The notes beneath the pieces were generated by a model, which saw only the letters and a program-made list of their open reading frames with translations, made no database searches and was not told where the DNA came from. From positions 1 through 64,000 of the forward strand of contig JAHHIE010000003.1 in assembly GCA_019358945.1 (NCBI GenBank): DNA of 64,000 bases, written 5' to 3'. Positions 1 through 64,000 of the stretch are shown here, one piece after another. The stretch is from Stenomitos rutilans HA7619-LM2. GTDB lineage: Bacteria > Cyanobacteriota > Cyanobacteriia > Leptolyngbyales > Leptolyngbyaceae. How positions within the stretch are numbered: position 1 is the stretch's first letter; every line of letters starts with the position of its first letter. The position numbers and the translations under genes are program-made.

Positions 1-2
1 AA

Positions 3-104
3 TCAGCGAAGGGCGGCACCCGTGCTAAGCGCCTCAAGGCAGGTTGGGATGACCACTATCTGATGAAGGTGTTGTCTCAATCTAATCCAGTTACTAAAAA
101 ATGA
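3..104 (+). CDS. 3' end of an unidentified gene (partial)
   Basis: An open frame enters from the window edge and ends at TGA 102-104. It encodes about 33 C-terminal residues, rich in Lys/Arg/Gly at first and ending in NPVTKK. The start lies outside the window. The tail is too short to assign; its basic character and GWDDHYLMKVL stretch could belong to a transposase or another nucleic-acid-binding protein, but that is a guess. Confidence 0.35.
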   Translation, partial: SAKGGTRAKRLKAGWDDHYLMKVLSQSNPVTKK

Positions 105-417
105 AGAAACGTGTGCGTTTGCCCTAGCGTTTATGATGAACACTACAGCTTTGACCGTAACGTCGGGACGTTTATCATCAGCATCGCGGCATTTGTCACC
201 AACGTTGCTCCACTCATTAGAAACGTTTGCATGTTTATGAGAAACGTTAAAGCAGTACTGATTGATCGACCGTGAAATTGATCAAGGTTGCGCGTTTAAT
301 TAGATACAGCGGTTTGCAACTCGATGAAGTGACTCAAAGGTCTTTTCGAGGCACACTCGTTCAAAGATATACTGCCACTCAGGAAAGTTGCCTGAACCCG
401 CTTTGACATCCACTTCA
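105..417. other. Intergenic spacer with periodic AACGTT sites
   Basis: No gene is visible. The palindrome AACGTT occurs at 201-206, 222-227 and 243-248, exactly 21 bp apart (two helical turns). Two copies extend to AGAAACGTT. Related GACGTT/AACGTC words occur at 159-172. The array lies upstream of the DUF1345 gene and could be a protein-binding site; this is inferred from spacing only. Confidence 0.35.
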
Positions 418-1083
418 ATGCCTCGAAAAAAATACTATGCAAGAACCCACCTGTTTGCTTCTCTGATAGTGGCTGGGGTGGTGACTGTTCTACTTCCCTC
501 CTGGCTGCATCTGCCGTCTCGCGTGCTGTGTGTTTGGGACGCAGGGATGCTCAGCTTTTTGGGATTGAGTTGGTGGGTCATGCTGCGGGCAACGCCAGAA
601 ACGATGCGGCTCAATGCAAAACGTCAGGATGAAGGGCGTTTGGTGATTTTGAGCCTGGTGACAGCGGCGGCATGTGTCAGCATTTTTGCGATCGGGTTTC
701 TGCTCAAAGATGCCAAAAGCGGATCGAGTGCGATCGTGCTGCTCCACATTGTGCTGTCGGTTGTCACCATTCTTGGCTCCTGGCTGCTAGTACACACCAT
801 TTTTGCGCTGCACTATGCTCATGGCTACTACCAGGACGATCGTAAATCGCTGGAAGCGGACAAGGCAGAAGGGCTGGATTTTCCCGATGACATTGAGCCA
901 GATTACTGGGATTTTCTCTACTTTTCGTTTGTCATTGGTATGACCAGTCAGGTGTCTGACGTGCAGATTGAATCACGCTCTATGCGACGGCTGGCGCTGA
1001 TGCATGGAGTTTTATCGTTCTTCTTCAACACGACGATCGTGGCGATGACTATCAACATTATTGCGGGTCTAGTTCAAGGATGA
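418..1083 (+). CDS. DUF1345 family integral membrane protein
   Basis: The product is a membrane protein of about 221 residues with roughly five to six hydrophobic helices and a short basic N-terminus. The segment DFLYFSFVIGMTSQVSDV near residue 170 matches the signature of DUF1345, a family of bacterial membrane proteins without an established function. The frame can be extended to a TTG at 388, but the only ribosome-site-like bases there lie almost on top of that codon, so the ATG at 418 is preferred. No operon partner is evident; the HtrA-like gene begins 110 bp downstream. Confidence 0.8.
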   Translation: MPRKKYYARTHLFASLIVAGVVTVLLPSWLHLPSRVLCVWDAGMLSFLGLSWWVMLRATPETMRLNAKRQDEGRLVILSLVTAAACVSIFAIGFLLKDAKSGSSAIVLLHIVLSVVTILGSWLLVHTIFALHYAHGYYQDDRKSLEADKAEGLDFPDDIEPDYWDFLYFSFVIGMTSQVSDVQIESRSMRRLALMHGVLSFFFNTTIVAMTINIIAGLVQG

Positions 1084-1193
1084 TCGGTGAGCAGCGGTCA
1101 GCCGTCAGCGGTTAGCCTTTTATTGAAGAGTGAAGAACTGATAGCTGATAGCTCACTCAAGAGTAGAGCCGTCGAAGAGGTAAAATCGGTGAT

Positions 1194-2399
1194 ATGAAAC
1201 TATTATTGCTACACCGCCATCGTCTAAAGCAGCCATTCCTCTCCCTCGTACTGTTGCTCTTAAGCAGTATTTCTGGCTGTGGGGTGCTTCGTAGCGAGCT
1301 TGGCACGGCTCCGACTCCGCAGGAATCACCGACTGCCCTGCAACCCAGCCCTTCAACGTCGCCTCTCGCACCGCCACCCAAGCTAACGAGCCTGGATTAC
1401 GTGGCTCAGATTGTGCAGCGTGTAGGGCCAGCCGTGGTGCGGATTGACTCTACTCGGACAGTCGCGCAATCCTTTGGAGATTCTGGCTTTGAGCGCTTTT
1501 TTGGAGGGCAAGTGCCCCGATCGCAACGGGTACAGCGCGGTACCGGTTCAGGCTTTATCACGACAGCGGATGGACGAGTGTTGACCAATGCCCATGTGGT
1601 GCAGGGTGCCGATAGTGTAACCGTAGTGCTGAAAGATGGGCGACGGTTTAAAGGCACGGTGGTAGGAGCCGACTCAACGACCGATGTGGCAGTGGTCAAA
1701 ATCAACGCCCAAAATTTGCCTACCGTGAAATTGGGCAATTCAGATAACCTGTTGCCAGGGCAAGCCGCGATCGCCATTGGGAATCCTCTAGGGCTGAGCT
1801 TCACCGTGACGCAGGGCATTATCAGCGCTACGGGGCGATCAGCAGCGGATGTGGGTGTTCCAGCCGAGCGAGTAGACTTTATCCAGACCGATGCGGCGAT
1901 CAATCCCGGTAACTCTGGAGGCCCATTAATCGATGCTGAGGGGGAAGTGATCGGCATCAACTCTGCCATTATTCAAGGTGCGGCTGGGCTGGGGTTTGCC
2001 ATTCCGATCGCCACAGCCTCGAGGGTCGCTGAACAGATCGTCACCACCGGGAAGGCACAGCATCCTTATCTGGGCGTTCAGATGGCAGAGCTAACGCCTG
2101 AGATTCGGAACGAAATTAATCAAAGCGATGCTGGCTTTACGGTGAATCAGGATCAGGGCGTTCTCATTGTGGGTGTACAGCCCAATTCTCCAGCCGCGCG
2201 TGGGGGGTTGCGTCAGGGCGATGTGGTTGTCAGCATCAATGGCACCGCGATTCAAACGGCCCAGCAAGTGCAGCAACAGGTCGAGGCAGGGGCGATCGGC
2301 AGCCCACTGCAAATTGTCGTCAACCGCAACGGGCAAAAGCAAACTCTCACCGTAAAACCAGAACCCTTGCCTGCAAGAGAACTGAATCAGGACAACTAG
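1194..2399 (+). CDS. HtrA/Deg family trypsin-like serine protease with PDZ domain, lipoprotein
   Basis: This is a periplasmic or thylakoid-lumen quality-control protease of the HtrA/Deg type, 401 residues. The N-terminus is a lipoprotein signal: a hydrophobic stretch at 15-28 and Cys29 in an ISGC lipobox. A Pro/Ser/Thr-rich linker covers about 38-62. The trypsin domain follows with the triad His134 (TNAHVV), Asp164 (TTDVAVVK) and Ser241 (GNSGGPL). One PDZ domain covers about 290-390. Length and single PDZ match cyanobacterial HhoA/HhoB/HtrA. I do not choose among these paralogues. A GAGG ribosome site precedes the ATG. Confidence 0.93.
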   Translation: MKLLLLHRHRLKQPFLSLVLLLLSSISGCGVLRSELGTAPTPQESPTALQPSPSTSPLAPPPKLTSLDYVAQIVQRVGPAVVRIDSTRTVAQSFGDSGFERFFGGQVPRSQRVQRGTGSGFITTADGRVLTNAHVVQGADSVTVVLKDGRRFKGTVVGADSTTDVAVVKINAQNLPTVKLGNSDNLLPGQAAIAIGNPLGLSFTVTQGIISATGRSAADVGVPAERVDFIQTDAAINPGNSGGPLIDAEGEVIGINSAIIQGAAGLGFAIPIATASRVAEQIVTTGKAQHPYLGVQMAELTPEIRNEINQSDAGFTVNQDQGVLIVGVQPNSPAARGGLRQGDVVVSINGTAIQTAQQVQQQVEAGAIGSPLQIVVNRNGQKQTLTVKPEPLPARELNQDN

Positions 2400-2400
2400 T

Positions 2401-2603
2401 GGGCAGGTGGGGGATGAGGTGCAGGAGAGAGGAGGAAGCGGAGGAAGCAGGAGGAGAGTTTTGAGTTTTAAGTTTTGAGTTTTGAGTTTTGAGTTGATGT
2501 TTGACCGCTGCCTCCTCTGCCTCCCCTTGCCTCCTCCTGCCTTCTGCCTCCCCTGCCCCCTCTACGCCCCATCCCCCAATCCCCCGCCTCTACCCCTTCC
2601 CCC
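2401..2603. repeat. Heptamer repeat flanked by purine and pyrimidine tracts
   Basis: Bases 2401-2456 are almost pure purine (G/A) with repeated GGAGGA words. A run of GTTTTGA-type heptamers follows at about 2457-2497. A pyrimidine tract of CCTCCTGCC-type words follows at about 2510-2600. The two outer tracts are roughly complementary, so the spacer could fold into a long imperfect hairpin with the heptamers in the loop. The heptamers belong to a family found elsewhere in this window (for example 4680-4760 and 56114-56129). The pyrimidine tract runs up to the glgX start. Confidence 0.6.
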
Positions 2604-4667
2604 ATGCAGTCTGAAGTTTTACCCGGTCGCAGTTTTCCTTTGGGTGCAACGGTTTACCCGGATGGCGTTAACTTTTCGATCTTTTCCAAGAACGGCAAAG
2701 CCATTGAGTTGCTCTTATTCGATCAGGCGAGTGATCCTAAACCTTCACGGGTGATTACGCTCCATCCCAAGCAGAACAAAACGTTCTATTACTGGCATGT
2801 GTTTGTTGCAGGGATTGGTGCCGGGCAGATTTATGCTTACCGGGTGAATGGCCCGTTTGCGCCTGAGCAGGGGCATCGGTTTGATGCTGACAAAGTTTTG
2901 CTTGACCCATATGCTAAAGCGGTGGTGGGCTGGGAGCATTACAGTCGCGAAGCGGCGATGCATCCAGGCGATAACTGTGCTCAGGCGTTGCGAGGAGTGG
3001 TGGTTGATTCCAGCGCGTATGACTGGGAAGGGGATGCACCGCTCAATATTCCCCATGCTGACAGCGTGATTTATGAGATGCATGTGGGCGGCTTTACTCG
3101 CAACCCTAATGCAGGCGTTGCGCCACACAAACGAGGCACCTATGCTGGGCTGATTGAGAAAATTCCTTACCTCAAGCAGTTGGGTGTGACGGCGGTAGAG
3201 TTGCTGCCTGTTCATCAGTTTGACGAACAGGATGTGCAGCCAGGACTAACGAACTATTGGGGCTACAGCACGATCGCGTTTTTTGCACCGCATACAGGCT
3301 ATAGCTCTCGGCGTGACCCGATGGGGCCTGTAGACGAGTTTCGTGACATGGTGAAAGCGCTCCACCGGGCTGGCATTGAGGTCATTCTGGATGTGGTGTT
3401 TAACCATACGGCAGAAGGTAATGAGATTGGCCCCACCTTATCGTTCAAAGGGCTGGAAAATTCGGCGTACTACATTCTGGAGCCAGACCAGGAGCATTAC
3501 AGCAACTACAGCGGTTGTGGCAATACGCTAAAGGCCAACCACGATATTGTGGGGCGCATGATCCTGGAAAGCTTGCTTTATTGGGTTGCCGATATGCATG
3601 TGGATGGGTTTCGGTTTGATCTGGCCTCTGTGCTGTCGCGCAGTCGATCGGGTCAGCCACTCGAAGATCCCCCGATTCTCTGGACGATCGAGTCACACCC
3701 CATTCTGGCGGGTACCAAGATTATTGCCGAAGCCTGGGATGCTGCGGGGTTGTATCAGGTTGGCTCGTTTATTGGCGATCGCTTTGCCGAATGGAATGGA
3801 CCCTTCCGCGATGATGTCCGCCGCTTTGTGAAAGGCGATACCAACACGGTAGCAACGCTGGCAAACCGACTGCTTGGCAGCCCTGATATCTATCCTCATC
3901 CCGATCGAGAACCTAGCCGTAGCATCAATTTTGTGACCTGCCACGACGGCTTTACCTTGAATGACCTGGTTTCATACAACGAAAAGCATAACGAAATGAA
4001 CCGGGAAGACAGCCGTGATGGTTCCAACGATAACCATAGCTGGAACTGTGGGGTCGAAGGTGAGACTGCTGATCCCCCAATAGCCGCCCTGCGGCTACAG
4101 CAGATTAAAAACTGCCTGACCATTCTCTTTTTTGCCCAGGGAACCCCTATGCTGCTGATGGGCGACGAGGTGCGGCGATCGCAGCGGGGCAATAACAACG
4201 CCTACTGTCAAGATAATGAACTGAGCTGGTTTGATTGGAGCGGCGTTAACCAGGAAAGTGCGCTGCTGCGCTTTGTGCAGACGCTCATTCACTTCACCCA
4301 ATCGCTCGAAATTTTTCGACAAGAACGGCTGCTAGAAGTCACCTTTGGTAGCCAGAAACCGCACATTGTCTGGCATGGCACCGAGCTAGGTCAACCAGAC
4401 TGGGGTGAACATTCTCATTGCCTTGCGTTTACGTTGCGCCACCCCGAAGCAACGGAACATTTTCACGTGATGCTCAACGCCTATTGGGAAACCCTGACGT
4501 TTGAATTGCCCCCACTCGGTAAGGGCGAACGGTGGTACCGCATCATCGACACAGCACTACCATCCCCCAGAGATATTGCGGAGCCGGATGCTGCACCACA
4601 AGTCAGGCGCAAAAAATATCCCGTCGAGGCGCGATCGTCTGTGGTATTGATGGCACGCATAGGCTAA
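2604..4667 (+). CDS. glgX: Glycogen debranching enzyme GlgX (isoamylase type, GH13)
   Basis: The enzyme hydrolyses alpha-1,6 branch linkages during glycogen breakdown in the cytoplasm. The 687 residues contain an N-terminal CBM48-type domain (about 1-150) and a GH13 barrel. Conserved GH13 regions are visible: DVVFNH at 263-268, GFRFDLA with nucleophile Asp339, IIAEAWD with acid Glu376, and VTCHDG with Asp448. Length is normal for GlgX/TreX. The ATG follows directly on a pyrimidine-rich tract and has no clear Shine-Dalgarno sequence. Both flanking spacers are repeat-rich and no other glycogen gene is adjacent. Confidence 0.95.
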   Translation: MQSEVLPGRSFPLGATVYPDGVNFSIFSKNGKAIELLLFDQASDPKPSRVITLHPKQNKTFYYWHVFVAGIGAGQIYAYRVNGPFAPEQGHRFDADKVLLDPYAKAVVGWEHYSREAAMHPGDNCAQALRGVVVDSSAYDWEGDAPLNIPHADSVIYEMHVGGFTRNPNAGVAPHKRGTYAGLIEKIPYLKQLGVTAVELLPVHQFDEQDVQPGLTNYWGYSTIAFFAPHTGYSSRRDPMGPVDEFRDMVKALHRAGIEVILDVVFNHTAEGNEIGPTLSFKGLENSAYYILEPDQEHYSNYSGCGNTLKANHDIVGRMILESLLYWVADMHVDGFRFDLASVLSRSRSGQPLEDPPILWTIESHPILAGTKIIAEAWDAAGLYQVGSFIGDRFAEWNGPFRDDVRRFVKGDTNTVATLANRLLGSPDIYPHPDREPSRSINFVTCHDGFTLNDLVSYNEKHNEMNREDSRDGSNDNHSWNCGVEGETADPPIAALRLQQIKNCLTILFFAQGTPMLLMGDEVRRSQRGNNNAYCQDNELSWFDWSGVNQESALLRFVQTLIHFTQSLEIFRQERLLEVTFGSQKPHIVWHGTELGQPDWGEHSHCLAFTLRHPEATEHFHVMLNAYWETLTFELPPLGKGERWYRIIDTALPSPRDIAEPDAAPQVRRKKYPVEARSSVVLMARIG

Positions 4668-4935
4668 AGACACCGATGAAAGTTTTGAGTTTTGAGTTTT
4701 GAGTTGCGACAAGCCAGAGAGTTTTGAGTGATCGAACCTATACGAGTTTTGAGTTTTGAATTAAGCTGATGGCTGGCGGCTGACCGCTGACCGCTAGAGT
4801 TTTGAGTGGTCGAACCTGCATAGCATCGCTGGCTTGAGTGCATCATTTGTAGCTCAATGAAAGATGTAGCTCAATGAAAGAGAAATGGTGTAACACGGCT
4901 TCCTGTTCGCATTCTTGAAGGAATCGATCGCCTGC
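4668..4935. repeat. Heptamer-repeat spacer after glgX
   Basis: GTTTTGA-type heptamers occur at about 4680-4705, 4718-4730, 4744-4759 and 4796-4807. A 22-bp direct repeat beginning AGAGTTTTGAGTG is present at 4718-4739 and 4796-4817 with one mismatch. Between them, about 4765-4798, lies a GCTGACCGCTGACCGCT run that also occurs in other spacers of this window. A short direct repeat GTAGCTCAATGAAAG follows at about 4850-4880. No convincing gene is seen. Confidence 0.6.
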
Positions 4936-5082
4936 AAATCCTTCTTGATCACCCTGCATTGCTTTGCGATCGTGATCCATTCCTTCTTGATTGACCTGCA
5001 TTCCTTCTCGATCGCGATTCATTGCTTCCCGATCACAATCCATTGCTTTGCGATCGCTCTGCATTGCTTTGTGATCGCCTGT
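4936..5082. repeat. Seven-unit 21-bp tandem repeat, open in frame on both strands
   Basis: Seven imperfect units of exactly 21 bp run from 4936 to 5082; most begin CATTGCTT or CATTCCTT and carry a GATCGC/GATCA core. Because 21 is a multiple of three, both strands stay open. The minus strand (4843-5064 from an ATG) reads as a heptapeptide repeat of the kind M-x-x-D-R-E/K-A/G. The plus strand reads as L/I-H-C/S-F-x-I. No convincing ribosome site supports translation, so I call it a repeat. Confidence 0.7.
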
Positions 5083-5194
5083 AAGAAGGAATGCATTGCC
5101 ATGCAGTGCTGTTAGAGAGCTTTACATTGCGGCGGCTCTGTCACCATGACTGTTTAATTGGTATGAGAACCCAGTTAACGGAGGCGTGACGGCA

Positions 5195-5743
5195 ATGACT
5201 GACCATCAACTCATTTTGGTGACAGGCCCTGCGCGATCGGGCAAAAGCGAATGGGCAGAAACCCTCGCAAATTGCTCTGGTAAGACAGTCATCTACGTAG
5301 CAACGGCTCAAACTGATCTCACCGACCATGAGTGGCAAACACGCATTGAGCAGCATCGTCAGCGCCGCCCATCCACGTGGCAGACGCTGGCTATCCCGAT
5401 CGCTTTGGCCGAAGCGATTCAATCTGCACCACCCAACAGTTGTCTGTTAATCGATTCCCTGGGCACCTGGCTTGCTAACCTTTTAGAGCAAGACGAAGCC
5501 ACCTGGAGCAAAACTGTACGCGAGTTGCTAAGCAGTTTGCATCATGCCACCAGTGATGTCATTGTGGTCGCTGAAGAAACAGGTTGGGGTATTGTGCCTG
5601 CCTACCCCATCGGACGAGTCTTTCGCGATCGGCTTGGCACACTCGCTCGCCACATTGGTGCGATCGCCCATCCGGTCTATCTTGTCACCGGGGGGCACGT
5701 CCTGAACCTGAGTACCCTGGGAACACCGCTAAAAACAGATTAA
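5195..5743 (+). CDS. cobU: Adenosylcobinamide kinase / adenosylcobinamide-phosphate guanylyltransferase CobU
   Basis: This bifunctional cytoplasmic enzyme phosphorylates adenosylcobinamide and then transfers GMP to it in nucleotide-loop assembly of the B12 or pseudo-B12 cofactor. The 182-residue product has the P-loop GPARSGKS at 11-18, the DSLGTWLANLL segment and the EETGWGIVP motif, all typical of CobU/CobP. The frame extends to a GTG at 5186, but CGGAGG at 5179-5184 is too close to that codon and well placed for the ATG at 5195. It stands alone between repeat-rich spacers; no other cobalamin gene is in the window. Confidence 0.93.
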   Translation: MTDHQLILVTGPARSGKSEWAETLANCSGKTVIYVATAQTDLTDHEWQTRIEQHRQRRPSTWQTLAIPIALAEAIQSAPPNSCLLIDSLGTWLANLLEQDEATWSKTVRELLSSLHHATSDVIVVAEETGWGIVPAYPIGRVFRDRLGTLARHIGAIAHPVYLVTGGHVLNLSTLGTPLKTD

Positions 5744-6039
5744 GGGGCAAGGGGACAGCGTAGAAGTTTTGAGTCAAAGAGCGATTAGCGATCTGTGGCC
5801 TGCAATCTCCTAACAACCAACAACTTCTCCAGCCTTCTGCCCCTTGCCCTAAGAACTTAAGCTTAGCTACAGATTTGCCTTGCTTGTAGACTGGCTTGCA
5901 GGGACTAGCATAGGGCTACTAGAAAGTTTTGCGTTCAAGTTCAACCTTTGGCTGGAAGCCTGTTAGCTACAGAAGCGCCATAAAGAGAGTAAAGACCACT
6001 CAACTATTGCAGAGCATTTTTGCTCTTTGTTTCAACGCT
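5744..6039. other. Spacer with an inverted repeat, no gene seen
   Basis: AGGGGCAAGGGG just after the cobU stop (about 5743-5754) and its approximate complement GCCCCTTGCCCT near 5838-5849 form an imperfect inverted repeat. One GTTTTGAGT word lies near 5765. The arms could pair in a transcript but enclose about 80 nt, so this is not a classical terminator. Confidence 0.35.
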
Positions 6040-6459
6040 ATGGCATCTGAACAGCACGTTAGACAATACCTTGCCTACTGGTTTCAGCTAGGAAAGCGCC
6101 TTGCGATTCGAGGTGGGGAGGAGTTTTTGCAGCCTCGCCCGGTAATTCAAGGCGATCGCTACAGTCAGTCCTTTGAGTCATGCTGGCAGCAGATTCGTTC
6201 TGGTGAAGCAGGCGATTGTTATTTAGAAGGAACTGACCAGACGATCGCCGAACTGCTAAGCCCAGCTTGGGAAGTGAATCCATGCAGTCGTTGTGAAATG
6301 CCCGTACCCGTAAAGGTGCAAGGCGTTGCCACGCTAGAGTGCCCTTGTATTGATCTGCCTGGGTGGCCGAACACGGAGTTGCCTCAACCTCGTCAACCCA
6401 TCAGTAGTCAGGTGGTCATTGGGCAGGTGCGCGATCGGCTCCGTCGCGCCAATGGTTAA
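6040..6459 (+). CDS. Conserved hypothetical protein with cysteine pairs
   Basis: I recognise no named family. The product from ATG 6040 has 139 residues. The N-terminal half is helical and soluble-looking (EQHVRQYLAYWFQLGKRL). The C-terminal half has two cysteine pairs, C-S-R-C and C-P-C, followed by a Pro-rich stretch (IDLPGWPNTELPQPR). The paired cysteines could bind zinc or another metal. The frame is open further upstream to 5929, but that extension looks non-coding and the ATG at 6040 gives a typical soluble N-terminus. Neighbours give no functional hint. Confidence 0.6.
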   Translation: MASEQHVRQYLAYWFQLGKRLAIRGGEEFLQPRPVIQGDRYSQSFESCWQQIRSGEAGDCYLEGTDQTIAELLSPAWEVNPCSRCEMPVPVKVQGVATLECPCIDLPGWPNTELPQPRQPISSQVVIGQVRDRLRRANG

Positions 6460-6662
6460 TGATCCCTGTCGATCGAACAGCTAACGCGAGGGCCATAACG
6501 AGTTAAAGTCGGGCGATCAAACTAGTGCCCTTCCCCTTCTACCCTCTACTTTTTGCCTATCATGCCTCATTCTTTCCCCTTGAGGGGTGTCACCCATTAA
6601 AGGAAAGCGATCGTTCTTAGCCAGAATCGAAATCGCATCCCCCCTCACTGGCAGGAAAACAC
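6460..6662. promoter_or_regulatory. Spacer and ribosome site before a TTG start
   Basis: The spacer is pyrimidine-rich at 6530-6590. AGGA at 6653-6656 lies 6 bases before the TTG at 6663 and decides the start of the next gene. No promoter is obvious. Confidence 0.35.
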
Positions 6663-7172
6663 TTGACTAAGATTGTCCCCGTCCAATTAGACAACGGCAC
6701 CGTCCTCTACGTTGAAGCGCAAGACGAAACGGAAGCACCGTCGATCGCTCCTCCCTCCCCGCTTGACGAAACAGTAGAACAACGGCGTGGCGGTGCAAAA
6801 GGCATTGGCGATCCGAGGTTGCCGTTTCGCCCCACGCCAACCCAATCCATGCAAATGGTACAAAGCACGATTCGCACCTACACCACCTATTGTTTAGATG
6901 CGTTCAAAAACTGTGCGGCTGCCAACGTCGATGAAGTGACGCTAGAGTTTGGTATCAATCTCAGTGCCGATGCGGGTATTCCTTACATCGCCAGCGGCAA
7001 GGCACAAAGCAATCTCAAAATTACCGTCAAGTGCTCGTATAACAAGCCTAGTACCGAAGACAGCAGTGCCACCGGGACAGAACCAGCCGTTGTCAGCAAT
7101 GGGCAACCGATTGCCAGCAACGGACAAGCGGTTGCAGGTGAGGGACAGTGGGGGATTGGCGATCGGATGTAG
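6663..7172 (+). CDS. Trypsin-co-occurring domain (CU044_2847 type) protein
   Basis: The 169-residue product begins with a short beta-rich stretch (KIVPVQLDNGTVLYVEAQ), followed by an acidic/Pro linker. A domain at about 60-125 contains VDEVTLEFGINLSADAG and ends with an LKITVKCSY strand. This matches the small domain named for its co-occurrence with trypsin-like proteases in predicted bacterial conflict systems. The tail has a degenerate repeat (VVSNGQPIASNGQAVAGEGQ). Function is unknown; a chaperone or adaptor role for a protease or NTPase partner is inferred from family context. Translation starts at TTG with a good AGGA site. It converges on the rrf2-like gene 17 bp away. Confidence 0.7.
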   Translation: MTKIVPVQLDNGTVLYVEAQDETEAPSIAPPSPLDETVEQRRGGAKGIGDPRLPFRPTPTQSMQMVQSTIRTYTTYCLDAFKNCAAANVDEVTLEFGINLSADAGIPYIASGKAQSNLKITVKCSYNKPSTEDSSATGTEPAVVSNGQPIASNGQAVAGEGQWGIGDRM

Positions 7173-7189
7173 CTCCCCCCGCTTCCCCT

Positions 7190-7633
7190 CTAAACCACAA
7201 AGCTCGTCTCCTCCCCCTGCGCAGCTTGCCAACTGCGAGCATCGAAGTATAAGTCTTCTAGCGAAATGCTGTAGAGGGCTTCTTTCAGCTTTTGGTGGAG
7301 CCGATTCCACACGGTGAACGTAACCCAATCTTCTGCCTGTGACCCATCAGGCGCATGACGAGGAAGCGGGTCAACGCTTTCGCCAACGGCTTCCAAAATT
7401 TGTCCCAATGAAATGCTGGCAGGCGATCGCGCTAGCTGATAGCCGCCCTGAACGCCGCGAACAGACTGCACCAAACCTGCACGGCGCATTTCAATGAGGA
7501 GTTTTTCGAGGTAGGGGGCGGGCAGATCTTGACGCTGCGCGATCGCCTTGACAGAAGCTGGCCCGTAGCCTGGTTGCAAGGTTAGATCAAGCATTGCTTT
7601 AACGCTGTAATGTCCACGGGTCGTTAGTTTCAT
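7190..7633 (-). CDS. Rrf2 family transcriptional regulator lacking Fe-S cysteines
   Basis: The 147-residue product starts MKLTTRGHYSVKAMLDL, typical of Rrf2/IscR winged-helix repressors, with the HTH at about 25-50 and the GVQGGYQLAR wing at about 62-71. The region that holds three cysteines in IscR reads VDPLPRHAPDGSQAEDW and has none, so this is not a canonical Fe-S sensor. The C-terminal NRLHQKLKEALYSISLEDL helix is typical of the family. The start is the Met at 7633; the frame runs upstream to 7684 without support. Its targets are unknown. Confidence 0.88.
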   Translation of the reverse strand: MKLTTRGHYSVKAMLDLTLQPGYGPASVKAIAQRQDLPAPYLEKLLIEMRRAGLVQSVRGVQGGYQLARSPASISLGQILEAVGESVDPLPRHAPDGSQAEDWVTFTVWNRLHQKLKEALYSISLEDLYFDARSWQAAQGEETSFVV

Positions 7634-7769
7634 TGCACAAAAGCAGAAAGGATAAGCGTGCCAGGAATGGTATGAGTATCGCACCTGGACTGACTACGCC
7701 CATGCCCAACCCTGATGCAGAGAATCGGCACCAAAACTTTTAACTCACTCTACTCCCCGCGCCCACTAC

Positions 7770-8558
7770 TCACGCTACACCCCAAACCCTTACCGTTCGA
7801 TCTTCGCTACCACTGATGATCAATTGTTTATCGGCACTAACAGCAACGGCAGTTACCAGACTGGTGTGTCCTTGTAAGGTGCAGAGTTCACGCCCTGACT
7901 TGAGGTTCCAAATTTTGATTGCGTTCTGGCTGCTACTAATGAGGTGTCGATCGTCGGTCAACGTGACGGAGGCGATCGTTCGTAACGCTCCTTTTTCGGG
8001 GTGGATCTGCTTCCCTGTTCTTAAATGCCATGCTTTAACGATGTGATCGCGCCCACGCATGGCAAAGGTTTCGCCATCGTCACTGACCGTAATGGCATAG
8101 ATGAACGAGTGTGCCTTGAGCGTGAAAATGGCTTCTTGTGCCCACCAGTCCCAAACGATAATGGTTTTGTCGCGGCTACCGCTGACTAGCGATCGGCCAT
8201 CAGGACTAATCGCCACGGCTGTCACTCCTGCCCAATGCCCCGCCAGCGTTGCCAGACATTCAAATAGCACGTAAGGATCATAGGCGGCTAAGGCTCGTTC
8301 TGCGGCTGCCTCGGTGCGTGTCTGCAACCTTAGATAAGCCGCCTTTTGCACTTCTATTGCTTTGTCCTGCAAGGCCTGCGTCAGCAACTCTAGTTCTAGC
8401 GCACCATACTGACGAGCTTCCACCAGGGCTGCAAGACGTTGAGCCGCGATCGGGCTGTTGAAGCGCTGTCTTACGCCCTCCGAGCCGCCCAACACCATCG
8501 ACCCAAACGGTGCAGGGGCAGAACCACCAAGGACGACATCGTATTCTCCGGGATGCAT
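7770..8558 (-). CDS. Short WD40-repeat protein with a helical N-terminal region
   Basis: The 262-residue product has a helical N-terminal region (about 1-105, AAQRLAALVEARQYGALELELL and a KAAYLRLQ repeat-like helix). Four WD40 units follow, ending in IIVWD, VKAWH, IKIWN and VRVWG. Four blades are fewer than the usual seven, so the protein must oligomerise, complete a propeller with a partner, or be truncated; the stop falls right after the last WD unit. It probably acts as a scaffold. The rrf2-like gene lies 136 bp downstream on the same strand. Confidence 0.75.
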   Translation of the reverse strand: MHPGEYDVVLGGSAPAPFGSMVLGGSEGVRQRFNSPIAAQRLAALVEARQYGALELELLTQALQDKAIEVQKAAYLRLQTRTEAAAERALAAYDPYVLFECLATLAGHWAGVTAVAISPDGRSLVSGSRDKTIIVWDWWAQEAIFTLKAHSFIYAITVSDDGETFAMRGRDHIVKAWHLRTGKQIHPEKGALRTIASVTLTDDRHLISSSQNAIKIWNLKSGRELCTLQGHTSLVTAVAVSADKQLIISGSEDRTVRVWGVA

Positions 8559-8639
8559 GGGTTGATTCTAGTAGTTAGTCAGAGGAAGAATAAGAGATTT
8601 CTAGTCGATGACGTACCTTGATTGTTAAAGGACGAGGAT

Positions 8640-8753
8640 GTGAGTGAACGACAACAAGTCGGATTGCATCGAGACTTATGGCACAACAACAGTATTGATG
8701 CTCCAGCCATGTTAGTTGGAGAAGAAATTAAGGTGGCGATCAAGGTATTATAG
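8640..8753 (+). CDS. Possible 37-residue ORF, unrecognised
   Basis: A GTG at 8640 preceded by AAAGGACGAGG opens a 37-codon frame with protein-like composition (SERQQVGLHRDLW, then APAMLVGEEIKVAIKVL) and a TAG at 8751-8753. An in-frame TTG six codons upstream is an alternative start. I recognise no family. It may be a small protein or the remnant of a longer gene. It lies between two minus-strand genes. Confidence 0.28.
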   Translation: MSERQQVGLHRDLWHNNSIDAPAMLVGEEIKVAIKVL

Positions 8754-8815
8754 CGGTCGCCACAAGCATTAGGACATTCTGAACAGCACTGATAACTCCT
8801 CTTCCTCGCTGATTT

Positions 8816-9256
8816 CTACTGGTCTCTCAGCATGGCAGACAACACGTTCGTCAAAACACTAATATCTTGCTCCGTTAAGTGGCGACCAAAATGTTGAGCA
8901 ATACTTTGAGCATACACCGCCCACATTTTCTGCTGCATCTCTAATCCCGCAGGCGCTAGGACGGCGAACGCACCTCGGCGATCGTCTTTACAGGCTTCTC
9001 GGTAGATCAGCCCTGCTTTTTCCAGACGATCGACCAGTCGGGTTACATCGGTGCGGTTTACGAGCAGCGTTTCTGCCAACTCGCTCAAACGCAGTCGTTG
9101 CTCAGGAGCTTGCTTTAGAGCAATCAGCACGTCATACCACTCAAAAGGTGGCAGTTCAGCCTGCCTAAAATCTTGCTCTACCTGCTCAACCAGGTGAGTA
9201 TGCACTGTCAGAAAGAGCTTCCATAGAGTGTTGCGAGCCGTTCCAAGCTGAGCCAT
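8816..9256 (-). CDS. MarR family transcriptional regulator
   Basis: The 146-residue product has MarR architecture: N-terminal dimerisation helices, a winged HTH at about 50-105 with LSELAETLLVNRTDVTRLVDRL as recognition region and the DDRRG wing, then a C-terminal helix. MarR proteins usually repress their own gene and divergent genes and are released by phenolic or oxidised ligands. It is divergent from the DMT-GST-NTF2-azoreductase genes across a 393-bp spacer that holds candidate operators, so regulation of that unit is a reasonable inference. Confidence 0.9.
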   Translation of the reverse strand: MAQLGTARNTLWKLFLTVHTHLVEQVEQDFRQAELPPFEWYDVLIALKQAPEQRLRLSELAETLLVNRTDVTRLVDRLEKAGLIYREACKDDRRGAFAVLAPAGLEMQQKMWAVYAQSIAQHFGRHLTEQDISVLTNVLSAMLRDQ

Positions 9257-9280
9257 TTCACCGATCTAATTAATTTCTAC

Positions 9281-9342
9281 TGTAATTATTGCATCTGCAA
9301 CTAAACAGTGGTATACCTTGAGTAGTTACAAATGTAATTATT
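9281..9342. promoter_or_regulatory. Candidate MarR operator pair
   Basis: The decamer TGTAATTATT occurs at 9281-9290 and 9333-9342, 52 bp apart, about five helical turns. The second copy overlaps the perfect inverted repeat TTACA-AA-TGTAA at 9326-9337. Both lie just upstream of the marR-like start and face the divergent operon. Assignment to this MarR protein is inferred from position. Confidence 0.45.
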
Positions 9343-9403
9343 TCAATCGCGACCATCTGCTCCAGCTCACTCACCTGTAACTAAAATCTGGGCTAACGGT
9401 GCG

Positions 9404-9475
9404 AAACCCGTTTCAACGGGTTGAAAGATGTGTGCAGTTCTCTACCCTTCGGGAAGGCAACGCCTACAGAGGACT
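9404..9475. repeat. REP-like hairpin and GGGAAGGCAACGCC repeat
   Basis: AACCCGTT at 9405-9412 pairs with AACGGGTT at 9415-9422 in a short hairpin. A CTTCGGGAAGGCAACGCC element follows at about 9448-9466. It resembles the interspersed elements of cyanobacterial genomes; a related one is at about 56200-56235. No gene lies in the rest of this spacer. Confidence 0.4.
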
Positions 9476-9649
9476 GCATGGTGTAAGCCAGCATTTTCAG
9501 CAGGGCAGGGCCAGCGATCGCTGAAAGCTTTGTCAGGCAACCAGGCTTTGTACAGTTGATAAACCGGGATCGGGCTGAGGGCTAGGAGCGGTATCTTTCC
9601 GTTCCCTTTTCTTCAATGACTCTCTCATGCTCCTTCTGGAGGTGTTTCA

Positions 9650-10564
9650 ATGGCTAACACTCCGCCTCGATCGTCTTCCTCCCAGACTCTTGGGCTTGTG
9701 GCTATTCTCCTGACAGTTCTGTGCTGGGCGTTTGCGGCAAATGTTGCCTTTGATTTGTTTACGACTGGCATCAATCCACTAGAGTTAGCAGGAGCCAGTG
9801 CCATGATTACAACGTTTGGGTTGGCAATCGTGCATTGTTTCTGGAGTTGTGGACAAGCTCAGCCAATGAACCTGAAACAATTTGTTTTGGGGGGCATTCT
9901 CGTGCTTCTGGTGGCAGCCGACTATGTTGCCATTCAACAGTTACCTGTTGCGATCGCGATCGTGCTTCTTTTTACCTCACCAATTCTGGTGGTTTTGTGG
10001 ACAGCACTCGCCGCTCACCGGATTCCCTCTCGCTCAGTGCTAATGGCCCTGGCACTGTCGATTTTGGGGGTCGTTCTAGTCTCGAAACTGCTGGAAAGCA
10101 GACTGGAGCAAGTCAACTGGTTTGGGATTGGAATTGGTCTGATCACAGCAGGATGCTTTGCTGCCTACGTTATTCTGAGTGAGCAATTGGTAGAGACAGG
10201 GGAACCTGTTGGCATCTTGCTAAAAACCTATGCGGTTGCCAGCCTATTTTGGTTGGCTTACCAGTTGACACAAGGATTGCCGCTTAATTTGCTTTCTCCT
10301 AACCACTTCTCAAAAGTGTTAGTGGTTGGAATCGTTGGAAATCTACTGCCGTATCTAATGTTTTTGTGGAGCATTCAACGCGTGAATGCTGAACGAGCCG
10401 CGATCGTGGCAACTTTAGAACCCCTGGTTGCTGCCATTTTGGCGTGGCTCTGGTTTGGACAAACCTTGACGTTACTGCAAATCATTGGGGGCGTTCTCAT
10501 CATGAGTGCCGTTACGGTTCTGCAACTCAAAGAGGCTGAGTCTGTTCAGGTTCAACGCCCGTAA
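9650..10564 (+). CDS. DMT superfamily permease (EamA family)
   Basis: The 304-residue inner-membrane protein has about ten hydrophobic helices arranged as two EamA repeats (about 15-150 and 160-295). The second repeat ends with the usual LEPLVAAILAWLWFGQTL and GGVLIMSAV segments. EamA transporters export amino acids, metabolites or toxic compounds; the substrate cannot be read from sequence. TGGAGGTG lies 8-9 bases before the ATG. It is the first gene of a same-strand group with a GST, an NTF2-like protein and an azoreductase, opposite a MarR regulator, which suggests efflux in a quinone or electrophile response. Confidence 0.88.
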   Translation: MANTPPRSSSSQTLGLVAILLTVLCWAFAANVAFDLFTTGINPLELAGASAMITTFGLAIVHCFWSCGQAQPMNLKQFVLGGILVLLVAADYVAIQQLPVAIAIVLLFTSPILVVLWTALAAHRIPSRSVLMALALSILGVVLVSKLLESRLEQVNWFGIGIGLITAGCFAAYVILSEQLVETGEPVGILLKTYAVASLFWLAYQLTQGLPLNLLSPNHFSKVLVVGIVGNLLPYLMFLWSIQRVNAERAAIVATLEPLVAAILAWLWFGQTLTLLQIIGGVLIMSAVTVLQLKEAESVQVQRP

Positions 10565-10621
10565 CCAGAGCAAATGCTGACCCTGCTGCAACACCTAAAC
10601 CCAATTGTAAGGAGTTCAATC

Positions 10622-11299
10622 ATGTTCAATTCAGAGTTAGAACTGGTGAGCCATCATCTGTGTCCTTATGTACAACGGGCTGTGATTACGCTGTTGGAAA
10701 AGGACATTCCTCACCAACGCACGTATATTGATTTGTCGAATAAGCCCGATTGGTTTCGCCAAGTCTCTCCACTGGGCAAAGTGCCTCTGCTGAAAGTAGA
10801 CCATGAGGTGTTGTTTGAATCGGCTGTTATTTGTGAATATTTGGACGAAATTACGCCAGGTTCACTTCATCCAGCAGATTCATTAATGAAAGCCAAGCAT
10901 CGCGCATGGATTGAGTTTGGCTCCAGCATTCTTAATACGATCGCAGGGTTTTACAACGCTACCACCGCAGATGCTTTTGAGCAAAAACGTCTTGACTTGG
11001 TTGATAAATTTACCTGGATCGAGCATCACTGGCAGGGAGAGCTATATTTTGCAGGAGATGAATTTTCACTTGTTGATGCAGTTTATGGACCTATTTTTCG
11101 TTACTTTGATGTGCTTGACACCATTGCTGATTTCCAAGTTTTTGCCATCACTCCCCATGTACGGAACTGGCGGCAAGCGCTGCGATCGCGTCCTTCTATT
11201 CAGCAGGCAGTCAGTGAAGATTACCCGCAACAGCTACGAACGTTTTTCACCCAACGGAATTCCTACTTATCTAGACTATTGTTTCTCAACATAGCTTAA
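10622..11299 (+). CDS. Glutathione S-transferase family protein with CPYVQR active site
   Basis: The 225-residue product has an N-terminal thioredoxin-fold GST domain and a helical C-terminal domain. Residues CPYVQR, with Cys14, take the catalytic position, as in omega/DHAR-like or beta-type GSTs; PLGKVPLL and ESAVICEYLDE are the cis-Pro and glutathione gamma-Glu binding segments. Cys-type enzymes usually perform thiol transfer or dehydroascorbate/quinone reduction rather than conjugation. The start at 10622 follows AAGGAGT; a longer frame to 10574 lacks support. It sits 57 bp after the permease gene in the MarR-facing unit. Confidence 0.9.
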   Translation: MFNSELELVSHHLCPYVQRAVITLLEKDIPHQRTYIDLSNKPDWFRQVSPLGKVPLLKVDHEVLFESAVICEYLDEITPGSLHPADSLMKAKHRAWIEFGSSILNTIAGFYNATTADAFEQKRLDLVDKFTWIEHHWQGELYFAGDEFSLVDAVYGPIFRYFDVLDTIADFQVFAITPHVRNWRQALRSRPSIQQAVSEDYPQQLRTFFTQRNSYLSRLLFLNIA

Positions 11300-11380
11300 T
11301 TTCCAGAGATACTTGCAATCTATACTTTTGACCCTGATTAATCTTAATACAGCCCAAAATAGTGCTCAGGAGAAGCCATC

Positions 11381-11773
11381 ATGCACCCATCTTTAGAGAT
11401 TAGCAACAATGATGTTTTGAAGCCCATTCAGACATTTGTTGATGCGGTCTTATCTGGAAATTCAGAGTTGATGAGAGAGGCGTTTCATAGCGAAGCTGCA
11501 TTAAAGTTTGTAGAAGCCGGAAGTTATGCAGAAACTGGAATCAACGACTACATTGAGTTCATGAAAAAGCAAGGCCCGCTGCCTCTAGCAATTGAAAATT
11601 TGACCGTTGATCAATTTGAAACGGGTGCTGCGGTCAAGGTGGAGTTTGTCCTACCAGAAGTCAAATTTATCGATTTCTTCCAGTTACTGAAACTTGACAG
11701 TGGATGGAAGATTGTCAACAAAATCTATGTGAAGCAGGAGCAAGTTCAGTTTGTGCAGCCTGCTATTACCTAA
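11381..11773 (+). CDS. NTF2-like (SnoaL/lumazine-binding type) protein
   Basis: The 130-residue product has the cone-shaped NTF2-like pattern: an N-terminal helix (VLKPIQTFVDAVLSGNSELMREAF), an AALKFVEAG strand and a C-terminal strand pair ending GWKIVNKIYVK. It resembles putative lumazine-binding or ketosteroid-isomerase-like proteins often found in stress operons. The ligand or reaction is unknown. AGGAGAAG precedes the ATG and the azoreductase gene starts 12 bp downstream, so the two are probably co-transcribed. Confidence 0.78.
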   Translation: MHPSLEISNNDVLKPIQTFVDAVLSGNSELMREAFHSEAALKFVEAGSYAETGINDYIEFMKKQGPLPLAIENLTVDQFETGAAVKVEFVLPEVKFIDFFQLLKLDSGWKIVNKIYVKQEQVQFVQPAIT

Positions 11774-11785
11774 GGGAAATATCTC

Positions 11786-12376
11786 ATGACTCACATTCTA
11801 CAAATAGATTCCAGTCCTCGTCTGGAACGATCGCACTCGCGAGCACTTGCAAGTGCTTTTTTGGAACAATGGAAACCTTATCATCCGGGTGCAATCATTA
11901 CCCACCGCGACCTGGTACGCGACCCGGTGCCCTATTTAGATGCTACCTGGATTACAGCAAAGTTTACAGCGGCTGCTGCGATCGCCCTTTCTGACGAGTT
12001 AGTTGATGAATTCCTGGCAGCCGATTGCTATGTGTTATCGGCCCCCATGTATAACTTTGGCATTCCGGCTGTTCTCAAATCTTACATCGATTATATTGTG
12101 CGTCCCAAACGTACTTTTGCCGTAACCGAGAATGGTTTCAAAGGACTAATAACGCATAAAAAAATGATCCTTGTTCAAGCAAGAGGCAGTGATTTTCGTT
12201 ATGGTTCAGCTTATGCTTCCATGAACTTCCAAGAACCTTACCTAAAAACTGTTTTTGGTTTTATCGGCATCACTGATATTGAGGTCATCAACGCCAATCG
12301 ACTGAATACTGAACTGCGCGACCAGGAGCTTGCTGCTGCCAGGACAACCATTCAAGCCCTTGCTGCTACTTGGTAA
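11786..12376 (+). CDS. azoR: FMN-dependent NADH:quinone / azo oxidoreductase AzoR
   Basis: The 196-residue flavodoxin-fold protein begins THILQIDSSPRLERSHSR, the FMN-phosphate loop of AzoR/AcpD. It carries the APMYNFGIPAVLKSYIDY flavin-binding segment and the RGSDF motif. The family reduces quinones by two electrons with NADH and also azo dyes, protecting against quinone and thiol stress. It ends the MarR-facing gene group, which fits induction by quinones. AAGGGA precedes the ATG. Confidence 0.92.
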   Translation: MTHILQIDSSPRLERSHSRALASAFLEQWKPYHPGAIITHRDLVRDPVPYLDATWITAKFTAAAAIALSDELVDEFLAADCYVLSAPMYNFGIPAVLKSYIDYIVRPKRTFAVTENGFKGLITHKKMILVQARGSDFRYGSAYASMNFQEPYLKTVFGFIGITDIEVINANRLNTELRDQELAAARTTIQALAATW

Positions 12377-12892
12377 GCGCTGGTTGCCAGTTCTCTCCTT
12401 GGTTCTCTATTCATTTAGCCTTTTCCTGCTAGGTACGACTCATCAATGGCGTTTGGCTCTCACCATTCCGTTTCTGTTGAACTCCAGGCCGAACGAGATC
12501 AAATTCACGCTCAATTTTTCCACGGCTGGAGTACGGCTGAAGGTTCCTCTGGTGGCAAGCGGAACTTGGACGCTGTCACCTGTGCGCAAATTCAAGAAGT
12601 TAGAGAACGTCATCTCTATGGCCGACTGGAACGTAATAAAGCTAAGAAGTGATTATCAATACCATCACGACTTACGCACTTGCCCCCTAAATACCCCAAA
12701 TCTGGAGGACTTCCAATCCAATCCCCCCCAAATTTGGGGGTTCAGGGGGGCGAAACTTAGTGAACTGAGTAAGTCGTGACCATATGATTTACGCTTGCCC
12801 TGACTGTAAGCTGCCCGTTGAAGTATGGGATGAAAAGCTGTAAACGGGTTTCCAGTTTAGGTACAAATGCCAAGTTGAAATCTCTGCCTGAT
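12377..12892. other. Spacer between azoR and the oxidase operon
   Basis: Frames open here (for example 12446-12652 plus) show no recognisable domain. The spacer holds a MITE-like element at 12665-12779. Directly after it a 19-codon frame (12784-12843) reads MIYACPDCKLPVEVWDEKL, with a zinc-ribbon-like CPDC. It may be the stump of a longer gene disrupted here, but that is speculative. Confidence 0.4.
12665..12779. mobile_element. MITE-like element, copy 1
   Basis: The element has terminal inverted repeats TCACGACTTA (12665-12674) and TAAGTCGTGA (12770-12779). Its interior begins GCACTTGCCCCC and contains the hairpin CCCCAAATTTGGGG at about 12724-12740. It is similar in length, ends and interior to the element at 40732-40845. 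It has no coding capacity, so movement would depend on a transposase elsewhere; none with matching ends is in the window. Confidence 0.65.
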
Positions 12893-13564
12893 TTACCAGA
12901 TATAAAGCAGGGAAAACAAAATAACCCAGATACCATCGACAAAGTGCCAGAACAAAGTGGTCGCACTAACCCCAAAGTGACCGCTGTTGTAGTTACCTCG
13001 GATAAACGATCGTCCCAGTATAATCACTTGCAAAATGACACCGCTCAGAACGTGCAACCCATGAAAGCCTGTCAATATGTAGAATGTTGCACCTATCAAT
13101 CCGGTTCGCAAGCCAAAATCAAGCTGACTCCATTCAATTCCTTGACCGATCAAAAAATAAGAACCCATCAAGATCGTCATCAACCATAGCCAGCGAAATT
13201 TAACCAGATGATGGCGACTGAGCGATCGCTCTGCCAGTTGAATCACAACACTGCTAGAGAGCAGAATGATCGTATTGAGGATGACAAATGTAGATCGTTC
13301 TGGCCCCGTTATTCCAGGGGGTAACCATTCAGAAGCTGTTAGTCGCAGAACAATGTAGGTAAAGAAAAAACTGAGAAAAATAATGCTTTCGGATAACAGA
13401 AAAACCACCACCCCAAACATTCCTTTGCCATGATGGTCTTCGTGGCTCCCGCCTCCACTGGGCAGAAAACGCCGCAACCAGGGGGGAAACTTTTGCCGTA
13501 ACCGTTCCAGGTCGATCGGGCTTTCATCAACGTGAATCGGTTTGGGCTGCGGTGAGCTACTCAT
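12893..13564 (-). CDS. ctaE: Haem-copper oxidase subunit III (ARTO-type operon)
   Basis: The 223-residue membrane protein has about five to six helices with the SESIIFLSFFFTY segment (conserved Glu of the subunit III lipid pocket) and GFHGLHVLSG near the C-terminus, typical of cytochrome oxidase subunit III. The start ATG at 13564 overlaps the 3' end of ctaD by 8 bp (ATGAGTAG), showing translational coupling. A longer frame to 13624 lies inside ctaD and is not credible. It is the last gene of the terminal oxidase operon whose subunit II lacks CuA. Confidence 0.92.
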   Translation of the reverse strand: MSSSPQPKPIHVDESPIDLERLRQKFPPWLRRFLPSGGGSHEDHHGKGMFGVVVFLLSESIIFLSFFFTYIVLRLTASEWLPPGITGPERSTFVILNTIILLSSSVVIQLAERSLSRHHLVKFRWLWLMTILMGSYFLIGQGIEWSQLDFGLRTGLIGATFYILTGFHGLHVLSGVILQVIILGRSFIRGNYNSGHFGVSATTLFWHFVDGIWVILFSLLYIW

Positions 13565-15230
13565 TAGAAACGTCTTCTCCTGATTGTGTTGCAGAAGCTT
13601 CACCGTAGGCTTTGGGATTGCCATAGTTATAGGGTGGAAAGATCACCTGAGGAATCTCAATAAAATTTTCTCTGGGAGGTGGCGAGGAGGTTGTCCACTC
13701 TAATCCGGTAGCTTGCCAGGGGTTATCAACGGCTCTACTGCCCGCCAGTACAGAACCGACCATATTAGCGATAAACGGTAGAGTTGAAACGCCTAATAAA
13801 AAGGCTCCTAAACTGGCGATGACATTCCACCCCTGGTATTCGGGCGGATAAGAGGCAACCCGCCGTACCATGCCCTGTAAACCCAGTGGGTGCATTGGGA
13901 AAAACGTCAGATTTGCTCCAATAAACGTTAGCCAGAAATGTAGTTTGCCCCAGCCTTCGGCATACATTCGTCCAGTGATTTTAGGGAACCAGAAATAGAT
14001 GGCGGCAAAGATTGCCATTGTGATGGTATTGAACACAATGTAGTGAAAGTGCCCCACTACAAAGTAGGTGTTATTGACATGTAAATCAAAGGAGTTAGCC
14101 GCCAGCATTACCCCTGTAATGCCACCCAAAATAAACATGGCGGCTCCTGCCATTGCAAATAGCATGGGCGTATCTAGATGCAATTTACCCCGCCAAATCG
14201 TGGCAGTCCACCCTAAAGCTTTAACTCCGGTCGGCACAGCTACCAGCATTGACGTAATCGCAAAGGTGATTCGCATCCAATCAGGAGTCGCGCTGGCAAA
14301 CATATGATGAACCCAGACAAAGATACTGACAGCCGCAATGCCTAAAGAGGCGATCGCTAATGAACGGTAGCCAAACAAAGGATTGCGGGCAAAGGCAGGC
14401 AACACTTCAGCAAAAATGCCAAAGGCAGGCAGTGCCATAATGTAAACCGCAGGATGGGAGTAGAACCAGAACAAATGCTGGTAGAGAACGGGATCGCCTT
14501 GTTGAGTCGGGTTGAAGATATTTGTACCGAAAGCAAGGTCAAATGTCAGCAGGATTAATGCGCCTGTTAGGGAGGGTAGGTTGATCAGTTGCAGCAGTTG
14601 AGCACTGAGAACCGACCAGACAAAGATAGGTAGCCGAAAAAAGGTCATTCCCGGTGCACGGAGCCAGACGATCGTCGTCACAAAGTTCACGGCACCCATG
14701 ATGGAAGAAATGCCAAGCAAAATCAGACTGATAATCCAAACGAGTTGACCAGAGGGGTTTTGTAGGCTCACAGGTGGATACGACCACCACCCCGCCTGCG
14801 CTGGACCATTGGGCAGTAAAAAGCTGGCAATTAGCAAAATGCCAGCGGGGGGAATCAGCCAGAACGAAATGGCATTCAGCAGCGGAAACGCCATATCTCT
14901 CGCCCCAATCATTAAGGGCACCAGATAGTTTGACAACCCTGCATTGAAAGGAATGATCCATAAAAAAATCATCACCGTTCCATGCAGCGTAAAGAGAGCG
15001 TTGTAGAGAGGACGATCGACCAGGTTTAACTCAGGGGTGATCAGTTCTGCCCGCACGAGCATCGCCATCAATCCACCGATCAGAAAAAAGATAAAGGTAG
15101 TGAGGATGTATTGCACCCCAATCACTTTGTGGTCAGTGCTGAAGCGAAAATAGTCCCGCCAATGGCGATCGATGGGTTGATTTAATTCAATCCCACCTGA
15201 ATCATCAGGCGAGATCGCAGGATTCGTCAT
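13557..15230 (-). CDS. ctaD: Haem-copper oxidase subunit I, YSHP (A2-like) type
   Basis: The 557-residue catalytic subunit carries the expected ligands: His83 (haem a), His259 with cross-link Tyr263, His308/His309 (CuB), and His394/His396 in VVGHFHY. K-channel Lys337 (PTGVK) and D-channel entry Asp112 (GARDMAF) are present. The usual GHPEV of A1 oxidases reads YSHPAVY here, so the proton-channel Glu is absent and a Tyr-Ser pair takes its place, the A2 hallmark. It reduces O2 to water in the cytoplasmic or thylakoid membrane. ATGA overlap with the upstream subunit II stop shows coupling. Confidence 0.95.
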   Translation of the reverse strand: MTNPAISPDDSGGIELNQPIDRHWRDYFRFSTDHKVIGVQYILTTFIFFLIGGLMAMLVRAELITPELNLVDRPLYNALFTLHGTVMIFLWIIPFNAGLSNYLVPLMIGARDMAFPLLNAISFWLIPPAGILLIASFLLPNGPAQAGWWSYPPVSLQNPSGQLVWIISLILLGISSIMGAVNFVTTIVWLRAPGMTFFRLPIFVWSVLSAQLLQLINLPSLTGALILLTFDLAFGTNIFNPTQQGDPVLYQHLFWFYSHPAVYIMALPAFGIFAEVLPAFARNPLFGYRSLAIASLGIAAVSIFVWVHHMFASATPDWMRITFAITSMLVAVPTGVKALGWTATIWRGKLHLDTPMLFAMAGAAMFILGGITGVMLAANSFDLHVNNTYFVVGHFHYIVFNTITMAIFAAIYFWFPKITGRMYAEGWGKLHFWLTFIGANLTFFPMHPLGLQGMVRRVASYPPEYQGWNVIASLGAFLLGVSTLPFIANMVGSVLAGSRAVDNPWQATGLEWTTSSPPPRENFIEIPQVIFPPYNYGNPKAYGEASATQSGEDVSNE

Positions 15231-16153
15231 GAATCACCCTCCTGAACTTCAGTAGATTTTGCAACGGCTTCAACCGCTTTGGAACTCCATCTCGCTTTAA
15301 AGAGTGTCTTGGGTGGATGCAGTTGTTCCGCAATCACTGAATTAATCTCATCAATGGGCTGTTGAGCGATCGCAACAAGCCACTGATTGTAAGCTTCTCT
15401 CGACTCCACATAAACATCTGCTTCCATGAGTGCAAAGTAGGTGCCGCTATACTGTGAGTCTTGCAAGCGATATTTACCGATACGATTAGGCGTCACCACC
15501 AAATCAATATCACGTTTAGGAATCATGTCTTGCTTGAGGCGAAAAGCAGGCACATAAAAGCCATGAATCACCGCTTCTGCCTGTAAATCTAGTCGAGTAC
15601 GTTCATTCACAGGCAAATGTAGTTCATGACTAACGGCTTGATTGGGGTAGCGAAATGTCCACTTCCATTGCGTCGCTATCACCTGAATTCGCTCGTCAGC
15701 GGGTTTGGGGGTATCTGAAGCAGCATTCGGAGACTCTACTGAGGCAGCGTGGGCTGGGGCTTCTAGGGGAAGCTGAACGATTTGTTTAAGTCCCAAAATA
15801 TTGAGTTGGCTGTAAATATTAGTATTTTGAAAAGCGATCCACAAGACGAGCAGCGTTGGAGCGGCTGTCCAGAGAATTTCTAGTTTGACGCTGCCTCTAG
15901 AGGGATGTCCTTCACTGTAGTCATCCGGTTTTGCTCGAAAAAACAGGGCAGAGTAGAGCATCATTCCCACCAGCCCCAGGAAAATAAACATACCGACTGA
16001 CACCAAAAAGCTAAATAAGGTGTCTACCCGCTGTGCTTCTGCGGTTGCTTGGGGTGGCATCCAGGTATAAGCTTGTTGCCCCATCCAATGACTGATGAGC
16101 ATTGCTCCAGCAATCAAAATAGTCAGTAAAAAGTATTCGAGGAACTTTAACAT
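15227..16153 (-). CDS. ctaC: Oxidase subunit II lacking the CuA site (ARTO / quinol-oxidase-like)
   Basis: The 308-residue product has two N-terminal membrane helices and a cupredoxin domain. Canonical CuA ligands align as follows (numbered from ATG 16153): the first His is kept (His197 in VIHGFYVP) and the Met is kept (Met243), but both Cys are Asp232 and Ser236, the Glu is Gln234 and the second His is Phe240. A CuA centre cannot form, so electrons are unlikely to arrive from cytochrome c or plastocyanin. This is the known signature of cyanobacterial ARTO, thought to use quinol. A GTG six codons upstream (16171) is an alternative start. Confidence 0.93.
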   Translation of the reverse strand: MLKFLEYFLLTILIAGAMLISHWMGQQAYTWMPPQATAEAQRVDTLFSFLVSVGMFIFLGLVGMMLYSALFFRAKPDDYSEGHPSRGSVKLEILWTAAPTLLVLWIAFQNTNIYSQLNILGLKQIVQLPLEAPAHAASVESPNAASDTPKPADERIQVIATQWKWTFRYPNQAVSHELHLPVNERTRLDLQAEAVIHGFYVPAFRLKQDMIPKRDIDLVVTPNRIGKYRLQDSQYSGTYFALMEADVYVESREAYNQWLVAIAQQPIDEINSVIAEQLHPPKTLFKARWSSKAVEAVAKSTEVQEGDS

Positions 16154-16694
16154 TGCATCCCAAGCGTGCACTGTCTCATCGTGTAATCACGTCAAGATTC
16201 GGATAGATATTACAATAAACCCACAGAGGCTCCATCTAGCCAACGAAGGAGTATTAGATGCTCCAAAGAAACTGAATAGCCTCTTAATGTATTTCCTAAT
16301 CTACTGAGGCATGTTGATGCATCTAAAACTGCTGGCAGATCAAGGCCCTGTGCACCTTATTTGCCTGAGAAACGCTTTCAATGCTGTGAAGAACTTCATA
16401 ACCGAAGTCATGCTATCTTCGACCTGTGTGGTGGAGTTGGCTTTGGTTTGATACTCACGCCTGCCAGCCAAGATGCTGTAGCTCAAGCAAGCAACAGCGC
16501 TCGCATCCTTGAAACAGCACACTGACGTAGATGAACCTGTTCGTCATCGCTAAGGGAACTGGTGACCAATAAAATCCCAGGTTGAAGGGGGTGAATGAGT
16601 GCATGTGTGGATGAGCATTGGGATGTTATTTCCCAGCGAGGCCCTACCCGATGTCAATCACGATACGTTGAAAGAGCTTCACAACTGAGTGTCG
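16154..16694. promoter_or_regulatory. Spacer upstream of the oxidase genes with an inverted repeat
   Basis: TTAGATGC at 16254-16261 and its complement GCATCTAA at 16319-16326 form an inverted repeat about 60 bp across, upstream of ctaC. The rest (16330-16690) has a weak minus-strand frame of 60 codons with no recognised domain and no other gene. The size of the gap suggests the oxidase genes may have their own promoter, separate from the DUF2231 genes. Confidence 0.35.
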
Positions 16695-16946
16695 TTACCG
16701 GATAAAAGCAAAAGACACTATCACACATAAGCTGAGAACCAATGCAGTGATCAAAGCGTGTTCAACCCGACGACTAAAGAACCCAACGATCGCGGCGATA
16801 CATGCAACCATTAGCAACAGTCCAACGTAAATAGCAAATTGCCCACCATGATCGATAGTGGGATCATTTTGAAGACCAGAAGGAGACCGTAACGCGGTTG
16901 GATCAGGTAAAGGAGCATCCGCGAGTAGAGCGCTAAAGTTGATCAT
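16695..16946 (-). CDS. Small membrane protein in the ARTO cluster
   Basis: The 83-residue product has a polar N-terminus (PLPDPTALRSPSG) and two hydrophobic helices at about 37-55 and 62-81, separated by a basic turn SRRVEH. I recognise no family. It lies 27 bp after the second DUF2231 gene on the same strand and upstream of the oxidase genes, so it is probably co-transcribed with DUF2231. A role as accessory subunit or assembly factor of the oxidase is inferred from position only. Confidence 0.6.
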   Translation of the reverse strand: MINFSALLADAPLPDPTALRSPSGLQNDPTIDHGGQFAIYVGLLLMVACIAAIVGFFSRRVEHALITALVLSLCVIVSFAFIR

Positions 16947-16973
16947 TTCAATGTGACCTTAATAACGTTGATA

Positions 16974-17609
16974 TCACTTGTTGAACAGTCCGTACTCTTG
17001 TCCAGACGGCAGTTCATGAGTTGAATTTCCTCCTTGTCTTAACTGATGCACTGCCGTATTGTGAATCCCAAACTCATCGCCCAATTGTGCCCCTAAGGTT
17101 CCATGCAAATAGAGTGCTCCTAGTAAAACAACACCTACCAGCAAGTAACTCCACTGCACTTCTCTAAGACGATCTTTTCGCCAGCGATAGCGCTGTGCTC
17201 CTCGCCATAAAGCCATTCCAGCGATCGTTGCTAACAATGCAATGCCTCCCAATCCATGCAGCAACATGGTTGACTTGGCATCCAGGCCCCAACCGCTGAC
17301 TCGATCGGTGGGTGGAGTGGCTAACATCAGTTCAAAGAATCCGACTGCAACAGTAAAAAAGGTGATAATCGCTGCCCCTAACAAGTTGTACCAACCCACT
17401 TCATAAAACCCTGCACGAATGGCAGGAAGCGCTAAAAATTTGAAGATGGGTCTTCCCAACGGAAACAGCGTTCCAGCAATGTCAAAGATTACTGCAATGA
17501 TGAGCAGTCCTAATGTTAGGTGAACAAGTTGAGGATGAATGGGGATAGGGTAGGGCAGTCCATTTGCTCCCAGCTTTAATCCAGGTAGATTCAAGAGTAA
17601 GAGTATCAT
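16974..17609 (-). CDS. DUF2231 membrane protein (211 residues)
   Basis: The product has about five membrane helices and the DUF2231 signature near the N-terminus: GLPYPIPIHPQLVHLTLGLL, with conserved HPxxVH. The C-terminal half adds a helix pair and a polar tail. The start ATG at 17609 overlaps the stop of the upstream DUF2231 gene by 4 bp (ATGA). A longer frame to 17669 lies within that gene and is not used. Histidines on the membrane side could ligate haem or metal, but this is not shown. Location beside ARTO genes suggests a redox partner. Confidence 0.85.
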   Translation of the reverse strand: MILLLLNLPGLKLGANGLPYPIPIHPQLVHLTLGLLIIAVIFDIAGTLFPLGRPIFKFLALPAIRAGFYEVGWYNLLGAAIITFFTVAVGFFELMLATPPTDRVSGWGLDAKSTMLLHGLGGIALLATIAGMALWRGAQRYRWRKDRLREVQWSYLLVGVVLLGALYLHGTLGAQLGDEFGIHNTAVHQLRQGGNSTHELPSGQEYGLFNK

Positions 17610-18100
17610 TTCAAAAGCCCCTGTCGAGTTGCCTCTACTACAGGTTCTACATGCAGCCCATACACCCAAACAAGTTGACTACCCAGCATCATTTGAAAAA
17701 AGATTAGACAACTTAGAAGCGTTGTAAATCCTAAATAGAGCGGAGAAACTCTTAAAGGACTTTGATGGCGCATGGCAAAACGCCAAGCCGTAATAATGAC
17801 TAAAAAAGCCGCTAAAGACCATCCCATGACCGTATGTAAACTAAGCGTTGATTGGGCCTCTGCTTGAGGTTCTGCTAAACCTGCTTCAAATTGACCAAAA
17901 ATAACTGCAAGAAAAATAGAAATGGCAGCAACGATTAAGTTCCAAAAACTAACTTCAAACAAACGAGGTTTATGAGCAAAGTAACCTAACACATCGCACA
18001 CAAACGAACAAAACACCATTGCAATCACAAAGTGAACAATGATGGGGTGAATCGGATCAGGGTAAGGAAGCCCCTGCTGATTAAGCGATAAATGAAACAT
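17606..18100 (-). CDS. DUF2231 membrane protein (164 residues)
   Basis: This second DUF2231 member has four to five membrane helices and the same N-terminal pattern (GLPYPDPIHPIIVHFVIAM). It and the next gene overlap by ATGA, so they are translationally coupled and may form a heteromer. Paired histidines (IHP, IVH, LHT) resemble possible cofactor ligands; that is inference. It is the first gene of the minus-strand group leading to the oxidase. A tandem 24-bp repeat lies 67-114 bp upstream of its start. Confidence 0.85.
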   Translation of the reverse strand: MFHLSLNQQGLPYPDPIHPIIVHFVIAMVFCSFVCDVLGYFAHKPRLFEVSFWNLIVAAISIFLAVIFGQFEAGLAEPQAEAQSTLSLHTVMGWSLAAFLVIITAWRFAMRHQSPLRVSPLYLGFTTLLSCLIFFQMMLGSQLVWVYGLHVEPVVEATRQGLLK

Positions 18101-18166
18101 TACTTTTTAAATTAATCTTTAGTTGATGGGTTTCGTGTTTCTTGTTTATGGGAAATCGCTATCTAC

Positions 18167-18214
18167 ATTCATTCCACAGAATAGCGAAGTATTCATTCAA
18201 TAGAATAGTGAAGT
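18167..18214. promoter_or_regulatory. Tandem 24-bp direct repeat upstream of the DUF2231 genes
   Basis: Two adjacent 24-bp units (18167-18190 and 18191-18214) share ATTCATTC, AGAATAG and GAAGT and differ at only three positions or so. They lie 67-114 bp upstream of the DUF2231 start. The spacing and proximity to the start suggest a regulatory site for the oxidase-linked operon. The regulator is unknown. Confidence 0.45.
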
Positions 18215-18739
18215 CGGCATAAAAGGTATCTATCTCTTTAGAGATGTTTAGAAATACGGAGAAGTCAAAAGAGTTCAAGCAAGCCGACGCAGCATGAGGT
18301 GAATCATCGCAAGGTGAATGAGTGCCTCTGAGGCAGTAGGCAGTCGCTTATAATCGACGTTGAACCGACGACACCAGTGCAGCCAACCGTGAGTCCGCTC
18401 CACCATCCACCACTTAAGCAGCAGCAGGAAGCTTTTTGCGCCATCAGGATGCAGCACGACCTCGATAATTCGATCGTTCGGTCTGGCTGCCTTTCTTTAC
18501 CGTCTAGTCTAAACTCTAGACGGGATCAACGCTTTGACTCTCATGACAATACTCCTGATAGAACCCAATCGTTTTAAGCAAAGGGAACACACGCTGTAGG
18601 CAGAAAAACCGAAGAAGGCATGGGTAATGGGGACGGGGGATGGGTTAGAAGTCGCAAAGACGAGTGAGCATCGCTACATTGAAAGCTCCCTTCAGTTCTG
18701 CCTTTTACCTTTTGCCCTTTACCTTTTGCCTTCTTCCCC
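18215..18739. other. Spacer with IS remnant, hairpin and heptamer tract
   Basis: Besides the transposase remnant, the spacer holds an 8-bp-stem hairpin at 18500-18523 and a pyrimidine-rich tract at about 18700-18735 built of TTTTACC/TTTTGCC/CTTTACC words. That tract is another of the short heptamer repeats and ends next to the following gene's stop codon. Confidence 0.45.
18275..18457 (-). pseudogene. IS5-type transposase C-terminal remnant
   Basis: About 60 residues remain: the end of a DDE transposase with WWMVERTHGWLHWCRRFN, then DYKRLPTASEALIHLAMI and the terminal MLRRLA. This is the C-terminal catalytic Glu region of IS5-family (IS427/ISL2-like) transposases. Upstream the frame is interrupted by stops and there is no DDE N-terminal part, so the copy is dead. 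A hairpin CCGTCTAG/CTAGACGG lies at 18500-18523. Confidence 0.8.
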
Positions 18740-18967
18740 TCATACTTCGATAATCAACGTAGAAGTATCCTCAACTCCAACGATCGTGACCGTCTGACCG
18801 GGCAGCAGTTGAATGATTTGGATTTGCCCCATCGAGACAAGTAGCTTAAACCGCCAGGATGTACCACCATACGCTACTCTCAAAGTCCCGGTATCGGATG
18901 CTTCTAATTTGGCGGCAACTTGTTGCGGTAAATGGCGAAGCGGCTTTGGTTTAAAGAAATCACTCAT
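18740..18967 (-). CDS. Small NfeD-like OB-fold domain protein
   Basis: The 75-residue product from ATG 18967 has the beta pattern of the C-terminal NfeD domain: GTLRVAYGGTSWRFKLL, then LLPGQTVTIVGVEDTSTLIIEV. NfeD domains are soluble OB-folds usually attached to a membrane protease or found with SPFH/stomatin proteins. Here the domain stands alone, with no membrane part and no stomatin gene nearby. The frame is open further upstream to 19189 without support. A partner elsewhere is likely. Confidence 0.6.
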   Translation of the reverse strand: MSDFFKPKPLRHLPQQVAAKLEASDTGTLRVAYGGTSWRFKLLVSMGQIQIIQLLPGQTVTIVGVEDTSTLIIEV

Positions 18968-19200
18968 GACGATGGTTCTCCATAGGATAGGGGTCAACAC
19001 AAGACAGCAAAAAGCAGACAACAAAAAAGCCAGCACGTGATGTTCACGTTGCTGACTATGGACTTCGAGCCTCTTAGAGTCAGATGCAATGGGTATTAGA
19101 TGGCATGATGCATCAGCGCGATTTTGCGTTACCAGCGTCAGGGGTTCTAGCCTGTGCGATCGCTGGAACGGTCTCAAGCCAAAGGACATCCTGACAGGGG

Positions 19201-19584
19201 TTAAGTGGACGATCGCCAGCGCAGCACCTGCAAGTCAATCTGTTGGTAAAGCTGCTGGATATGCTGCAACTCTGCTTCAGCCAACAATTGACGCTGACAA
19301 ACGTGGCCGCCAATTTCCACAATGGTTTGAAAATTGCCTCTCCGACTGCTGGTGATAAACTCACCGTGCTGGGTGATAGACAACATCTCGATCAAACGAA
19401 ACGCTGTGTGAGAGAAAACAGAAGGAAGTGCAATCAATGTAGTCTGGCTCACACGCTGACCACTCGATCGACCTTCCAGTAAAAATGTATCTCCCGGTAA
19501 GGTCGGTGAAGGGTGGCTGTGAAGCCCAACAAACATCTGAATGGCATCTGCACCTGTCCAAAACTTGGCGATCGATGGGGGCAT
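19201..19584 (-). CDS. Conserved hypothetical protein
   Basis: The 127-residue product (start ATG 19584, preceded by GAGG) begins PPSIAKFWTGADAIQMFVG. It shows no recognisable catalytic motif, no signal peptide and no membrane helix. Composition is soluble, with a Gln-rich C-terminal helix (LQHIQQLYQQIDLQ). I do not recognise the family. The neighbours, an NfeD-like protein and a divergent STAND gene, give no clear functional link. Confidence 0.5.
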   Translation of the reverse strand: MPPSIAKFWTGADAIQMFVGLHSHPSPTLPGDTFLLEGRSSGQRVSQTTLIALPSVFSHTAFRLIEMLSITQHGEFITSSRRGNFQTIVEIGGHVCQRQLLAEAELQHIQQLYQQIDLQVLRWRSST

Positions 19585-20177
19585 AGCGACGTTCCTCAAT
19601 AAAGTGTTTCGATAAACCCATTGGGGCAATTGGCTAAAGCAGCAGCACCAATGACCTGATCTGAATCAGAAACGCTACAGTCTCACTCTCACACAACGGT
19701 AGGCTAGCTATAATATAAAGATAGAAGCCTGGAAGTTAAAGGTAAAAGAATGATAGCAGACTTACTTGAGCTAGCGCTTTAGTAATATTTTCTATCTTTG
19801 ATGTAAAACTTATCTCACAAAACCTAGAGGCAAGCCTGTAGCTTATGCTACATTTTGTCGCTATTGAGCCAAAAGGCTGTGATTTCAGTTATTTATTACC
19901 TCACTCATGTGAGGTAGGCATGTTTTTTAGTGCGTCAGACGGTTACATTGCCTAGTTTTGTAAGCATCCATGCAGAATCGGCCTATCATGCGCTTTATAA
20001 AGATGGGTGATTGAATCCTCTATGTATCGGTAGTGTAAAGAGTGTCCTGACAACCTTGAGGGGGCGATAAAGCCTTGCTGCCTGTTCTCGGTCGGCTCTA
20101 CCGTTCGTGCTATAACGATTTCACTCACATATCGATACTTTTTATCTAGCGCGTGTGTTCAAGGAGTGTTTGGTTTC
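19585..20177. promoter_or_regulatory. Upstream region of the NB-ARC/WD40 gene; orphan hairpin with T-run
   Basis: A TATAAT box lies at 19709-19714 without a good -35. A stem TACCTCAC/GTGAGGTA with a 4-nt loop lies at 19897-19916 and is followed by T6 at 19923-19928, like a plus-strand intrinsic terminator. No ORF lies between them, so a small RNA of about 200 nt is possible. AAGGAG at 20161-20166 is the ribosome site for the next gene. Confidence 0.35.
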
Positions 20178-23100
20178 ATGTCTAACATCCCTGATAGCTT
20201 CGTCACCGAAATGGCAACTAGGAATGGGGTCACCCGCACAGAGCTAGAAGCGCTCTTGCTCGCGTTGGACGATCGCCCCGGTGCCGAGATTGCAAAAGCA
20301 CTGGAAATTAGTGAAGCAGCGGTGCGTAAGCGGCTGGGTGAAAGCTACAAAAAGTTTCACATTGACGCGGGCGGCAACAAAAAGCTCACGCACCTGAAAC
20401 AAAAACTCCTCCTTGAATATCAGTTACGCCAACCCAATCAAATTCAACGCACTCAAGATTGGGGCGAAGCCGTTGATGTGATTGATTTTTGCGGACGTGA
20501 AACCCAACTCGCAGAGCTAGAAGATTGGATTGTTGGAAGCACGCTAGGGCGCGATCGCGCGGGCCGCTGTCGGTTGGTTGCAGTCTTGGGGATTGGCGGT
20601 ATTGGTAAAACAACTCTGGCGGCTCGGATTGCCAGACAGGTACAGGATCAATTTGAGTACGTCATCTGGCGATCGCTGCGCAACACACCGTCCCTTAACG
20701 ACATCCTGGCAGAACTGCTCAAGTTTCTACCTGGCTCCGAAGCTGAATTACCGGATGATGAAAACAGCCGTCTGCTGCGCTTACTTCAGATCTTGCGAGA
20801 CCATCGGTGTCTGATTATTCTCGACAATGTGGAATCGATTCTGCGGAGTGGTGAAGGCAAAGACTACGATCGCGCAGGCGAGTACAAAGAAGGGTACGAC
20901 CTGTACGGGTATCTCTTCAAAAAGCTGGGTGAAACGTCACACAAAAGCTGCTTGCTGTTAACCAGTCGTGAAAAGCCTAAAGATGCCGCTGCGTTAGAAG
21001 GTAAAAATCTGCCGGTCAAAGTGCTACAACTTGCTGGACTCACGCCTGCTGAAGCACAGCTCATTCTAAAAGATAAAGGCTTAGAAGGCACTGAAGCAGA
21101 ACTCGCTGAATTGGTTAAGCGCTACTCTGGTAATCCGCTAGCGCTCAAAATTGTAGCGACCACTATTCATAACTTATTCAATAATACGATCGCGGCCTTT
21201 CTCACTCAAATCAAGCAAGAAACAGCCGTTTATGGCGATATTCGTGCTCTCTTAGATCAGCAATTTGCACGCCTTTCTAACTTAGAAAAACGAGTAATGG
21301 TTTGGTTGGCGATTAACCGTGATCCCGTTTCGATGGCAGATTTACGAGACGATATCCCCATTCCCGAATCGTCGATGCGGTTGCTAGAAGCCGTGGAATC
21401 TCTCTCGCGTCGATCGCTCATTGTTGGCGCACCCGAATCAGGCAAGCTCAGTCAACTGCCTGCCATTATGGAATACACCACTGAGTACTTAGTGGAATAT
21501 GTAACGGCTGAAATTAATCAATTGTTAGAGCAACCAGAGGAAGCTATTTTTAGCTGGAGAAAACTGCGGTTCTTAAATAGTTACTCGTTAGTGAAAGCCG
21601 AAGCCTTAGACCACATTCGCAAAGCCCAACAAAAAGAAATTCTAGAGCCGATCAAGACTAAGCTACTTGATTTGTATGAGGCAGATCTTGAAGCACGCAT
21701 TCGTCGCAGTTTCGATCGTCTACGTGGGCAACCGTTTACCAAAAAGGGATACGCGATCGGCAATCTCATTAATTTACTCTGCCAGATGCAAAGCAATGTG
21801 ACTCAGGCAGACTTGAGTGGACGCGATTTTTCAGCGCTCACGATCTGGCGTGCCTATTTAAAGAACGTCAAGCTTCAGGACACCAGCTTCACCCATGCCG
21901 ATCTGGGCGGTTCAGTGTTTGCTGAGATCCTGGGACTAGCCAGCCTGGTTTCCGTGCAGTACAGCCCCGATGGCAACCTCTTTGCCACCGGAGGGGGTGA
22001 GGGTGAAATTCGGCTCTGGCAGGCGGCTGACAATAAGCAAACCCATCGCTCTAAAGGTCACACAGCCTGGGTTTGGGCACTTGCCTTTAGCCCAGACAGT
22101 CAGTTACTGGTCAGCGGCAGCGAAGACCACACCATCAAAATTTGGGACGTGCAGATGGGCAAATGCCTTCACACGCTCGACCAGCACTCAGGTAAGGTCT
22201 ACAGCGTTGCCTTCAGTCCCGATGGCAAGACGATCGCCAGCGGTAGCGAAGACCAGACCATCAAACTCTGGGACGCCAGCAGTGGACAATGCTTGACAAC
22301 GCTCAAAGAGCATCATGATTCGGTCTGGTCGGTTTCGTTTAACCCGATCGAGCCAAAGCATTTGGTGAGCGGTAGTGCAGATGGCACCATCAAACTATGG
22401 GATAGTCAGGGCAAATGCCTGAAAACGTTGATGGGGCATTCCAGCCAGGTTTATTCGGTTCGCTTTAGCCCTGACGGACAACGGCTTGCCAGCAGCAGCG
22501 AAGACCAGATGGTCAAACTTTGGCATGTGCAGACTGGCAAGTGCCTGGAAACGTTGAAAGGACACAGCAAAAAAGTACATGCCGTTCGCTTTAGCCCCGA
22601 TGGCAGAACCCTTGCCAGTAGCGGCGAAGATCGCATCATTAAGCTCTGGAATAGTCAAACAGGCGAATGCCTGAAAAATCTGACGGGACACATTAGCCAG
22701 GTCTGGTCAATTTCCTTTAGCCCCGATGGACGCACACTCCTGAGCAGCAGTGATGATCAGGCGGTTCGGCTTTGGGATGCGACCAGTGGCAAAGCGCTCA
22801 ACGTCTTGCAAGGATACGCGTTAGGCGTTTACTCGGTTGCCTTTAGCGCCGATGGGCAAATCGTTGCCAGCGGTGGTGATGACAATATCGTGCGGCTCTG
22901 GAATCTGCATCACGAACAGCATGACATCCTGCAAGACCCCAAAAGTAAAGGACGGCTACGATCGGTGACGTTCAGCCCGCAAGAGCCGCTACTAGCAACC
23001 GGAGGCAGCGATTACACCATTCGACTGTGGGATCTACGCGATCGCCAAAACCCGCACTGCCAGCTGTTAGAAGGGCATACTCACTGGGTCTGGACGGTGA

Positions 23101-23810
23101 CGTTTAGCCCCGATGGCAAAACTCTTGCTAGCAGCAGCGAAGATCGCACTGTTCGGCTATGGGATGTCACTAGCAGGCAATGCATCAACGTGCTTGAAGG
23201 GCACACTCACTGGATTGGAACGGTAGCGTTTAGCCCTGACGGACAGACGATCGCCAGTGGTGATGCGGATGGCAAGGTGAAACTGTGGGATGTGCCGACG
23301 GGGCAGTGCCTGCAAACGCTGTCAGATCACGAAGACCTCGTGTGGTCGATCGCCTTTAACCCTGACGGCAAAACCCTCGCCAGCGGCAGCAAAGATCAGA
23401 GCGTCAAACTGTGGGACGTTGCAACGGGTAAATGCCTTCAAACGCTTAAAGACCATACCCAGCAGGTGTTTACGATCGCCTTTAGCCCCGACGGAAAAAC
23501 CCTCGCCAGCGGCAGCGGCGATGCAACGGTGAAACTCTGGGATGTCAGCAGTGGCACCTGCCAAGACACCCTTCGGCGTGGACATACAGCGGCTATCCGT
23601 GCCGTAGCCTTCAACCAGGACGGTAAATTGCTGGTGAGTGGCAGCGAAGATGGCTCCGTACAGCTTTGGGATGTGCACAAATGTAGCCGTCTGCGGCAGC
23701 TCAAGTTCGATCGCCTCTACGAAGGCATGGACATTACAGGCGCAACCGGACTCACCGAAGCTCAAAAGTCCTCACTCAAGGCACTCGGTGCGGTTGAACT
23801 GGAGAAGTGA
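20178..23810 (+). CDS. STAND NTPase: HTH - NB-ARC - 14 WD40 repeats
   Basis: The 1210-residue product has an N-terminal HTH-like region (about 15-62, GAEIAKALEISEAAVRKRLG). The NB-ARC NTPase has P-loop GIGGIGKTT at 138-146, Walker B LIILDNVE at about 212-219, the LLTSREKP sensor and GNPLALKIV. A pentapeptide-like stretch (ADLSGRDFSALTIWRAYLKN) precedes 14 WD40 units, enough for two seven-bladed propellers. The tail ends in GATGLTEAQKSSLKALGAVE. STAND proteins oligomerise when the sensor, here WD40, detects a trigger. No effector domain is visible, so the HTH may recruit one. AAGGAG supports ATG 20178. Confidence 0.93.
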   Translation: MSNIPDSFVTEMATRNGVTRTELEALLLALDDRPGAEIAKALEISEAAVRKRLGESYKKFHIDAGGNKKLTHLKQKLLLEYQLRQPNQIQRTQDWGEAVDVIDFCGRETQLAELEDWIVGSTLGRDRAGRCRLVAVLGIGGIGKTTLAARIARQVQDQFEYVIWRSLRNTPSLNDILAELLKFLPGSEAELPDDENSRLLRLLQILRDHRCLIILDNVESILRSGEGKDYDRAGEYKEGYDLYGYLFKKLGETSHKSCLLLTSREKPKDAAALEGKNLPVKVLQLAGLTPAEAQLILKDKGLEGTEAELAELVKRYSGNPLALKIVATTIHNLFNNTIAAFLTQIKQETAVYGDIRALLDQQFARLSNLEKRVMVWLAINRDPVSMADLRDDIPIPESSMRLLEAVESLSRRSLIVGAPESGKLSQLPAIMEYTTEYLVEYVTAEINQLLEQPEEAIFSWRKLRFLNSYSLVKAEALDHIRKAQQKEILEPIKTKLLDLYEADLEARIRRSFDRLRGQPFTKKGYAIGNLINLLCQMQSNVTQADLSGRDFSALTIWRAYLKNVKLQDTSFTHADLGGSVFAEILGLASLVSVQYSPDGNLFATGGGEGEIRLWQAADNKQTHRSKGHTAWVWALAFSPDSQLLVSGSEDHTIKIWDVQMGKCLHTLDQHSGKVYSVAFSPDGKTIASGSEDQTIKLWDASSGQCLTTLKEHHDSVWSVSFNPIEPKHLVSGSADGTIKLWDSQGKCLKTLMGHSSQVYSVRFSPDGQRLASSSEDQMVKLWHVQTGKCLETLKGHSKKVHAVRFSPDGRTLASSGEDRIIKLWNSQTGECLKNLTGHISQVWSISFSPDGRTLLSSSDDQAVRLWDATSGKALNVLQGYALGVYSVAFSADGQIVASGGDDNIVRLWNLHHEQHDILQDPKSKGRLRSVTFSPQEPLLATGGSDYTIRLWDLRDRQNPHCQLLEGHTHWVWTVTFSPDGKTLASSSEDRTVRLWDVTSRQCINVLEGHTHWIGTVAFSPDGQTIASGDADGKVKLWDVPTGQCLQTLSDHEDLVWSIAFNPDGKTLASGSKDQSVKLWDVATGKCLQTLKDHTQQVFTIAFSPDGKTLASGSGDATVKLWDVSSGTCQDTLRRGHTAAIRAVAFNQDGKLLVSGSEDGSVQLWDVHKCSRLRQLKFDRLYEGMDITGATGLTEAQKSSLKALGAVELEK

Positions 23811-23881
23811 GCGGGGGCGATCGTCGTTAAATGGCTCTAAGATAGAAGTACCGCCCTTTTAAGCTAGCTTCCAAGTAAGTT

Positions 23882-24118
23882 ATGACGACTCTACCGCTGA
23901 CTGAGCCTGTCGCCTTAGAGGTACCCTCGTTGCCGCGAGCCGCTTTGGATGAGCTATATCATTTCTTGCAATATTTGCAATTCAAATACAGCGTCGATTT
24001 AGATTCAACGCTTGAGGCACTAGAAGACGAGATCGATGGGGTTGATGCCGATACGGCTTTACAAGAAGCAGGAGAAATCTCTCTAGCTAGCTTGAAGCAA
24101 GATTTGGGGTTGGAGTGA
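23882..24118 (+). CDS. Antitoxin of a RelBE/ParDE-type pair
   Basis: The 78-residue acidic protein (DLDSTLEALEDEIDGVDADTALQEAGEISLASLKQDLGLE) precedes a RelE-fold toxin and overlaps it by GTGA, the standard order of type II modules. Cyanobacterial antitoxins of this kind have an N-terminal DNA-binding part and an acidic toxin-binding tail. The N-terminus here is short and not clearly ribbon-helix-helix, so the family is assigned by position and composition. Confidence 0.72.
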   Translation: MTTLPLTEPVALEVPSLPRAALDELYHFLQYLQFKYSVDLDSTLEALEDEIDGVDADTALQEAGEISLASLKQDLGLE

Positions 24119-24375
24119 GTTATCAAGTTTTTATTAAGTCTGCTGCACAACGGCAACTTAAAAAACTCACGCTGGCGACTCAGAAAGACATCATTGCACT
24201 GATTGAAAGTTTGTCAGAGGAGCCTAGACCATCAGGCTGCAAGAAGCTCAAGCAGCGACAAAATCAGTACCGTGTGCGCTCAGGCGACTACCGCATCATC
24301 TACAGCATTGAGGATATTTCCTTGATTGTGAGAGTGGTTAAGGTTGGTCATCGTCGGGATGTCTATGAAGAGTAG
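24115..24375 (+). CDS. RelE/ParE-family toxin
   Basis: The 86-residue basic protein has the RelE/ParE fold pattern: YQVFIKSAAQRQLKKL at the start, a helix pair, KLKQRQNQYRVRSGDYRIIYSI, and the terminal VVKVGHRRDVYE. The R-x-G-DYRIIY and HRRDVY motifs are typical of RelE-type ribosome-dependent mRNA interferases. Translation starts at GTG 24115, overlapping the antitoxin stop by 4 bp. It lies just downstream of the large STAND gene and may stabilise this accessory block. Confidence 0.88.
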   Translation: MSYQVFIKSAAQRQLKKLTLATQKDIIALIESLSEEPRPSGCKKLKQRQNQYRVRSGDYRIIYSIEDISLIVRVVKVGHRRDVYEE

Positions 24376-24633
24376 CGGCTCATCAAGATTCTGTCGCTGA
24401 CTTGCCTAGGAAGCGTCGTCAATTAAGCTAAGAAACCTTGCGTATAAGCCTTACCGCGCCCGTCCTCACAAATAAGCTAGGGGCTGGAACCCTTGCTGTT
24501 AGCTATGTATATGAATCATTGATGACAGCCCCTAGCAATCTCAAACTCACGGCTTTAAGTAATTTCTCTATAGCATCTGCAAGCTCTATTTTGCCTATAC
24601 TACATCAGGTCTTTGCTCAGAAGGGATTTGACA

Positions 24634-25389
24634 ATGAACGGGCTTAACCGATGGATGCTGTTACCACTGGCGATCGGACTACTAAATTTGAGTGTCGCCA
24701 CTCCAGCTCTAACACAAGAAAAACGGGTAAGAACGTTGACCGTCGCTGGAGATGCACAGGTTCAAATTCCAACCACGATGACTGGTATTAACGTTGGCAT
24801 TGATATTCGAGGTAAGGAGATTAACAAAGTTCAAGAAGAAGTCGCACGTCGAAGATCGGCAGTGATCGCTCTGCTGAGAGCACGAAAGGTGCAGAACTTA
24901 GAGACGACAGATGTTCAACTGGAGCCGATAAACGATTACAGATCAGAAACTCAGAATCAGATTGTTGGCTATCGTGCTACTAACACCATTAGGTTTCAGG
25001 TTCCAAGTGCGCGAGTAGGTAGCGTTTTGGGTGAAGTTGTTGAAGCTGGAGCGAACCAAATTAGTAGCCTGACTCTCTTTTCTTCCGAAGATGTGATTGA
25101 AGCAGCGCAAAAAAAAGTTATTCGAGAGGCATTTCAGAATGCTGAACAAAAAGCTAGTGCTGCTCTGAGTGCCATGAAAGCTACTCAACAGGAAGTGGCA
25201 GAAGTTCAAATCCTTGCGCCTCGCCCCAACGTCATTGGTAGAGTCTTTAATTATTCTAGCAACGGATTAACTGGCAGGGTGGACGCATTAGACGCAAGAA
25301 CTGCTACGCTTGACCGTCAGCAGTTCGCAACTGTAGTTACTGGTGCCCAAATAGTTAGCGCAACTGTCACGCTGACAATTCGTTACTAA
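24634..25389 (+). CDS. SIMPL domain (DUF541) exported protein
   Basis: The 251-residue product has a Sec signal peptide (MNGLNRWMLLPLAIGLLNLS, cleavage near ALTQ at about residue 26). A SIMPL/DUF541 domain follows: RTLTVAGDAQVQIP at the start, an IVGYRATNTIRFQV segment and a terminal VSATVTLTIRY strand. SIMPL proteins are periplasmic and form oligomeric rings; their biochemical role is poorly defined. GAAGGGA precedes the ATG at 24634; a longer frame to 24613 is less likely. It lies between a toxin-antitoxin pair and a pseudogene fragment. Confidence 0.85.
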   Translation: MNGLNRWMLLPLAIGLLNLSVATPALTQEKRVRTLTVAGDAQVQIPTTMTGINVGIDIRGKEINKVQEEVARRRSAVIALLRARKVQNLETTDVQLEPINDYRSETQNQIVGYRATNTIRFQVPSARVGSVLGEVVEAGANQISSLTLFSSEDVIEAAQKKVIREAFQNAEQKASAALSAMKATQQEVAEVQILAPRPNVIGRVFNYSSNGLTGRVDALDARTATLDRQQFATVVTGAQIVSATVTLTIRY

Positions 25390-25482
25390 TAGTGGCGACT
25401 TACAAGCTTGGCGATCGCTCCGTGTAATACAACACTGGACTTGCTCATGGAAATCCTCAGCGCCAGCGAAGCGAGAGCAAAA

Positions 25483-25577
25483 GACATTACAGGCGCTACC
25501 GGGCTCACCGAAGCTCAAAAGTCCTCACTTAAGGCACTCGGCGCGGTTGAACTGGAGAAGTGAGCGGAGGCGATCGC
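25483..25577 (+). pseudogene. Duplicated 3' end of the NB-ARC/WD40 gene
   Basis: About 95 bp match the last part of the STAND-WD40 gene and its downstream flank (23730-23824). The encoded tail, DITGATGLTEAQK then SSLKALGAVELEK, is identical and ends at TGA 25561-25563, followed in both copies by GCGG-GGCGATCG. Differences are a few silent third-position changes. No WD40 sequence remains upstream of 25483, so this is the stump of a second gene copy. Confidence 0.9.
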
Positions 25578-25841
25578 TTCATACACTACTTCTCCAATTT
25601 GTCAATTAAATGTATTAAATCTTAGAGTCTAATATTGATTCAAAATAGTGATTATTCGCTGCAACGCTCTTGTAGCAAGCATTAAAGCGAATAAGAGAAC
25701 TAGAGTTTTGAGTTGGGCAGAAACATTACTTAATTTTTCGTAACATTTCGTGATAATTTGTTAACTGAAGGCAAAACGGTATCTCTGGAGACGTATTGCT
25801 TCACCCTTAGCCAGTTACACCTTAGTGAGGTAGCCCTTCTT
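25578..25841. promoter_or_regulatory. Promoter region of ocp
   Basis: The region is AT-rich (about 25600-25770), with one GTTTTGAGTT word at 25704-25715 and a TAACATTT-CGTGATAATTTGTTAA stretch near 25740-25763 that may hold the promoter. An open frame from 25758 runs into the ocp coding region, but the conserved protein start is 25842. Confidence 0.4.
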
Positions 25842-26801
25842 ATGGCAATTACTATTGATTCCGCTCGTGGCATTTTTCCCGGTACCTTGTCGGCTGACGC
25901 AGTACCCGCTTTGACTGCGCGCTTTAACCAGCTTAGTGCTGAAGATCAATTGGCATGGACGTGGTTTGCTTTCCTAGAAATGGGCAAAACTGTCACTGTT
26001 GCAGCCCCCGGTGCAGCCAGTATGCAGTTTGCCGAAGGCACCCTAAGCCAAATCAAGCAGATGACCTTTGAAGAGCAAACTCAGGTGATGTGCGATCTGG
26101 CGAACCATGCTGATACACCCATTTGTCGCACTTATGCTACCTGGTCGCCCAACATTAAGCTTGGTTTTTGGAACCAGCTTGGTGAATGGATGGAGCAAGG
26201 TATTGTCGCACCGATTCCGATCGGCTATAAGCTTTCAGCCAATGCCAGCGCTGTTTTGGAAACCCTCAAAACGTTGGATCAAGGGCAACAAATTACCGTC
26301 TTGCGAAACTCTGTAGTAGACATGGGTTTTGATACGAATAAACTAGGCAGCTATACCAGAATTTCTGAACCTGTGGTTGTGCCGAAGACAACCTCGCAGC
26401 GAACTCAAGTGACTATTCAAGGACTCGATAACCCAACGGTGTTGAGCTACATGGACAACTTAAATGCGAATGACTTTGAGCAACTCATTAAGCTATTCGT
26501 AGAGGACGGTGCGCTACAGCCTCCCTTCCAAAGACCGATCGTGGGCAAAGATGCCATCATGCGATTTTTCCGAGAAGAGTGTCAGAACCTCAACCTGTTG
26601 CCAGAACGCGGGGTCTCTGAACCAGCGGACGGTGGTTACACTCAGATGAAAGTGACTGGTAAAGTTCAAACTCCCTGGTTTGGCGCAGCCGTAGGTATGA
26701 ATATGGCTTGGCGGTTCTTGCTCAACCCTGAAGGCAAGATCTTTTTCGTTGCCATTGACTTGTTAGCGTCTCCCAAAGAGCTTTTAAACCTGGTTCGCTA
26801 G
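25842..26801 (+). CDS. ocp: Orange carotenoid protein (OCP)
   Basis: This 320-residue water-soluble carotenoid protein senses strong blue light and quenches phycobilisome excitation. It has an all-helical N-terminal domain (about 15-165), a linker and an NTF2-like C-terminal domain (about 195-318). Residues known from Synechocystis OCP are kept: Trp110, Arg155 (salt bridge), and keto-group ligands Tyr202 and Trp289. Position 44 is Phe (WFAFLEMGKT) where Synechocystis has Tyr44. Overall similarity is of the OCP1 kind. The start matches the family (MAITIDSARGIFPG). frp follows on the same strand. Confidence 0.97.
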   Translation: MAITIDSARGIFPGTLSADAVPALTARFNQLSAEDQLAWTWFAFLEMGKTVTVAAPGAASMQFAEGTLSQIKQMTFEEQTQVMCDLANHADTPICRTYATWSPNIKLGFWNQLGEWMEQGIVAPIPIGYKLSANASAVLETLKTLDQGQQITVLRNSVVDMGFDTNKLGSYTRISEPVVVPKTTSQRTQVTIQGLDNPTVLSYMDNLNANDFEQLIKLFVEDGALQPPFQRPIVGKDAIMRFFREECQNLNLLPERGVSEPADGGYTQMKVTGKVQTPWFGAAVGMNMAWRFLLNPEGKIFFVAIDLLASPKELLNLVR

Positions 26802-26866
26802 GTAAAAAGGCAAGAAACATCCTGATCGATCGCGATCAATAGAACTTGAGCGATCGTCATCTAGTA

Positions 26867-26889
26867 GGGGCTTGGCGATGCCAAGCCCC
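26867..26889 (+). terminator. Strong hairpin after ocp
   Basis: GGGGCTTGGC (26867-26876) pairs perfectly with GCCAAGCCCC (26880-26889) across a 3-nt loop. There is no strong T-run downstream, so it may be a terminator or attenuator, or one of the interspersed GTAGGGGC-type palindromes of cyanobacteria (see 45373-45390). It separates ocp from frp. Confidence 0.6.
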
Positions 26890-27017
26890 CATTCAAAAAT
26901 TCAATTCCCGTTTCATCGATCAAGAGCCAGTCTCTTCTAACCAGGAGCGCTCAATCACATTGAGCAAACGCAATCATTTCAGACCCGTTAATTACCGCGC
27001 AAATTTTAGATTGAGTC

Positions 27018-27344
27018 ATGCAAGTGAGTGAAGCTGAGTGGACTGACACCGAGAAAATCATCGCTCGAACTGCTTTTGATCAAGCCTACGCGCGCGAGAT
27101 TGAAGCGCTGCTAAAGCAAGTTCGAGACGAAGCCAGCACAATTGTAGAGTTGAGTGATCTCTGGCGATTACACGACTTCTTGAGTGCTAAGCGGTATCAG
27201 GTTGAGGGCAAGTACGACTATCAGTACTCTGGTCTGCTCTTTGTTTTTGCTGGCTTAGTCAAAGAAGGCTGGCTGCACCCAACCGACCTGGAAGGGCTAA
27301 GCACAGACAAGCTTGCTAAGATCAATTCCCTCGCAAGCATGTGA
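27018..27344 (+). CDS. frp: Fluorescence recovery protein (FRP)
   Basis: The 108-residue helical protein binds the active red form of OCP, speeds its return to the orange form and releases it from the phycobilisome. The core SDLWRLHDFLSAKRYQVEGKYDY contains Trp49, Asp53 and Arg59, which correspond to Trp50, Asp54 and Arg60 known to be needed in Synechocystis FRP. Length is normal. It follows ocp by about 215 bp, with a hairpin between, which suggests partly separate expression. The presence of frp agrees with an OCP1-type partner. Confidence 0.96.
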   Translation: MQVSEAEWTDTEKIIARTAFDQAYAREIEALLKQVRDEASTIVELSDLWRLHDFLSAKRYQVEGKYDYQYSGLLFVFAGLVKEGWLHPTDLEGLSTDKLAKINSLASM

Positions 27345-27390
27345 GAAGTGTGGATGCAGGAGGCATTAGCCCGATCGCGCTGGCTTTTTG

Positions 27391-28065
27391 CTAAGCAGGT
27401 AGTGACTGATAGGGGTTCCGTTTAGCGTGGATGTTGCGGATGTGCGTTTTCACCGTGTTGAGGCTGATGTGAAGCGCCTTGGCGATCGCCTGGTAGCTAT
27501 ATTCCTGCTTCAGCAGTAGCCAGACTTCCGCTTCTCGATTGGTTAACTGGAACTTCTTCTGCTCCATTTGAATCTCTTGGCGCAAGACCTCATCCCGGTC
27601 TTCTACTGTAATCAGGATGTACGGTTGGTGATTGATCGCAGCGTGCAGGTTGTCACTACTAGCAGTTGCAAGCCAGGATGCCGTGAGCCGGAAGGAGGAG
27701 CATTCAGGGGTTTGATACTCTAAAAGGATCGGCTCATACTCATGCTCAGAGGCCAAAACCTGGTCACAAAGTTCAGTAATGACTTTGGGCAGTAGCGTCC
27801 AGTAGCGCTGTGCGCCAGACAAGTTTTGACATAGCCGCTTAGCAGTTTGGTTCCAGTAAATAACAGCGTGATCTGTGGAGAGCACGATGAGACCCTTCGG
27901 CAGTGCATCTACCAGCACACTCAGCAAAGATATTGGTTCGAGGATGTCGTTGAAGCTAGTTTCAAGCGCTACTGTAGCGAGACGTGGCGCGTAATGGCTA
28001 TCGCTGGAGGGGATGTGGCAGGTACAAGCGAGGCGATCGGGGACTTCATAATCACGGGTTAGCAT
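27391..28065 (-). CDS. LuxR-type HTH regulator with PAS-like sensor region
   Basis: The 224-residue product has a PAS-like region (about 45-155: LPKGLIVLSTDHAVIYWNQTAKRLC) and a C-terminal LuxR-type HTH (about 165-222: FQLTNREAEVWLLLKQEYSYQAIAKAL, then ISLNTVKTHIRNIHAK). No phospho-receiver is present, so the PAS-like part may bind a ligand. GGAG six bases before ATG 28065 decides the start; the longer TTG-initiated frame is rejected. It converges on frp, 46 bp apart, making control of ocp/frp possible but unproven. It is preceded by a 68-codon gene on the same strand. Confidence 0.85.
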   Translation of the reverse strand: MLTRDYEVPDRLACTCHIPSSDSHYAPRLATVALETSFNDILEPISLLSVLVDALPKGLIVLSTDHAVIYWNQTAKRLCQNLSGAQRYWTLLPKVITELCDQVLASEHEYEPILLEYQTPECSSFRLTASWLATASSDNLHAAINHQPYILITVEDRDEVLRQEIQMEQKKFQLTNREAEVWLLLKQEYSYQAIAKALHISLNTVKTHIRNIHAKRNPYQSLPA

Positions 28066-28153
28066 GTCAGCTCCAGGCAAATGATAGATTGGCTCAAACG
28101 CATCGTAGTTGCTACCACCTTGGCGTGTCGATCGTCCCTGGCTTAGTTGAGTG

Positions 28154-28360
28154 TCACGCTCTAGAGGGAGTCAGGCATCTCAACTCACGCGATTCTTGTT
28201 TGACCCGTCCTGTCATAGCCGCTTGCTGCAAGCTCATGAAGGCACAAAAGTCTTCTCTGCCGTATTTCGTTGCGAGTAGTCGCCGAAGCTGCTCCTCGGT
28301 GCTAACAGATAGATAGCCGGTTGTGAGAACCTGTTGAACAATTTCATGAATCGAGTTCAT
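28154..28360 (-). CDS. Small conserved cyanobacterial-type hypothetical protein
   Basis: The 68-residue product begins NSIHEIVQQVLTTGYLSVSTEEQLRRLL and contains FCAFMSLQQAAMTGRVKQESREL. Similar short proteins with a VQQVL-TGYL start and a QQAAMTGRV end are familiar from cyanobacterial genomes, but the function is unknown. GGAGAG seven bases before ATG 28360 supports this start over an upstream ATG at 28390. It lies 88 bp upstream of the LuxR-type gene on the same strand and is probably co-transcribed with it. Confidence 0.7.
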   Translation of the reverse strand: MNSIHEIVQQVLTTGYLSVSTEEQLRRLLATKYGREDFCAFMSLQQAAMTGRVKQESRELRCLTPSRA

Positions 28361-28580
28361 GCCTAGTCTCTCCACGAAGAACGGTTGCACAAGTTGTGGT
28401 GTGTAAAGTAACGTTGACGAACGGCTTAACCTGAAGGTTCAGGTGTCGGGGGGGTGCATCGTTGTCATTGCTCTTCTAGATAGAAAGGTTAGTCGAGATG
28501 GTGCGGTAGATTGAACTAACAAGCGTTAGGAATGATTAGTCAGAGCGTTAGGCATTACGTTAGAAGTTTCAAAACCCCTC

Positions 28581-30542
28581 ATGGCACCTGATTTAAGTCA
28601 GCCAGAAGAAACCTTTGCACGCGCTGAAGCACTCTGGGATACCAGCAGACTCTATGCTGATTTAGCCTCTGCAAAGCGAGAAAAGCTTACCCCAACCGAA
28701 AAAGAACATCTCCGTGGTTTGCTTTTGGGTCTTGGCCCCAAAGAGATTGCGAAGGAGTTGTGTAAAGGGGTGGGTGGCGTTCGTGTGGCGCTGTGTAGCC
28801 TGTACCGCTATCTAGAGGCCCTTTGCGAACTGCCAGAAGGCAAAATTAACTCTAGAACTGTGATTCACACCTTAGAAGAAGCGGGGTACAAGCTAGGATC
28901 TTCTGGTACTGGATTGCCGACTGGCTTGATCTCAAAGTCAGCCTGGATACAGCCTGCGCCTGCCACACACAAGGCTTTTCAGCACGCCACACACATGGGG
29001 GCCGTGTCTGTACGTGCCAGTGTGGTGATTAGCCACGGGAATCAATCGATCAGCGTTGGCTTGGCTCAGCAGTTTTACGATGGGTTGAAAGGGGCGGGGC
29101 ACCAGGTATCGGTCTTGGAGGAGAATCACCGATCGCTCACCGAGGTGCTAAGGCACTTAAATACTGTGCTGGAGCAATGTGATTACTTCTTGCTCCTCCT
29201 GGCTCCTCACTCGGCGGTTAGTGAGATGGTGACTGAAGAAGTCCGGCGAGTCAGAGAGGTTTATGATGCTCACCCTCACCACAGACCGATGATTGTGCCT
29301 GTGCGGGTGGGAACGCTGCAACTCAACCATAATTTACGAGGGTATCTGCACGGCTTTCAAGAGTGGGAATGGCGATCAACCAGCGATACACCACTGCTAC
29401 TGCAAGCCTTTCATACGCTATTGACAGAGGGACACTCCCCAACGGCAGAGTTGACTACCCAGGCACTACCAACTTCAGGTACCGCTCTGGAAGACCCAGA
29501 CGCGCCACCGCTGCCCGTAGCAGAACCCGAACTTCCGTGGGGACAGGTCAATCTCGTCTCTGCCTTTTATGTAGAGCGATCGCCGTTAGAAACGCGCTGC
29601 TACGACACGATCGTTAAACCGGGGGCCTTGATTCGTATTAAAGCCCCCCGACAAATGGGTAAAACCTCGCTCATGTCCCGCATTCTGTATCACGGTGAGC
29701 AGCAAAACTATGTGACGCTGCCGCTGAGCTTTCAGCTTGCCGATCGCGCTATCTTTTCTGATCTGGACAAATTTTTGCGCTGGTTTTGCGCCAGTGTAGG
29801 GCTAGGGCTACAGCTACCCAATAAGTTAAAGGATTATTGGGACGACATTTTTGGCAGCAAAGTCAATTGCAAGGCCTACTTTGAGCAGTATCTGTTGCGA
29901 GAGATGGATACTCCGTTAGTGTTGGGACTGGATGAAGTTGATCGCGTGTTTGAGCATCGCCAGATTGCCGAAGACTTTTTTGGCTTACTCCGAGCGTGGC
30001 ATGAGGAAGCGAAGAACCGCGCCGTCTGGCAAAAACTCCGCCTGGTCGTAGTGCATTCTACAGAGGTTTATGTACCGCTGGATAATAATCAATCGCCGTT
30101 TAATGTCGGGCTACCGATCGAACTACCTGAATTTAATCTAGAGCAAGTGCATGATCTGGCCGCTCGTCATGGGCTGCACTGGGGGGAGTCTCAAAGCCAC
30201 CAGTTGATGTTACTTGTGGGTGGTCATCCTTATTTAGTGCGGGTCGCGCTCTACCATATTGCCAAACAAGATATGACGCTGAAGCAGTTGCTCCAGAACG
30301 CCCCGACCGAAGCAGGCCCCTACAGTGACCACCTGCGCCGACATCTGTGGAACCTGGAGCAGTATCCCGACATTGCCGCCGCGTTAGCGAGAACCGTTGC
30401 CACCACTGAACCAGTGAGGCTGGAAGCATCCCAGGCGTTTAAGCTGCATAGCATGGGGTTAGTGCATCTTAATGGCAACAATGTCACGCTGCGCTATGAG
30501 TTGTATCGTCAGTATTTTCGCGATCGCTTGCTCAGCATATAA
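28581..30542 (+). CDS. HTH - TIR - AAA (AAA_35-like STAND) protein
   Basis: The 653-residue product has an N-terminal HTH (about 36-81: LTPTEKEHLRGLLLGLGPKE), a TIR domain (about 145-275: ASVVISHGNQSISVGLAQQF, then CDYFLLLLAPHSAVSEMVTE), and a C-terminal AAA-like STAND domain with P-loop APRQMGKTS (355-363) and Walker B LVLGLDEVD (447-455). Glu219/Glu220 in the TIR are candidates for the NADase catalytic residue, by position after the LLLAPHS strand. TIR-STAND proteins often cut NAD or make signal nucleotides when triggered; the TIR subtype is uncertain. The HTH resembles those linking cyanobacterial conflict proteins. Confidence 0.85.
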   Translation: MAPDLSQPEETFARAEALWDTSRLYADLASAKREKLTPTEKEHLRGLLLGLGPKEIAKELCKGVGGVRVALCSLYRYLEALCELPEGKINSRTVIHTLEEAGYKLGSSGTGLPTGLISKSAWIQPAPATHKAFQHATHMGAVSVRASVVISHGNQSISVGLAQQFYDGLKGAGHQVSVLEENHRSLTEVLRHLNTVLEQCDYFLLLLAPHSAVSEMVTEEVRRVREVYDAHPHHRPMIVPVRVGTLQLNHNLRGYLHGFQEWEWRSTSDTPLLLQAFHTLLTEGHSPTAELTTQALPTSGTALEDPDAPPLPVAEPELPWGQVNLVSAFYVERSPLETRCYDTIVKPGALIRIKAPRQMGKTSLMSRILYHGEQQNYVTLPLSFQLADRAIFSDLDKFLRWFCASVGLGLQLPNKLKDYWDDIFGSKVNCKAYFEQYLLREMDTPLVLGLDEVDRVFEHRQIAEDFFGLLRAWHEEAKNRAVWQKLRLVVVHSTEVYVPLDNNQSPFNVGLPIELPEFNLEQVHDLAARHGLHWGESQSHQLMLLVGGHPYLVRVALYHIAKQDMTLKQLLQNAPTEAGPYSDHLRRHLWNLEQYPDIAAALARTVATTEPVRLEASQAFKLHSMGLVHLNGNNVTLRYELYRQYFRDRLLSI

Positions 30543-30896
30543 GGTAATCAGCGTTCCGCTTCAATTCATTCATGCTTCATCGCCTGGTTAGATGCTGCAA
30601 GTTCAATTGCGAGCCATTAGGCGTGCCGTTAGTTTTCTTTCCTCAACAGTTCGGCAAGAATGCAGAGCAATTAGGCAATCCGTAATTTTGCTGAACGGCT
30701 TGAGCGCTTTTGCTTCATATAGCGTTACATAGTCTCATCTAGTTAAAGTTTGTATGAACCTGGTGTGCGTTACTGTCCGTCGTTTTGTGAGCGTTGATAC
30801 TGTAGAGATTACGTTAGGCATCTACATCTGCGTCGTTTAGAGGTAATCAGTGCTTCTATAAGACTTCGCCTCTAAGGTTTATGAGATGGAAGGGCA
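30543..30896. other. Spacer between the TIR-AAA and TPS-domain genes
   Basis: No gene is seen. Several GTTAG/ATTAGGC words occur; ATTACGTTAG, present just upstream of the TIR gene (28553-28562), recurs at about 30807-30816 upstream of the TPS gene. It may be a shared control element, but the match is short. GGAAGGG precedes the ATG at 30897. Confidence 0.3.
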
Positions 30897-32642
30897 ATGA
30901 GACGAATCGCTAGAGACATATCGGTATTGTTGGCAGCGATTGCTGTCGGTGGTGTAATCGGAGTTGAATCGTTACAGGCGCAAGTTGTAGCAAATCCAGG
31001 CGATACAAATACGATCGTCACCCCAGTTGGCAACCGCTTTGATATTGGTGGCGGTCAGCTTTCGGGCGACAATGCAAACCTGTTTCACAGTCTGTCTCAA
31101 TTTGGTCTGACTCAGGCTCAGATTGCTAATTTCCTGTCTAACCCCAGCACTCGCAACATCTTAGTGCGGGTGACAGGCGGTGATGCCTCCCGGTTGGATG
31201 GGCTTATTCAGGTAAGCGGTAGTAACGCTAACCTGTTTTTGATGAATCCGTCTGGCATTATCTTTGGCTCCAGCGCCACGCTGAATGTACCCGGTTCGTT
31301 TACCGCAACCACCGCGAACGGCATTGGCTTCGGGTCAAATTGGTTCAATGCTTCCGGCACTAACAATTACGAGACATTAGTTGGCAATCCCAGCAGTTAT
31401 GCGTTTACGGTGACGCAGCCAGGCGCGATCGTCAATGCGGGTTATTTAACCGTGGGTGTGGGGCAACAACTGACGCTGCTAGGCGGCACGGTGGTCAGTA
31501 GTGGCGGGCTAGACGCCCCTCAGGGACAAATTATTGTTGCAGCCGTACCCGGACAGAGCATTGTGCGTCTGAGTCAGCCAGGAAGTGTGCTAAGTCTGGA
31601 GGTGCAGCGTCCCACTCCCAACGATCGCGTTGAAGCCTGGACACTGCCTATACTCTCGTTACCGCAATTGCTTACTGGTGGCAGCGGTAGCAACGCAACC
31701 GGGCTAACCGTTGATGCCAATGGGCAAGTCACGCTCACAGGGTCTGGGGTTGCCATTGCGTCTGGCGATGTAGCGGTACAGCAAGCAACCGCAGGGCTGA
31801 ATGGCGTCTTCCAATATGCAAGGAGCACTCTTTTTGATGCAGCGGCTTTTTTCCCAACGACAAAACCAGCCTTGCGCTTAGTCGCGCCTCCGCCAGAGCA
31901 GGTCTTGCCGCTCAAACCTAATTTAGTCGCGCCACCCAATCAGGTTTTGCCAGGTGCATCGATCCGTCAGTCTACCCCACCCGATGCCACGCTGCCGAGT
32001 ACGACTGTTCCAGATTGCGGTGTTGCTTGCTCAAATCAAACGATGCCATCGCCACAATCTACCCAACCGTCGCAGACAATCGGCGGTACTAGCAGCACGT
32101 CTCCGATGGTCAATTTCCAGCAGCCCAGTAACCAACCGAACGCCGTGGTTACATTAACTGAACCACTGCCTCAATATTCAACACAAGCGACCGTGAGTCA
32201 ACCCAATGTGGTTCAAACCAGCTCGGTTCAGCCCACTTCATCGAATACAGTCCAGCGCAACTTTGTGCAGCCCAGCAGTCTTGATTTGTTGACAGGTAAT
32301 CTGGAGCAAACCCGATCAACGGGTGAAATCGACGACCTCAATGAAACCTCGGCGATCGCCCTTCGCTTGAAAGCGCTCAAAAAATATCTGCAAACGCGAT
32401 GGAAAGCCACACCACAGTTAACGGCAAAGTTGCGATACACGTTGCGCTTAGATGCGCGAGGCGCGATTCAACAGATTATCCCCGTGGGCCAAGAAGCGGC
32501 TGCCTATCTTGCCGACTTGAAACTTACGTCAGCAGATACCGCCACCGCTCGTCAGGCAGCACAGTGGCTTGACGTCATTGTCACCTTAAGTCCAGATGGT
32601 ACGGTAGAAGTAATGCCAAACTCGCTAACGTTGAGGAATTAA
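30897..32642 (+). CDS. Secreted protein with filamentous-haemagglutinin-type TPS domain
   Basis: The 581-residue product has a signal peptide (to about residue 29, SLQAQ). A TPS/haemagglutination-activity domain follows with the motif NANLFLMNPSGIIFG (about 110-124) and the nearby LNVPGSFTATTA. A beta-helix-like continuation runs to about 300, a Pro/Ser/Thr/Gln-rich linker covers about 315-450, and a compact C-terminal domain (about 485-581) ends VTLSPDGTVEVMPN. TPS proteins are exported by an Omp85-like TpsB partner; none is in this window. Cyanobacterial TPS proteins often carry CHAT or sit in conflict loci. Here the gene lies between two STAND genes. Confidence 0.8.
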   Translation: MRRIARDISVLLAAIAVGGVIGVESLQAQVVANPGDTNTIVTPVGNRFDIGGGQLSGDNANLFHSLSQFGLTQAQIANFLSNPSTRNILVRVTGGDASRLDGLIQVSGSNANLFLMNPSGIIFGSSATLNVPGSFTATTANGIGFGSNWFNASGTNNYETLVGNPSSYAFTVTQPGAIVNAGYLTVGVGQQLTLLGGTVVSSGGLDAPQGQIIVAAVPGQSIVRLSQPGSVLSLEVQRPTPNDRVEAWTLPILSLPQLLTGGSGSNATGLTVDANGQVTLTGSGVAIASGDVAVQQATAGLNGVFQYARSTLFDAAAFFPTTKPALRLVAPPPEQVLPLKPNLVAPPNQVLPGASIRQSTPPDATLPSTTVPDCGVACSNQTMPSPQSTQPSQTIGGTSSTSPMVNFQQPSNQPNAVVTLTEPLPQYSTQATVSQPNVVQTSSVQPTSSNTVQRNFVQPSSLDLLTGNLEQTRSTGEIDDLNETSAIALRLKALKKYLQTRWKATPQLTAKLRYTLRLDARGAIQQIIPVGQEAAAYLADLKLTSADTATARQAAQWLDVIVTLSPDGTVEVMPNSLTLRN

Positions 32643-32723
32643 AACGGCAGGCGGTGAACAGGGTAAGATGACGATTACATCTTTTCGGAAGTAGAAAGAG
32701 GGCATCCCGATCGAGAAACAGGC

Positions 32724-35700
32724 ATGGTGGCAACAGCAGAGTTAAGCTATGAATATCAGGTTGGTGGTAGCTTACCGCTGCACGCACCGAGCTATGTCAA
32801 GCGGCAGGCCGATCGTGATCTGTATGAAGGCTTAAAAGCAGGAGAATTTTGCTACGTCCTCAACTCGCGGCAGTTGGGGAAATCGAGTTTGCGCATTCAA
32901 ACCATGCGGCGACTCCAGGCGGAAGGCGTGACCTGTGCCGCGATCGACGTGTCGGGGATCGGCAACCGCAACGTTAGCCCCGAACAGTGGTATGCCGGAG
33001 TCGCCTACGCTTTAGAAAGCAGCCTTGATCTAGCTAATCCCATTAACTTGCGGCTGTGGTGGCGCGAACATGCCTTTTTGCCCCCTGTGCAGCGCCTGGG
33101 CAAGTTTTTGGAAGACGTGCTGCTGGCAGACAGTGAGCGAACCTTCGCCATTTTCATTGATGAAATTGATAGCGTCCTCAGCCTGGATTTTTTGATTGAT
33201 GACTTTTTCGCGCTGATTCGCACCTGCTACAACAAGCGGGCCGATCGCCCAGAATACCAGCGGCTCACCTTTGCGCTGTTGGGAGTTGCCACCCCATCTG
33301 ATTTGATTCAGGACAAAAGTCGGACTCCGTTCAATATCGGCAAAGCTATCCCCTTGAGTGGCTTTCAGTTGGACGAAGCACAGCCTCTGCTAGAAGGGTT
33401 ACGATCAGCTGCCAGCAATCCTCAAGCGATGCTGCGAGAAGTGCTAGCCTGGACGGGTGGACAGCCCTTTCTGACCCAAAAGCTGTGCAAATTGATCCAT
33501 GCTTCGCCTGTAGTCATTCCGATTGGGCAAGAGGCTCCGTGGCTTGAGCAATTGGTGCACACCCACATCATTGATAACTGGGAGTCCCAGGACGAGCCAC
33601 CCCACTTAAAAACCATTCGCGATCGACTCCTGCGGAACCCACAGCGCACCAATCGCATTCTAGGCTGCTATCAAAAAATCTTACAGCGGCAGAAGCTTTC
33701 AGCCGATGATGGCTCTGAGCGCATGGAACTCAAGCTCTCTGGAATTGTGGTTGAGCAGCAAGGCGTCCTCGCCATTTGCAACCGCATCTATGCCTCCATT
33801 TTTGATCAGGAGTGGGTCAATGCCATCCTTGCAAGCCATCGCCCCTATGCCGATGCGTTGGATGCCTGGATGGGTTCCAACTGCCAGGATGCGGCTCACT
33901 TGCTGCGGGGTTCTGCCCTCCAAAATGCACAGCGATGGGCCGTAGACAAGAGCTTAAGCGATGCTGATTACCAATTTTTGGTCGCAAGTCAGGCGTTAGA
34001 TAAACAAATTGCTCTGGAAGCAGAAAAAGAAGTCACGCGACTGTTGTCTGATGCGCAGCGGCAAGCCAGACGCACGATCCATAAGGGCTTTGTCATCCTT
34101 GCAGGCACCCTGACGCTGGCGATCGCGGCGGGTTTGCTAGCCTCCAAAGCCAACCAAAAAATGCTGGCAACCCAGACGGAACTGCAAAGCGCCGAACAGC
34201 GGCTTCAAATGACCACTGCCAATATGCGCTTTGCCGAAGCAAAAGCCAAAATTGCTGAGCAATCGCAGCGGCAAACTCAGCAGACCATGATTGATACCCG
34301 CGCAGACTTAGAAACGCTGCAAACCCACTTGCTAGAAGCGCGCAAGCGGGTAGCTTTTGCCCAGAATGACGCTCAAACCGCTGAAGCCAAAGCGTTGAGT
34401 GCAGAAAAAGTTCGGCAGCAGGCGCAGCGTCAAGCGTTTCAGGCTCAAACGAGCCTGGGCACTACGACGATTAGCCTAAAGATCAAAAGCCTTGAAGCCA
34501 CTGCCCTCGATACCTTACAGCAGTTTCAAGCCAACCAAATTAGTGAGATTGATGCGCTGATTGCGGCGATGCAAACCGGACGGGAACTGACTACGATCGC
34601 CAGTAGCAACCATTCCCCTACTCCCTACCCTATCACCAGTCCGCTGCTTGCCCTTCAAACCATTCTGGGCACCATTCATGAACGCAATCAAATCAATCTG
34701 GGGCAAGGCTGGATTGCCGATGTCACCTTTGGCTCTACAGGCGCGTTAATTGCGGCTGCGGGTGAAGATGGCACCATTCGCCTTACCGATCTGGGTGGTA
34801 AGCAGCTCGCGCAATTTAGAGGGCACGCAGGTCGCATTTTGAGTGTCACATTTAGTCCAGACGGCCAATCGATCGCCACTGCGGGTGAAGATGGCACCGC
34901 ACGGCTGTGGACGCTGGCAGGCAAACAGCTCGCTCAATTCAGGGGGCATAAGGGTCGCGTGCTGGGCGTCACGTTTAGCCCGGATAGCAAACTACTAGCC
35001 ACAGCAGGTGAGGACGGTACCGTACTGCTCTGGGCACTCAACGGCAAACTCTTGGCGCAGTTAATCGGGCATCAAGGGTGGATTTTTGGCATGAGTTTTA
35101 GCCCTAAAGGGCCTTTTCTAGCAACCGTTGGAATGGATAGTACAACCCGACTGTGGAACTTTCAGGGCAAACAGCTTGTGCAGTTGAATGGGCACCAAGG
35201 CAGAGTCCTGAGCGTGAGCTTTAGTCAGGATGGACAGTATCTTGCTACCGCAGGCTCCGATGATGTCGTACAACTCTGGGACTTGTCCGATCCGCAGCGG
35301 GTGCAGGGCAAAAGCCAATGGAAAACGCATCAGGGGCGATCGCTGGGCGTGAGTTTTAGCCCAAATGGACAGCGCCTTGCTACAGCAGGAGCTGATGGCA
35401 CGATTCGGCTCTGGTCGCTTACCGGGCAGTTGCTCACCGTTCTCAAGCGGCATCGAGGCCCTGTGGGTAATGTGAGTTTTAGCCCCAACGGGACGATGCT
35501 GGTCACGTCAGGTGATGATGGCACCGTGCGCTTTTGGGATGTCTCACGGCAGCAGTCAACCCAGACCAAAACGTTTGGTGAACTGGCCTCTGGGAATACA
35601 GCGTCGATCAGCGGTGTGGGTTTTAGCCCGGATAAAACGCAGGTAGCGATCGCCAGCGAAAACGGCACCATTCAAATCTGGAGCCTGTCTGGGGAACGAC

Positions 35701-36542
35701 TTGCCCAGTTCCAGAGCCAACAGCGCTTTATTAGAGCTATTAGCTTCAGCCCCAGTACCAAGCAGCTTGCCACCGCTGCCGATGATGGCTCTGTAAAGGT
35801 TTGGGATCTGTCTGGGACGTCGATCGCGCAATGGCAAAGCGCTCAAGGTCGGATCTTGAGCCTTGACTTTAGCCCCAACGGTAAGCAGTTGATGTCGGTT
35901 GGGGTAGATGGGTCGTCCGGTACAGCCAAACTATGGGATCGTTCTGGCAAATTGGTCACTCAATTGAATGGACGGCACCGCTGGTTAGTCAGCACCAGCT
36001 TCAGCCCCGATGGTCAAACGATCGCCACCGCAGGCGAAGATGGCACCATTCGCTTATGGGATTTAACTGGTAAGCAAATCGGGCAAATGCAAGGACATTC
36101 CAGTTGGATTTTGCATGTCACCTTTAGCCCCGATGGCACCAAACTCGCGACCTCTAGCGAAGACGGCACTGCACGCGTTTGGGAGCGATCGGGTAAACAA
36201 CTGGCCCAGCTCAATGGTCATTGGGGCAGTGTTGTCAGCGTTGGGTTTAGCCCCGATGGGCAGCAGCTTGCAACAGCAGGTGAGGATGGCACGGCTCGTC
36301 TGTGGGATTTGGCAGGTCGGCAACTGGCACAATTTGACGCCGGCCCCTCTCAACTGCGAGGGATTGAGTTTAGCCATGACGGTAAACTGTTGGTCACGGT
36401 TAGTGAAACGGGCAAAACGCAGCTCTGGCATCTTGCAAAGTTAGATGAGCTTCTGACTCAAGGATGCAATTGGTTGCAGGAGTACTTCGCCAGCCATCCC
36501 CAAACAGATCAAAGCCGAGGCATTTGCCGTAGCTCAAGCTGA
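32724..36542 (+). CDS. Membrane-anchored AAA_35-like STAND NTPase with coiled coil and 14 WD40 repeats
   Basis: The 1272-residue product starts with an AAA_35-like domain: P-loop NSRQLGKSS (47-55), Walker B FAIFIDEID (141-149), and TGGQPFLTQKL near 244. One membrane helix (about 454-473) and a long Ala/Gln-rich coiled coil (about 478-600) follow. Fourteen WD40 units (about 660-1245) can make two seven-bladed propellers, many with the DGT(A/I)RLW ending. The helix would tether the NTPase to a membrane and place the WD40 sensor beside it. No effector domain is evident. It lies 81 bp after the TPS gene. Confidence 0.9.
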   Translation: MVATAELSYEYQVGGSLPLHAPSYVKRQADRDLYEGLKAGEFCYVLNSRQLGKSSLRIQTMRRLQAEGVTCAAIDVSGIGNRNVSPEQWYAGVAYALESSLDLANPINLRLWWREHAFLPPVQRLGKFLEDVLLADSERTFAIFIDEIDSVLSLDFLIDDFFALIRTCYNKRADRPEYQRLTFALLGVATPSDLIQDKSRTPFNIGKAIPLSGFQLDEAQPLLEGLRSAASNPQAMLREVLAWTGGQPFLTQKLCKLIHASPVVIPIGQEAPWLEQLVHTHIIDNWESQDEPPHLKTIRDRLLRNPQRTNRILGCYQKILQRQKLSADDGSERMELKLSGIVVEQQGVLAICNRIYASIFDQEWVNAILASHRPYADALDAWMGSNCQDAAHLLRGSALQNAQRWAVDKSLSDADYQFLVASQALDKQIALEAEKEVTRLLSDAQRQARRTIHKGFVILAGTLTLAIAAGLLASKANQKMLATQTELQSAEQRLQMTTANMRFAEAKAKIAEQSQRQTQQTMIDTRADLETLQTHLLEARKRVAFAQNDAQTAEAKALSAEKVRQQAQRQAFQAQTSLGTTTISLKIKSLEATALDTLQQFQANQISEIDALIAAMQTGRELTTIASSNHSPTPYPITSPLLALQTILGTIHERNQINLGQGWIADVTFGSTGALIAAAGEDGTIRLTDLGGKQLAQFRGHAGRILSVTFSPDGQSIATAGEDGTARLWTLAGKQLAQFRGHKGRVLGVTFSPDSKLLATAGEDGTVLLWALNGKLLAQLIGHQGWIFGMSFSPKGPFLATVGMDSTTRLWNFQGKQLVQLNGHQGRVLSVSFSQDGQYLATAGSDDVVQLWDLSDPQRVQGKSQWKTHQGRSLGVSFSPNGQRLATAGADGTIRLWSLTGQLLTVLKRHRGPVGNVSFSPNGTMLVTSGDDGTVRFWDVSRQQSTQTKTFGELASGNTASISGVGFSPDKTQVAIASENGTIQIWSLSGERLAQFQSQQRFIRAISFSPSTKQLATAADDGSVKVWDLSGTSIAQWQSAQGRILSLDFSPNGKQLMSVGVDGSSGTAKLWDRSGKLVTQLNGRHRWLVSTSFSPDGQTIATAGEDGTIRLWDLTGKQIGQMQGHSSWILHVTFSPDGTKLATSSEDGTARVWERSGKQLAQLNGHWGSVVSVGFSPDGQQLATAGEDGTARLWDLAGRQLAQFDAGPSQLRGIEFSHDGKLLVTVSETGKTQLWHLAKLDELLTQGCNWLQEYFASHPQTDQSRGICRSSS

Positions 36543-36568
36543 CTGGAATGCAGGCGTTAGGGGAACAT

Positions 36569-37075
36569 CTACTCTTGAAGTCTCTGCCTCTGGTAGACCG
36601 CTGGTATCGCCATGATCATCAACATCAGCAAGTTTGCTGCCCAGAAGAGTACAACCGCAACAAGGCCTATTAGTGTTAAACCAGTTAGGGATAGCTGTAG
36701 AAAGCCATCCAGTAATTGCCATAGCCGAAAAAGCGTGTAGAAAAAGCCAATGAGTACGACAACGCTGGGAACTAACCACTGACTCAACACACGTTCAGAG
36801 ATGAGTTGCACCGCGACAACCAGTAGGTAACTGCTCCAAAACATTCGTGACGAAGGTTGTCCCCAAGCGTGAATCAACAAGGCGATCGGCAACAAAACCC
36901 CAACTACTAAGGCTAACTTGACCCACCACCGCAGGAATTGCCACTGCTGTTCGCTAAAGCCAATGGCGGCCGTAAAGGGAAGGCGTTGAACTCTAACGCC
37001 AAACCCATAGCCAACAGCCAGGCTGGTTGTAACCAAAATAAAAAGTGTGGTAATCAGTCCGTAATTCACTGCCAT
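36569..37075 (-). CDS. Hypothetical integral membrane protein
   Basis: The 168-residue product (ATG 37075 with AAAGGAGCGG upstream) has four to five hydrophobic helices: LITTLFILVTTSLAVGYGF at the start, then LALVVGVLLPIALLIHAW, VVVLIGFFYTLFRLWQLL and IGLVAVVLFWAANLLMLM. It shows no charged catalytic motif. I do not recognise the family. It lies 82 bp after a DUF1772 gene on the same strand and could belong to its operon. Confidence 0.6.
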   Translation of the reverse strand: MAVNYGLITTLFILVTTSLAVGYGFGVRVQRLPFTAAIGFSEQQWQFLRWWVKLALVVGVLLPIALLIHAWGQPSSRMFWSSYLLVVAVQLISERVLSQWLVPSVVVLIGFFYTLFRLWQLLDGFLQLSLTGLTLIGLVAVVLFWAANLLMLMIMAIPAVYQRQRLQE

Positions 37076-37157
37076 CACTTCCGCTCCTTTAGTACCAGTG
37101 TAATACCAGTGGCATCTCGTCATTAGACCCTCAACGCGGGGTAGATTACAGCAATCA

Positions 37158-37613
37158 CTAAGCAATGAGACCCGCAACCGTAAGACACGTTAACGCAAGT
37201 AGAAGCATAACGATGCGAATGGCATGAAAGTGATCCCATTGCTTCCGCAAGGCTTTCCAGTTGTTGGGCAACGCGTCCAAATTCCAACGAATCACCTGAT
37301 TATTAATGGGCACTGGAAATACAAGGGTAAAAATGATGGAGCCAAGCCAAATAGCAGCGGAGACGACGGCAAGCTCAGTGGCTATTGACCACGGCACAAC
37401 CAGCGTAAGCGCTACTGTCAAGATTAAAACAACTGCATACCAGATGGGCATAACAGCACCATAAACACGAGCCAGCGCTTGAGCAGAAGCCGCATGAGCT
37501 TGGTCGTCTAGAGCCGAAAGGCGCGGATGTACAAACGCACTAACGGCAAGTTCATTACCAACCATCAAGCCCGCGACGATAACTGAGATTGTTTTAAGTA
37601 CAAGAACAACCAT
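37158..37613 (-). CDS. DUF1772 (anthrone-oxygenase-like) membrane protein
   Basis: The 151-residue protein has four hydrophobic helices and the DUF1772 pattern: VGNELAVSAFVHPRLS near the N-terminus, FPVPINNQVIRWN in the middle and WDHFHAIRIVMLLLALT near the end. Family members include anthrone oxygenase-like proteins and uncharacterised membrane proteins; no catalytic function can be claimed here. CGGAGGAAACA precedes the ATG. A Crp-like regulator gene lies just upstream on the same strand and may control it. Confidence 0.85.
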   Translation of the reverse strand: MVVLVLKTISVIVAGLMVGNELAVSAFVHPRLSALDDQAHAASAQALARVYGAVMPIWYAVVLILTVALTLVVPWSIATELAVVSAAIWLGSIIFTLVFPVPINNQVIRWNLDALPNNWKALRKQWDHFHAIRIVMLLLALTCLTVAGLIA

Positions 37614-37724
37614 TGTTTCCTCCGAAATGGATGCGCTGAAGCAAAATTGCTAACCTCTACAGCCCAAAGTACCGCTGGTTAAAGCAGAAGTCATTCACTC
37701 AGGTTCATTAATAGAATCTTGTAC

Positions 37725-38297
37725 TCAAATGCCAAGCCGACGACGAATGCGGCTTAACGACTGCGGTTTCACCCCCACATAGGACGCAACATAGTATTGA
37801 GGAATGCGCTGCTGAATCTCTGAGAAATGCTCAAGAAAAAATTTATACCGTTCTTCCGGAGAATCTTGATAGAGCGACGTTAGCTGCTGAATGATTTTGA
37901 CAAAAACGGTCTCAAGTAGTAATCGACCCAGTCGTTCCCCTTCTTCAAACTGTTGATAAATCAGTTGAAAATTTTCGTAGGTCGTAACAAGTAGCGAACA
38001 GCTTTCTAACGCTTGAATGCTTTTCTTAGAAGGCTGTGAAGATAAAAGGCTTTCATAATCACTCACAAAATTGTGTTCTTTGGCAAAAGAGTAAGTAAAT
38101 TCTTCACCATCACCGAGCAAGTAGTAGCGCAAAAGCCCTTGCTGAATAAAGGCAACATGCTGACACGGCTCACCTGCACGTAAGAAATAGTCTCCTTTCT
38201 CTAAATACTTAGGAACAAACAACTGCCTCAACAGAAGCTTTTCCTCTGGTTTGAGGTATATCAAACGCTGGATTGCATCTTCAAGCTGCTCATACAT
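37725..38297 (-). CDS. Crp/Fnr-family regulator
   Basis: The 190-residue product has an N-terminal cyclic-nucleotide-binding-like beta-roll (about 12-120: YLEKGDYFLRAGEPCQHVAFIQQGLLRYY) and a short C-terminal HTH (IPQYYVASYVGVKPQSLSRIRRRLG). Residues of the cAMP phosphate cassette are not clearly kept, so the ligand is open. Proteins of this kind in other bacteria are often next to DUF1772 or oxidoreductase genes. The ATG at 38297 is preferred to the GTG at 38309. It precedes the DUF1772 gene by 111 bp on the same strand. Confidence 0.88.
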   Translation of the reverse strand: MYEQLEDAIQRLIYLKPEEKLLLRQLFVPKYLEKGDYFLRAGEPCQHVAFIQQGLLRYYLLGDGEEFTYSFAKEHNFVSDYESLLSSQPSKKSIQALESCSLLVTTYENFQLIYQQFEEGERLGRLLLETVFVKIIQQLTSLYQDSPEERYKFFLEHFSEIQQRIPQYYVASYVGVKPQSLSRIRRRLGI

Positions 38298-38423
38298 CAC
38301 AAATGGCACTCACTTTTAAGTTGCAAATAACCGTTGCCTGTTATTAGGAGATGAACCTTGAATACTCAATCCATTTTGTAGAAAGGTTACAGGCAAGACG
38401 TGATCGTTTTCAATACAGGTTGC

Positions 38424-39062
38424 CTAGTCAAGCAGATGTTGTTTTGCCCACAGTGCAGCCTGAACTCGATCGCGTACCCCCAGTTGGCTCAGGATTCGCG
38501 TCACGTAATTTCTCACAGTGCCTTCAGTGAGGTAGAGAGTTTGAGCGATTTCTTGATTATTTTTACCTTGCCCAATCAAGCTCAACACGTCTAATTCTCG
38601 TTTACTCAAAAGGTATTTTACCTTTTCTTCTGAAAGCAGTTCATTCGTTTTGAGTTGAGCAAATATTTTTGGAGCAATGGAAGGACCCAACTGAGCATAG
38701 CCAAGATAAACAGAGCGAACCGCGATCGCAATTTGCATGGCAGGAGTGTCTTTGAGTAAGTAGCCTAGCGCGCCCGCTCTTAAAGCTTGATGAATGTACT
38801 CATCATCATCAAACATGGTCAGTACCAATACCCGTATCCAACGATAGCGCTGGCAGATTTCACGAGTCGCTTCAACACCATTGCAGACTGGCATTCTTAC
38901 ATCCATAAGTATTACATCTGGTTGAAGTGTGGGAACAAGCGCAAGCGCTTCTTGCCCATTAGAGGCTTGTCCTGTGACTTCCAGATCGCCTTCAAGAGAG
39001 AGTAGTTTCGCTAGGTCTTGGCGAAAGATCGTTTGATCATCAACAAGCAGCAGACGAATCAT
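38424..39062 (-). CDS. NarL/LuxR-type response regulator
   Basis: The 212-residue product has a receiver domain (Asp8/Asp9, phospho-acceptor Asp54 in VILMDVRMP, switch Thr in VLTMFDD, Lys in LLKDTP) and a C-terminal LuxR HTH (about 148-205: LLSKRELDVLSLIGQGKNNQ, then TEGTVRNYVTRILSQL). Phosphorylation would drive dimerisation and DNA binding. It overlaps the histidine kinase gene by ATGA, so the two form one two-component system. Candidate target sites are the palindromes upstream of the kinase gene. Confidence 0.95.
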   Translation of the reverse strand: MIRLLLVDDQTIFRQDLAKLLSLEGDLEVTGQASNGQEALALVPTLQPDVILMDVRMPVCNGVEATREICQRYRWIRVLVLTMFDDDEYIHQALRAGALGYLLKDTPAMQIAIAVRSVYLGYAQLGPSIAPKIFAQLKTNELLSEEKVKYLLSKRELDVLSLIGQGKNNQEIAQTLYLTEGTVRNYVTRILSQLGVRDRVQAALWAKQHLLD

Positions 39063-40252
39063 AAGGGCAGCGTAATCTTAATTTGGGTGCCGCAGCCTGG
39101 CGTACTGTTAATTGTTAGCTTACCGCCCAAAAGTTGAACTCGCTCTTCCATTCCTTTTAAGCCAAACCCATCATGCAGATCAGCAGGGTTAAATCCTTTA
39201 CCATTATCTTCCAACTCCAAAAACAATTCCTGGGGAGTGGATTGACACTGCAAGTAAACTTCTGAGGCGTAGGAATGCTTCTGAATATTAATCAATCCTT
39301 CTTTAAGAAGACAGTAAAGATGATGACTGGTAGATAGCGGTAAAGGCGGCAGATTTACATCCCAATGAACTCTTAAATTCTGGTTGTACCGCAGTTGTTC
39401 CATTAAGTTTGTCAGTGCTTGATTTAAGTTAAAGTCAGAGCTTCTGATAGTTTTCAAAGATCGTTTCACTTCTGCGATGCTTTGACTGGCAAGGCTTCTT
39501 GCCATATCAACGGCTTGAGAGGCTTCATCAGGGTCACGATCGCGGAGTGCTTGAGCAACAGCTAGCCGAGCATTGAGATCGGTTAAAAGATGCCCAAGGG
39601 AGTCATGAATATCACGGGCAATGCGAGTTCGTTCTAGGTGTGCAGCCAATGTTTCGACCTGTTGCGCTAGGACTTCCGCACGTTGTCGGTTCTTTTGCTC
39701 TGAAATTAAGATCAAGCTAAAACACATCACAAAAGCAGCGGCAGCACAAAAGCTAGCAGCATATGCCAATGTCCATTGCCACAGGGGTTGTGCGTCCGAA
39801 AACGTTTGCATATGAGCCAGGTTGTTTTGAAAAACTTTTGGCAAAGTCCAGTAATGAATTAAAACATTTAAGAGGACAATTCCAGTGATGGTTGCGCTGA
39901 GGAGTTTGCGCTCAAGCAGGAAACAACTTTTGGCAATATAAAAATACAAAAAAAGATCCCAATCTAGCCCCATCCATTGGAGCGAAAGCGACAATAGAAT
40001 TCCACATAGAACATAGAGCTGCCGTTGCCAATTCGGGCAGTGGGTTGGCAAAATCCAGCTTAAGCCAACGAAACCCATCATGTAAATCACGATTCCTACA
40101 AATCCGAGTGAATCGTTGGAGCTGAGGTCTAATCCATATACCAAGAAAAAAGCAGCCACGAGGAGCCACTCGACATAACGCAATGTTTGACGAAAGGCTG
40201 GAGAGAAATTTATTGCCGGATTTATCAAATGAGCCACAGCTAGAAGCAACAT
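39059..40252 (-). CDS. HisKA_3-type membrane sensor histidine kinase
   Basis: The 397-residue kinase has an N-terminal membrane sensor with six to seven helices (about 5-185), a coiled linker, a HisKA_3 dimerisation domain with phospho-acceptor His216 (IARDIHDSLGHLL), and a HATPase with LEDNGKGF and GFGLKGMEERV boxes (about 350-380). This is the NarX/DesK-like class that pairs with NarL-type regulators. No extracellular domain is evident, so it may sense membrane state or a lipophilic signal. It is the first gene of the pair and diverges from a 39-codon ORF. Confidence 0.93.
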   Translation of the reverse strand: MLLLAVAHLINPAINFSPAFRQTLRYVEWLLVAAFFLVYGLDLSSNDSLGFVGIVIYMMGFVGLSWILPTHCPNWQRQLYVLCGILLSLSLQWMGLDWDLFLYFYIAKSCFLLERKLLSATITGIVLLNVLIHYWTLPKVFQNNLAHMQTFSDAQPLWQWTLAYAASFCAAAAFVMCFSLILISEQKNRQRAEVLAQQVETLAAHLERTRIARDIHDSLGHLLTDLNARLAVAQALRDRDPDEASQAVDMARSLASQSIAEVKRSLKTIRSSDFNLNQALTNLMEQLRYNQNLRVHWDVNLPPLPLSTSHHLYCLLKEGLINIQKHSYASEVYLQCQSTPQELFLELEDNGKGFNPADLHDGFGLKGMEERVQLLGGKLTINSTPGCGTQIKITLPL

Positions 40253-40288
40253 TCTCGTACAGTATGAGATTTCGCTTTACTTAAAAAT

Positions 40289-40350
40289 ATGACCTGTGTC
40301 ATAAATTCCAGCACTTAATTCATGACAGGGATCACTCCGATCGAAGTGAT
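40289..40350. promoter_or_regulatory. Two palindromes in the divergent control region of the two-component system
   Basis: ATGAC-ctgt-GTCAT lies at 40289-40302 and ATCACT-N8-AGTGAT at 40331-40350. A further CATGAC half-site lies near 40321. They sit between the kinase start (40252, minus) and the small plus-strand ORF (40396). This is a natural place for NarL-type regulator binding, which would couple both directions. Binding is inferred. Confidence 0.45.
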
Positions 40351-40395
40351 TCACTCAGATACACTGCTCCCCAGGGTTCACCTGAAGGAGGTAAA

Positions 40396-40515
40396 ATGCT
40401 ACGAGCTTGGTCAAAAGCACTTCATCTTTTGATTTGGATTGGCATTGTGCAATTGCCTCGGCAAGAGCAATCTGAGAAATTTAAGCAACACGCTTCCCAT
40501 CAGACTAAAGAGTAG
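40396..40515 (+). CDS. 39-residue ORF divergent from the two-component system
   Basis: An ATG at 40396 is preceded by a near-perfect AAGGAGG ribosome site 5-6 bases upstream. The product has 39 residues: a hydrophobic, possibly membrane-binding helix (ALHLLIWIGIVQL) and a basic/polar tail (EKFKQHASHQTKE). It is too short for standard gene finders. Position opposite the kinase gene, with palindromes between, suggests a regulated small membrane peptide. I recognise no family. Confidence 0.55.
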   Translation: MLRAWSKALHLLIWIGIVQLPRQEQSEKFKQHASHQTKE

Positions 40516-40639
40516 GCATGGTTTCATCTGAGCTTGCCTACAAACCAAAATCCAACACCCTACCTAGCTCACAAGCTTAGTGACCGCGCTGCTTCAACTA
40601 CCTAGCAGTCCAAATCAATTGTGAGCAAAATTTAATCAT

Positions 40640-40690
40640 TGAGCGGTCAGCAGGCAGAGAAAAGCTGATAGCTGACCGCTAGTAGCAACA
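40640..40690. repeat. GCTGATAGCTGACCGCT-type repeat
   Basis: GCGGTCAGCAGGCAG at about 40643-40657 and GCTGATAGCTGACCGCTAG at about 40665-40683 form an inverted pair. They share the GGTCAGC/GCTGACC word with spacers at about 1090-1170, 4765-4798 and 56137-56172. This is an interspersed short repeat, not coding. Confidence 0.5.
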
Positions 40691-40731
40691 TTGTTTCTCA
40701 TGTCTCACTTAGGATCGTGGATTAAATAAGA

Positions 40732-40845
40732 TTAGGACTTACGCATTTGCCCCCAAACCCCCAATTCTGGGTGCTTTAATCGGCTCGGTTCCCCCAGCAT
40801 TGGGGGCTAGGGGGCGAGATATACCCGCTTTTGCGTAAGTCCTAA
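40732..40845. mobile_element. MITE-like element, copy 2
   Basis: The 114-bp element has perfect 14-bp terminal inverted repeats (TTAGGACTTACGCA at 40732-40745, complement at 40832-40845). The interior is rich in CCCCC/GGGGG tracts and can fold back. AAGAT occurs directly at both edges (40728-40732 and 40845-40849), possibly a target duplication. It resembles the element at 12665-12779. It encodes nothing. Confidence 0.75.
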
Positions 40846-40945
40846 AGATGTAATTCTGTGTGTAGGATCGCCATAGACAATTGTTGCAATGTCTGGATGA
40901 TTTGAATTCAGCCCGATCGCCCTTTCTCAACCATTCTCTCTCTAC

Positions 40946-42175
40946 TCAAGCCTGTCCGATCGCCTCGATCGCTGCTTCTAATGCGATCGCGACATGCGTC
41001 CAGTGAGTGCTGCCTTGGCAGAAAACGGTATAGGGTTCGCGTAAAGGCCCATCGGCAGAGAATTCAGAAGTGCTGCCATCGATGAAGGTGCCGCCTGCCA
41101 TCACCAGTTGGCTATCGTAACCAGGCATGGCAGCGGGTACGGGGTCAAGGTAAGAGCCGATCGGGGAGTGTTGTTGAATGGCGCGGCAGAAAGCGATCAG
41201 TTTTTCGGGAGTGCCAAGCTGGATTGCCTGGATCACATCACGGCGGGGAGCCTGGGCAAGAGGATTGACGGGATAGCCCAGGCGATCGAACACCGCAGCA
41301 GTCAGGTGGTTGCCTTTCATCGCTTCACCCACCATTTGCGGCGCGAGAAATAAGCCCTGATACAGCAGTCGATTTTGGTCAAAGGTGGCTCCACCAGAGC
41401 TGCCAATACCTGGAGCGGTGAGACGGCAGGTAGCTGCTTCTACCAAATCGGCGTGCCCTGCCACGTAGCCCCCAGCCGTAACGATCGTGCCGCCAGGGTT
41501 TTTAATCAACGAGCCTGCCATTAAATCAGCGCCGACTGCCGTTGGTTCCTGATCAGCTACAAATTCGCCGTAGCAGTTGTCCACGAAGCAAACCGTATTG
41601 GGGTTTTGCTGCTTGACAATTTGGACGATCTTGGCGATTTCAGCGATCGCCAAACTGGAGCGCCACGAGTACCCACAGGAACGCTGAATCAAGACCATTC
41701 GGGTTTCTGGTTTGATGGCCGTTTCTAAGGCGTGCCAGTCGATCGTGCCCAACTCGGTCAACGCCAGTTCCCGATAGCGGATACCAAACTCTGCAAGCGA
41801 TCCTTGCCCTTGTCCACGCACCCCAACCACTTCTTCTAACGTGTCGTAGGGCGCACCTGCTACGGCTAGCAGTTCATCGCCCGGTCGTAGAATGCCGTAC
41901 AGCGCGCAGGCGATCGCGTGGGTACCAGACACGAACTGCACCCGTACTGCTGCGGCTTCTGCACCTACGATCTCGGCAAACACGCGATCGAGCACTTGTC
42001 TACCTAAATCATCATGCCCATAGCCTGACACGCTGCTAAAGTGATGCGTGCCCACTCGGTGAATGCGAAACGCACTCAGCACTCGTCGCAAATTTTCCTT
42101 GACCTGTGCGTCAATTCCAGAAAAAATCAAGGATAGTGATTGCTCCGTTTCTTTTAACAAACTAAAGCTGCTCAT
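40946..42175 (-). CDS. Methionine gamma-lyase family (aluminium-resistance-type) PLP protein
   Basis: The roughly 409-residue fold-type I PLP protein matches the family often labelled aluminium resistance protein / methionine gamma-lyase family. Visible are VQFVSGTHAIACALYGILRPGDEL, the CFVDNCYGEFV aspartate segment and the MAGSLIKNPGGTIV loop with the PLP-binding Lys. The true substrate is uncertain; carbon-sulfur or carbon-carbon lyase activity on an amino acid is likely. GAGG six bases upstream of the ATG at 42175 supports it over the ATG at 42187. It stands alone, divergent from a desaturase gene. Confidence 0.88.
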   Translation of the reverse strand: MSSFSLLKETEQSLSLIFSGIDAQVKENLRRVLSAFRIHRVGTHHFSSVSGYGHDDLGRQVLDRVFAEIVGAEAAAVRVQFVSGTHAIACALYGILRPGDELLAVAGAPYDTLEEVVGVRGQGQGSLAEFGIRYRELALTELGTIDWHALETAIKPETRMVLIQRSCGYSWRSSLAIAEIAKIVQIVKQQNPNTVCFVDNCYGEFVADQEPTAVGADLMAGSLIKNPGGTIVTAGGYVAGHADLVEAATCRLTAPGIGSSGGATFDQNRLLYQGLFLAPQMVGEAMKGNHLTAAVFDRLGYPVNPLAQAPRRDVIQAIQLGTPEKLIAFCRAIQQHSPIGSYLDPVPAAMPGYDSQLVMAGGTFIDGSTSEFSADGPLREPYTVFCQGSTHWTHVAIALEAAIEAIGQA

Positions 42176-42331
42176 TAAATGCCTCATTTTTTTCTAGAAT
42201 ACGCTAGGTGTGTTCTGAGCATCGCCGTGATTCATCGCAGTCTTAGCTTGTGATCTCACTCGTTCGCTTGAACGGGAGCAACTGACCACCGTCGCACAGA
42301 TTGGCACCATAATCCACATTGAGATGAATGA

Positions 42332-43150
42332 ATGACTGTTGCAACTTCTAAAAAATTAAACTTTGACTTGCCCGTGATTCTTTTCATGGCGATCGTGCAT
42401 GGAGGCGCGCTCTTAGCCCTCTTGCCCGCAAACTTTAGCTGGGCGGCGATCGGTGTTGCAGTCTTTTTACATTGGGTAACAGGCGGACTGGGGATTACTC
42501 TTGGCTTCCATCGTCTGCTGACCCATCGTAGTTTTCAAGCACCGAAATGGTTGGAGTATTTTCTGGCCTTCTGTGGCACGCTGGCGTGTGAAGGTGGGGT
42601 GATTGACTGGGTGGGAATGCATCGGTTGCATCACTTATATTCTGATCAGACAGCTGATCCCCATGACTCTAATCGTGGGTTTTGGTGGAGTCATATGGGC
42701 TGGATGCTCCGCGAAATTCCCTCTCGTTCTCAAGTCGATCGCTTCACCAAAGATCTGCACGATGATCCGTTTTACCTTTTCTTAAATCAGCAATTTATCC
42801 CCATTCAAATCTTGCTAGCGCTCGGTCTTTACCTGCTAGGTGGTTGGCCGTTTGTGGTGTGGGGGGTGTTTGTGCGCCTGGTGGCAGTCTTCCATTGCAC
42901 CTGGCTGGTTAACAGCGCCACGCATCAGTTTGGCTACCGCACCTATGAGTCGGGCGATCGCTCTACCAACTGCTGGTGGGTTGCCTTACTAACCTATGGG
43001 GAAGGCTGGCATAACAATCACCACGCGTTTCAACACTCCGCCCGTCATGGCTTGCAGTGGTGGGAGATTGACTTTACCTGGATGACGATTCAGCTCCTTC
43101 AAGCATTAGGGTTAGCAAAGAAGGTGAAGCTGGCAGAAAAAGAGGGGTGA
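42332..43150 (+). CDS. desC: Acyl-lipid/acyl-CoA delta-9-type desaturase
   Basis: The 272-residue membrane di-iron enzyme introduces a cis double bond into a fatty acyl chain; cyanobacterial DesC acts on lipid-bound stearoyl or palmitoyl groups. The three His boxes are present: HRLLTH (60-65), HRLHH (97-101) and HNNHH near 230, with the usual WGMH-like context (WVGMHRLHHLYSD). Four or so membrane helices lie between. Delta-9 position is inferred from overall DesC similarity. No paired desaturase or elongase is next to it. Confidence 0.9.
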   Translation: MTVATSKKLNFDLPVILFMAIVHGGALLALLPANFSWAAIGVAVFLHWVTGGLGITLGFHRLLTHRSFQAPKWLEYFLAFCGTLACEGGVIDWVGMHRLHHLYSDQTADPHDSNRGFWWSHMGWMLREIPSRSQVDRFTKDLHDDPFYLFLNQQFIPIQILLALGLYLLGGWPFVVWGVFVRLVAVFHCTWLVNSATHQFGYRTYESGDRSTNCWWVALLTYGEGWHNNHHAFQHSARHGLQWWEIDFTWMTIQLLQALGLAKKVKLAEKEG

Positions 43151-43292
43151 GGGAGAAAGGATGAAGGCTAAAGGCTAAGTTTTCCTGATGCCCCACATAT
43201 GTTGATTGCCAGCAGGGGGAAAGGCTAAAGGATGAAGGCTAAAGGCTAAGTGAAGCTAGGAAACCACCTTCTTTTAGCCTTTATACTTTCCC
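43151..43292. repeat. Direct repeats of GGATGAAGGCTAAAGGCTAAG
   Basis: The unit AAAGGATGAAGGCTAAAGG followed by CTAAG occurs at about 43157-43180 and again at about 43223-43247. A complementary TTTTAGCCTTTA at about 43272-43284 allows hairpin formation. The same GGCTAAA words recur at about 56176-56195 in opposite orientation. This is another short heptamer-like repeat family. Confidence 0.6.
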
Positions 43293-44558
43293 TCAAAACT
43301 GCCCCATGCCTTGCACGATGTGTTTGACGGTCGTAAGGGTTTCTAAACTAATCAAGCCACGTCGATGCCCTTTTTGGTTAGACATGCCTAAAAAGATCGA
43401 GTCGCCTCGTTTCGGGTTGCGCGAGAAGCGGGGCGACGCATTGATGTAGGTAGACGCGCTATTGACGCTTAGCGCAAACTGACGGCTTTCTTGATAGGAT
43501 TCGGTCACCAGGCAGTCAGCATGTCCGCTGCTGTAGAGGTTGATCCAGGAGATTGCAGACTCAAGATGGTCCACGACTTTGAAGGCGACAATCTTGGCGA
43601 GATACGCCTGCCGCCATTCTGTGTCTTCAACCAGCTTGAGGTCAGGAAATTCGTCCACCAGTTCTGCATCGCCTCTAATCTCAAAGCCTTTGTCTCGCAG
43701 ACTGTTCCACAGCATGGTGAGCGAGGCTGAGTTCTGGTTGCGATGAATCAGCACTTTTTCGATCGCATTTACAGGATCAGGTTCGCTCTGGTGGCTGTCC
43801 AGAATCATCCAGCGGGCTGCATCCAGATGTCCAGACGGCGACCAGTACAAGTAGCAATTGCCCATCGCTGATTTCAGCACAGGCGCAGTTGATTGGCGCA
43901 CGATTTGCTGTACCAGGTTTGGCCGCCCGTAGGGAATCACCAGGTTAATGTATTGATCCTGGCTAATCAGGTCACGCACGGAGGCACCCTGGTCAGACGG
44001 CAGTGCTTGAAAGCAGTCATTGGGTAAACCAGCACGCTCGATCGCCCCATGTAGCGCCTGAGCAATCACCAAATTTGAGTTGCTGGCTTCGCTGCCACCC
44101 TTGAGGATGATGCTATTGCCCGTTTTGGCACACAGTCCAGCGGCGATCGCGCCGAGTTCTGGAAACGCCTCGTAAATTAGCGCAATGACCCCCAAAGGCA
44201 TGAGTTGCGAATACGTTTGGCAGTGGTCAATTTGATAGGTAGCGTTCATGACGCGTCCAATGGGATCGGGCAGTTCACTCAGCCGCTGCAAAATCTGGAT
44301 CGCAGCCTGGAGCCGTTCTGGCGTTAGCTTCAGCCACTCTAAAATTAAGTCAGGGACGGCCATATCACGGCTGGCCTCTAGATCCAATGTATTGGCATCT
44401 AAAATATCGTCTTGCCGTTGCTTGAGTGCTTGAGCCATTGCCTGCACTGCCTGCCCCCGCATAGCACCCTTCATTGTTGCCATTTCTACAGAGGCGCGAT
44501 GGGCACGATGCACAGCGGCAATCGGGTCGGAGGATGGGCTAAAGGAATCAGTTGTCAT
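43293..44558 (-). CDS. proA: Glutamate-5-semialdehyde dehydrogenase (gamma-glutamyl phosphate reductase) ProA
   Basis: The 421-residue enzyme reduces gamma-glutamyl phosphate to glutamate semialdehyde with NADPH in proline synthesis. It has an aldehyde-dehydrogenase-like fold with KTGNSIILKGGSEA in the cofactor region and the catalytic Cys in KSAMGNCYLY. The C-terminal GHRRGLISLETLTTVKHIV is usual for ProA. Length is standard. proB is not adjacent. The gene is followed 4 bp away by the stop-side of a minus-strand membrane protein gene upstream of it, so the two may be co-transcribed. Confidence 0.93.
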   Translation of the reverse strand: MTTDSFSPSSDPIAAVHRAHRASVEMATMKGAMRGQAVQAMAQALKQRQDDILDANTLDLEASRDMAVPDLILEWLKLTPERLQAAIQILQRLSELPDPIGRVMNATYQIDHCQTYSQLMPLGVIALIYEAFPELGAIAAGLCAKTGNSIILKGGSEASNSNLVIAQALHGAIERAGLPNDCFQALPSDQGASVRDLISQDQYINLVIPYGRPNLVQQIVRQSTAPVLKSAMGNCYLYWSPSGHLDAARWMILDSHQSEPDPVNAIEKVLIHRNQNSASLTMLWNSLRDKGFEIRGDAELVDEFPDLKLVEDTEWRQAYLAKIVAFKVVDHLESAISWINLYSSGHADCLVTESYQESRQFALSVNSASTYINASPRFSRNPKRGDSIFLGMSNQKGHRRGLISLETLTTVKHIVQGMGQF

Positions 44559-44562
44559 TGAG

Positions 44563-45015
44563 CTAACGTCTGTAAGCTAGCAATACCATGAGTGCTGGAA
44601 GCAAGGCTAGCAGTAGTAGCACAACTGCCCAAAAGGCCACTCCAGAATTGGTGGGAGAGGTGAGTGCTAACAGCAAGCCAATGATCAACAGTACCAGAAC
44701 CACCCCCAGGACGATCGGCAGATAGCTATCATTCAGCCCAGACGAAACGCCGTTCCATTGATGCCCATTCCATCGCCAAGTGCGCTTGTAACGATAGCTT
44801 GTAGAGAGTTCTTCCAGCACATAGCCGCCCTCTTCGACCACAAAAATCTGCTGGCAACGGTTACACCCAAACGCTTCCGTTAAGGCAATCTGAGTCAACT
44901 GTCCACGACGGCGGCAGGGGCAGGGATAGCTTTGAGCTAAATCGATTTTTTGAGCTTTTTGAGGTTGCACAAGCGGCGAGGAAAGACTTCTGACAAAGAT
45001 CAGGCAGATATCCAA
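44563..45015 (-). CDS. Hypothetical protein with Cys pairs and two C-terminal membrane helices
   Basis: The product (up to 150 residues) has an N-terminal zinc-ribbon-like region with CPCRRRG and CNRCQQ, then a YRYKRTWRWNGHQWNG segment and two membrane helices at about 100-120 and 128-147. The topology suggests a membrane-bound metal-binding protein. The frame opens with TTG at 45015, whose support is weak; a GTG near 44970 is an alternative start. It lies 4 bp upstream of proA on the same strand. I do not recognise a named family. Confidence 0.6.
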   Translation of the reverse strand: MDICLIFVRSLSSPLVQPQKAQKIDLAQSYPCPCRRRGQLTQIALTEAFGCNRCQQIFVVEEGGYVLEELSTSYRYKRTWRWNGHQWNGVSSGLNDSYLPIVLGVVLVLLIIGLLLALTSPTNSGVAFWAVVLLLLALLPALMVLLAYRR

Positions 45016-45561
45016 GCTAGAACAGTGTCAATACGTCAGGCTGTACTGGCGACTAATCACCAGGCACCCGCATTCAGTTTATCCTCTCTATTATTACCGA
45101 ACGACACCGTGCGCATCTTAGACTTAATGCAAATATTACCATTCCTGCTCCCTGAACTGGATTAGAGGCGTAAGATGCCCAGCAGGCAGTTGTTTATCTC
45201 TGCCAGCCCCAGAGAACAATGAGTCGCGAATCACAGCTTGACACATGGACTTAACAGGTGCAATATGACTCCATTCTTTTCTTCAGCCGATGCAATTTCT
45301 CAGTTTGAAGCGCTACACGATCGCTTAGGATCGCGGCTTAAATAACTTCGACAAGTGAGATGTTCTGTAGGAGGCGCACGGCCGTGCGCCCGTACTTCAA
45401 GATCACACTTTAATTAATTCTCGTTCCTTAAAGAGTGGCTTTCTGCGGCTAGCCAGGGCACTGACTATAATGCTGATACGTGTCGCGGCTGATACGGCTC
45501 ATCTGGTTTCATGGACTGATTCTGCATCTCAGCACCTATTGCGTCTCTGGTAGTTATTGTT
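45016..45561. other. Spacer with a perfect REP-like palindrome
   Basis: The 18-bp perfect palindrome GGCGCACG-GC-CGTGCGCC lies at 45373-45390 within a GTAGGAGGCGC context. It belongs to the GTAGGGGC-type palindromes common between cyanobacterial genes. Short plus-strand frames around 45265-45345 have no support. Nothing else is recognised before the SbcD-like gene. Confidence 0.5.
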
Positions 45562-46821
45562 ATGCCTCGGTTTCTTCACGTATCTGATATTCACTTGGGG
45601 TTTGATCGCTATGACAGTAAAGAGCGCACCCTGGACTTTTATCACGCCTTTCGAGATGCGTTGCACCAGTATGCGATCGTGCCGCAGGTCGATTTTGTCG
45701 TCATTGCGGGCGACCTGTTTGAGCATCGCCACATTCAGCCCAATGTTTTGAATCAGGCACAGCTTTGCTTACAGGATCTACAGGAAGCAGGGATTCCGGT
45801 GCTGGCGATCGAGGGCAACCATGACAGTACACCTTATGGGACAAAGACAAGCTGGCTAAGGTATCTGGCTGGCTGGGGTTTGCTCAAACTGCTAGAGCCA
45901 AGTAGCCCTAATGCAGGCAACGCACTCTATGAGGCGTGGGATGAAGAGGCTAAGCAGGGTGGCTACATCGATCTGGACTGTGGCGTGCGGGTCTTGGGGG
46001 CTTGCTGGTATGGCGCATCGGCATCCAGCGCGATCGCCAGTCTTGCAGATGCCATCAAAATCTTGCCGCCACCGCCTGCCCATACGGTCATGCTGTTTCA
46101 CCACGGGTTAGAAGGGCAAATTGCCCGCTACCAGGGAGCACTCCGGTACAACGATCTGTTGCCCCTAAAAGAGGCAGGCGTGGACTACCTGGCACTGGGG
46201 CACATTCACAAAAACTACACGATGGAGGGCTGGATCTTTAACCCTGGCTCTGTAGAAGCGAATAACATTGAGGAAAGTCAGTTCGAGCGCGGCGTTTATT
46301 TCGTCGAGATGGATGGAGATGGCATTCGAGCCGATCTTAAGCGCGGTTACAAGCAGCGGTCGATCGTGCGCTTGCAAATGACAGCACGCGGACAAGAAAG
46401 TCAAGAAGAGCTGGAAGCAGCAGCGATCGCAACGATGCAGCAGGCGATTCAATCAGGAAAAATTCGTCCAGCAGCAGCGCCAATTGTGGAACTGCGGATC
46501 GACGGTCAAGTCGGGTTCGATCGGCTGGAACTGGATACGCGCAAACTCCAGCAGCAACTTCAGCAGCTTACAGGTGCACTCATTTTTCTGCTGCGCTACA
46601 ACGTGGATACGGTTGAGTATGCCTCTCATCTTGCAGACGAAGCCGATCGCCTCCAGGTTGAGCGCGAGGTGTTTTTAGATTTACTGGCGGCACACAACTC
46701 CTACAAAAAACAAGCACCAACGTTGGCTCAAGGATTAATTGACCTCAAAGATCAGCAGGTGCAGGGGCGATCGGAGACTGACCTCTACCAGTTTGTGCAA
46801 ACGCTTCTGCACGAGGGTTAG
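45562..46821 (+). CDS. SbcD/Mre11-like metallophosphoesterase (DNA repair exonuclease family)
   Basis: The 419-residue product has the calcineurin-like phosphoesterase motifs of SbcD/Mre11 nucleases: Asp9/His11 (VSDIHLG), Asp51 (GDLF), Asn86-His87-Asp88 (GNHD), then FHHG and GHIH. A C-terminal capping domain of about 150 residues follows. In the SbcCD complex this subunit trims DNA ends and cleaves hairpins. No sbcC-like ATPase is adjacent; its partner may lie elsewhere. The start gives the usual PRFLHVSDIHLG N-terminus. Confidence 0.88.
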   Translation: MPRFLHVSDIHLGFDRYDSKERTLDFYHAFRDALHQYAIVPQVDFVVIAGDLFEHRHIQPNVLNQAQLCLQDLQEAGIPVLAIEGNHDSTPYGTKTSWLRYLAGWGLLKLLEPSSPNAGNALYEAWDEEAKQGGYIDLDCGVRVLGACWYGASASSAIASLADAIKILPPPPAHTVMLFHHGLEGQIARYQGALRYNDLLPLKEAGVDYLALGHIHKNYTMEGWIFNPGSVEANNIEESQFERGVYFVEMDGDGIRADLKRGYKQRSIVRLQMTARGQESQEELEAAAIATMQQAIQSGKIRPAAAPIVELRIDGQVGFDRLELDTRKLQQQLQQLTGALIFLLRYNVDTVEYASHLADEADRLQVEREVFLDLLAAHNSYKKQAPTLAQGLIDLKDQQVQGRSETDLYQFVQTLLHEG

Positions 46822-47080
46822 GTAACTGCATCCTAAGAAAATTTGGTTTTGTGAAGCAGGCCTGACACAGCTGCCTGCTCTTTCCCAACTCTGAAACTGA
46901 GCGAAGGCGTAAGATATTGATCCTCTACCTTGATTGGGTATCGCTGAAAACTCCATTGAAATTTCTACCAAACCAGGAAGATAAGAGCGAGCGTTAGAGA
47001 GACCCTGTTGAATCTGAGATAAGGTTTAAGTCTGGCAATTCAACGAACAGCGGGCTAACAAGCGCTTACAAGGAATTTCT
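46822..47080. other. Convergent spacer, nothing recognised
   Basis: The spacer separates the convergent SbcD-like and urea carboxylase genes. No repeat, strong hairpin or protein-like ORF is visible. Confidence 0.3.
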
Positions 47081-50000
47081 TTACAAAGAGGCTGCGTCGT
47101 CGATGCGAATAATTGCCAGGATTTGTCCAGCAGTGACGAGTTGCCCAGGGTTACATAGAATATCAGTGACAACGCCTGGTTCTTCTGGTAAGAGCGTCAT
47201 TTCTTGCTTCATGGCTTCCAGAATGATCACGCCTGTCTCTTCGGTGACACGATCGCCCGGTCGCACCAAAATTTGCCATACATTTGCTGTAGTAGCCGCT
47301 GTAATGGCATAGCAATCATCAGGAATTTTGATCGCTGGAGCAGGCGGAAGATCGGGTTCCTCCACGATCGCGCTTTCATCCTGGGCGTTGAGTGCCCAGC
47401 GATCGCGCTCTTCCCGAAAGGCCGTTTGCTGACGGGTTTTGAAGGCAGATGCTTCCTCGGCGATGCCGTATAAAAACTGCTGGTAGTCCTGTAAGTTGAA
47501 GGTCGTTTCTTCGATCGTCAGTTTGAACGTGCCTTCGATAAAGTCTTCGCGGAGTTGCATCAGTTCCGCATGGGACACAGGATAAAACCGAATTTGATCG
47601 AAAAATCGCAATAGCCAAGGCTTTCCATCCTTGAAATCTGCCGTTTGCTTGTAACGGTTCCACACAGGCACTGTGCGTCCTACAAACTGGTAGCCACCGG
47701 GACCTTCCATGCCGTAGATGCAAAGGTACGCACCGCCAATGCCCACTGCGTTTTCGGGTGTCCAGGTGCGCGCGGGGTTGTATTTAGTTGTGACGAGGCG
47801 ATGGCGGGGATCAAGCGGCACGGCGACTGGGGCACCGAGGTAGACATCGCCTAAACCCACGACAAGATAGCTGGCATTGAAGACAATTTCTTTAACCTCA
47901 TCAATGCTGTCCAGACCGTTGATACGTCTAATAAATTCAATATTGCTGGGGCACCAGGGCGCATCGTTGCGAACCGACTGTATGTATTTTTGAATCGCCA
48001 ATTGCGTTGAGGCATCGTCCCAGGAGAGGGGGAGATGGACAATGCGGGTTGGTAAGGTTTTCAGGTCGGCGATCGTGGGCAAATGTACCTCGATCGCCTG
48101 CAACGCTGCTAGCAAATCCTGTTGAGATAGGACGCGGCTATCGTAATGCACCTGGAGTGATCGTATTCCCGGTGTCAGTTCCAGAATGCCCGTAATCGGA
48201 TTGGCTTGCAGATAGGTCATCAATTCATGCACGCGAAAGCGCAAATTGAAATCCAACACCAGTGGCCCGTATTCAATCAGCAAATACTTGTCGCTTGCCT
48301 GTCGGTACGTTACCGCAATCCGGGTTTCAGAGCCAGGGAGCGTGGCAAGAACGGCGCGATCACTGGAATCATCGTCGGCAACGGTGATCGGTTGCCCAAC
48401 TTGCAGCGTTTGGACCTGGCGATCGAGCACCAATTCTTGCTGCAACGCTTGATTGAACGTTAGGCGATGGAATTGAATCGTGTTGCCCGGTTTAAGCTGT
48501 CCAATCTTCCACAATTCGGCTTCAGCGATCGTGGCAGGGCACACGAAGCCGCCCAAACTGGGGCCATCTAATCCCAAAATGATGGGCATGTCACCTGTGA
48601 AGTCGATCGTACCGACCGCATAGGCATTGTCGTGAATGTTAGAGGGATGTAGCCCTGCTTCACCGCCATCTTGCCGCGCCCACTGAGGTTTAGGGCCAAT
48701 CAACCGAATGCCCGTTCGCGCTGAATTGTAGTGAACTTCCCAGTGGGTGTTGAAGAACGTCTCAATGTCTGCATCTGTAAAGAAATCTGGTGCACCGTGA
48801 GGGCCGTACAGCACCCCAATTTCCCAATGTTCAAGATAGGTTGGAATGAGGTCAGGAGGTAACGTTTGTGATGCTTGAGGGGACGCTGGTTGCAATTTCA
48901 GGACATCGCCGACTTGCAGCGCTCTGCCCCCGTGACCACCAAACCCACCCAGTGTGAACGTCGCCTTACTGCCCAGGTAATCTGGTACATCAAAGCCACC
49001 ATGAACAGACAGGTATGTCCGAAAACCATTGCCCTGAATGGCACCCAGACGCAACACACTGCCTGCTTTCACGGGAACAGCAGTCCAAAAGGCGATCGGT
49101 TCCTTATCCAGCGTGGCCTTCATCGCTGCACCTGTCAGACAAATAACAGTATCGGTATTAAAGCGCAGCGTGGGGCCTGACAGCGTACATTCCAAGCCTG
49201 CTGCCGCTTCTGAGTTGCCCACAGTCTGGTTGCCGAGGCGAAAGGCAAGCGAATCCATTGGGCCAGACGGCGGCACCCCTACATCCCAGTAGCCCACACG
49301 CCCTGGATAATCCTGCACGGTGGTCATGGTGCCTGCCACAAGAACCTCGATCGTCCGGGCGTGGTAGACAAAGCTATTGAGAAATTTGGTGGTCATTGCC
49401 GCATCGGCAAATGCAGAAGCCGCAATGATTTGGCGCAAATACTCCAGGTTGGTTTCGATGCCGTCAAGCCGGGAGCTAGCCAGAGCCGTTTGGAGGGCCG
49501 CGATCGCCCCTGCTCTCGATGCCCCATGCACAATCACTTTTGCCAAAAGCGGATCATAAAAGGGTGAGACCTCTGTGCCCGTCGCAATCCAGGTGTCACA
49601 ACGAATGCGATCGGGAAACTGCACATTAGTCAGTGTCCCTGAACTCGGCTGAAAATTCTTGTTGGGATCTTCGGCATAGACCCGTACTTGGATGGAGTGA
49701 CCATTGGGCTGATAGCGGTAAGTATCCAGCAATAGCGATTCACCCGCTGACTGACGCACCATCCACTCCACCAGGTCAACTCCGGTAATCAATTCTGTAA
49801 CACCATGTTCGACCTGTAAGCGGGTGTTGACTTCCAGAAAATAGAACTGCTCGGTGTCTACGTCGTAGATGAATTCAACGGTGCCCGCCGATTGATAATG
49901 CACAACCTGCCCCAGCTGCACGGCTGACTCATACAGGCGCTGTCGGAGTGCATCACTGATATTAGGGGCAGGCGCTTCTTCGATGACTTTTTGATTGCGT

Positions 50001-50695
50001 CGTTGGATGGAACAGTCCCGCTCACCCAATGCTACGACCGTCCCCTGCCCATCGCCAAAAATCTGGACTTCAATGTGGCGTGCCCGTTCCACATACTTTT
50101 CCAGAAAGACCCCGCTTTCGCTGAAATTGTTGCGGCTTAACCGCTGCACTGAAGCAAAGAGTTCCGCCAGCGTGGCCTCCTCCCGGCAAAACTGCATTCC
50201 AATGCCACCACCACCCGCTGTGCTTTTGATCATCACGGGATAGCCGATCGCTGTTGCCCCTGCTTTCACTTGATCCAGGCTGTCCAGCAGTGGAGTACCG
50301 GGCACAAGGGGAAGTCCGGCCTGTTGCGCGATCGCCCGTGCTTCATGCTTCAACCCAAACTGCCGAATCTGGTCGGGAGTGGGGCCAATGAACACGATCC
50401 CCGCTTGAGCGCACGCTTCAGCAAAGGCCACATTCTCACTTAAAAAGCCGTAGCCGGGATGGATGGCATCAGCACCCATTGCTTTCGCGGCTGCTAGAAT
50501 CGCCTCTACCCGTAAATAGCTTTGAGAGGCAGGGGCAGCGCCAACGCACACCGCTTCACCCGCAGCAGCTACGTGTGCCGCATGGGCATCGGCTTCAGAA
50601 TAGACGGCAACCGAAGCAATCCCCAGGCGATCAAGCGTCCGCATAATCCGGCAAGCGATTTCACCCCGATTAGCAATCAGAACTTTAGAAAACAT
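47081..50695 (-). CDS. Urea carboxylase
   Basis: This 1204-residue biotin enzyme carboxylates urea to allophanate with ATP and bicarbonate, the first step of the urease-independent urea amidolyase route. Domain order: biotin carboxylase (about 1-450; [16 protein letters not shown] start, Gly-rich ATP loop at 161-166 after Lys157), KipA/AHS2-like carboxyltransferase part (from about 460, [20 protein letters not shown]), KipI/AHS1-like part, and a biotinyl domain with EAMKQEM and biotin Lys1163. Length and order are those of the stand-alone enzyme. Allophanate hydrolase is not in this window, so the route is incomplete here. Confidence 0.92.
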
Positions 50696-50765
50696 AGTTA
50701 AGTTGTGTGCGACTGTTTCAGCGTTGCAATCTGAAACCTAGAATCTCATGCTCGTGCGCTGAAAC

Positions 50766-53066
50766 TCAGTTGCTAGGCGCTGGCTGAGGTGGCCCAGACG
50801 TAGTGGGGGGTGGAGCTGGCTCGGCTGGAGGCAACTCAGGTGCAGTGTTCTCAGGGGGAGGGGCCGTCTCAGGGGCGGGTGCTGCTTCTGAGGGTTGAGC
50901 AGGCGCTTCTGAAGGAGCAGGCGCACCAGTGGACGCATCCGGTGCCGCTTTGGCCGTGCCACCAGATGGAGCATCATTACGCGACCATCCAGACGATCCA
51001 GCCTCAGATCGGGGTGCTTCGCCGTCATACATCTGGTTAGGTCTCACTGGTTTGGCTTTAATCGTGCCTTTGCGATCGTCCAGCTTGGGTAGTTCGGCAA
51101 ACTTCTCAACCGTCATGCCTTTCACAACGGTCGTCATAAAGTTATGCCACACCTCTGCGGCTGTGCTGCTGTAGCTCCAGGTGGGGGTATTGTCATCATT
51201 ACCCAGCCAAACGCCAGCAGCCATCTGGGGTACAAAACCAATAAACCAGAGATCGCGCGCGTTTTCAGAAGTGCCTGTTTTACCCGCTACAGGTCTACCA
51301 ATTTGAGCCGCCTGCCCGGTGCCACTGTTGACAACATTTTGCATCATCCAGGTGACGATCGCAACGGAGTCTTTATCCACAACCTGCTTCGGTTTTGGTT
51401 TCGCCGTATAAATCACCTCACCTTTGCGGTTAAGCACACGACGAATACCATGTGTTTCTGTGTGGCTGCCTTTTGCCGCTAACGTTGCATAGGCACTGGT
51501 CAATTCCAGCAGGTTTACCTCAGAGGTGCCTAATGCTAGCGAGTACGTGGGCAGAAGCTCAGACTGAATGCCCAGATCGTGCCCCAGTTTGATCACCGGG
51601 TCAAAGCCCACATCAATGAGGAGACGCACAGAAACTAGATTGACTGAGTTCGTGATGGCATCACGCAGCGTTAGCCAACCGCTGTATTTACGGCTGTAGT
51701 TTTGGGGTTGGTAGCCGTCTACGGTTAATGGTGCATCCAGGTAAGAGGCATAGGGTGAAATGCCGGTCGCGATCGCAGTCGTGTACAGGATCGGCTTGAA
51801 CGATGACCCTGGCTGTCGTTGAGCCTGCGTCACTCGATTAAACTGGCTCGTGATGAAGTCAGTACCACCCACCATCGCGCGAATTTCACCATTGCGGGGA
51901 TCAAGGGCTACCAGCGCCGCCTGTTTAAAGCCTTCAGCGGGCCCAATATTTTTGACGGCATCCTTGACGGCTTTCTCGGCGGCTTTTTGCCAGGTAGAGT
52001 TCAAGCTCGTTTCAACGGTTAACCCACCCGCCTCCAGTTGCTCTTTTGTAATCAGCTTGGGCAACTGTTGCTGTACATATGAGGTGAAATAAGGCGTATC
52101 GCTATAGAGCTTTTTCGGCGAGCTAGGCTTTAGCGTCAGCGTCTGGGCACGTGCCTGCTCGACTTCGGCTTCTGTGATGAAGCCAGCCTCCTGCATCCGC
52201 TCAAGCACAATATCGCGCCGTTGGCGAGCCACTTGCAAGTTCACCAACGGCGAGTAGTCACTGGGTGCAGGCGGCATGCCCGCAATCATAGCGGTTTCTG
52301 ATAAGGTCAGACGGTCAATCGGCTTGCTGAAATACACCCACGCAGCATCTGCCACGCCATAGGCTCCCGAACCTAAGTAGACTAAGTTAAGGTACTTTTC
52401 CAGTACCTGATCCTTGCTCAGGGTACGCTCAATCTTTTGTGCCAGGAAGGCTTCTTGAAGCTTGCGCCCAACCGTGCGATCTTGAGTCAAGTAGACAATC
52501 CGCGCGACCTGTTGAGTGATCGTACTGCCCCCTTCAACGAGTTCACGGGCCAGCAGGTTAGACGCAAATGCTCGCACGATCGATTGATAGTCAACCCCGT
52601 TGTGCTGATAAAACCGACGATCCTCAGCGGCGATAAACGCTTTAATCACGCGATCAGGAACTTGCTTGATCGTCAGCTTTTGTCGGGTTGCGGAACCAAG
52701 CTGCTGTAACACAGTGCCATCAGCCGCTTTGATGGTTAGCGTGCCATTTTGAGAGAAATTGGAAATATCTGAAACGTCAGGCAGGCTCTGTTCAATTTTC
52801 CATGCGCCCCAGGCAAGGGCAGCACCTCCCCCTAGTGCCACCAGTGCCAGCCAGAAAGCATAGCGGCGGTGGAGCGGCTTACCAATTCGAACGCGCTTAC
52901 CCCGTAGCGTTACAGGTTCAGCCCGATCGGTCGCGTTGGGCGGCGCTTTCATGGGCAACGCGGATGGTGGGTTGCCCTCACGGTCTCGTCGTAAATCAGA
53001 CGTTAACGGCTGAGAACCATTTGAGCGGATCGATAAGTTTTTGAGTTTTGAAAGAAAATTTTCCAC
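50766..53066 (-). CDS. Class A penicillin-binding protein (PBP1A-type glycosyltransferase/transpeptidase)
   Basis: The 766-residue cell-wall synthase has a membrane anchor (69-89), a GT51 glycosyltransferase domain with catalytic Glu148 (AAEDRRFYQHNGVD) and GGSTITQQ (179-186), and a transpeptidase domain with Ser421-x-x-Lys424 (GSSFK), Ser474-Val-Asn476 and Lys596-Thr-Gly. It builds and cross-links peptidoglycan in the periplasm. The last ~100 residues are a Pro/Ala/Glu-rich disordered tail with PAPSEAPAQPSEAAP-like repeats. No divisome gene is next to it; cyanobacteria have several such paralogues. Confidence 0.95.
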   Translation of the reverse strand: MENFLSKLKNLSIRSNGSQPLTSDLRRDREGNPPSALPMKAPPNATDRAEPVTLRGKRVRIGKPLHRRYAFWLALVALGGGAALAWGAWKIEQSLPDVSDISNFSQNGTLTIKAADGTVLQQLGSATRQKLTIKQVPDRVIKAFIAAEDRRFYQHNGVDYQSIVRAFASNLLARELVEGGSTITQQVARIVYLTQDRTVGRKLQEAFLAQKIERTLSKDQVLEKYLNLVYLGSGAYGVADAAWVYFSKPIDRLTLSETAMIAGMPPAPSDYSPLVNLQVARQRRDIVLERMQEAGFITEAEVEQARAQTLTLKPSSPKKLYSDTPYFTSYVQQQLPKLITKEQLEAGGLTVETSLNSTWQKAAEKAVKDAVKNIGPAEGFKQAALVALDPRNGEIRAMVGGTDFITSQFNRVTQAQRQPGSSFKPILYTTAIATGISPYASYLDAPLTVDGYQPQNYSRKYSGWLTLRDAITNSVNLVSVRLLIDVGFDPVIKLGHDLGIQSELLPTYSLALGTSEVNLLELTSAYATLAAKGSHTETHGIRRVLNRKGEVIYTAKPKPKQVVDKDSVAIVTWMMQNVVNSGTGQAAQIGRPVAGKTGTSENARDLWFIGFVPQMAAGVWLGNDDNTPTWSYSSTAAEVWHNFMTTVVKGMTVEKFAELPKLDDRKGTIKAKPVRPNQMYDGEAPRSEAGSSGWSRNDAPSGGTAKAAPDASTGAPAPSEAPAQPSEAAPAPETAPPPENTAPELPPAEPAPPPTTSGPPQPAPSN

Positions 53067-53392
53067 ACTACAGCCTCATCACCACCACACGATCGTCGTC
53101 CTCATTGTAAGGGGTTGGGATCAAAAAGCGTCTCAGGGCATAAGTAAACCCTAACAACTTCAACATCCAGCGCACTCCTCGATCATCGATCAAAATGAGG
53201 GTCTGATATATCTTGACAGAATCTCGCTAGAGATCAAGGCGGCGATCGCTGAAAATGACCATCGAGTCGAAGTTTCAAGCAAAATACTACGTTCACAAAG
53301 GCGGATACTCATGCCCCTTTCGCCGTTAATCCTGCTTACTATGACAGGCGAGTGCGTCATGAATTTGTGTTCAGCTTAACCAAATGCAGCCA
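53067..53392. other. Spacer between pbp and chlG, nothing recognised
   Basis: No ORF or repeat stands out. It carries the pbp upstream region; GTCTGATATATCTTGACAGAATC near 53200-53222 is AT-rich enough for a promoter, but no clear boxes can be placed. Confidence 0.3.
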
Positions 53393-54433
53393 CTAAACTC
53401 CAGCATGCCCCAGTGCCAACCCAGCTACAAACATACCTAACACCAGAAAGGGCTGTGCGCTTGCCTGATATTTCACATCGTTTTTCAGCGGGTCACGCAG
53501 AAAATACATATCTTGAAAGGTGATTTGGGGAATGACTAGCAACAGCAAAATGGTTGCGTACAGGTTTTCGTGAATGCTGATGAGATACGCCGCAATACCA
53601 GCCTGAAAAATATCAATCATGCCAACGCAAATCCAGGCGGCTGTTGTGACCCCAAACATCACGGGCAACGATTGCAAACCGAGCTGCCGATCGCCCTCCA
53701 CACTTTTAAAGTCATTCACAACCGCAATGCCTAAGCCTGCCAGGCTGTAAAACAGGGTCAGAACCATGATCGTCGGGTTCAAGTCGCCAAACAGCGCATG
53801 TCCCGCCCACCACGGGAGCGCGATATAGCTGGCACCCAGTGCATAATTGCCCAGCCAGCCATTTTGCTTTAGCTTTAAGGGGGGCGCGGAATAGATGTAA
53901 GACACAAAAGACCCCGCGATCGCCATCACGGTAATGGTCGGAAACGTATGTCCTGCCCATTGATCTAGCGCATAGGCCACGCCAATGCCGCCAGCCAGCA
54001 GCACCAAAATTTGCACCGTCACCTGGGGAATTGAAATTGCTCCCGATGGAATGGGGCGATAGGGTTCGTTAATTGCATCAAGGTCACGATCGTAAAAATC
54101 GTTCAGCGTTTGGGTGTAACCCGTCAGCAGTGGCCCCGACATCAACATACAGGCCGCCGAAATCAAAACATTCTCCAACGTCCAGCGGTAGTTGCCCGAA
54201 GAAGCTGCGCCACACACCACGCCCCAAATGAGTGGAATCCAGGTAATCGGCTTCATCAACTGGAGGCGGATTTTCCAGATCGACGTTTCGCCCTGCTGCG
54301 CGCCTTTCATGCCCAAAAGCTGGCGGGCTTGAGCCGTGCGATCGCCCGCAGGCAAAACCGAAGCCGCTTCCTCCGGTGACACAGCGGCAGTCACAGCATC
54401 ATCTGATAGTGGGGCAGGATTCGATTCAGTCAT
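53393..54433 (-). CDS. chlG: Chlorophyll synthase ChlG
   Basis: This 346-residue UbiA-type prenyltransferase attaches phytyl or geranylgeranyl diphosphate to chlorophyllide a in the thylakoid or plasma membrane, the last step of chlorophyll a synthesis. It has eight to nine membrane helices and the first Asp-rich motif NDFYDRDLDAINEPYRPIPSG (about 110-130). A second loop SVEGDRQLGLQSLPVMFG follows (about 225-245). The N-terminal ~50 residues are polar and Ala/Pro-rich. Length is normal for ChlG. The ArsA-like ATPase gene lies upstream on the same strand, 122 bp away. Confidence 0.96.
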   Translation of the reverse strand: MTESNPAPLSDDAVTAAVSPEEAASVLPAGDRTAQARQLLGMKGAQQGETSIWKIRLQLMKPITWIPLIWGVVCGAASSGNYRWTLENVLISAACMLMSGPLLTGYTQTLNDFYDRDLDAINEPYRPIPSGAISIPQVTVQILVLLAGGIGVAYALDQWAGHTFPTITVMAIAGSFVSYIYSAPPLKLKQNGWLGNYALGASYIALPWWAGHALFGDLNPTIMVLTLFYSLAGLGIAVVNDFKSVEGDRQLGLQSLPVMFGVTTAAWICVGMIDIFQAGIAAYLISIHENLYATILLLLVIPQITFQDMYFLRDPLKNDVKYQASAQPFLVLGMFVAGLALGHAGV

Positions 54434-54555
54434 ACGGTTGAGATACTCGCAGGGGTGGAGAGTTTGGTTAGGAGCCAGGAGTCAGGAGGTAAGGTCATTG
54501 GCTCTCAGGTAACGCAGACAGTAATAAGCGCAGACAGTGGTGGCTTCAGTGAACG

Positions 54556-55653
54556 CTAGAACGAAATAATCAGAAAACTATCCTGAAATTTGGCTCCAGC
54601 AACGGGCTTACCGCTTAGTTCTGGTGGTAGGAGAATGTTGCGTCGTTGGTCGCCTGCCTCGATCGTAATTTCAGGCCCAGACTGGGTGAGCTTCACCTGC
54701 TTCTTATCAAAACCAGGTAGAAACAGGCTCACTTTGCGCTCTGCCACATTGATGGCGATCGGTCGAGGTGCCTGAGCCGCCTGCTCTAAATCGGGTAGCG
54801 ACTCCATTAGAGATTGCCAGTCGTTAACCGACTGTGGGGGAATTGGGGTCACAGGCAAGGGAGCAAACGTTTCCCCAAGCCCAGCGCTGTCGTGTGTTTG
54901 ATTGACCAGCACCCCACCCACTGTCAGCCCCACCTGCTGCGCGGCTCCCCAGAGATAGGTTGCCGTGGCGATCGCGGCTGCATCCTGCGTCGTCACCAAA
55001 TAAGCCGCAACTCGATTGGGATCAGCCAATGCTTGCCTGCCTTGCTCCAACAGATTCGTTGCCTGCTGTGCGGCGGGCTGATTGAAAATGTCGTCCGTCC
55101 AACTGACGTTTAGCACTGCGCTGGCGATCGGCTGCAAGAATGGTGAGAGCGTCTTGCCCAAATCTGAATCGGCAAAGACCTTACGGAAGCGACGAGCATA
55201 CCAGCTTGTGCTTTCAGGCATCCCAAACAGCCGCAGCGTTGACTGATCGCCAGTTCCATCAAACACAATGACATCGTACTTACCACTCGCATCATACTCG
55301 CGCAGCGCATTCAGCATCAAAGCATTGTCTATCCCCGGCAACACGCTGAGTTCCTGTCCAAAGACTTCCTTAAAGAATGGCGTTCTCAAATATTGCGCTT
55401 CCAGCTTTTTCACCTCTTCCCAACTGCGTTCTAGCAGAGCGGAGGCTTGAAATTGCACTGTAGAAAGGTTTGGCGAAAGTTCCTGCGGGTCAGGACTGGG
55501 AACCGTACCTAAAAGAATCGCGATCGCGGGTTCTGGCTCTTGAAATGTCAGCAGCACCCGTTTCCCCTGAGCCGCAAAGCGCTTAGCGGCTGCGATCGCG
55601 ATCGTCGTCCGACCAACACCACCCTTACCCAAAAACGTCAAAATTAGAGCCAT
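54556..55653 (-). CDS. ArsA/Get3-like ATPase with HSP20-like C-terminal domain
   Basis: The 365-residue product begins with the deviant Walker A motif GKGGVGRTT (9-17) of the ArsA/Get3 class of SIMIBI ATPases. It has the VIVFDGTGDQSTLRLFGMP switch region. The last ~85 residues (VSLFLPGFDKKQVKLTQ onwards) resemble the HSP20-like domain attached to many bacterial ArsA homologues. Get3-type proteins deliver tail-anchored membrane proteins; ArsA drives arsenite export. There is no arsenite gene here, so a membrane-protein or assembly role is more likely. ATG 55653 is chosen over TTG 55668. It lies upstream of chlG. Confidence 0.85.
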   Translation of the reverse strand: MALILTFLGKGGVGRTTIAIAAAKRFAAQGKRVLLTFQEPEPAIAILLGTVPSPDPQELSPNLSTVQFQASALLERSWEEVKKLEAQYLRTPFFKEVFGQELSVLPGIDNALMLNALREYDASGKYDVIVFDGTGDQSTLRLFGMPESTSWYARRFRKVFADSDLGKTLSPFLQPIASAVLNVSWTDDIFNQPAAQQATNLLEQGRQALADPNRVAAYLVTTQDAAAIATATYLWGAAQQVGLTVGGVLVNQTHDSAGLGETFAPLPVTPIPPQSVNDWQSLMESLPDLEQAAQAPRPIAINVAERKVSLFLPGFDKKQVKLTQSGPEITIEAGDQRRNILLPPELSGKPVAGAKFQDSFLIISF

Positions 55654-55815
55654 GTGTTCGCTTCTCAACCCAATGCACTACGTGTGCCAGCCGAAGATTC
55701 TGCCAGCAGTCCCTCTTATGGTAACGATTGCTTAAACGCTGCACCCATCCCGGCGAGGTAATCTTGCACGGCGATCGCACGCTTACACTGGCCTCAACTA
55801 TTAGCCAGACAACCA

Positions 55816-56013
55816 TCAGTCAGAGACAACCTGCACTTCATCCTCAAAGAACCAGGTCGCTGAATTATCTGAAAACTTCACCAGATACCCAACGCCGCTA
55901 CCGTCCGTCATCTTGTAATCCTGAATCACACCGTACTCACCCAGTTTCTTAGCAATCACTGGCGACACACGATCGCGCAACCGATAGATACGAACCTTCT
56001 GACCAACTTCCAT
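55816..56013 (-). CDS. petP: Cytochrome b6f complex subunit PetP (DUF2862)
   Basis: The 65-residue soluble protein has the SH3-like pattern of PetP: MEVGQKVRIYRLRDRVSP at the start, then KMTDGSGVGYLVKFSDN and TWFFEDEVQVV. PetP is a small cytoplasmic-side subunit found with the cytochrome b6f complex in cyanobacteria and red algae and thought to tune electron flow. Assignment rests on the DUF2862 sequence pattern. Length is typical. It lies upstream of the ArsA-like and chlG genes on the same strand, separated by about 160 bp. Confidence 0.85.
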   Translation of the reverse strand: MEVGQKVRIYRLRDRVSPVIAKKLGEYGVIQDYKMTDGSGVGYLVKFSDNSATWFFEDEVQVVSD

Positions 56014-56326
56014 CGCCGCTCCGAGACTATAAAACCAAAACTCAGTGTATCAGCGTCGAGCGTCAGATAGTGTCACACAGAAGAGATTTTGGCGTAGAGG
56101 ATGCGGGGAAATCTTTGAGTTTTGAGTTGATGAGCGATCAGCTTTCAGCGGTCAGCGGTCAGCCACCAGCTTTCAGCTTTTTAGCCTTTAGCCTACCCTA
56201 TGCCTTCGGCAGGCTTCGCCAACGGGAAGCAAGCTAAATCCTTTAGCCCTCATTCTTCATCCCCATCCCCTCTGCCCTCTGCCTCCAAAAGCTTTAGAAT
56301 GCAAACGTTCAACGTGACGAAAAACC
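56014..56326. repeat. Repeat-rich spacer before hisF
   Basis: The spacer contains TTTGAGTTTTGAGTTGATG at about 56114-56132, GCGGTCAGCGGTCAGC at about 56148-56163, TAGCCTTTAGCC at about 56181-56192, and a CTTCGGCAGGCTTCGCC/GGGAAGCAAGC element at about 56202-56233. All four families recur in other spacers of the window. No gene is seen. Confidence 0.6.
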
Positions 56327-57109
56327 ATGCTGGCGAAGCGAATTTTGCCCTGTTTGGATGTAAAGGCAGGGCGGGTAGTTAAAGGCGTTAATTTTGTTGA
56401 TCTGCGAGATGCGGGTGATCCGGTCGAGTTGGCACAGGTCTATAACCAGGCAGGGGCAGACGAGCTAGTGTTTCTCGACATCACGGCAACGCACGAAGAT
56501 CGAGGCATCATTTTTGATGTGGTCTATCGCACAGCCGAGCAGGTGTTCATTCCGCTCACGGTTGGCGGCGGCATTCAAAACTTAGAAACTATTAAACAAT
56601 TGTTAAGAGCCGGAGCCGATAAGGTCAGCATTAACTCAGCGGCAGTACGTGATCCTGGCCTTATCGATCGCGCCAGCGATCGCTTCGGCAACCAGTGTAT
56701 CGTCGTGGCGATCGACGCACGGCGGCGGCTAGACAATGACAATCCTGGCTGGGATGTATACGTGCGTGGCGGACGGGAAAATACAGAGTTAGACGCGATC
56801 GCCTGGGCAAAGAATGTCGAGCAACGCGGTGCTGGAGAATTGTTAGTGACAAGCATGGATGCAGATGGTACACAAACAGGCTATGACCTGGAGCTAACGC
56901 GCACGATCGCTGAGCAAGTGGAGATCCCAGTCATTGCATCAGGGGGTGCTGGCACCTGTGAACATATTCATGCTGCACTTACAGAAGGCAGGGCAGAGGC
57001 TGCCTTGCTTGCGTCTCTGCTCCATTACGGCCACTTGACGGTCGCCGAAATTAAAGCACACTTAGCTGCACAACACGTCCCTGTTCGCTTGACAGAGAGG
57101 GGAACCTAA
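56327..57109 (+). CDS. hisF: Imidazole glycerol phosphate synthase cyclase subunit HisF
   Basis: The 260-residue (beta/alpha)8 protein forms, with HisH, the synthase that makes imidazole glycerol phosphate and AICAR in histidine synthesis. The catalytic aspartates Asp11 ([13 protein letters not shown]) and Asp130 (VVAIDARRR) are present, as are the phosphate-binding GGGI (80-83) and ASGGAG segments. hisH and the other his genes are not adjacent, as is usual in cyanobacteria. The start gives the usual [12 protein letters not shown]-terminus; no strong ribosome site is visible. Confidence 0.96.
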
Positions 57110-57261
57110 TCGTCCAGCCGTTACTTTTGGTACAGATGGGCTTTCGTCCGCAGTAATGAGTAGACCAACCCAGCGCAGACTGACTCAATCAGTTTCTACT
57201 ACGGCAGAAAATAACAAACTGGGGATGACGGAATCTGAGTATCTGTTACAATACTTTAGGT

Positions 57262-57597
57262 ATGTTGATATTCATTCTTGCCATTGTTGTTCTCCTGGTT
57301 GCGTGGTCACTGCACTTAATGCAGCAGGCCGTCGATCGCGGTGAGTTCTCGTTGATGTTGGCGGGCACACTGGTTGCCTTTTCAGCCGCAGCCATGGTTG
57401 TCGTCTATTTTCTGATGGGAAATTATATTGGCTACGTGGCAGGCTTAACGCCAATTACCTCATCGCGGCTGTCCGCTGAGGATGTTGCGGCTTGGGTGGT
57501 GGAAATTGAAGAAGCAAGCTACCCGGCGCATGTCTCAGCCATTGATTCAAGCGTATGGCAAGCTCAACAGCCAGAGCCATTCAACACACGCCAGTAG
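57262..57597 (+). CDS. Small two-helix membrane protein, unrecognised
   Basis: The 111-residue product has two membrane helices (about 2-18 and 30-54: LAGTLVAFSAAAMVVVYFLM) and an acidic soluble C-terminal half (SAEDVAAWVVEIEEASYP). I do not recognise a family. It lies between hisF and a receiver-GAF gene on the same strand, 152 bp after hisF. The ribosome site is poor. Confidence 0.6.
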   Translation: MLIFILAIVVLLVAWSLHLMQQAVDRGEFSLMLAGTLVAFSAAAMVVVYFLMGNYIGYVAGLTPITSSRLSAEDVAAWVVEIEEASYPAHVSAIDSSVWQAQQPEPFNTRQ

Positions 57598-57914
57598 CAT
57601 TCGTTTGGCATTTAACCTTTTTTACTGCTTAAAGTTAGAAATGTCGTAAGTTTGGCAAGACTAGGTTACGTCCATGCAAGGGCAGTGTCTCGTTGTCTAA
57701 TGGTGCTTCGATCGTCTAAAGCGAAGACGTCTTTAGCGATCCGATATACTTTGGGCAACGTCCCAGCCAGCACAAAAGCGAAGCTTCGCCATTACTGTTT
57801 ACGCTGCTCCTTTGCTTGTACCGCTCATTCTGTCTTGCTCAATGCACGTTTTCTCAACGCACTTTCCTGGGGGTGCTTCCCTCCCAGCGGCACCTAAGGA
57901 GCCTAACTTAACCT
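57598..57914. other. Spacer before the receiver-GAF gene
   Basis: The spacer contains an imperfect inverted repeat around 57715-57735 (TCTAAAGCGAAGACGTCTTTAG) followed by GATATACT at 57742-57749, which could be a -10 box. No gene is supported; the frame at 57652-57897 is Ser/Arg-rich and not protein-like. Confidence 0.35.
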
Positions 57915-58871
57915 ATGGACTACGCAACCATTGATCTTGATGCCACTAGTCGCCAACCGATGAGCCTCGATCGATCAAAGAAGGCAAAAATGCTGGTCGT
58001 CGATGACGAACCGGATAATCTTGACTTGCTGTACCGCACTTTTCGGCGCGACTTTCAGGTACTAAAAGCAGAAAGTGGGGTTCGCGCTCTCGAACTTCTG
58101 GCATCGGAAGGCGAGGTCGCGGTTATCATTTCAGATCAGCGGATGCCGGAGATGAAAGGCACTGAGTTTCTCAGCCGCACGGTGCCTCAGTTTCCAGACA
58201 CCATGCGGATTATCCTCACAGGCTTTACGGATGTCGAAGATCTGGTTGAGGCGATTAACTCTGGACAGGTATACAAATACATCACCAAACCGTGGGACCC
58301 AAATGAACTGAAAGCGGTTGTGCAACGTGCTGCCGAAACGTATGAGCTACTCAAGCAGCGCACCGAGGAGCTTCGTCGATCGCAAGCGCAAATGGCACTT
58401 TTATCTACGATTGTCCACACGGCGCAAGAAGCAGCCAGTTTAGAAGAGAGCCTGAAGCCGATCGCGTCCGTCTTTGGCAAAAACTTTCAGGCAGACGGCA
58501 GCATTCTGCAACTAGTTGAAGGCGATCGCCTGGTACCGCCGCAGGGAGAATACAGCACCAACGGCAAACTGGATAACTGGTTGGAGCATGATCCTCTGGT
58601 TAAAGAGGCGATCGCAACCCATAAAACTCAGGTTGTCATCAACGTTGCAGCAGACCCAACACTCGCTGGTGTCGAACATTACTCGACCTCTGGCATTCAG
58701 TCACACTTGTTGATTCCCGTGACTTATCGGAAAGAAGTGCTCGCGGTACTGTCGTTGCAATGGAAGCAGCCAGCCACCTTACGGGACGATGAACTGATGC
58801 TGATACAACTCTCGGCACAGCAAGTCGCCTTGGCACTGACCTGCACTCGCTACTACCGTCCAGTTGTCTAG
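57915..58871 (+). CDS. Response regulator with C-terminal GAF domain
   Basis: The 318-residue product has a short leader, a receiver domain (about 25-140; acidic pair Asp30/Asp31, phospho-acceptor Asp74 in IISDQRMP, Thr in ILTGFTD, and the KPWDPNEL motif), a coiled linker (about 140-170) and a GAF domain (about 165-312). There is no DNA-binding or enzymatic output domain, so it probably acts through protein contact or feeds another kinase. KPW-type receivers are commonly attached to HD-GYP or kinase modules. No kinase gene is adjacent. Confidence 0.88.
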   Translation: MDYATIDLDATSRQPMSLDRSKKAKMLVVDDEPDNLDLLYRTFRRDFQVLKAESGVRALELLASEGEVAVIISDQRMPEMKGTEFLSRTVPQFPDTMRIILTGFTDVEDLVEAINSGQVYKYITKPWDPNELKAVVQRAAETYELLKQRTEELRRSQAQMALLSTIVHTAQEAASLEESLKPIASVFGKNFQADGSILQLVEGDRLVPPQGEYSTNGKLDNWLEHDPLVKEAIATHKTQVVINVAADPTLAGVEHYSTSGIQSHLLIPVTYRKEVLAVLSLQWKQPATLRDDELMLIQLSAQQVALALTCTRYYRPVV

Positions 58872-58953
58872 TCTTGTAGATTTGCGATGAGGGCTTGTTT
58901 GTTCACTGAATGTGAGCTATTCATGGAACCTGCAAGCTCCAATCTTCAAGCTC

Positions 58954-59646
58954 ATGACCTCCGATCGCGTTCGCACACTCTTTAACCGTATTGCCCCTGT
59001 TTATGACCAGCTCAATACATGGCTGAGTCTGGGACAACACCGCATTTGGAAGCAGATGGCGGTTAAGTGGAGCGGGGCAACGGCGGGCGATACCTGTTTG
59101 GATGTGTGCTGTGGCAGCGGTGATCTGGCATTATTACTGGCACAACAAGTAGGTGCAAATGGTCAGGTCATTGGCATCGATTTTGCCGCAGAACAACTCG
59201 CGATCGCCCAGCAGCGATCGCAACAACGCTATCCCACTCCTTCTATTACCTGGCTAGAAGGCGATGCGCTGGCTCTCCCTTTTTCTGACAATGAGTTTGA
59301 TGCCGCCACGATGGGATACGGTTTGCGGAACGTTACAGATATTCCCCGCAGTCTGAAGGAACTTTATCGTGTCTTAAAGCCACACGCCAAAGCGGCTATT
59401 CTTGATTTTCATCGCCCATCGAATGCTCAGATGCGTACCCTTCAGCAATGGTATCTGGATGCGATCGTCGTGCCCGCGGCAAAACAGTTTGGCCTCACCG
59501 AAGAGTACGCCTACATTGCGCCCAGCCTCGATCGCTTCCCTACGAGAGCAGAGCAAGTTGCTTTAGCGCACCGGGCAGGCTTTACCAGAGCCACACATTA
59601 CCCCATTGCAAGCGGTACGATGGGAGTGCTGGTTGTGATTAAGTAG
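58954..59646 (+). CDS. menG: Demethylphylloquinone (2-phytyl-1,4-naphthoquinone) methyltransferase MenG/UbiE
   Basis: The 231-residue class I methyltransferase uses SAM to methylate the naphthoquinone ring, the last step of phylloquinone (photosystem I A1) synthesis in cyanobacteria. It begins RVRTLFNRIAPVYDQLN and has SAM motif I LDVCCGSGDLAL (49-60), GIDFAAEQL and the MenG/UbiE signature MGYGLRNVTD. Conserved family starts agree with the ATG at 58954; a GTG at 58912 gives a 14-residue extension without support. A 25-bp-stem hairpin follows. Confidence 0.92.
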   Translation: MTSDRVRTLFNRIAPVYDQLNTWLSLGQHRIWKQMAVKWSGATAGDTCLDVCCGSGDLALLLAQQVGANGQVIGIDFAAEQLAIAQQRSQQRYPTPSITWLEGDALALPFSDNEFDAATMGYGLRNVTDIPRSLKELYRVLKPHAKAAILDFHRPSNAQMRTLQQWYLDAIVVPAAKQFGLTEEYAYIAPSLDRFPTRAEQVALAHRAGFTRATHYPIASGTMGVLVVIK

Positions 59647-59702
59647 TTAGTGGTTAGTTGTTAGTTGCTAGTGGCAGCTAGCAACTAACAACTAACCACT
59701 AA
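59647..59702. repeat. Perfect 25-bp-stem hairpin of GGTTAGT heptamers
   Basis: Bases 59647-59671 pair perfectly with 59678-59702 across a 6-nt loop (TGGCAG). The left arm is built of GGTTAGT/TGTTAGT heptamers. It lies directly after the menG stop and before a DUF445 gene. It may end menG transcription, though it lacks a T-run on the plus strand, or be a mobile repeat. Confidence 0.8.
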
Positions 59703-59715
59703 AAACTAAGAACTG

Positions 59716-60972
59716 ATGCCTTCTGTTTTGGACTTCTCTGCGCTGGACTTCTCCGCACTCTGGCTGTTTCTCGCTCCTCCGGTTGTTGGCGGCATCATTG
59801 GCTATTTCACCAATGACATCGCCATCAAAATGCTCTTTCGTCCTTACCAACCGCGCTACATTGGTGGGCGGCAAGTGCCTTTCACGCCAGGACTTATCCC
59901 CCGCAACCAGGAACGGTTAGCCAAACGCATTTCTGACACCATTATGGGCTCGCTGCTCACGCCAGAAGAACTGCAAAAGTTGGCGAAACGGCTTTTGGAA
60001 ACCGAACGTGTTCAGGGCGCAATCCTCTGGTTATTGAAGTTGGGCTTAGAGCAAATTGAAATCGATAAAGAACAGAAAACAGCAAAGGTATTGGCAAATA
60101 TTTTGCGCGATTTGTTGGGTGAATCGTTGCCGCGTCTGCTAAAAGTATGGGCGCGTCGTGAAGATTTTCTAGAAGCACAATTAAATCAAATTTTTGACCA
60201 GGTATTGCTAGAGTTTCAACTGAATGATGAGCAGTCTATTAAGCTGGCAGATTGGTTGCTACAGGTTGTGTTGCCACCTGACACCATTCGTTTGGTGCTG
60301 ATTGACTTTCTAACCGATCGCAACATTCAGGTCATTGATGAAGGCTTTCGAGAACGCACCAGTGGAACTTCCTGGGTCGTTGCAAATTTGTTTGGAGTCC
60401 GCAATTCTTTAGTGCGGTTACGTACCTTTTGTTTAGATGAAAAAGAAAACAGTAACACGCGCATTGCTGAGTTAGTTTCAACCCTTAATTTGCGACGACG
60501 CTTGCAAGAATGGCTGCAAAATCTGTCGCTCCAAAATTTGCCGATTTCAACCGTGCGGCAGCTACGTAAAACCCTGCGGGATAGCGTGCGTCTCTACATT
60601 CAAGAGAAAGGCTCTGACGTACTGCAAGAATTGGGAAAATCGGTTGAGTGGGAGAATGTAGCAACCTTGATTCTCAATCGGTTACGCACCTCTGAAGTGG
60701 TCAATGCTTCGCTAGAAATTGTGAGTTTGGATTTGGCACTGATTCTGGAGCGCTATCTAGAACGCGATTTAGAGGTACTCGTCGAGCAAGCCATTCCCAT
60801 TCTCAACATTGATCAGGTGATTATTGATCGCGTCAAAGCCACCTCACCAGAGAATCTTGAGAATGCCATCAACGGCATTGTGAAAAGTGAGCTTCAGGCG
60901 ATCGTCAATCTGGGTGGCATTCTCGGCTTCCTCATCGGCTTGCTTCAGTCAGCCTCACTGTTGTTGCGTTAG
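59716..60972 (+). CDS. DUF445 family membrane protein
   Basis: The 418-residue product has an N-terminal membrane helix with [20 protein letters not shown], the DUF445 signature. It is followed by [20 protein letters not shown], a long helical soluble region and a C-terminal hydrophobic helix ([16 protein letters not shown]). DUF445 proteins are widespread envelope proteins of unknown function. The following phosphatidyltransferase-like gene starts 5 bp after the stop, suggesting co-transcription and possibly a shared membrane role. Confidence 0.88.
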
Positions 60973-60977
60973 GGAAA

Positions 60978-61547
60978 ATGATGCCACTCAATCGCGTTCC
61001 AGGTCTCTTGGTAGGGCTCCGATTTGCGATCGCGCTGCTGCTGCTCTGGGATGCCCTTGATCGGACAACAGGCATCGGGTTTATGGTTGGTTATGTTGCG
61101 GCTGTCCTCTCAGATATCTTTGATGGCATCATTGCTCGCCGCCTGGGTGTGAGTACCGTTCAGCTACGGCAGGCAGATAGTTGGGCAGATATTTGTCTCT
61201 ATGTTTGCATTGCCATAAGCGCCTGGTTAGTGTATCCCCAAGTCATTGTTGACTTTGGTTTACCCTTGTCGATCGCGATCGGAGCACAACTTGTCTTATT
61301 CACAATCAGTCTGGTCAAGTTTGGCAAGTTTCCCAGCTTTCATACCTACACTGCCAAAGCCTGGGGCATCACGTTATTAATTGCGACCGTTGGCTTATTT
61401 GGGTTTGGCTACGCAACCACACTCTGGCTTGCTATTGGTTTCTGCGCTTTGAACAGTTTAGAAGAGATTGCCATGACCATCATCTTGCCCCAATGGCAGC
61501 ATGACGTGTTGAGTCTCTTTCACGCACTCAAACTGCGGAACCAATAA
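60978..61547 (+). CDS. CDP-alcohol phosphatidyltransferase-like protein
   Basis: The 189-residue integral membrane protein has about five to six helices and a CDP-alcohol phosphotransferase motif: DG-x2-AR-x8-(L)-x3-D-x3-D (SDIFDGIIARRLG, then LRQADSWAD). The four acidic residues and the Arg are kept, but the Gly before the third Asp is Leu. Such enzymes make phospholipids from CDP-diacylglycerol and an alcohol such as glycerol phosphate or inositol. The alcohol cannot be inferred, and the changed motif leaves activity uncertain. It follows the DUF445 gene by 5 bp. Confidence 0.8.
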   Translation: MMPLNRVPGLLVGLRFAIALLLLWDALDRTTGIGFMVGYVAAVLSDIFDGIIARRLGVSTVQLRQADSWADICLYVCIAISAWLVYPQVIVDFGLPLSIAIGAQLVLFTISLVKFGKFPSFHTYTAKAWGITLLIATVGLFGFGYATTLWLAIGFCALNSLEEIAMTIILPQWQHDVLSLFHALKLRNQ

Positions 61548-61620
61548 CGAGAGAGTGATATTTACAGCATTTCCATTCGTTTTACTAGACCCGATACCCT
61601 ACACCCCATTCCCTCACTTC

Positions 61621-62373
61621 TCACCAAGGCAATCGAGTGCCATCCCAAGAAAAGAACTCGCCGCTGTCGTGTTCCTGAAGTTGATCCAGCACGGCTAAAA
61701 GTTGCTTCACGGTACGATCGACCGAAAAGAGTTTTTCAGGTGGTACATTGCGCTGAAATGGTTGAGAGAGTTGGGTATCGGTAGTACCGGGATGGAGAGT
61801 CACGACGATCGCGCGTGGACAGGTGCGCTTGTATTCGATCGCAGTGGTACGCATGAACATATTCAGCGCGGCTTTAGAAGCACGGTAACCGTACCATCCG
61901 CCTAGCTGATTATCGCCGATGCTGCCAATTTTGGCGGAGATGGTGGCTAGAACGGCACGATCGCCATGTTTCAGCAACGGCTGTACATGCTTTGCCACTA
62001 GCACAGCACCGATGCTGTTGACGTGAAAATAACGGAGTAGCTGCTCAGCATTGAGTTGACGCAAACTCTTTTCGGGCTGCATAGGGCCGTCGTGCAAGAC
62101 TCCAGCACAATTGATGACTGCATGCAGCGCTTTTGTTTCCGCTTGAATGGTTTGGACAACTGCCGCAATTTGCGCTTCGTCCGTAATATCCATTGGCAGG
62201 CAAACAAGGCGTGCATCTGCGATCGCCAGCAGTGCTGTCTGCGGCTTGCGATAGGTAGCGTACAGGCGATCGATCTTGCTGCGTTGCAACAATTGCCGCA
62301 CGAACTCTAGCCCAATGCCCTGCCCTGCACCAATGATGAGCGCGGCAGGGTTGCAGAGTTGCTTAACGTCCAT
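61621..62373 (-). CDS. Short-chain dehydrogenase/reductase
   Basis: The 250-residue Rossmann protein has the cofactor loop GAGQGIG (15-21), the NCAG strand (88-91), a catalytic Ser at about 146 (TISAKIG) and Tyr163-x3-Lys167 (YRASK). The C-terminal HPGTTDTQLSQPFQRNVPPEK resembles CsgA/YciK-like SDRs. The substrate is unknown. It lies 6 bp downstream of a nitroreductase-family gene on the same strand, so the two are probably co-transcribed. Confidence 0.9.
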   Translation of the reverse strand: MDVKQLCNPAALIIGAGQGIGLEFVRQLLQRSKIDRLYATYRKPQTALLAIADARLVCLPMDITDEAQIAAVVQTIQAETKALHAVINCAGVLHDGPMQPEKSLRQLNAEQLLRYFHVNSIGAVLVAKHVQPLLKHGDRAVLATISAKIGSIGDNQLGGWYGYRASKAALNMFMRTTAIEYKRTCPRAIVVTLHPGTTDTQLSQPFQRNVPPEKLFSVDRTVKQLLAVLDQLQEHDSGEFFSWDGTRLPW

Positions 62374-62379
62374 GCAGCA

Positions 62380-63039
62380 TCAGGAAATATACTGCACGAC
62401 TTCCTCTACTGGGTAACGGACTTTCGGTAAGGCAGCGTTTTTGTCATCGTCTGCTCGATAGCCAGTCGCACAGACCACCACAGAAGCATAGCCCAAGTCA
62501 CTTAACCCCAGCACTTCGTCGTACTTAGGGGGATTAAAGCCCTCGATCGGACACGTATCAATGCCCAGGAGTGCCGCACTGGTCATAAACTGGCCTAGTG
62601 CAATGTAAACTTGCCGTTTTGACCATTCATCAATGTCAAGCGGATAAGGTGGCTTTTCCAAGAAGCCATTGATGACCTTCGCAAACCCTTGCAGGTTCTC
62701 AACGGGCACATGGCGCACGGTAGAAATGTTCTGCATGTAGCGATCAACATCAGCCGTACTCAGATCCTTCTTAAAGGCCAGTACCAACAGGTGAGAGGCA
62801 TCCACCACCTGAGTTTGACCCCAGGTATGCTCAACTAACTGCTGCCGAACAGCCGGGTCGGTAATCACAAAAAACTTCCACGGCTGTAGCCCAAACGACG
62901 ACGGAGCCAGTACCAGGCTTTCTACTAAAGTCTGCCAAAGGTCTTCCCCAATCTTCTTCGTCGCATCGAACTTCTTAGTTGCGTAACGCCACTGTAACTG
63001 TTGAAGTAACTGCTCAGTCGAAACCACAGCGCTGCTCAT
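62380..63039 (-). CDS. NAD(P)H-dependent nitroreductase-family oxidoreductase
   Basis: The 219-residue flavoprotein resembles NfsB/YdgI-type FMN oxidoreductases. The N-terminus LLQQLQWRYATKKFD holds the FMN-phosphate-binding basic residues, LAPSSFGLQPWKFFVIT is the conserved flavin segment, and CATGYRADDD lies near the C-terminus. It would reduce quinones, nitro compounds or similar with NAD(P)H. An SDR gene follows 6 bp downstream, suggesting a shared redox role, possibly stress-induced, though nothing in the promoter shows this. Confidence 0.9.
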   Translation of the reverse strand: MSSAVVSTEQLLQQLQWRYATKKFDATKKIGEDLWQTLVESLVLAPSSFGLQPWKFFVITDPAVRQQLVEHTWGQTQVVDASHLLVLAFKKDLSTADVDRYMQNISTVRHVPVENLQGFAKVINGFLEKPPYPLDIDEWSKRQVYIALGQFMTSAALLGIDTCPIEGFNPPKYDEVLGLSDLGYASVVVCATGYRADDDKNAALPKVRYPVEEVVQYIS

Positions 63040-63340
63040 ATATGTCGTTCTGTAAAGGCACTCTGATTATAGCGGACGCGAAATAATTTACTAGAGGCTG
63101 TCATCAATGACTCATACACATGACTTGCAGCAGGGGTTCCAGTCCCTAGCCTTGCTTGTTAGAGCGGGCGCAGTAAGATTGGTACGCAAGTTTCTGAGCT
63201 TAATTGAGGACGCGCCCTTGGGCCAGAATGTCAAAGTAACGATTGACGACAGGCAGTTAGGGGATTCTGGAGAGCACGATCGTCCCTGATCGGTATTTCC
63301 GACGATTTGAGTTTCGCTTGGACATTAGAGTCCAGCGAGT
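63040..63340. other. Spacer between nitroreductase and M48 peptidase genes
   Basis: No gene is seen. A short imperfect hairpin (CGCTTGGAC at 63315-63323 with GTCCAGCG at 63330-63337) lies just beyond the M48 stop codon (63341-63343) and may end its transcription. A tRNA-like look of this stretch is rejected. Confidence 0.4.
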
Positions 63341-64000
63341 CTACCAATTTCGCCAACCACCTGAAGGTTTTGCGTCCGCTTGAGCCTGGATAGGACGACG
63401 TTGGAGCAGTGACTGATACTCCTGGCTGCTGGCCCAACGATCAATTTCGCGCGCCCGCAGCACAGGGACGGGATGGGTCAGTTGAGCCGTCATCGCCTGC
63501 TTGAGCAGGTCACCAAGCTGGTCGTTACTGATGTCGTCATAGGCCCGTGCCTGAGCGAGAAACGCATCGAGATTCAGCTTTCCCGCAAGGGTCGGCGAAC
63601 CACCTGCCAGCTTCATGAGAACAGAACTCACGACTTTGGGGTTTTGAATCGCCAAAAGCGCCGCTCGATCGCAGGTAAATTCGGCACAGCGTACCCATTC
63701 TAAAATTTGCGCTTGGAGTGATTGCGCGATCGCGCCGCCCAGCGTCGGTAACTGCCCTGCTGCCAACACCAAGATATTTGCCAATGTTAAATAAACACCA
63801 TGTTCACACTTCAAATGCCCTAGCTCGTGGGCGATGACAGCCTGGATCTCTTCTTGGGTCAACAGCTCAAGCAGCGAGGTATGGACGACAATGAAGGGCT
63901 GCTTACCGCGCATCGCAAACGTGTAGGCATTCGGTACAGGATGCTGCCGCACATAAAGATTGGGCGGCTCTAAATCCAGCACTTTGCAGGCTTCCAGCAG
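63341..64000 (-). CDS. M48 family metallopeptidase (5' end outside window)
   Basis: The frame is open to the window edge and covers about 219 C-terminal residues. It contains the zinc-binding HELGH motif in EEIQAVIAHELGHLKCEHG, a conserved downstream CAEFTCDRAAL (third zinc ligand Glu), and VVHTSLLELL, typical of M48 peptidases (HtpX/Ste24-like). A membrane helix may follow HELGH (LTLANILVLAAGQL). The C-terminus ends SGGWRNW. M48 proteins degrade misfolded membrane proteins. The start is not in the window. Confidence 0.9.
   Translation of the reverse strand: MLEACKVLDLEPPNLYVRQHPVPNAYTFAMRGKQPFIVVHTSLLELLTQEEIQAVIAHELGHLKCEHGVYLTLANILVLAAGQLPTLGGAIAQSLQAQILEWVRCAEFTCDRAALLAIQNPKVVSSVLMKLAGGSPTLAGKLNLDAFLAQARAYDDISNDQLGDLLKQAMTAQLTHPVPVLRAREIDRWASSQEYQSLLQRRPIQAQADAKPSGGWRNW

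Follow-up and report, generated by a model that had tools for sequence, protein, structure and literature searches.

A CuA-less ARTO of Stenomitos rutilans without a bo3-type quinol pocket, and a linked DUF2231 pair as candidate electron entry

Subunit II lacks the CuA centre in cytochrome bo3 ubiquinol oxidase (CyoABCD), which is driven by quinol, and in the archaeal SoxABCD quinol oxidase, in which a membrane cytochrome b is thought to relay the quinol electrons to the oxidase. Closer to the oxidase considered here is the type-1 alternative respiratory terminal oxidase (ARTO) of cyanobacteria (Synechocystis CtaII; Anabaena alr2729-coxC3), with a CuA-less subunit II, an intact subunit I and a subunit III, whose Anabaena operon is described in a passage of PMC6616624 as running alr2729-alr2730-coxB3-coxA3-coxC3. 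The entries for alr2729 and alr2730 in published expression tables read 'hypothetical protein' or 'putative membrane protein'. As for the source of electrons, a passage of PMC6616624 has ARTO oxidising plastoquinol directly, in parallel with bo3, and statements in PMC9313322 and PMC9342982 call it quinone oxidising and a bo-quinol oxidase, respectively; the details of plasma-membrane respiration are called debatable in a passage of PMC7796093, and the legend of Figure 1 in PMC11771661 marks some of the drawn pathways as not experimentally verified. The original prediction described the donor of ARTO as still debated. ARTO is an oxidase of a kind already known; what is new here is a candidate route for its electrons, a tandem pair of DUF2231 proteins.

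The window, as we term the whole stretch of 64,000 nucleotides that was analysed (Stenomitos rutilans HA7619-LM2, contig JAHHIE010000003.1, positions 1 to 64,000), carries on its minus strand six genes, all open and complete, in the order DUF2231-DUF2231-(83-aa gene)-ctaC-ctaD-ctaE, with the pair upstream of ctaC. The run begins with DUF2231 protein A (17606..18100, 164 aa; PF09990, 134.9 bits against a cut-off of 26.4), whose gene overlaps by 4 bases that of DUF2231 protein B (16974..17609, 211 aa; 121.1 bits against 26.4). An 83-aa protein with two hydrophobic stretches (16695..16946) is encoded between the pair and ctaC (15227..16153), and ctaC in turn overlaps by 4 bases ctaD, the gene for subunit I (13557..15230, 557 aa), assigned by Pfam and a residue check; ctaE, encoding subunit III (12893..13564, 223 aa; Pfam COX3, 110 bits, longer open frame), overlaps ctaD by 8 bases. 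In the Anabaena operon outlined in PMC6616624, coxB is likewise preceded by two membrane genes and the arrangement is the same, but the window differs from it in the 83-aa gene lying between pair and ctaC. Relatives of the 83-aa protein occupy the same position in loci L071/L207, L185, L186 and L189, and in Nostoc loci they follow ctaE. Upstream of the run, at 18280-18540, a transposase-like remnant was seen by eye. Promoter-like sites (9 against 9.5) and terminator-like sites (9 against 8.5) were about as frequent as chance predicts, and searches of the window found no Rfam family at threshold and no tRNA.

A CuA-less subunit II had been predicted at 15227-16153, and these coordinates hold; the strand, which had been missed, is minus, where the interval encodes an intact 308-aa protein from an ATG at 16153, and the plus strand is broken by many stops. 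The protein passes Pfam COX2_TM (39.4 bits against a cut-off of 22.8) and COX2 (38.7 against 22) and falls under the NCBIfam cut-offs for CoxB (121.5 against 147.7 bits) and CyoA (61.1 against 266.2). Its loop at the CuA-ligand region reads Y-R-L-Q-D-S-Q-Y-S-G-T-Y-F-A-L-M, where all 65 cyanobacterial CuA-type rows of the alignment (65 of 78 were used, COX2 rows from seven non-Cyanobacteriia genomes being excluded) show C, E, C, H and M at the loop positions. The two cysteines have become D232 and S236, the glutamate Q234 and one of the two histidines F240, in agreement with the replacements originally claimed, and H197 and M243 of the ligand set are retained. Among CuA-less rows, which include the window protein, count at least one gene twice (G051 and L187) and exclude the short CtaC of L207, H197, D232, S236 and F240 are each present in 59 of 59, Q234 in 54 and M243 in 56; Trp200, invariant in the CuA rows (65/65), is Tyr or Phe. 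So nearly fixed a change of ligands across the 59 rows indicates a state that is held, and neither random substitution nor decay.

The subunit II signature, an intact subunit I, the Anabaena-like gene order and membership of a single CuA-less clade together bear out the match to ARTO that had been proposed, so that, judged by its sequence, the window oxidase is a type-1 ARTO, an A-type heme-copper oxidase. The clade comes from a quick subunit I tree, computed without bootstrap and excluding CcoN rows and most COX1 rows of genomes outside Cyanobacteriia; its nearest relative there is the cyanobacterial aa3 cytochrome c oxidase, although the tree program flagged the branch linking ARTO with its neighbours as a meeting of long branches, which leaves the sister group unsure. 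ARTO shares identical proton-channel residues with the aa3 enzyme and has other residues in place of its CuA ligands and of its Mg-site H-D pair. The genome carries a second ARTO, C48, which the first reading of the sequence had missed; C48 belongs to a subclade of 27 rows and the window copy to another, of 5 rows. Kin of the window ARTO occur in Nostoc, Phormidesmis and Oculatella, and one is carried by a plasmid of T. variabilis. That the window copy is a decaying, functionless duplicate strikes us as barely credible: the transposase-like remnant upstream and a related copy in G051 that is broken, with short CtaC and CtaD (L071/L207), could be read this way, but the six genes of the run are all open and complete, the catalytic residues are kept, and among the 23 named loci 19 hold relatives at 59-79% identity.

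Subunit I appears from its residues to hold everything needed for O2 reduction, since those for the low-spin haem, the haem-CuB site and the D- and K-channels are kept in all 32 ARTO rows; it scores just under the NCBIfam cut-off for CtaD_CoxA (666.9 against 670.75 bits). The Mg-site H-D pair is absent, with N-N in its place. Cytochrome c oxidation had been called unlikely in the original prediction, and this stands for the route through CuA, electron intake from plastocyanin or cytochrome c6 by that path being excluded in ARTO as judged from the missing ligands. By another path, cytochrome c6 or plastocyanin might still deliver electrons, either straight to the low-spin haem or by way of a different metal bound where CuA used to be. 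His197 and Asp232 (59/59) and Met243 (56/59) do remain for such a metal, and subunit I keeps R481/R482 and W280. Yet both bridging cysteines and one histidine are gone, the Mg-site pair that lies between CuA and the active site has become N-N, and the Trp200 of the CuA rows is Tyr or Phe, so we regard continued feeding by these carriers as very improbable.

With bo3, ARTO shares a subunit II without CuA. The bo3 quinol residues R71, D75, H98 and Q101 are found in 0 of 32 ARTO subunit I rows at each position, the position of E286 is A, the window subunits score far under the CyoA and CyoB cut-offs (for CtaD, 440.7 against 1020.35 bits for CyoB), and the tree sets ARTO well apart from E. coli CyoB. 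R71 and D75 are missing from canonical COX1 rows as well, so that ARTO has inherited this state and has undergone no special loss. With the bo3 quinol residues and the Mg-site pair both absent, the name 'bo3-type quinol oxidase' amounts to an analogy without support in the sequence. The plastoquinol pool is most likely the source of electrons for ARTO, but by a route other than a bo3-type pocket, because the residues of that pocket are absent.

A candidate for that route lies beside the oxidase genes. The original prediction mentioned neither the DUF2231 pair nor the missing quinol site. Across 116 genomes a pair stands beside 32 of 36 CuA-less subunit II genes and beside 0 of 78 that bear CuA; all 30 genomes with ARTO hold a pair, 21 of 23 other genomes are without one, and the remaining two have CcoNO. 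In 11 further genomes the pair is present in all six with ARTO, and DUF2231 is absent from the four with CuA-type oxidase only. These counts are not independent of one another, as ARTO forms one clade, and the linkage partly reflects shared ancestry. Nor is the linkage complete: 6 of the 23 named loci (L187, L188, L190, L191, L193, L201) have no pair within the stretch examined, in L185, L186 and L189 the pair lies 3.9-6.9 kb off with other genes between, and on a plasmid of Gloeothece PCC 7822 a pair occurs with no oxidase within the 9 kb examined. In all, 104 DUF2231 matches fall into 40 pairs and 24 singles, where G002 and one match of G011, both under the Pfam cut-off, count as singles and a tandem pair of G053, with no oxidase nearby and an A protein lacking H23, counts as a pair but is left out of the residue counts below.

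It could be argued that ARTO is self-contained, with a plastoquinol pocket in subunits I and II away from the bo3 site and the pair an accessory. The relevant passages of PMC6616624, PMC9313322 and PMC9342982 treat ARTO as a quinol oxidase, the six loci without a pair in the stretch examined fit such an arrangement, and the fixed, re-specified CuA loop could have taken on a new role. We nevertheless find it doubtful, for the known bo3 residues are missing in 32 of 32 rows and it leaves unexplained both the presence of a pair in all 30 ARTO genomes and the pairs found with CcoNO and NDH-2.

Those further associations are as follows. As in ARTO, cbb3-type CcoN-CcoO can be accompanied by DUF2231 A-B, the pair following ccoO in 4 of 9 CcoNO clusters, in four genomes; in the three of these genomes that were screened no FixP (CcoP) was found, unlike in cbb3-type CcoNOP. 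The other 5 clusters are without a pair, and the proposal that the pair serves all CcoNO of cyanobacteria was rejected on this count. In one NDH-2 subfamily, moreover, 10 of the 16 genes have a pair no more than 4.6 kb away, and in G067 and G084 NDH-2 and a pair stand together away from any oxidase. The NDH-2 link would be unexpected if the pair were an assembly factor, inserting haem or copper and carrying no electrons in turnover. Conserved His/Glu sets can, we infer, carry a metal or haem for delivery, ARTO and CcoNO both require CuB and haem, and in some cases pair and oxidase are not linked; these cofactors are also required, however, by the CuA-type oxidases of those genomes, and the pair is beside 0 of 78 of their genes, so a role in assembly seems to us unlikely.

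The proteins themselves carry invariant histidines that lie within membrane helices or close to them. All 39 oxidase-type copies of protein A have H18, H23, E72, H89, Q136, W145 and H150, and protein B has H25, H30, E93, H118 and H183 in all 39 and H169 in 35 of 39; the unlinked DUF2231 of the window genome keeps the His/Glu set only in part. Loops 1 and 3 are the richest in Lys+Arg, which places the set, by prediction, on the P (lumenal) side. Comparison of the A and B profiles with PDB sequences gave no match at E up to 1, and Foldseek on the A and B models gave none at E 0.001. VIA-align of the models returned generic four-helix bundles, designed proteins included, together with oxidase subunit III and cytochrome b561, scores that for helical bundles can reflect shared arrangement alone and so speak neither for nor against a haem family. 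A natural A-B fusion suggested in G074 by frame length was rejected, a stop lying between the two frames. A search of the open literature found no function in print for DUF2231 (PF09990; COG4244) and no paper linking it to cytochrome oxidase.

We tentatively favour, at somewhat less than even chances, the reading that the DUF2231 pair is the quinol-side electron entry of ARTO, in which CuA and the bo3 pocket are both absent. A and B would act together as a module at the lumenal/periplasmic side of the membrane, which would bind a cofactor or quinol, contact the oxidase, and oxidise quinol or relay its electrons, perhaps through a haem b with the invariant histidines as ligands. The acceptor in subunit I would be its low-spin haem, the remodelled CuA domain of CtaC may serve as a scaffold, and NDH-2, whose gene neighbours the pair in several genomes, could supply the quinol. 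SoxABCD would be an analogue in the way it works, a likeness of function for which we claim no homology; SoxC is a bc1-type cytochrome b, unlike DUF2231. A wider version, to which we give slightly less credence, is that tandem DUF2231 is an unrecognised entry module, quinol-oxidising or a haem-b relay, that feeds heme-copper oxidases of two unrelated classes, ARTO without CuA and one cyanobacterial kind of CcoNO without CcoP, from the quinone pool, and that in some genomes forms one tight run with NDH-2, electrons then going from NAD(P)H through quinone and DUF2231 to the oxidase.

If ARTO has neither CuA nor a bo3 quinol pocket, its electron donor becomes a real question, and the DUF2231 pair offers a candidate route that can be tested by gene deletion. 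Should the module also serve CcoNO, it would amount to a plug that makes cytochrome c oxidases quinol-fed, and the DUF2231 domain would, if this is true, gain its first assigned function.

The gene that the original prediction had placed at 15227-16153 is real and encodes an intact COX2-family protein of 308 amino acids (CtaC, subunit II), with the amendment that it lies on the minus strand. It belongs to a cluster of six genes on that strand, all open and complete, which comprises in transcription order two tandem DUF2231 (PF09990) membrane proteins, A (17606-18100) and B (16974-17609), an 83-amino-acid protein with two hydrophobic stretches (16695-16946), ctaC, ctaD (subunit I, 13557-15230) and ctaE (subunit III, 12893-13564). 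A and B overlap by 4 bases, ctaC and ctaD by 4, and ctaD and ctaE by 8; the approximately 540 bases separating the 83-amino-acid gene from ctaC were inspected and showed no clear gene. The small gene, whose product has no assigned family, accompanies window-type clusters of the alternative respiratory terminal oxidase (ARTO) and is placed after ctaE in Nostoc loci. Upstream of the cluster, at 18280-18540 on the minus strand, is what by eye resembles the remnant of an IS5-type transposase end.

The predicted loss of CuA ligands and the assignment to ARTO were both borne out: this enzyme is a type-1 ARTO and so of a kind already known. Window CtaC carries Asp232, Gln234, Ser236 and Phe240 in place of the Cys, Glu, Cys and His that, with Met, are present in 65/65 CuA-type cyanobacterial rows, and it retains Met243 and His197. 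Across 59 CuA-less rows (36 from a draw of 116 genomes of the phylum, window CtaC included, and 23 related loci, with at least one gene duplicated), H197, D232, S236 and F240 are invariant, Q234 is found in 54 and M243 in 56, the pattern of a loop re-specified and maintained rather than eroded.

Subunit I rows were aligned with E. coli CyoB as the numbering reference. All 32 ARTO rows keep H106, H284, H333, H334, H419, H421, Y288 and K362, as well as D135, N124, N142, R481, R482 and W280, and the subunit appears competent for oxygen chemistry. The quinol-site positions of bo3 are occupied otherwise in these rows (R71 by V/I, D75 by F/L/M, H98 by V/L/F and Q101 by G/A/S/V). Because CuA-type COX1 rows mostly lack these residues too (R71 and D75 in 0 of 74, H98 in none of the 70 rows shown, Q101 in 29), their absence reflects the ancestral state rather than a special loss, and says only that ARTO has no bo3-type pocket. 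A quinol site of an unrecognised kind within subunits I or II is one main rival to electron transfer through A and B. The E286 position is Ala in 32/32 ARTO and 68/74 CuA-type rows. At the Mg-site pair, ARTO has Asn for H411 in 30/32 and for D412 in 32/32, as do four ARTO copies unlinked to the DUF2231 pair (4/4 at each position), and CuA-type rows have His in 70/74 and Asp in 69/74. The two losses, of CuA and of the Mg-site pair, coincide.

The genome encodes four COX1 proteins, namely a CuA-type aa3 (contig C64), two ARTO (C48 and the window's C93) and CcoN (C8), and seven DUF2231 proteins, forming three tandem pairs and one unpaired gene; each ARTO has a pair next to it, and the third pair adjoins ccoN-ccoO. 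The second ARTO cluster (L015 on contig C48, 1616-6325) consists of DUF2231 A-B, a CuA-less ctaC, ctaD and ctaE, with an NDH-2 gene at 82-1161 on the opposite strand. In a quick tree it falls in the larger ARTO subclade (27 rows), beside the small one (5 rows) holding the window ARTO. On C8 (L017), ccoN, ccoO and then the pair occupy 3531-7401 without ccoP, and the B protein there is extended at its C terminus by about 100 amino acids, a feature shared by the B proteins of genomes G033 and G102.

Predicted models of A and B each contain four helices of a length to span the membrane (mean pLDDT 78.5 for A and 71.3 for B), and sequence and model comparisons identified no known fold for either. 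Among 39 oxidase-type copies, A invariably has H18, H23, E72, H89, Q136, W145 and H150, and B has H25, H30, E93, H118 and H183, with H169 in 35/39 and Gln in the exceptions (three CcoNO-linked copies and one other). In this genome's unlinked DUF2231 protein, alignment with A shows H18 retained, H23, Q136 and H150 absent, and a gap opposite H89; alignment with B shows H25, H118 and H183 retained and H30 and H169 absent; and Asp stands at E72/E93. The His/Glu set is therefore partly family-wide and partly special to oxidase-linked copies. Lys+Arg content is highest in loops 1 and 3 (1.8 and 3.1 in A, 3.1 and 3.6 in B; 0.1-1.3 in other segments), which by the positive-inside rule places the His set on the predicted periplasmic/lumenal side, the expected site of quinol oxidation.

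The draw of 116 genomes contains DUF2231 in 43, COX2 in 60 and COX1 in 62. Its 104 DUF2231 matches resolve into 40 tandem pairs and 24 singles; 36/40 pairs but 0/24 singles have an oxidase gene on their own strand no more than 6 kb away. There are 114 COX2 genes, and a pair adjoins 32 of the 36 that are CuA-less versus none of the 78 with both Cys. Three of the four exceptions are in G067, G071 and G084, genomes of one family in which the pair is scattered from the oxidase genes; the fourth is one of two CuA-less genes in G051. Among 53 Cyanobacteriia genomes, 30 have ARTO, and every one also holds the putative partner pair with its invariant His/Glu set; two have a pair without ARTO (both CcoNO) and 21 have neither. 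Fisher tests returned 3e-24 for loci and 8e-13 for genomes, both ignoring shared ancestry, and since ARTO subunit I is monophyletic in a quick tree (37 rows, SH-aLRT 100), much of the linkage is a single old linkage retained. The other main rival to electron transfer through the pair is a role for it in assembly.

Eleven further genomes were chosen, not drawn. Each of the six congeners among them carries a pair together with one or more CuA-less genes (nine confirmed, one unclassified); seven of the nine adjoin a pair, and the other two are in one 700-contig assembly. None of the 11 CuA-type genes adjoins a pair, and the four genomes whose genes are all CuA-type have no DUF2231. Of 23 named loci related to window CtaC, 17 have the pair, which lies 3.9-6.9 kb away with other genes intervening in L185, L186 and L189; it was not seen in the examined stretch of L187, L188, L190 (which covers about 1.8 kb upstream), L191, L193 and L201. 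These six may have a pair elsewhere in the chromosome, L187 being G051, which has two pairs. Contig C15 of G051 (L071/L207) carries a broken relative of the window cluster, with short CtaC and CtaD and apparently whole A-B and small gene. Plasmid ARTO clusters with DUF2231 occur in 'Nostoc azollae' (pAzo01, L215) and Trichormus variabilis ATCC 29413 (plasmid A, L217), with a GMC oxidoreductase gene and cydAB coming after the latter. On a Gloeothece verrucosa PCC 7822 plasmid (L216), a pair at 9001-10112 is accompanied by no oxidase gene over the 9 kb covered and lies near a gene for a four-helix bundle copper-binding protein; by eye, another such gene (5149-5502) separates the small gene from ctaC in L186. 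In G055, G041, G063, G094 and G082 (L179-L183), COX1 has no nearby COX2 and groups, where in the tree, with CuA-type oxidases.

Associations of the pair with CcoNO and NDH-2 are less tied to the shared ancestry of ARTO. A set of 388 genomes of the class yielded nine CcoNO clusters, and the pair follows ccoO in four (G000, this genome; G033; G102; and G135, one of the 11 further genomes). In the other five (G035, G161, G234, G252 and G295) the CcoO frame is shorter and no pair comes after it; DUF2231 is missing altogether from four of these genomes, and G035 has one unpaired gene. FixP is the cytochrome c-receiving subunit of cbb3. In the 116-genome screen, which among the CcoNO genomes covers G000, G033, G102 and G035, it was found in no Cyanobacteriia genome and in five others of the phylum, 0/5 of which have a pair; its absence alone does not track the pair, because G035 lacks both. 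Within one NDH-2 subfamily (16 genes, at least 400 bits), a pair lies within 4.6 kb on either strand in 10 (no more than 0.8 kb off in seven). Among the 10 are those of G067 and G084, in which pair and oxidase are apart; the contigs of the remaining six hold no pair. Of approximately 125 other matches from that search (summed per-genome counts), a single one was seen no more than 5 kb from a pair, all judged by eye except for four. No NDH-2 of this subfamily was seen adjoining the window ARTO, the nearest in the genome being beside the C48 copy. Tight same-strand runs are ccoN-ccoO-A-B-NDH2 (L221) and NDH2-A-B-ctaC (L223).

In the accessible text of PMC6616624, the Anabaena ARTO operon includes alr2729 and alr2730, and ARTO is described as a bo3-type enzyme in which plastoquinol reduces haem b directly, a quinol label repeated in passages of PMC9313322 and PMC9342982. 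Excerpts of PMC7065334 report alr2729 to alr2732 jointly lowered about fourfold in one comparison, which is weak support because coxB2-A2-C2 was lowered also. What an open-library search retrieved on the two membrane genes, as excerpted, goes no further than expression tables and an operon listing, and the search found nothing joining DUF2231 with 'cytochrome oxidase'. New here are the finding that ARTO lacks the bo3 residues, the association of the pair with NDH-2 as well as with oxidases of two classes, and the His set. In an ARTO from which CuA, the Mg-site pair and the bo3 quinol residues are all absent by alignment, plastoquinol would most likely be the electron source, and its electrons would most likely pass via the DUF2231 pair to the low-spin haem.
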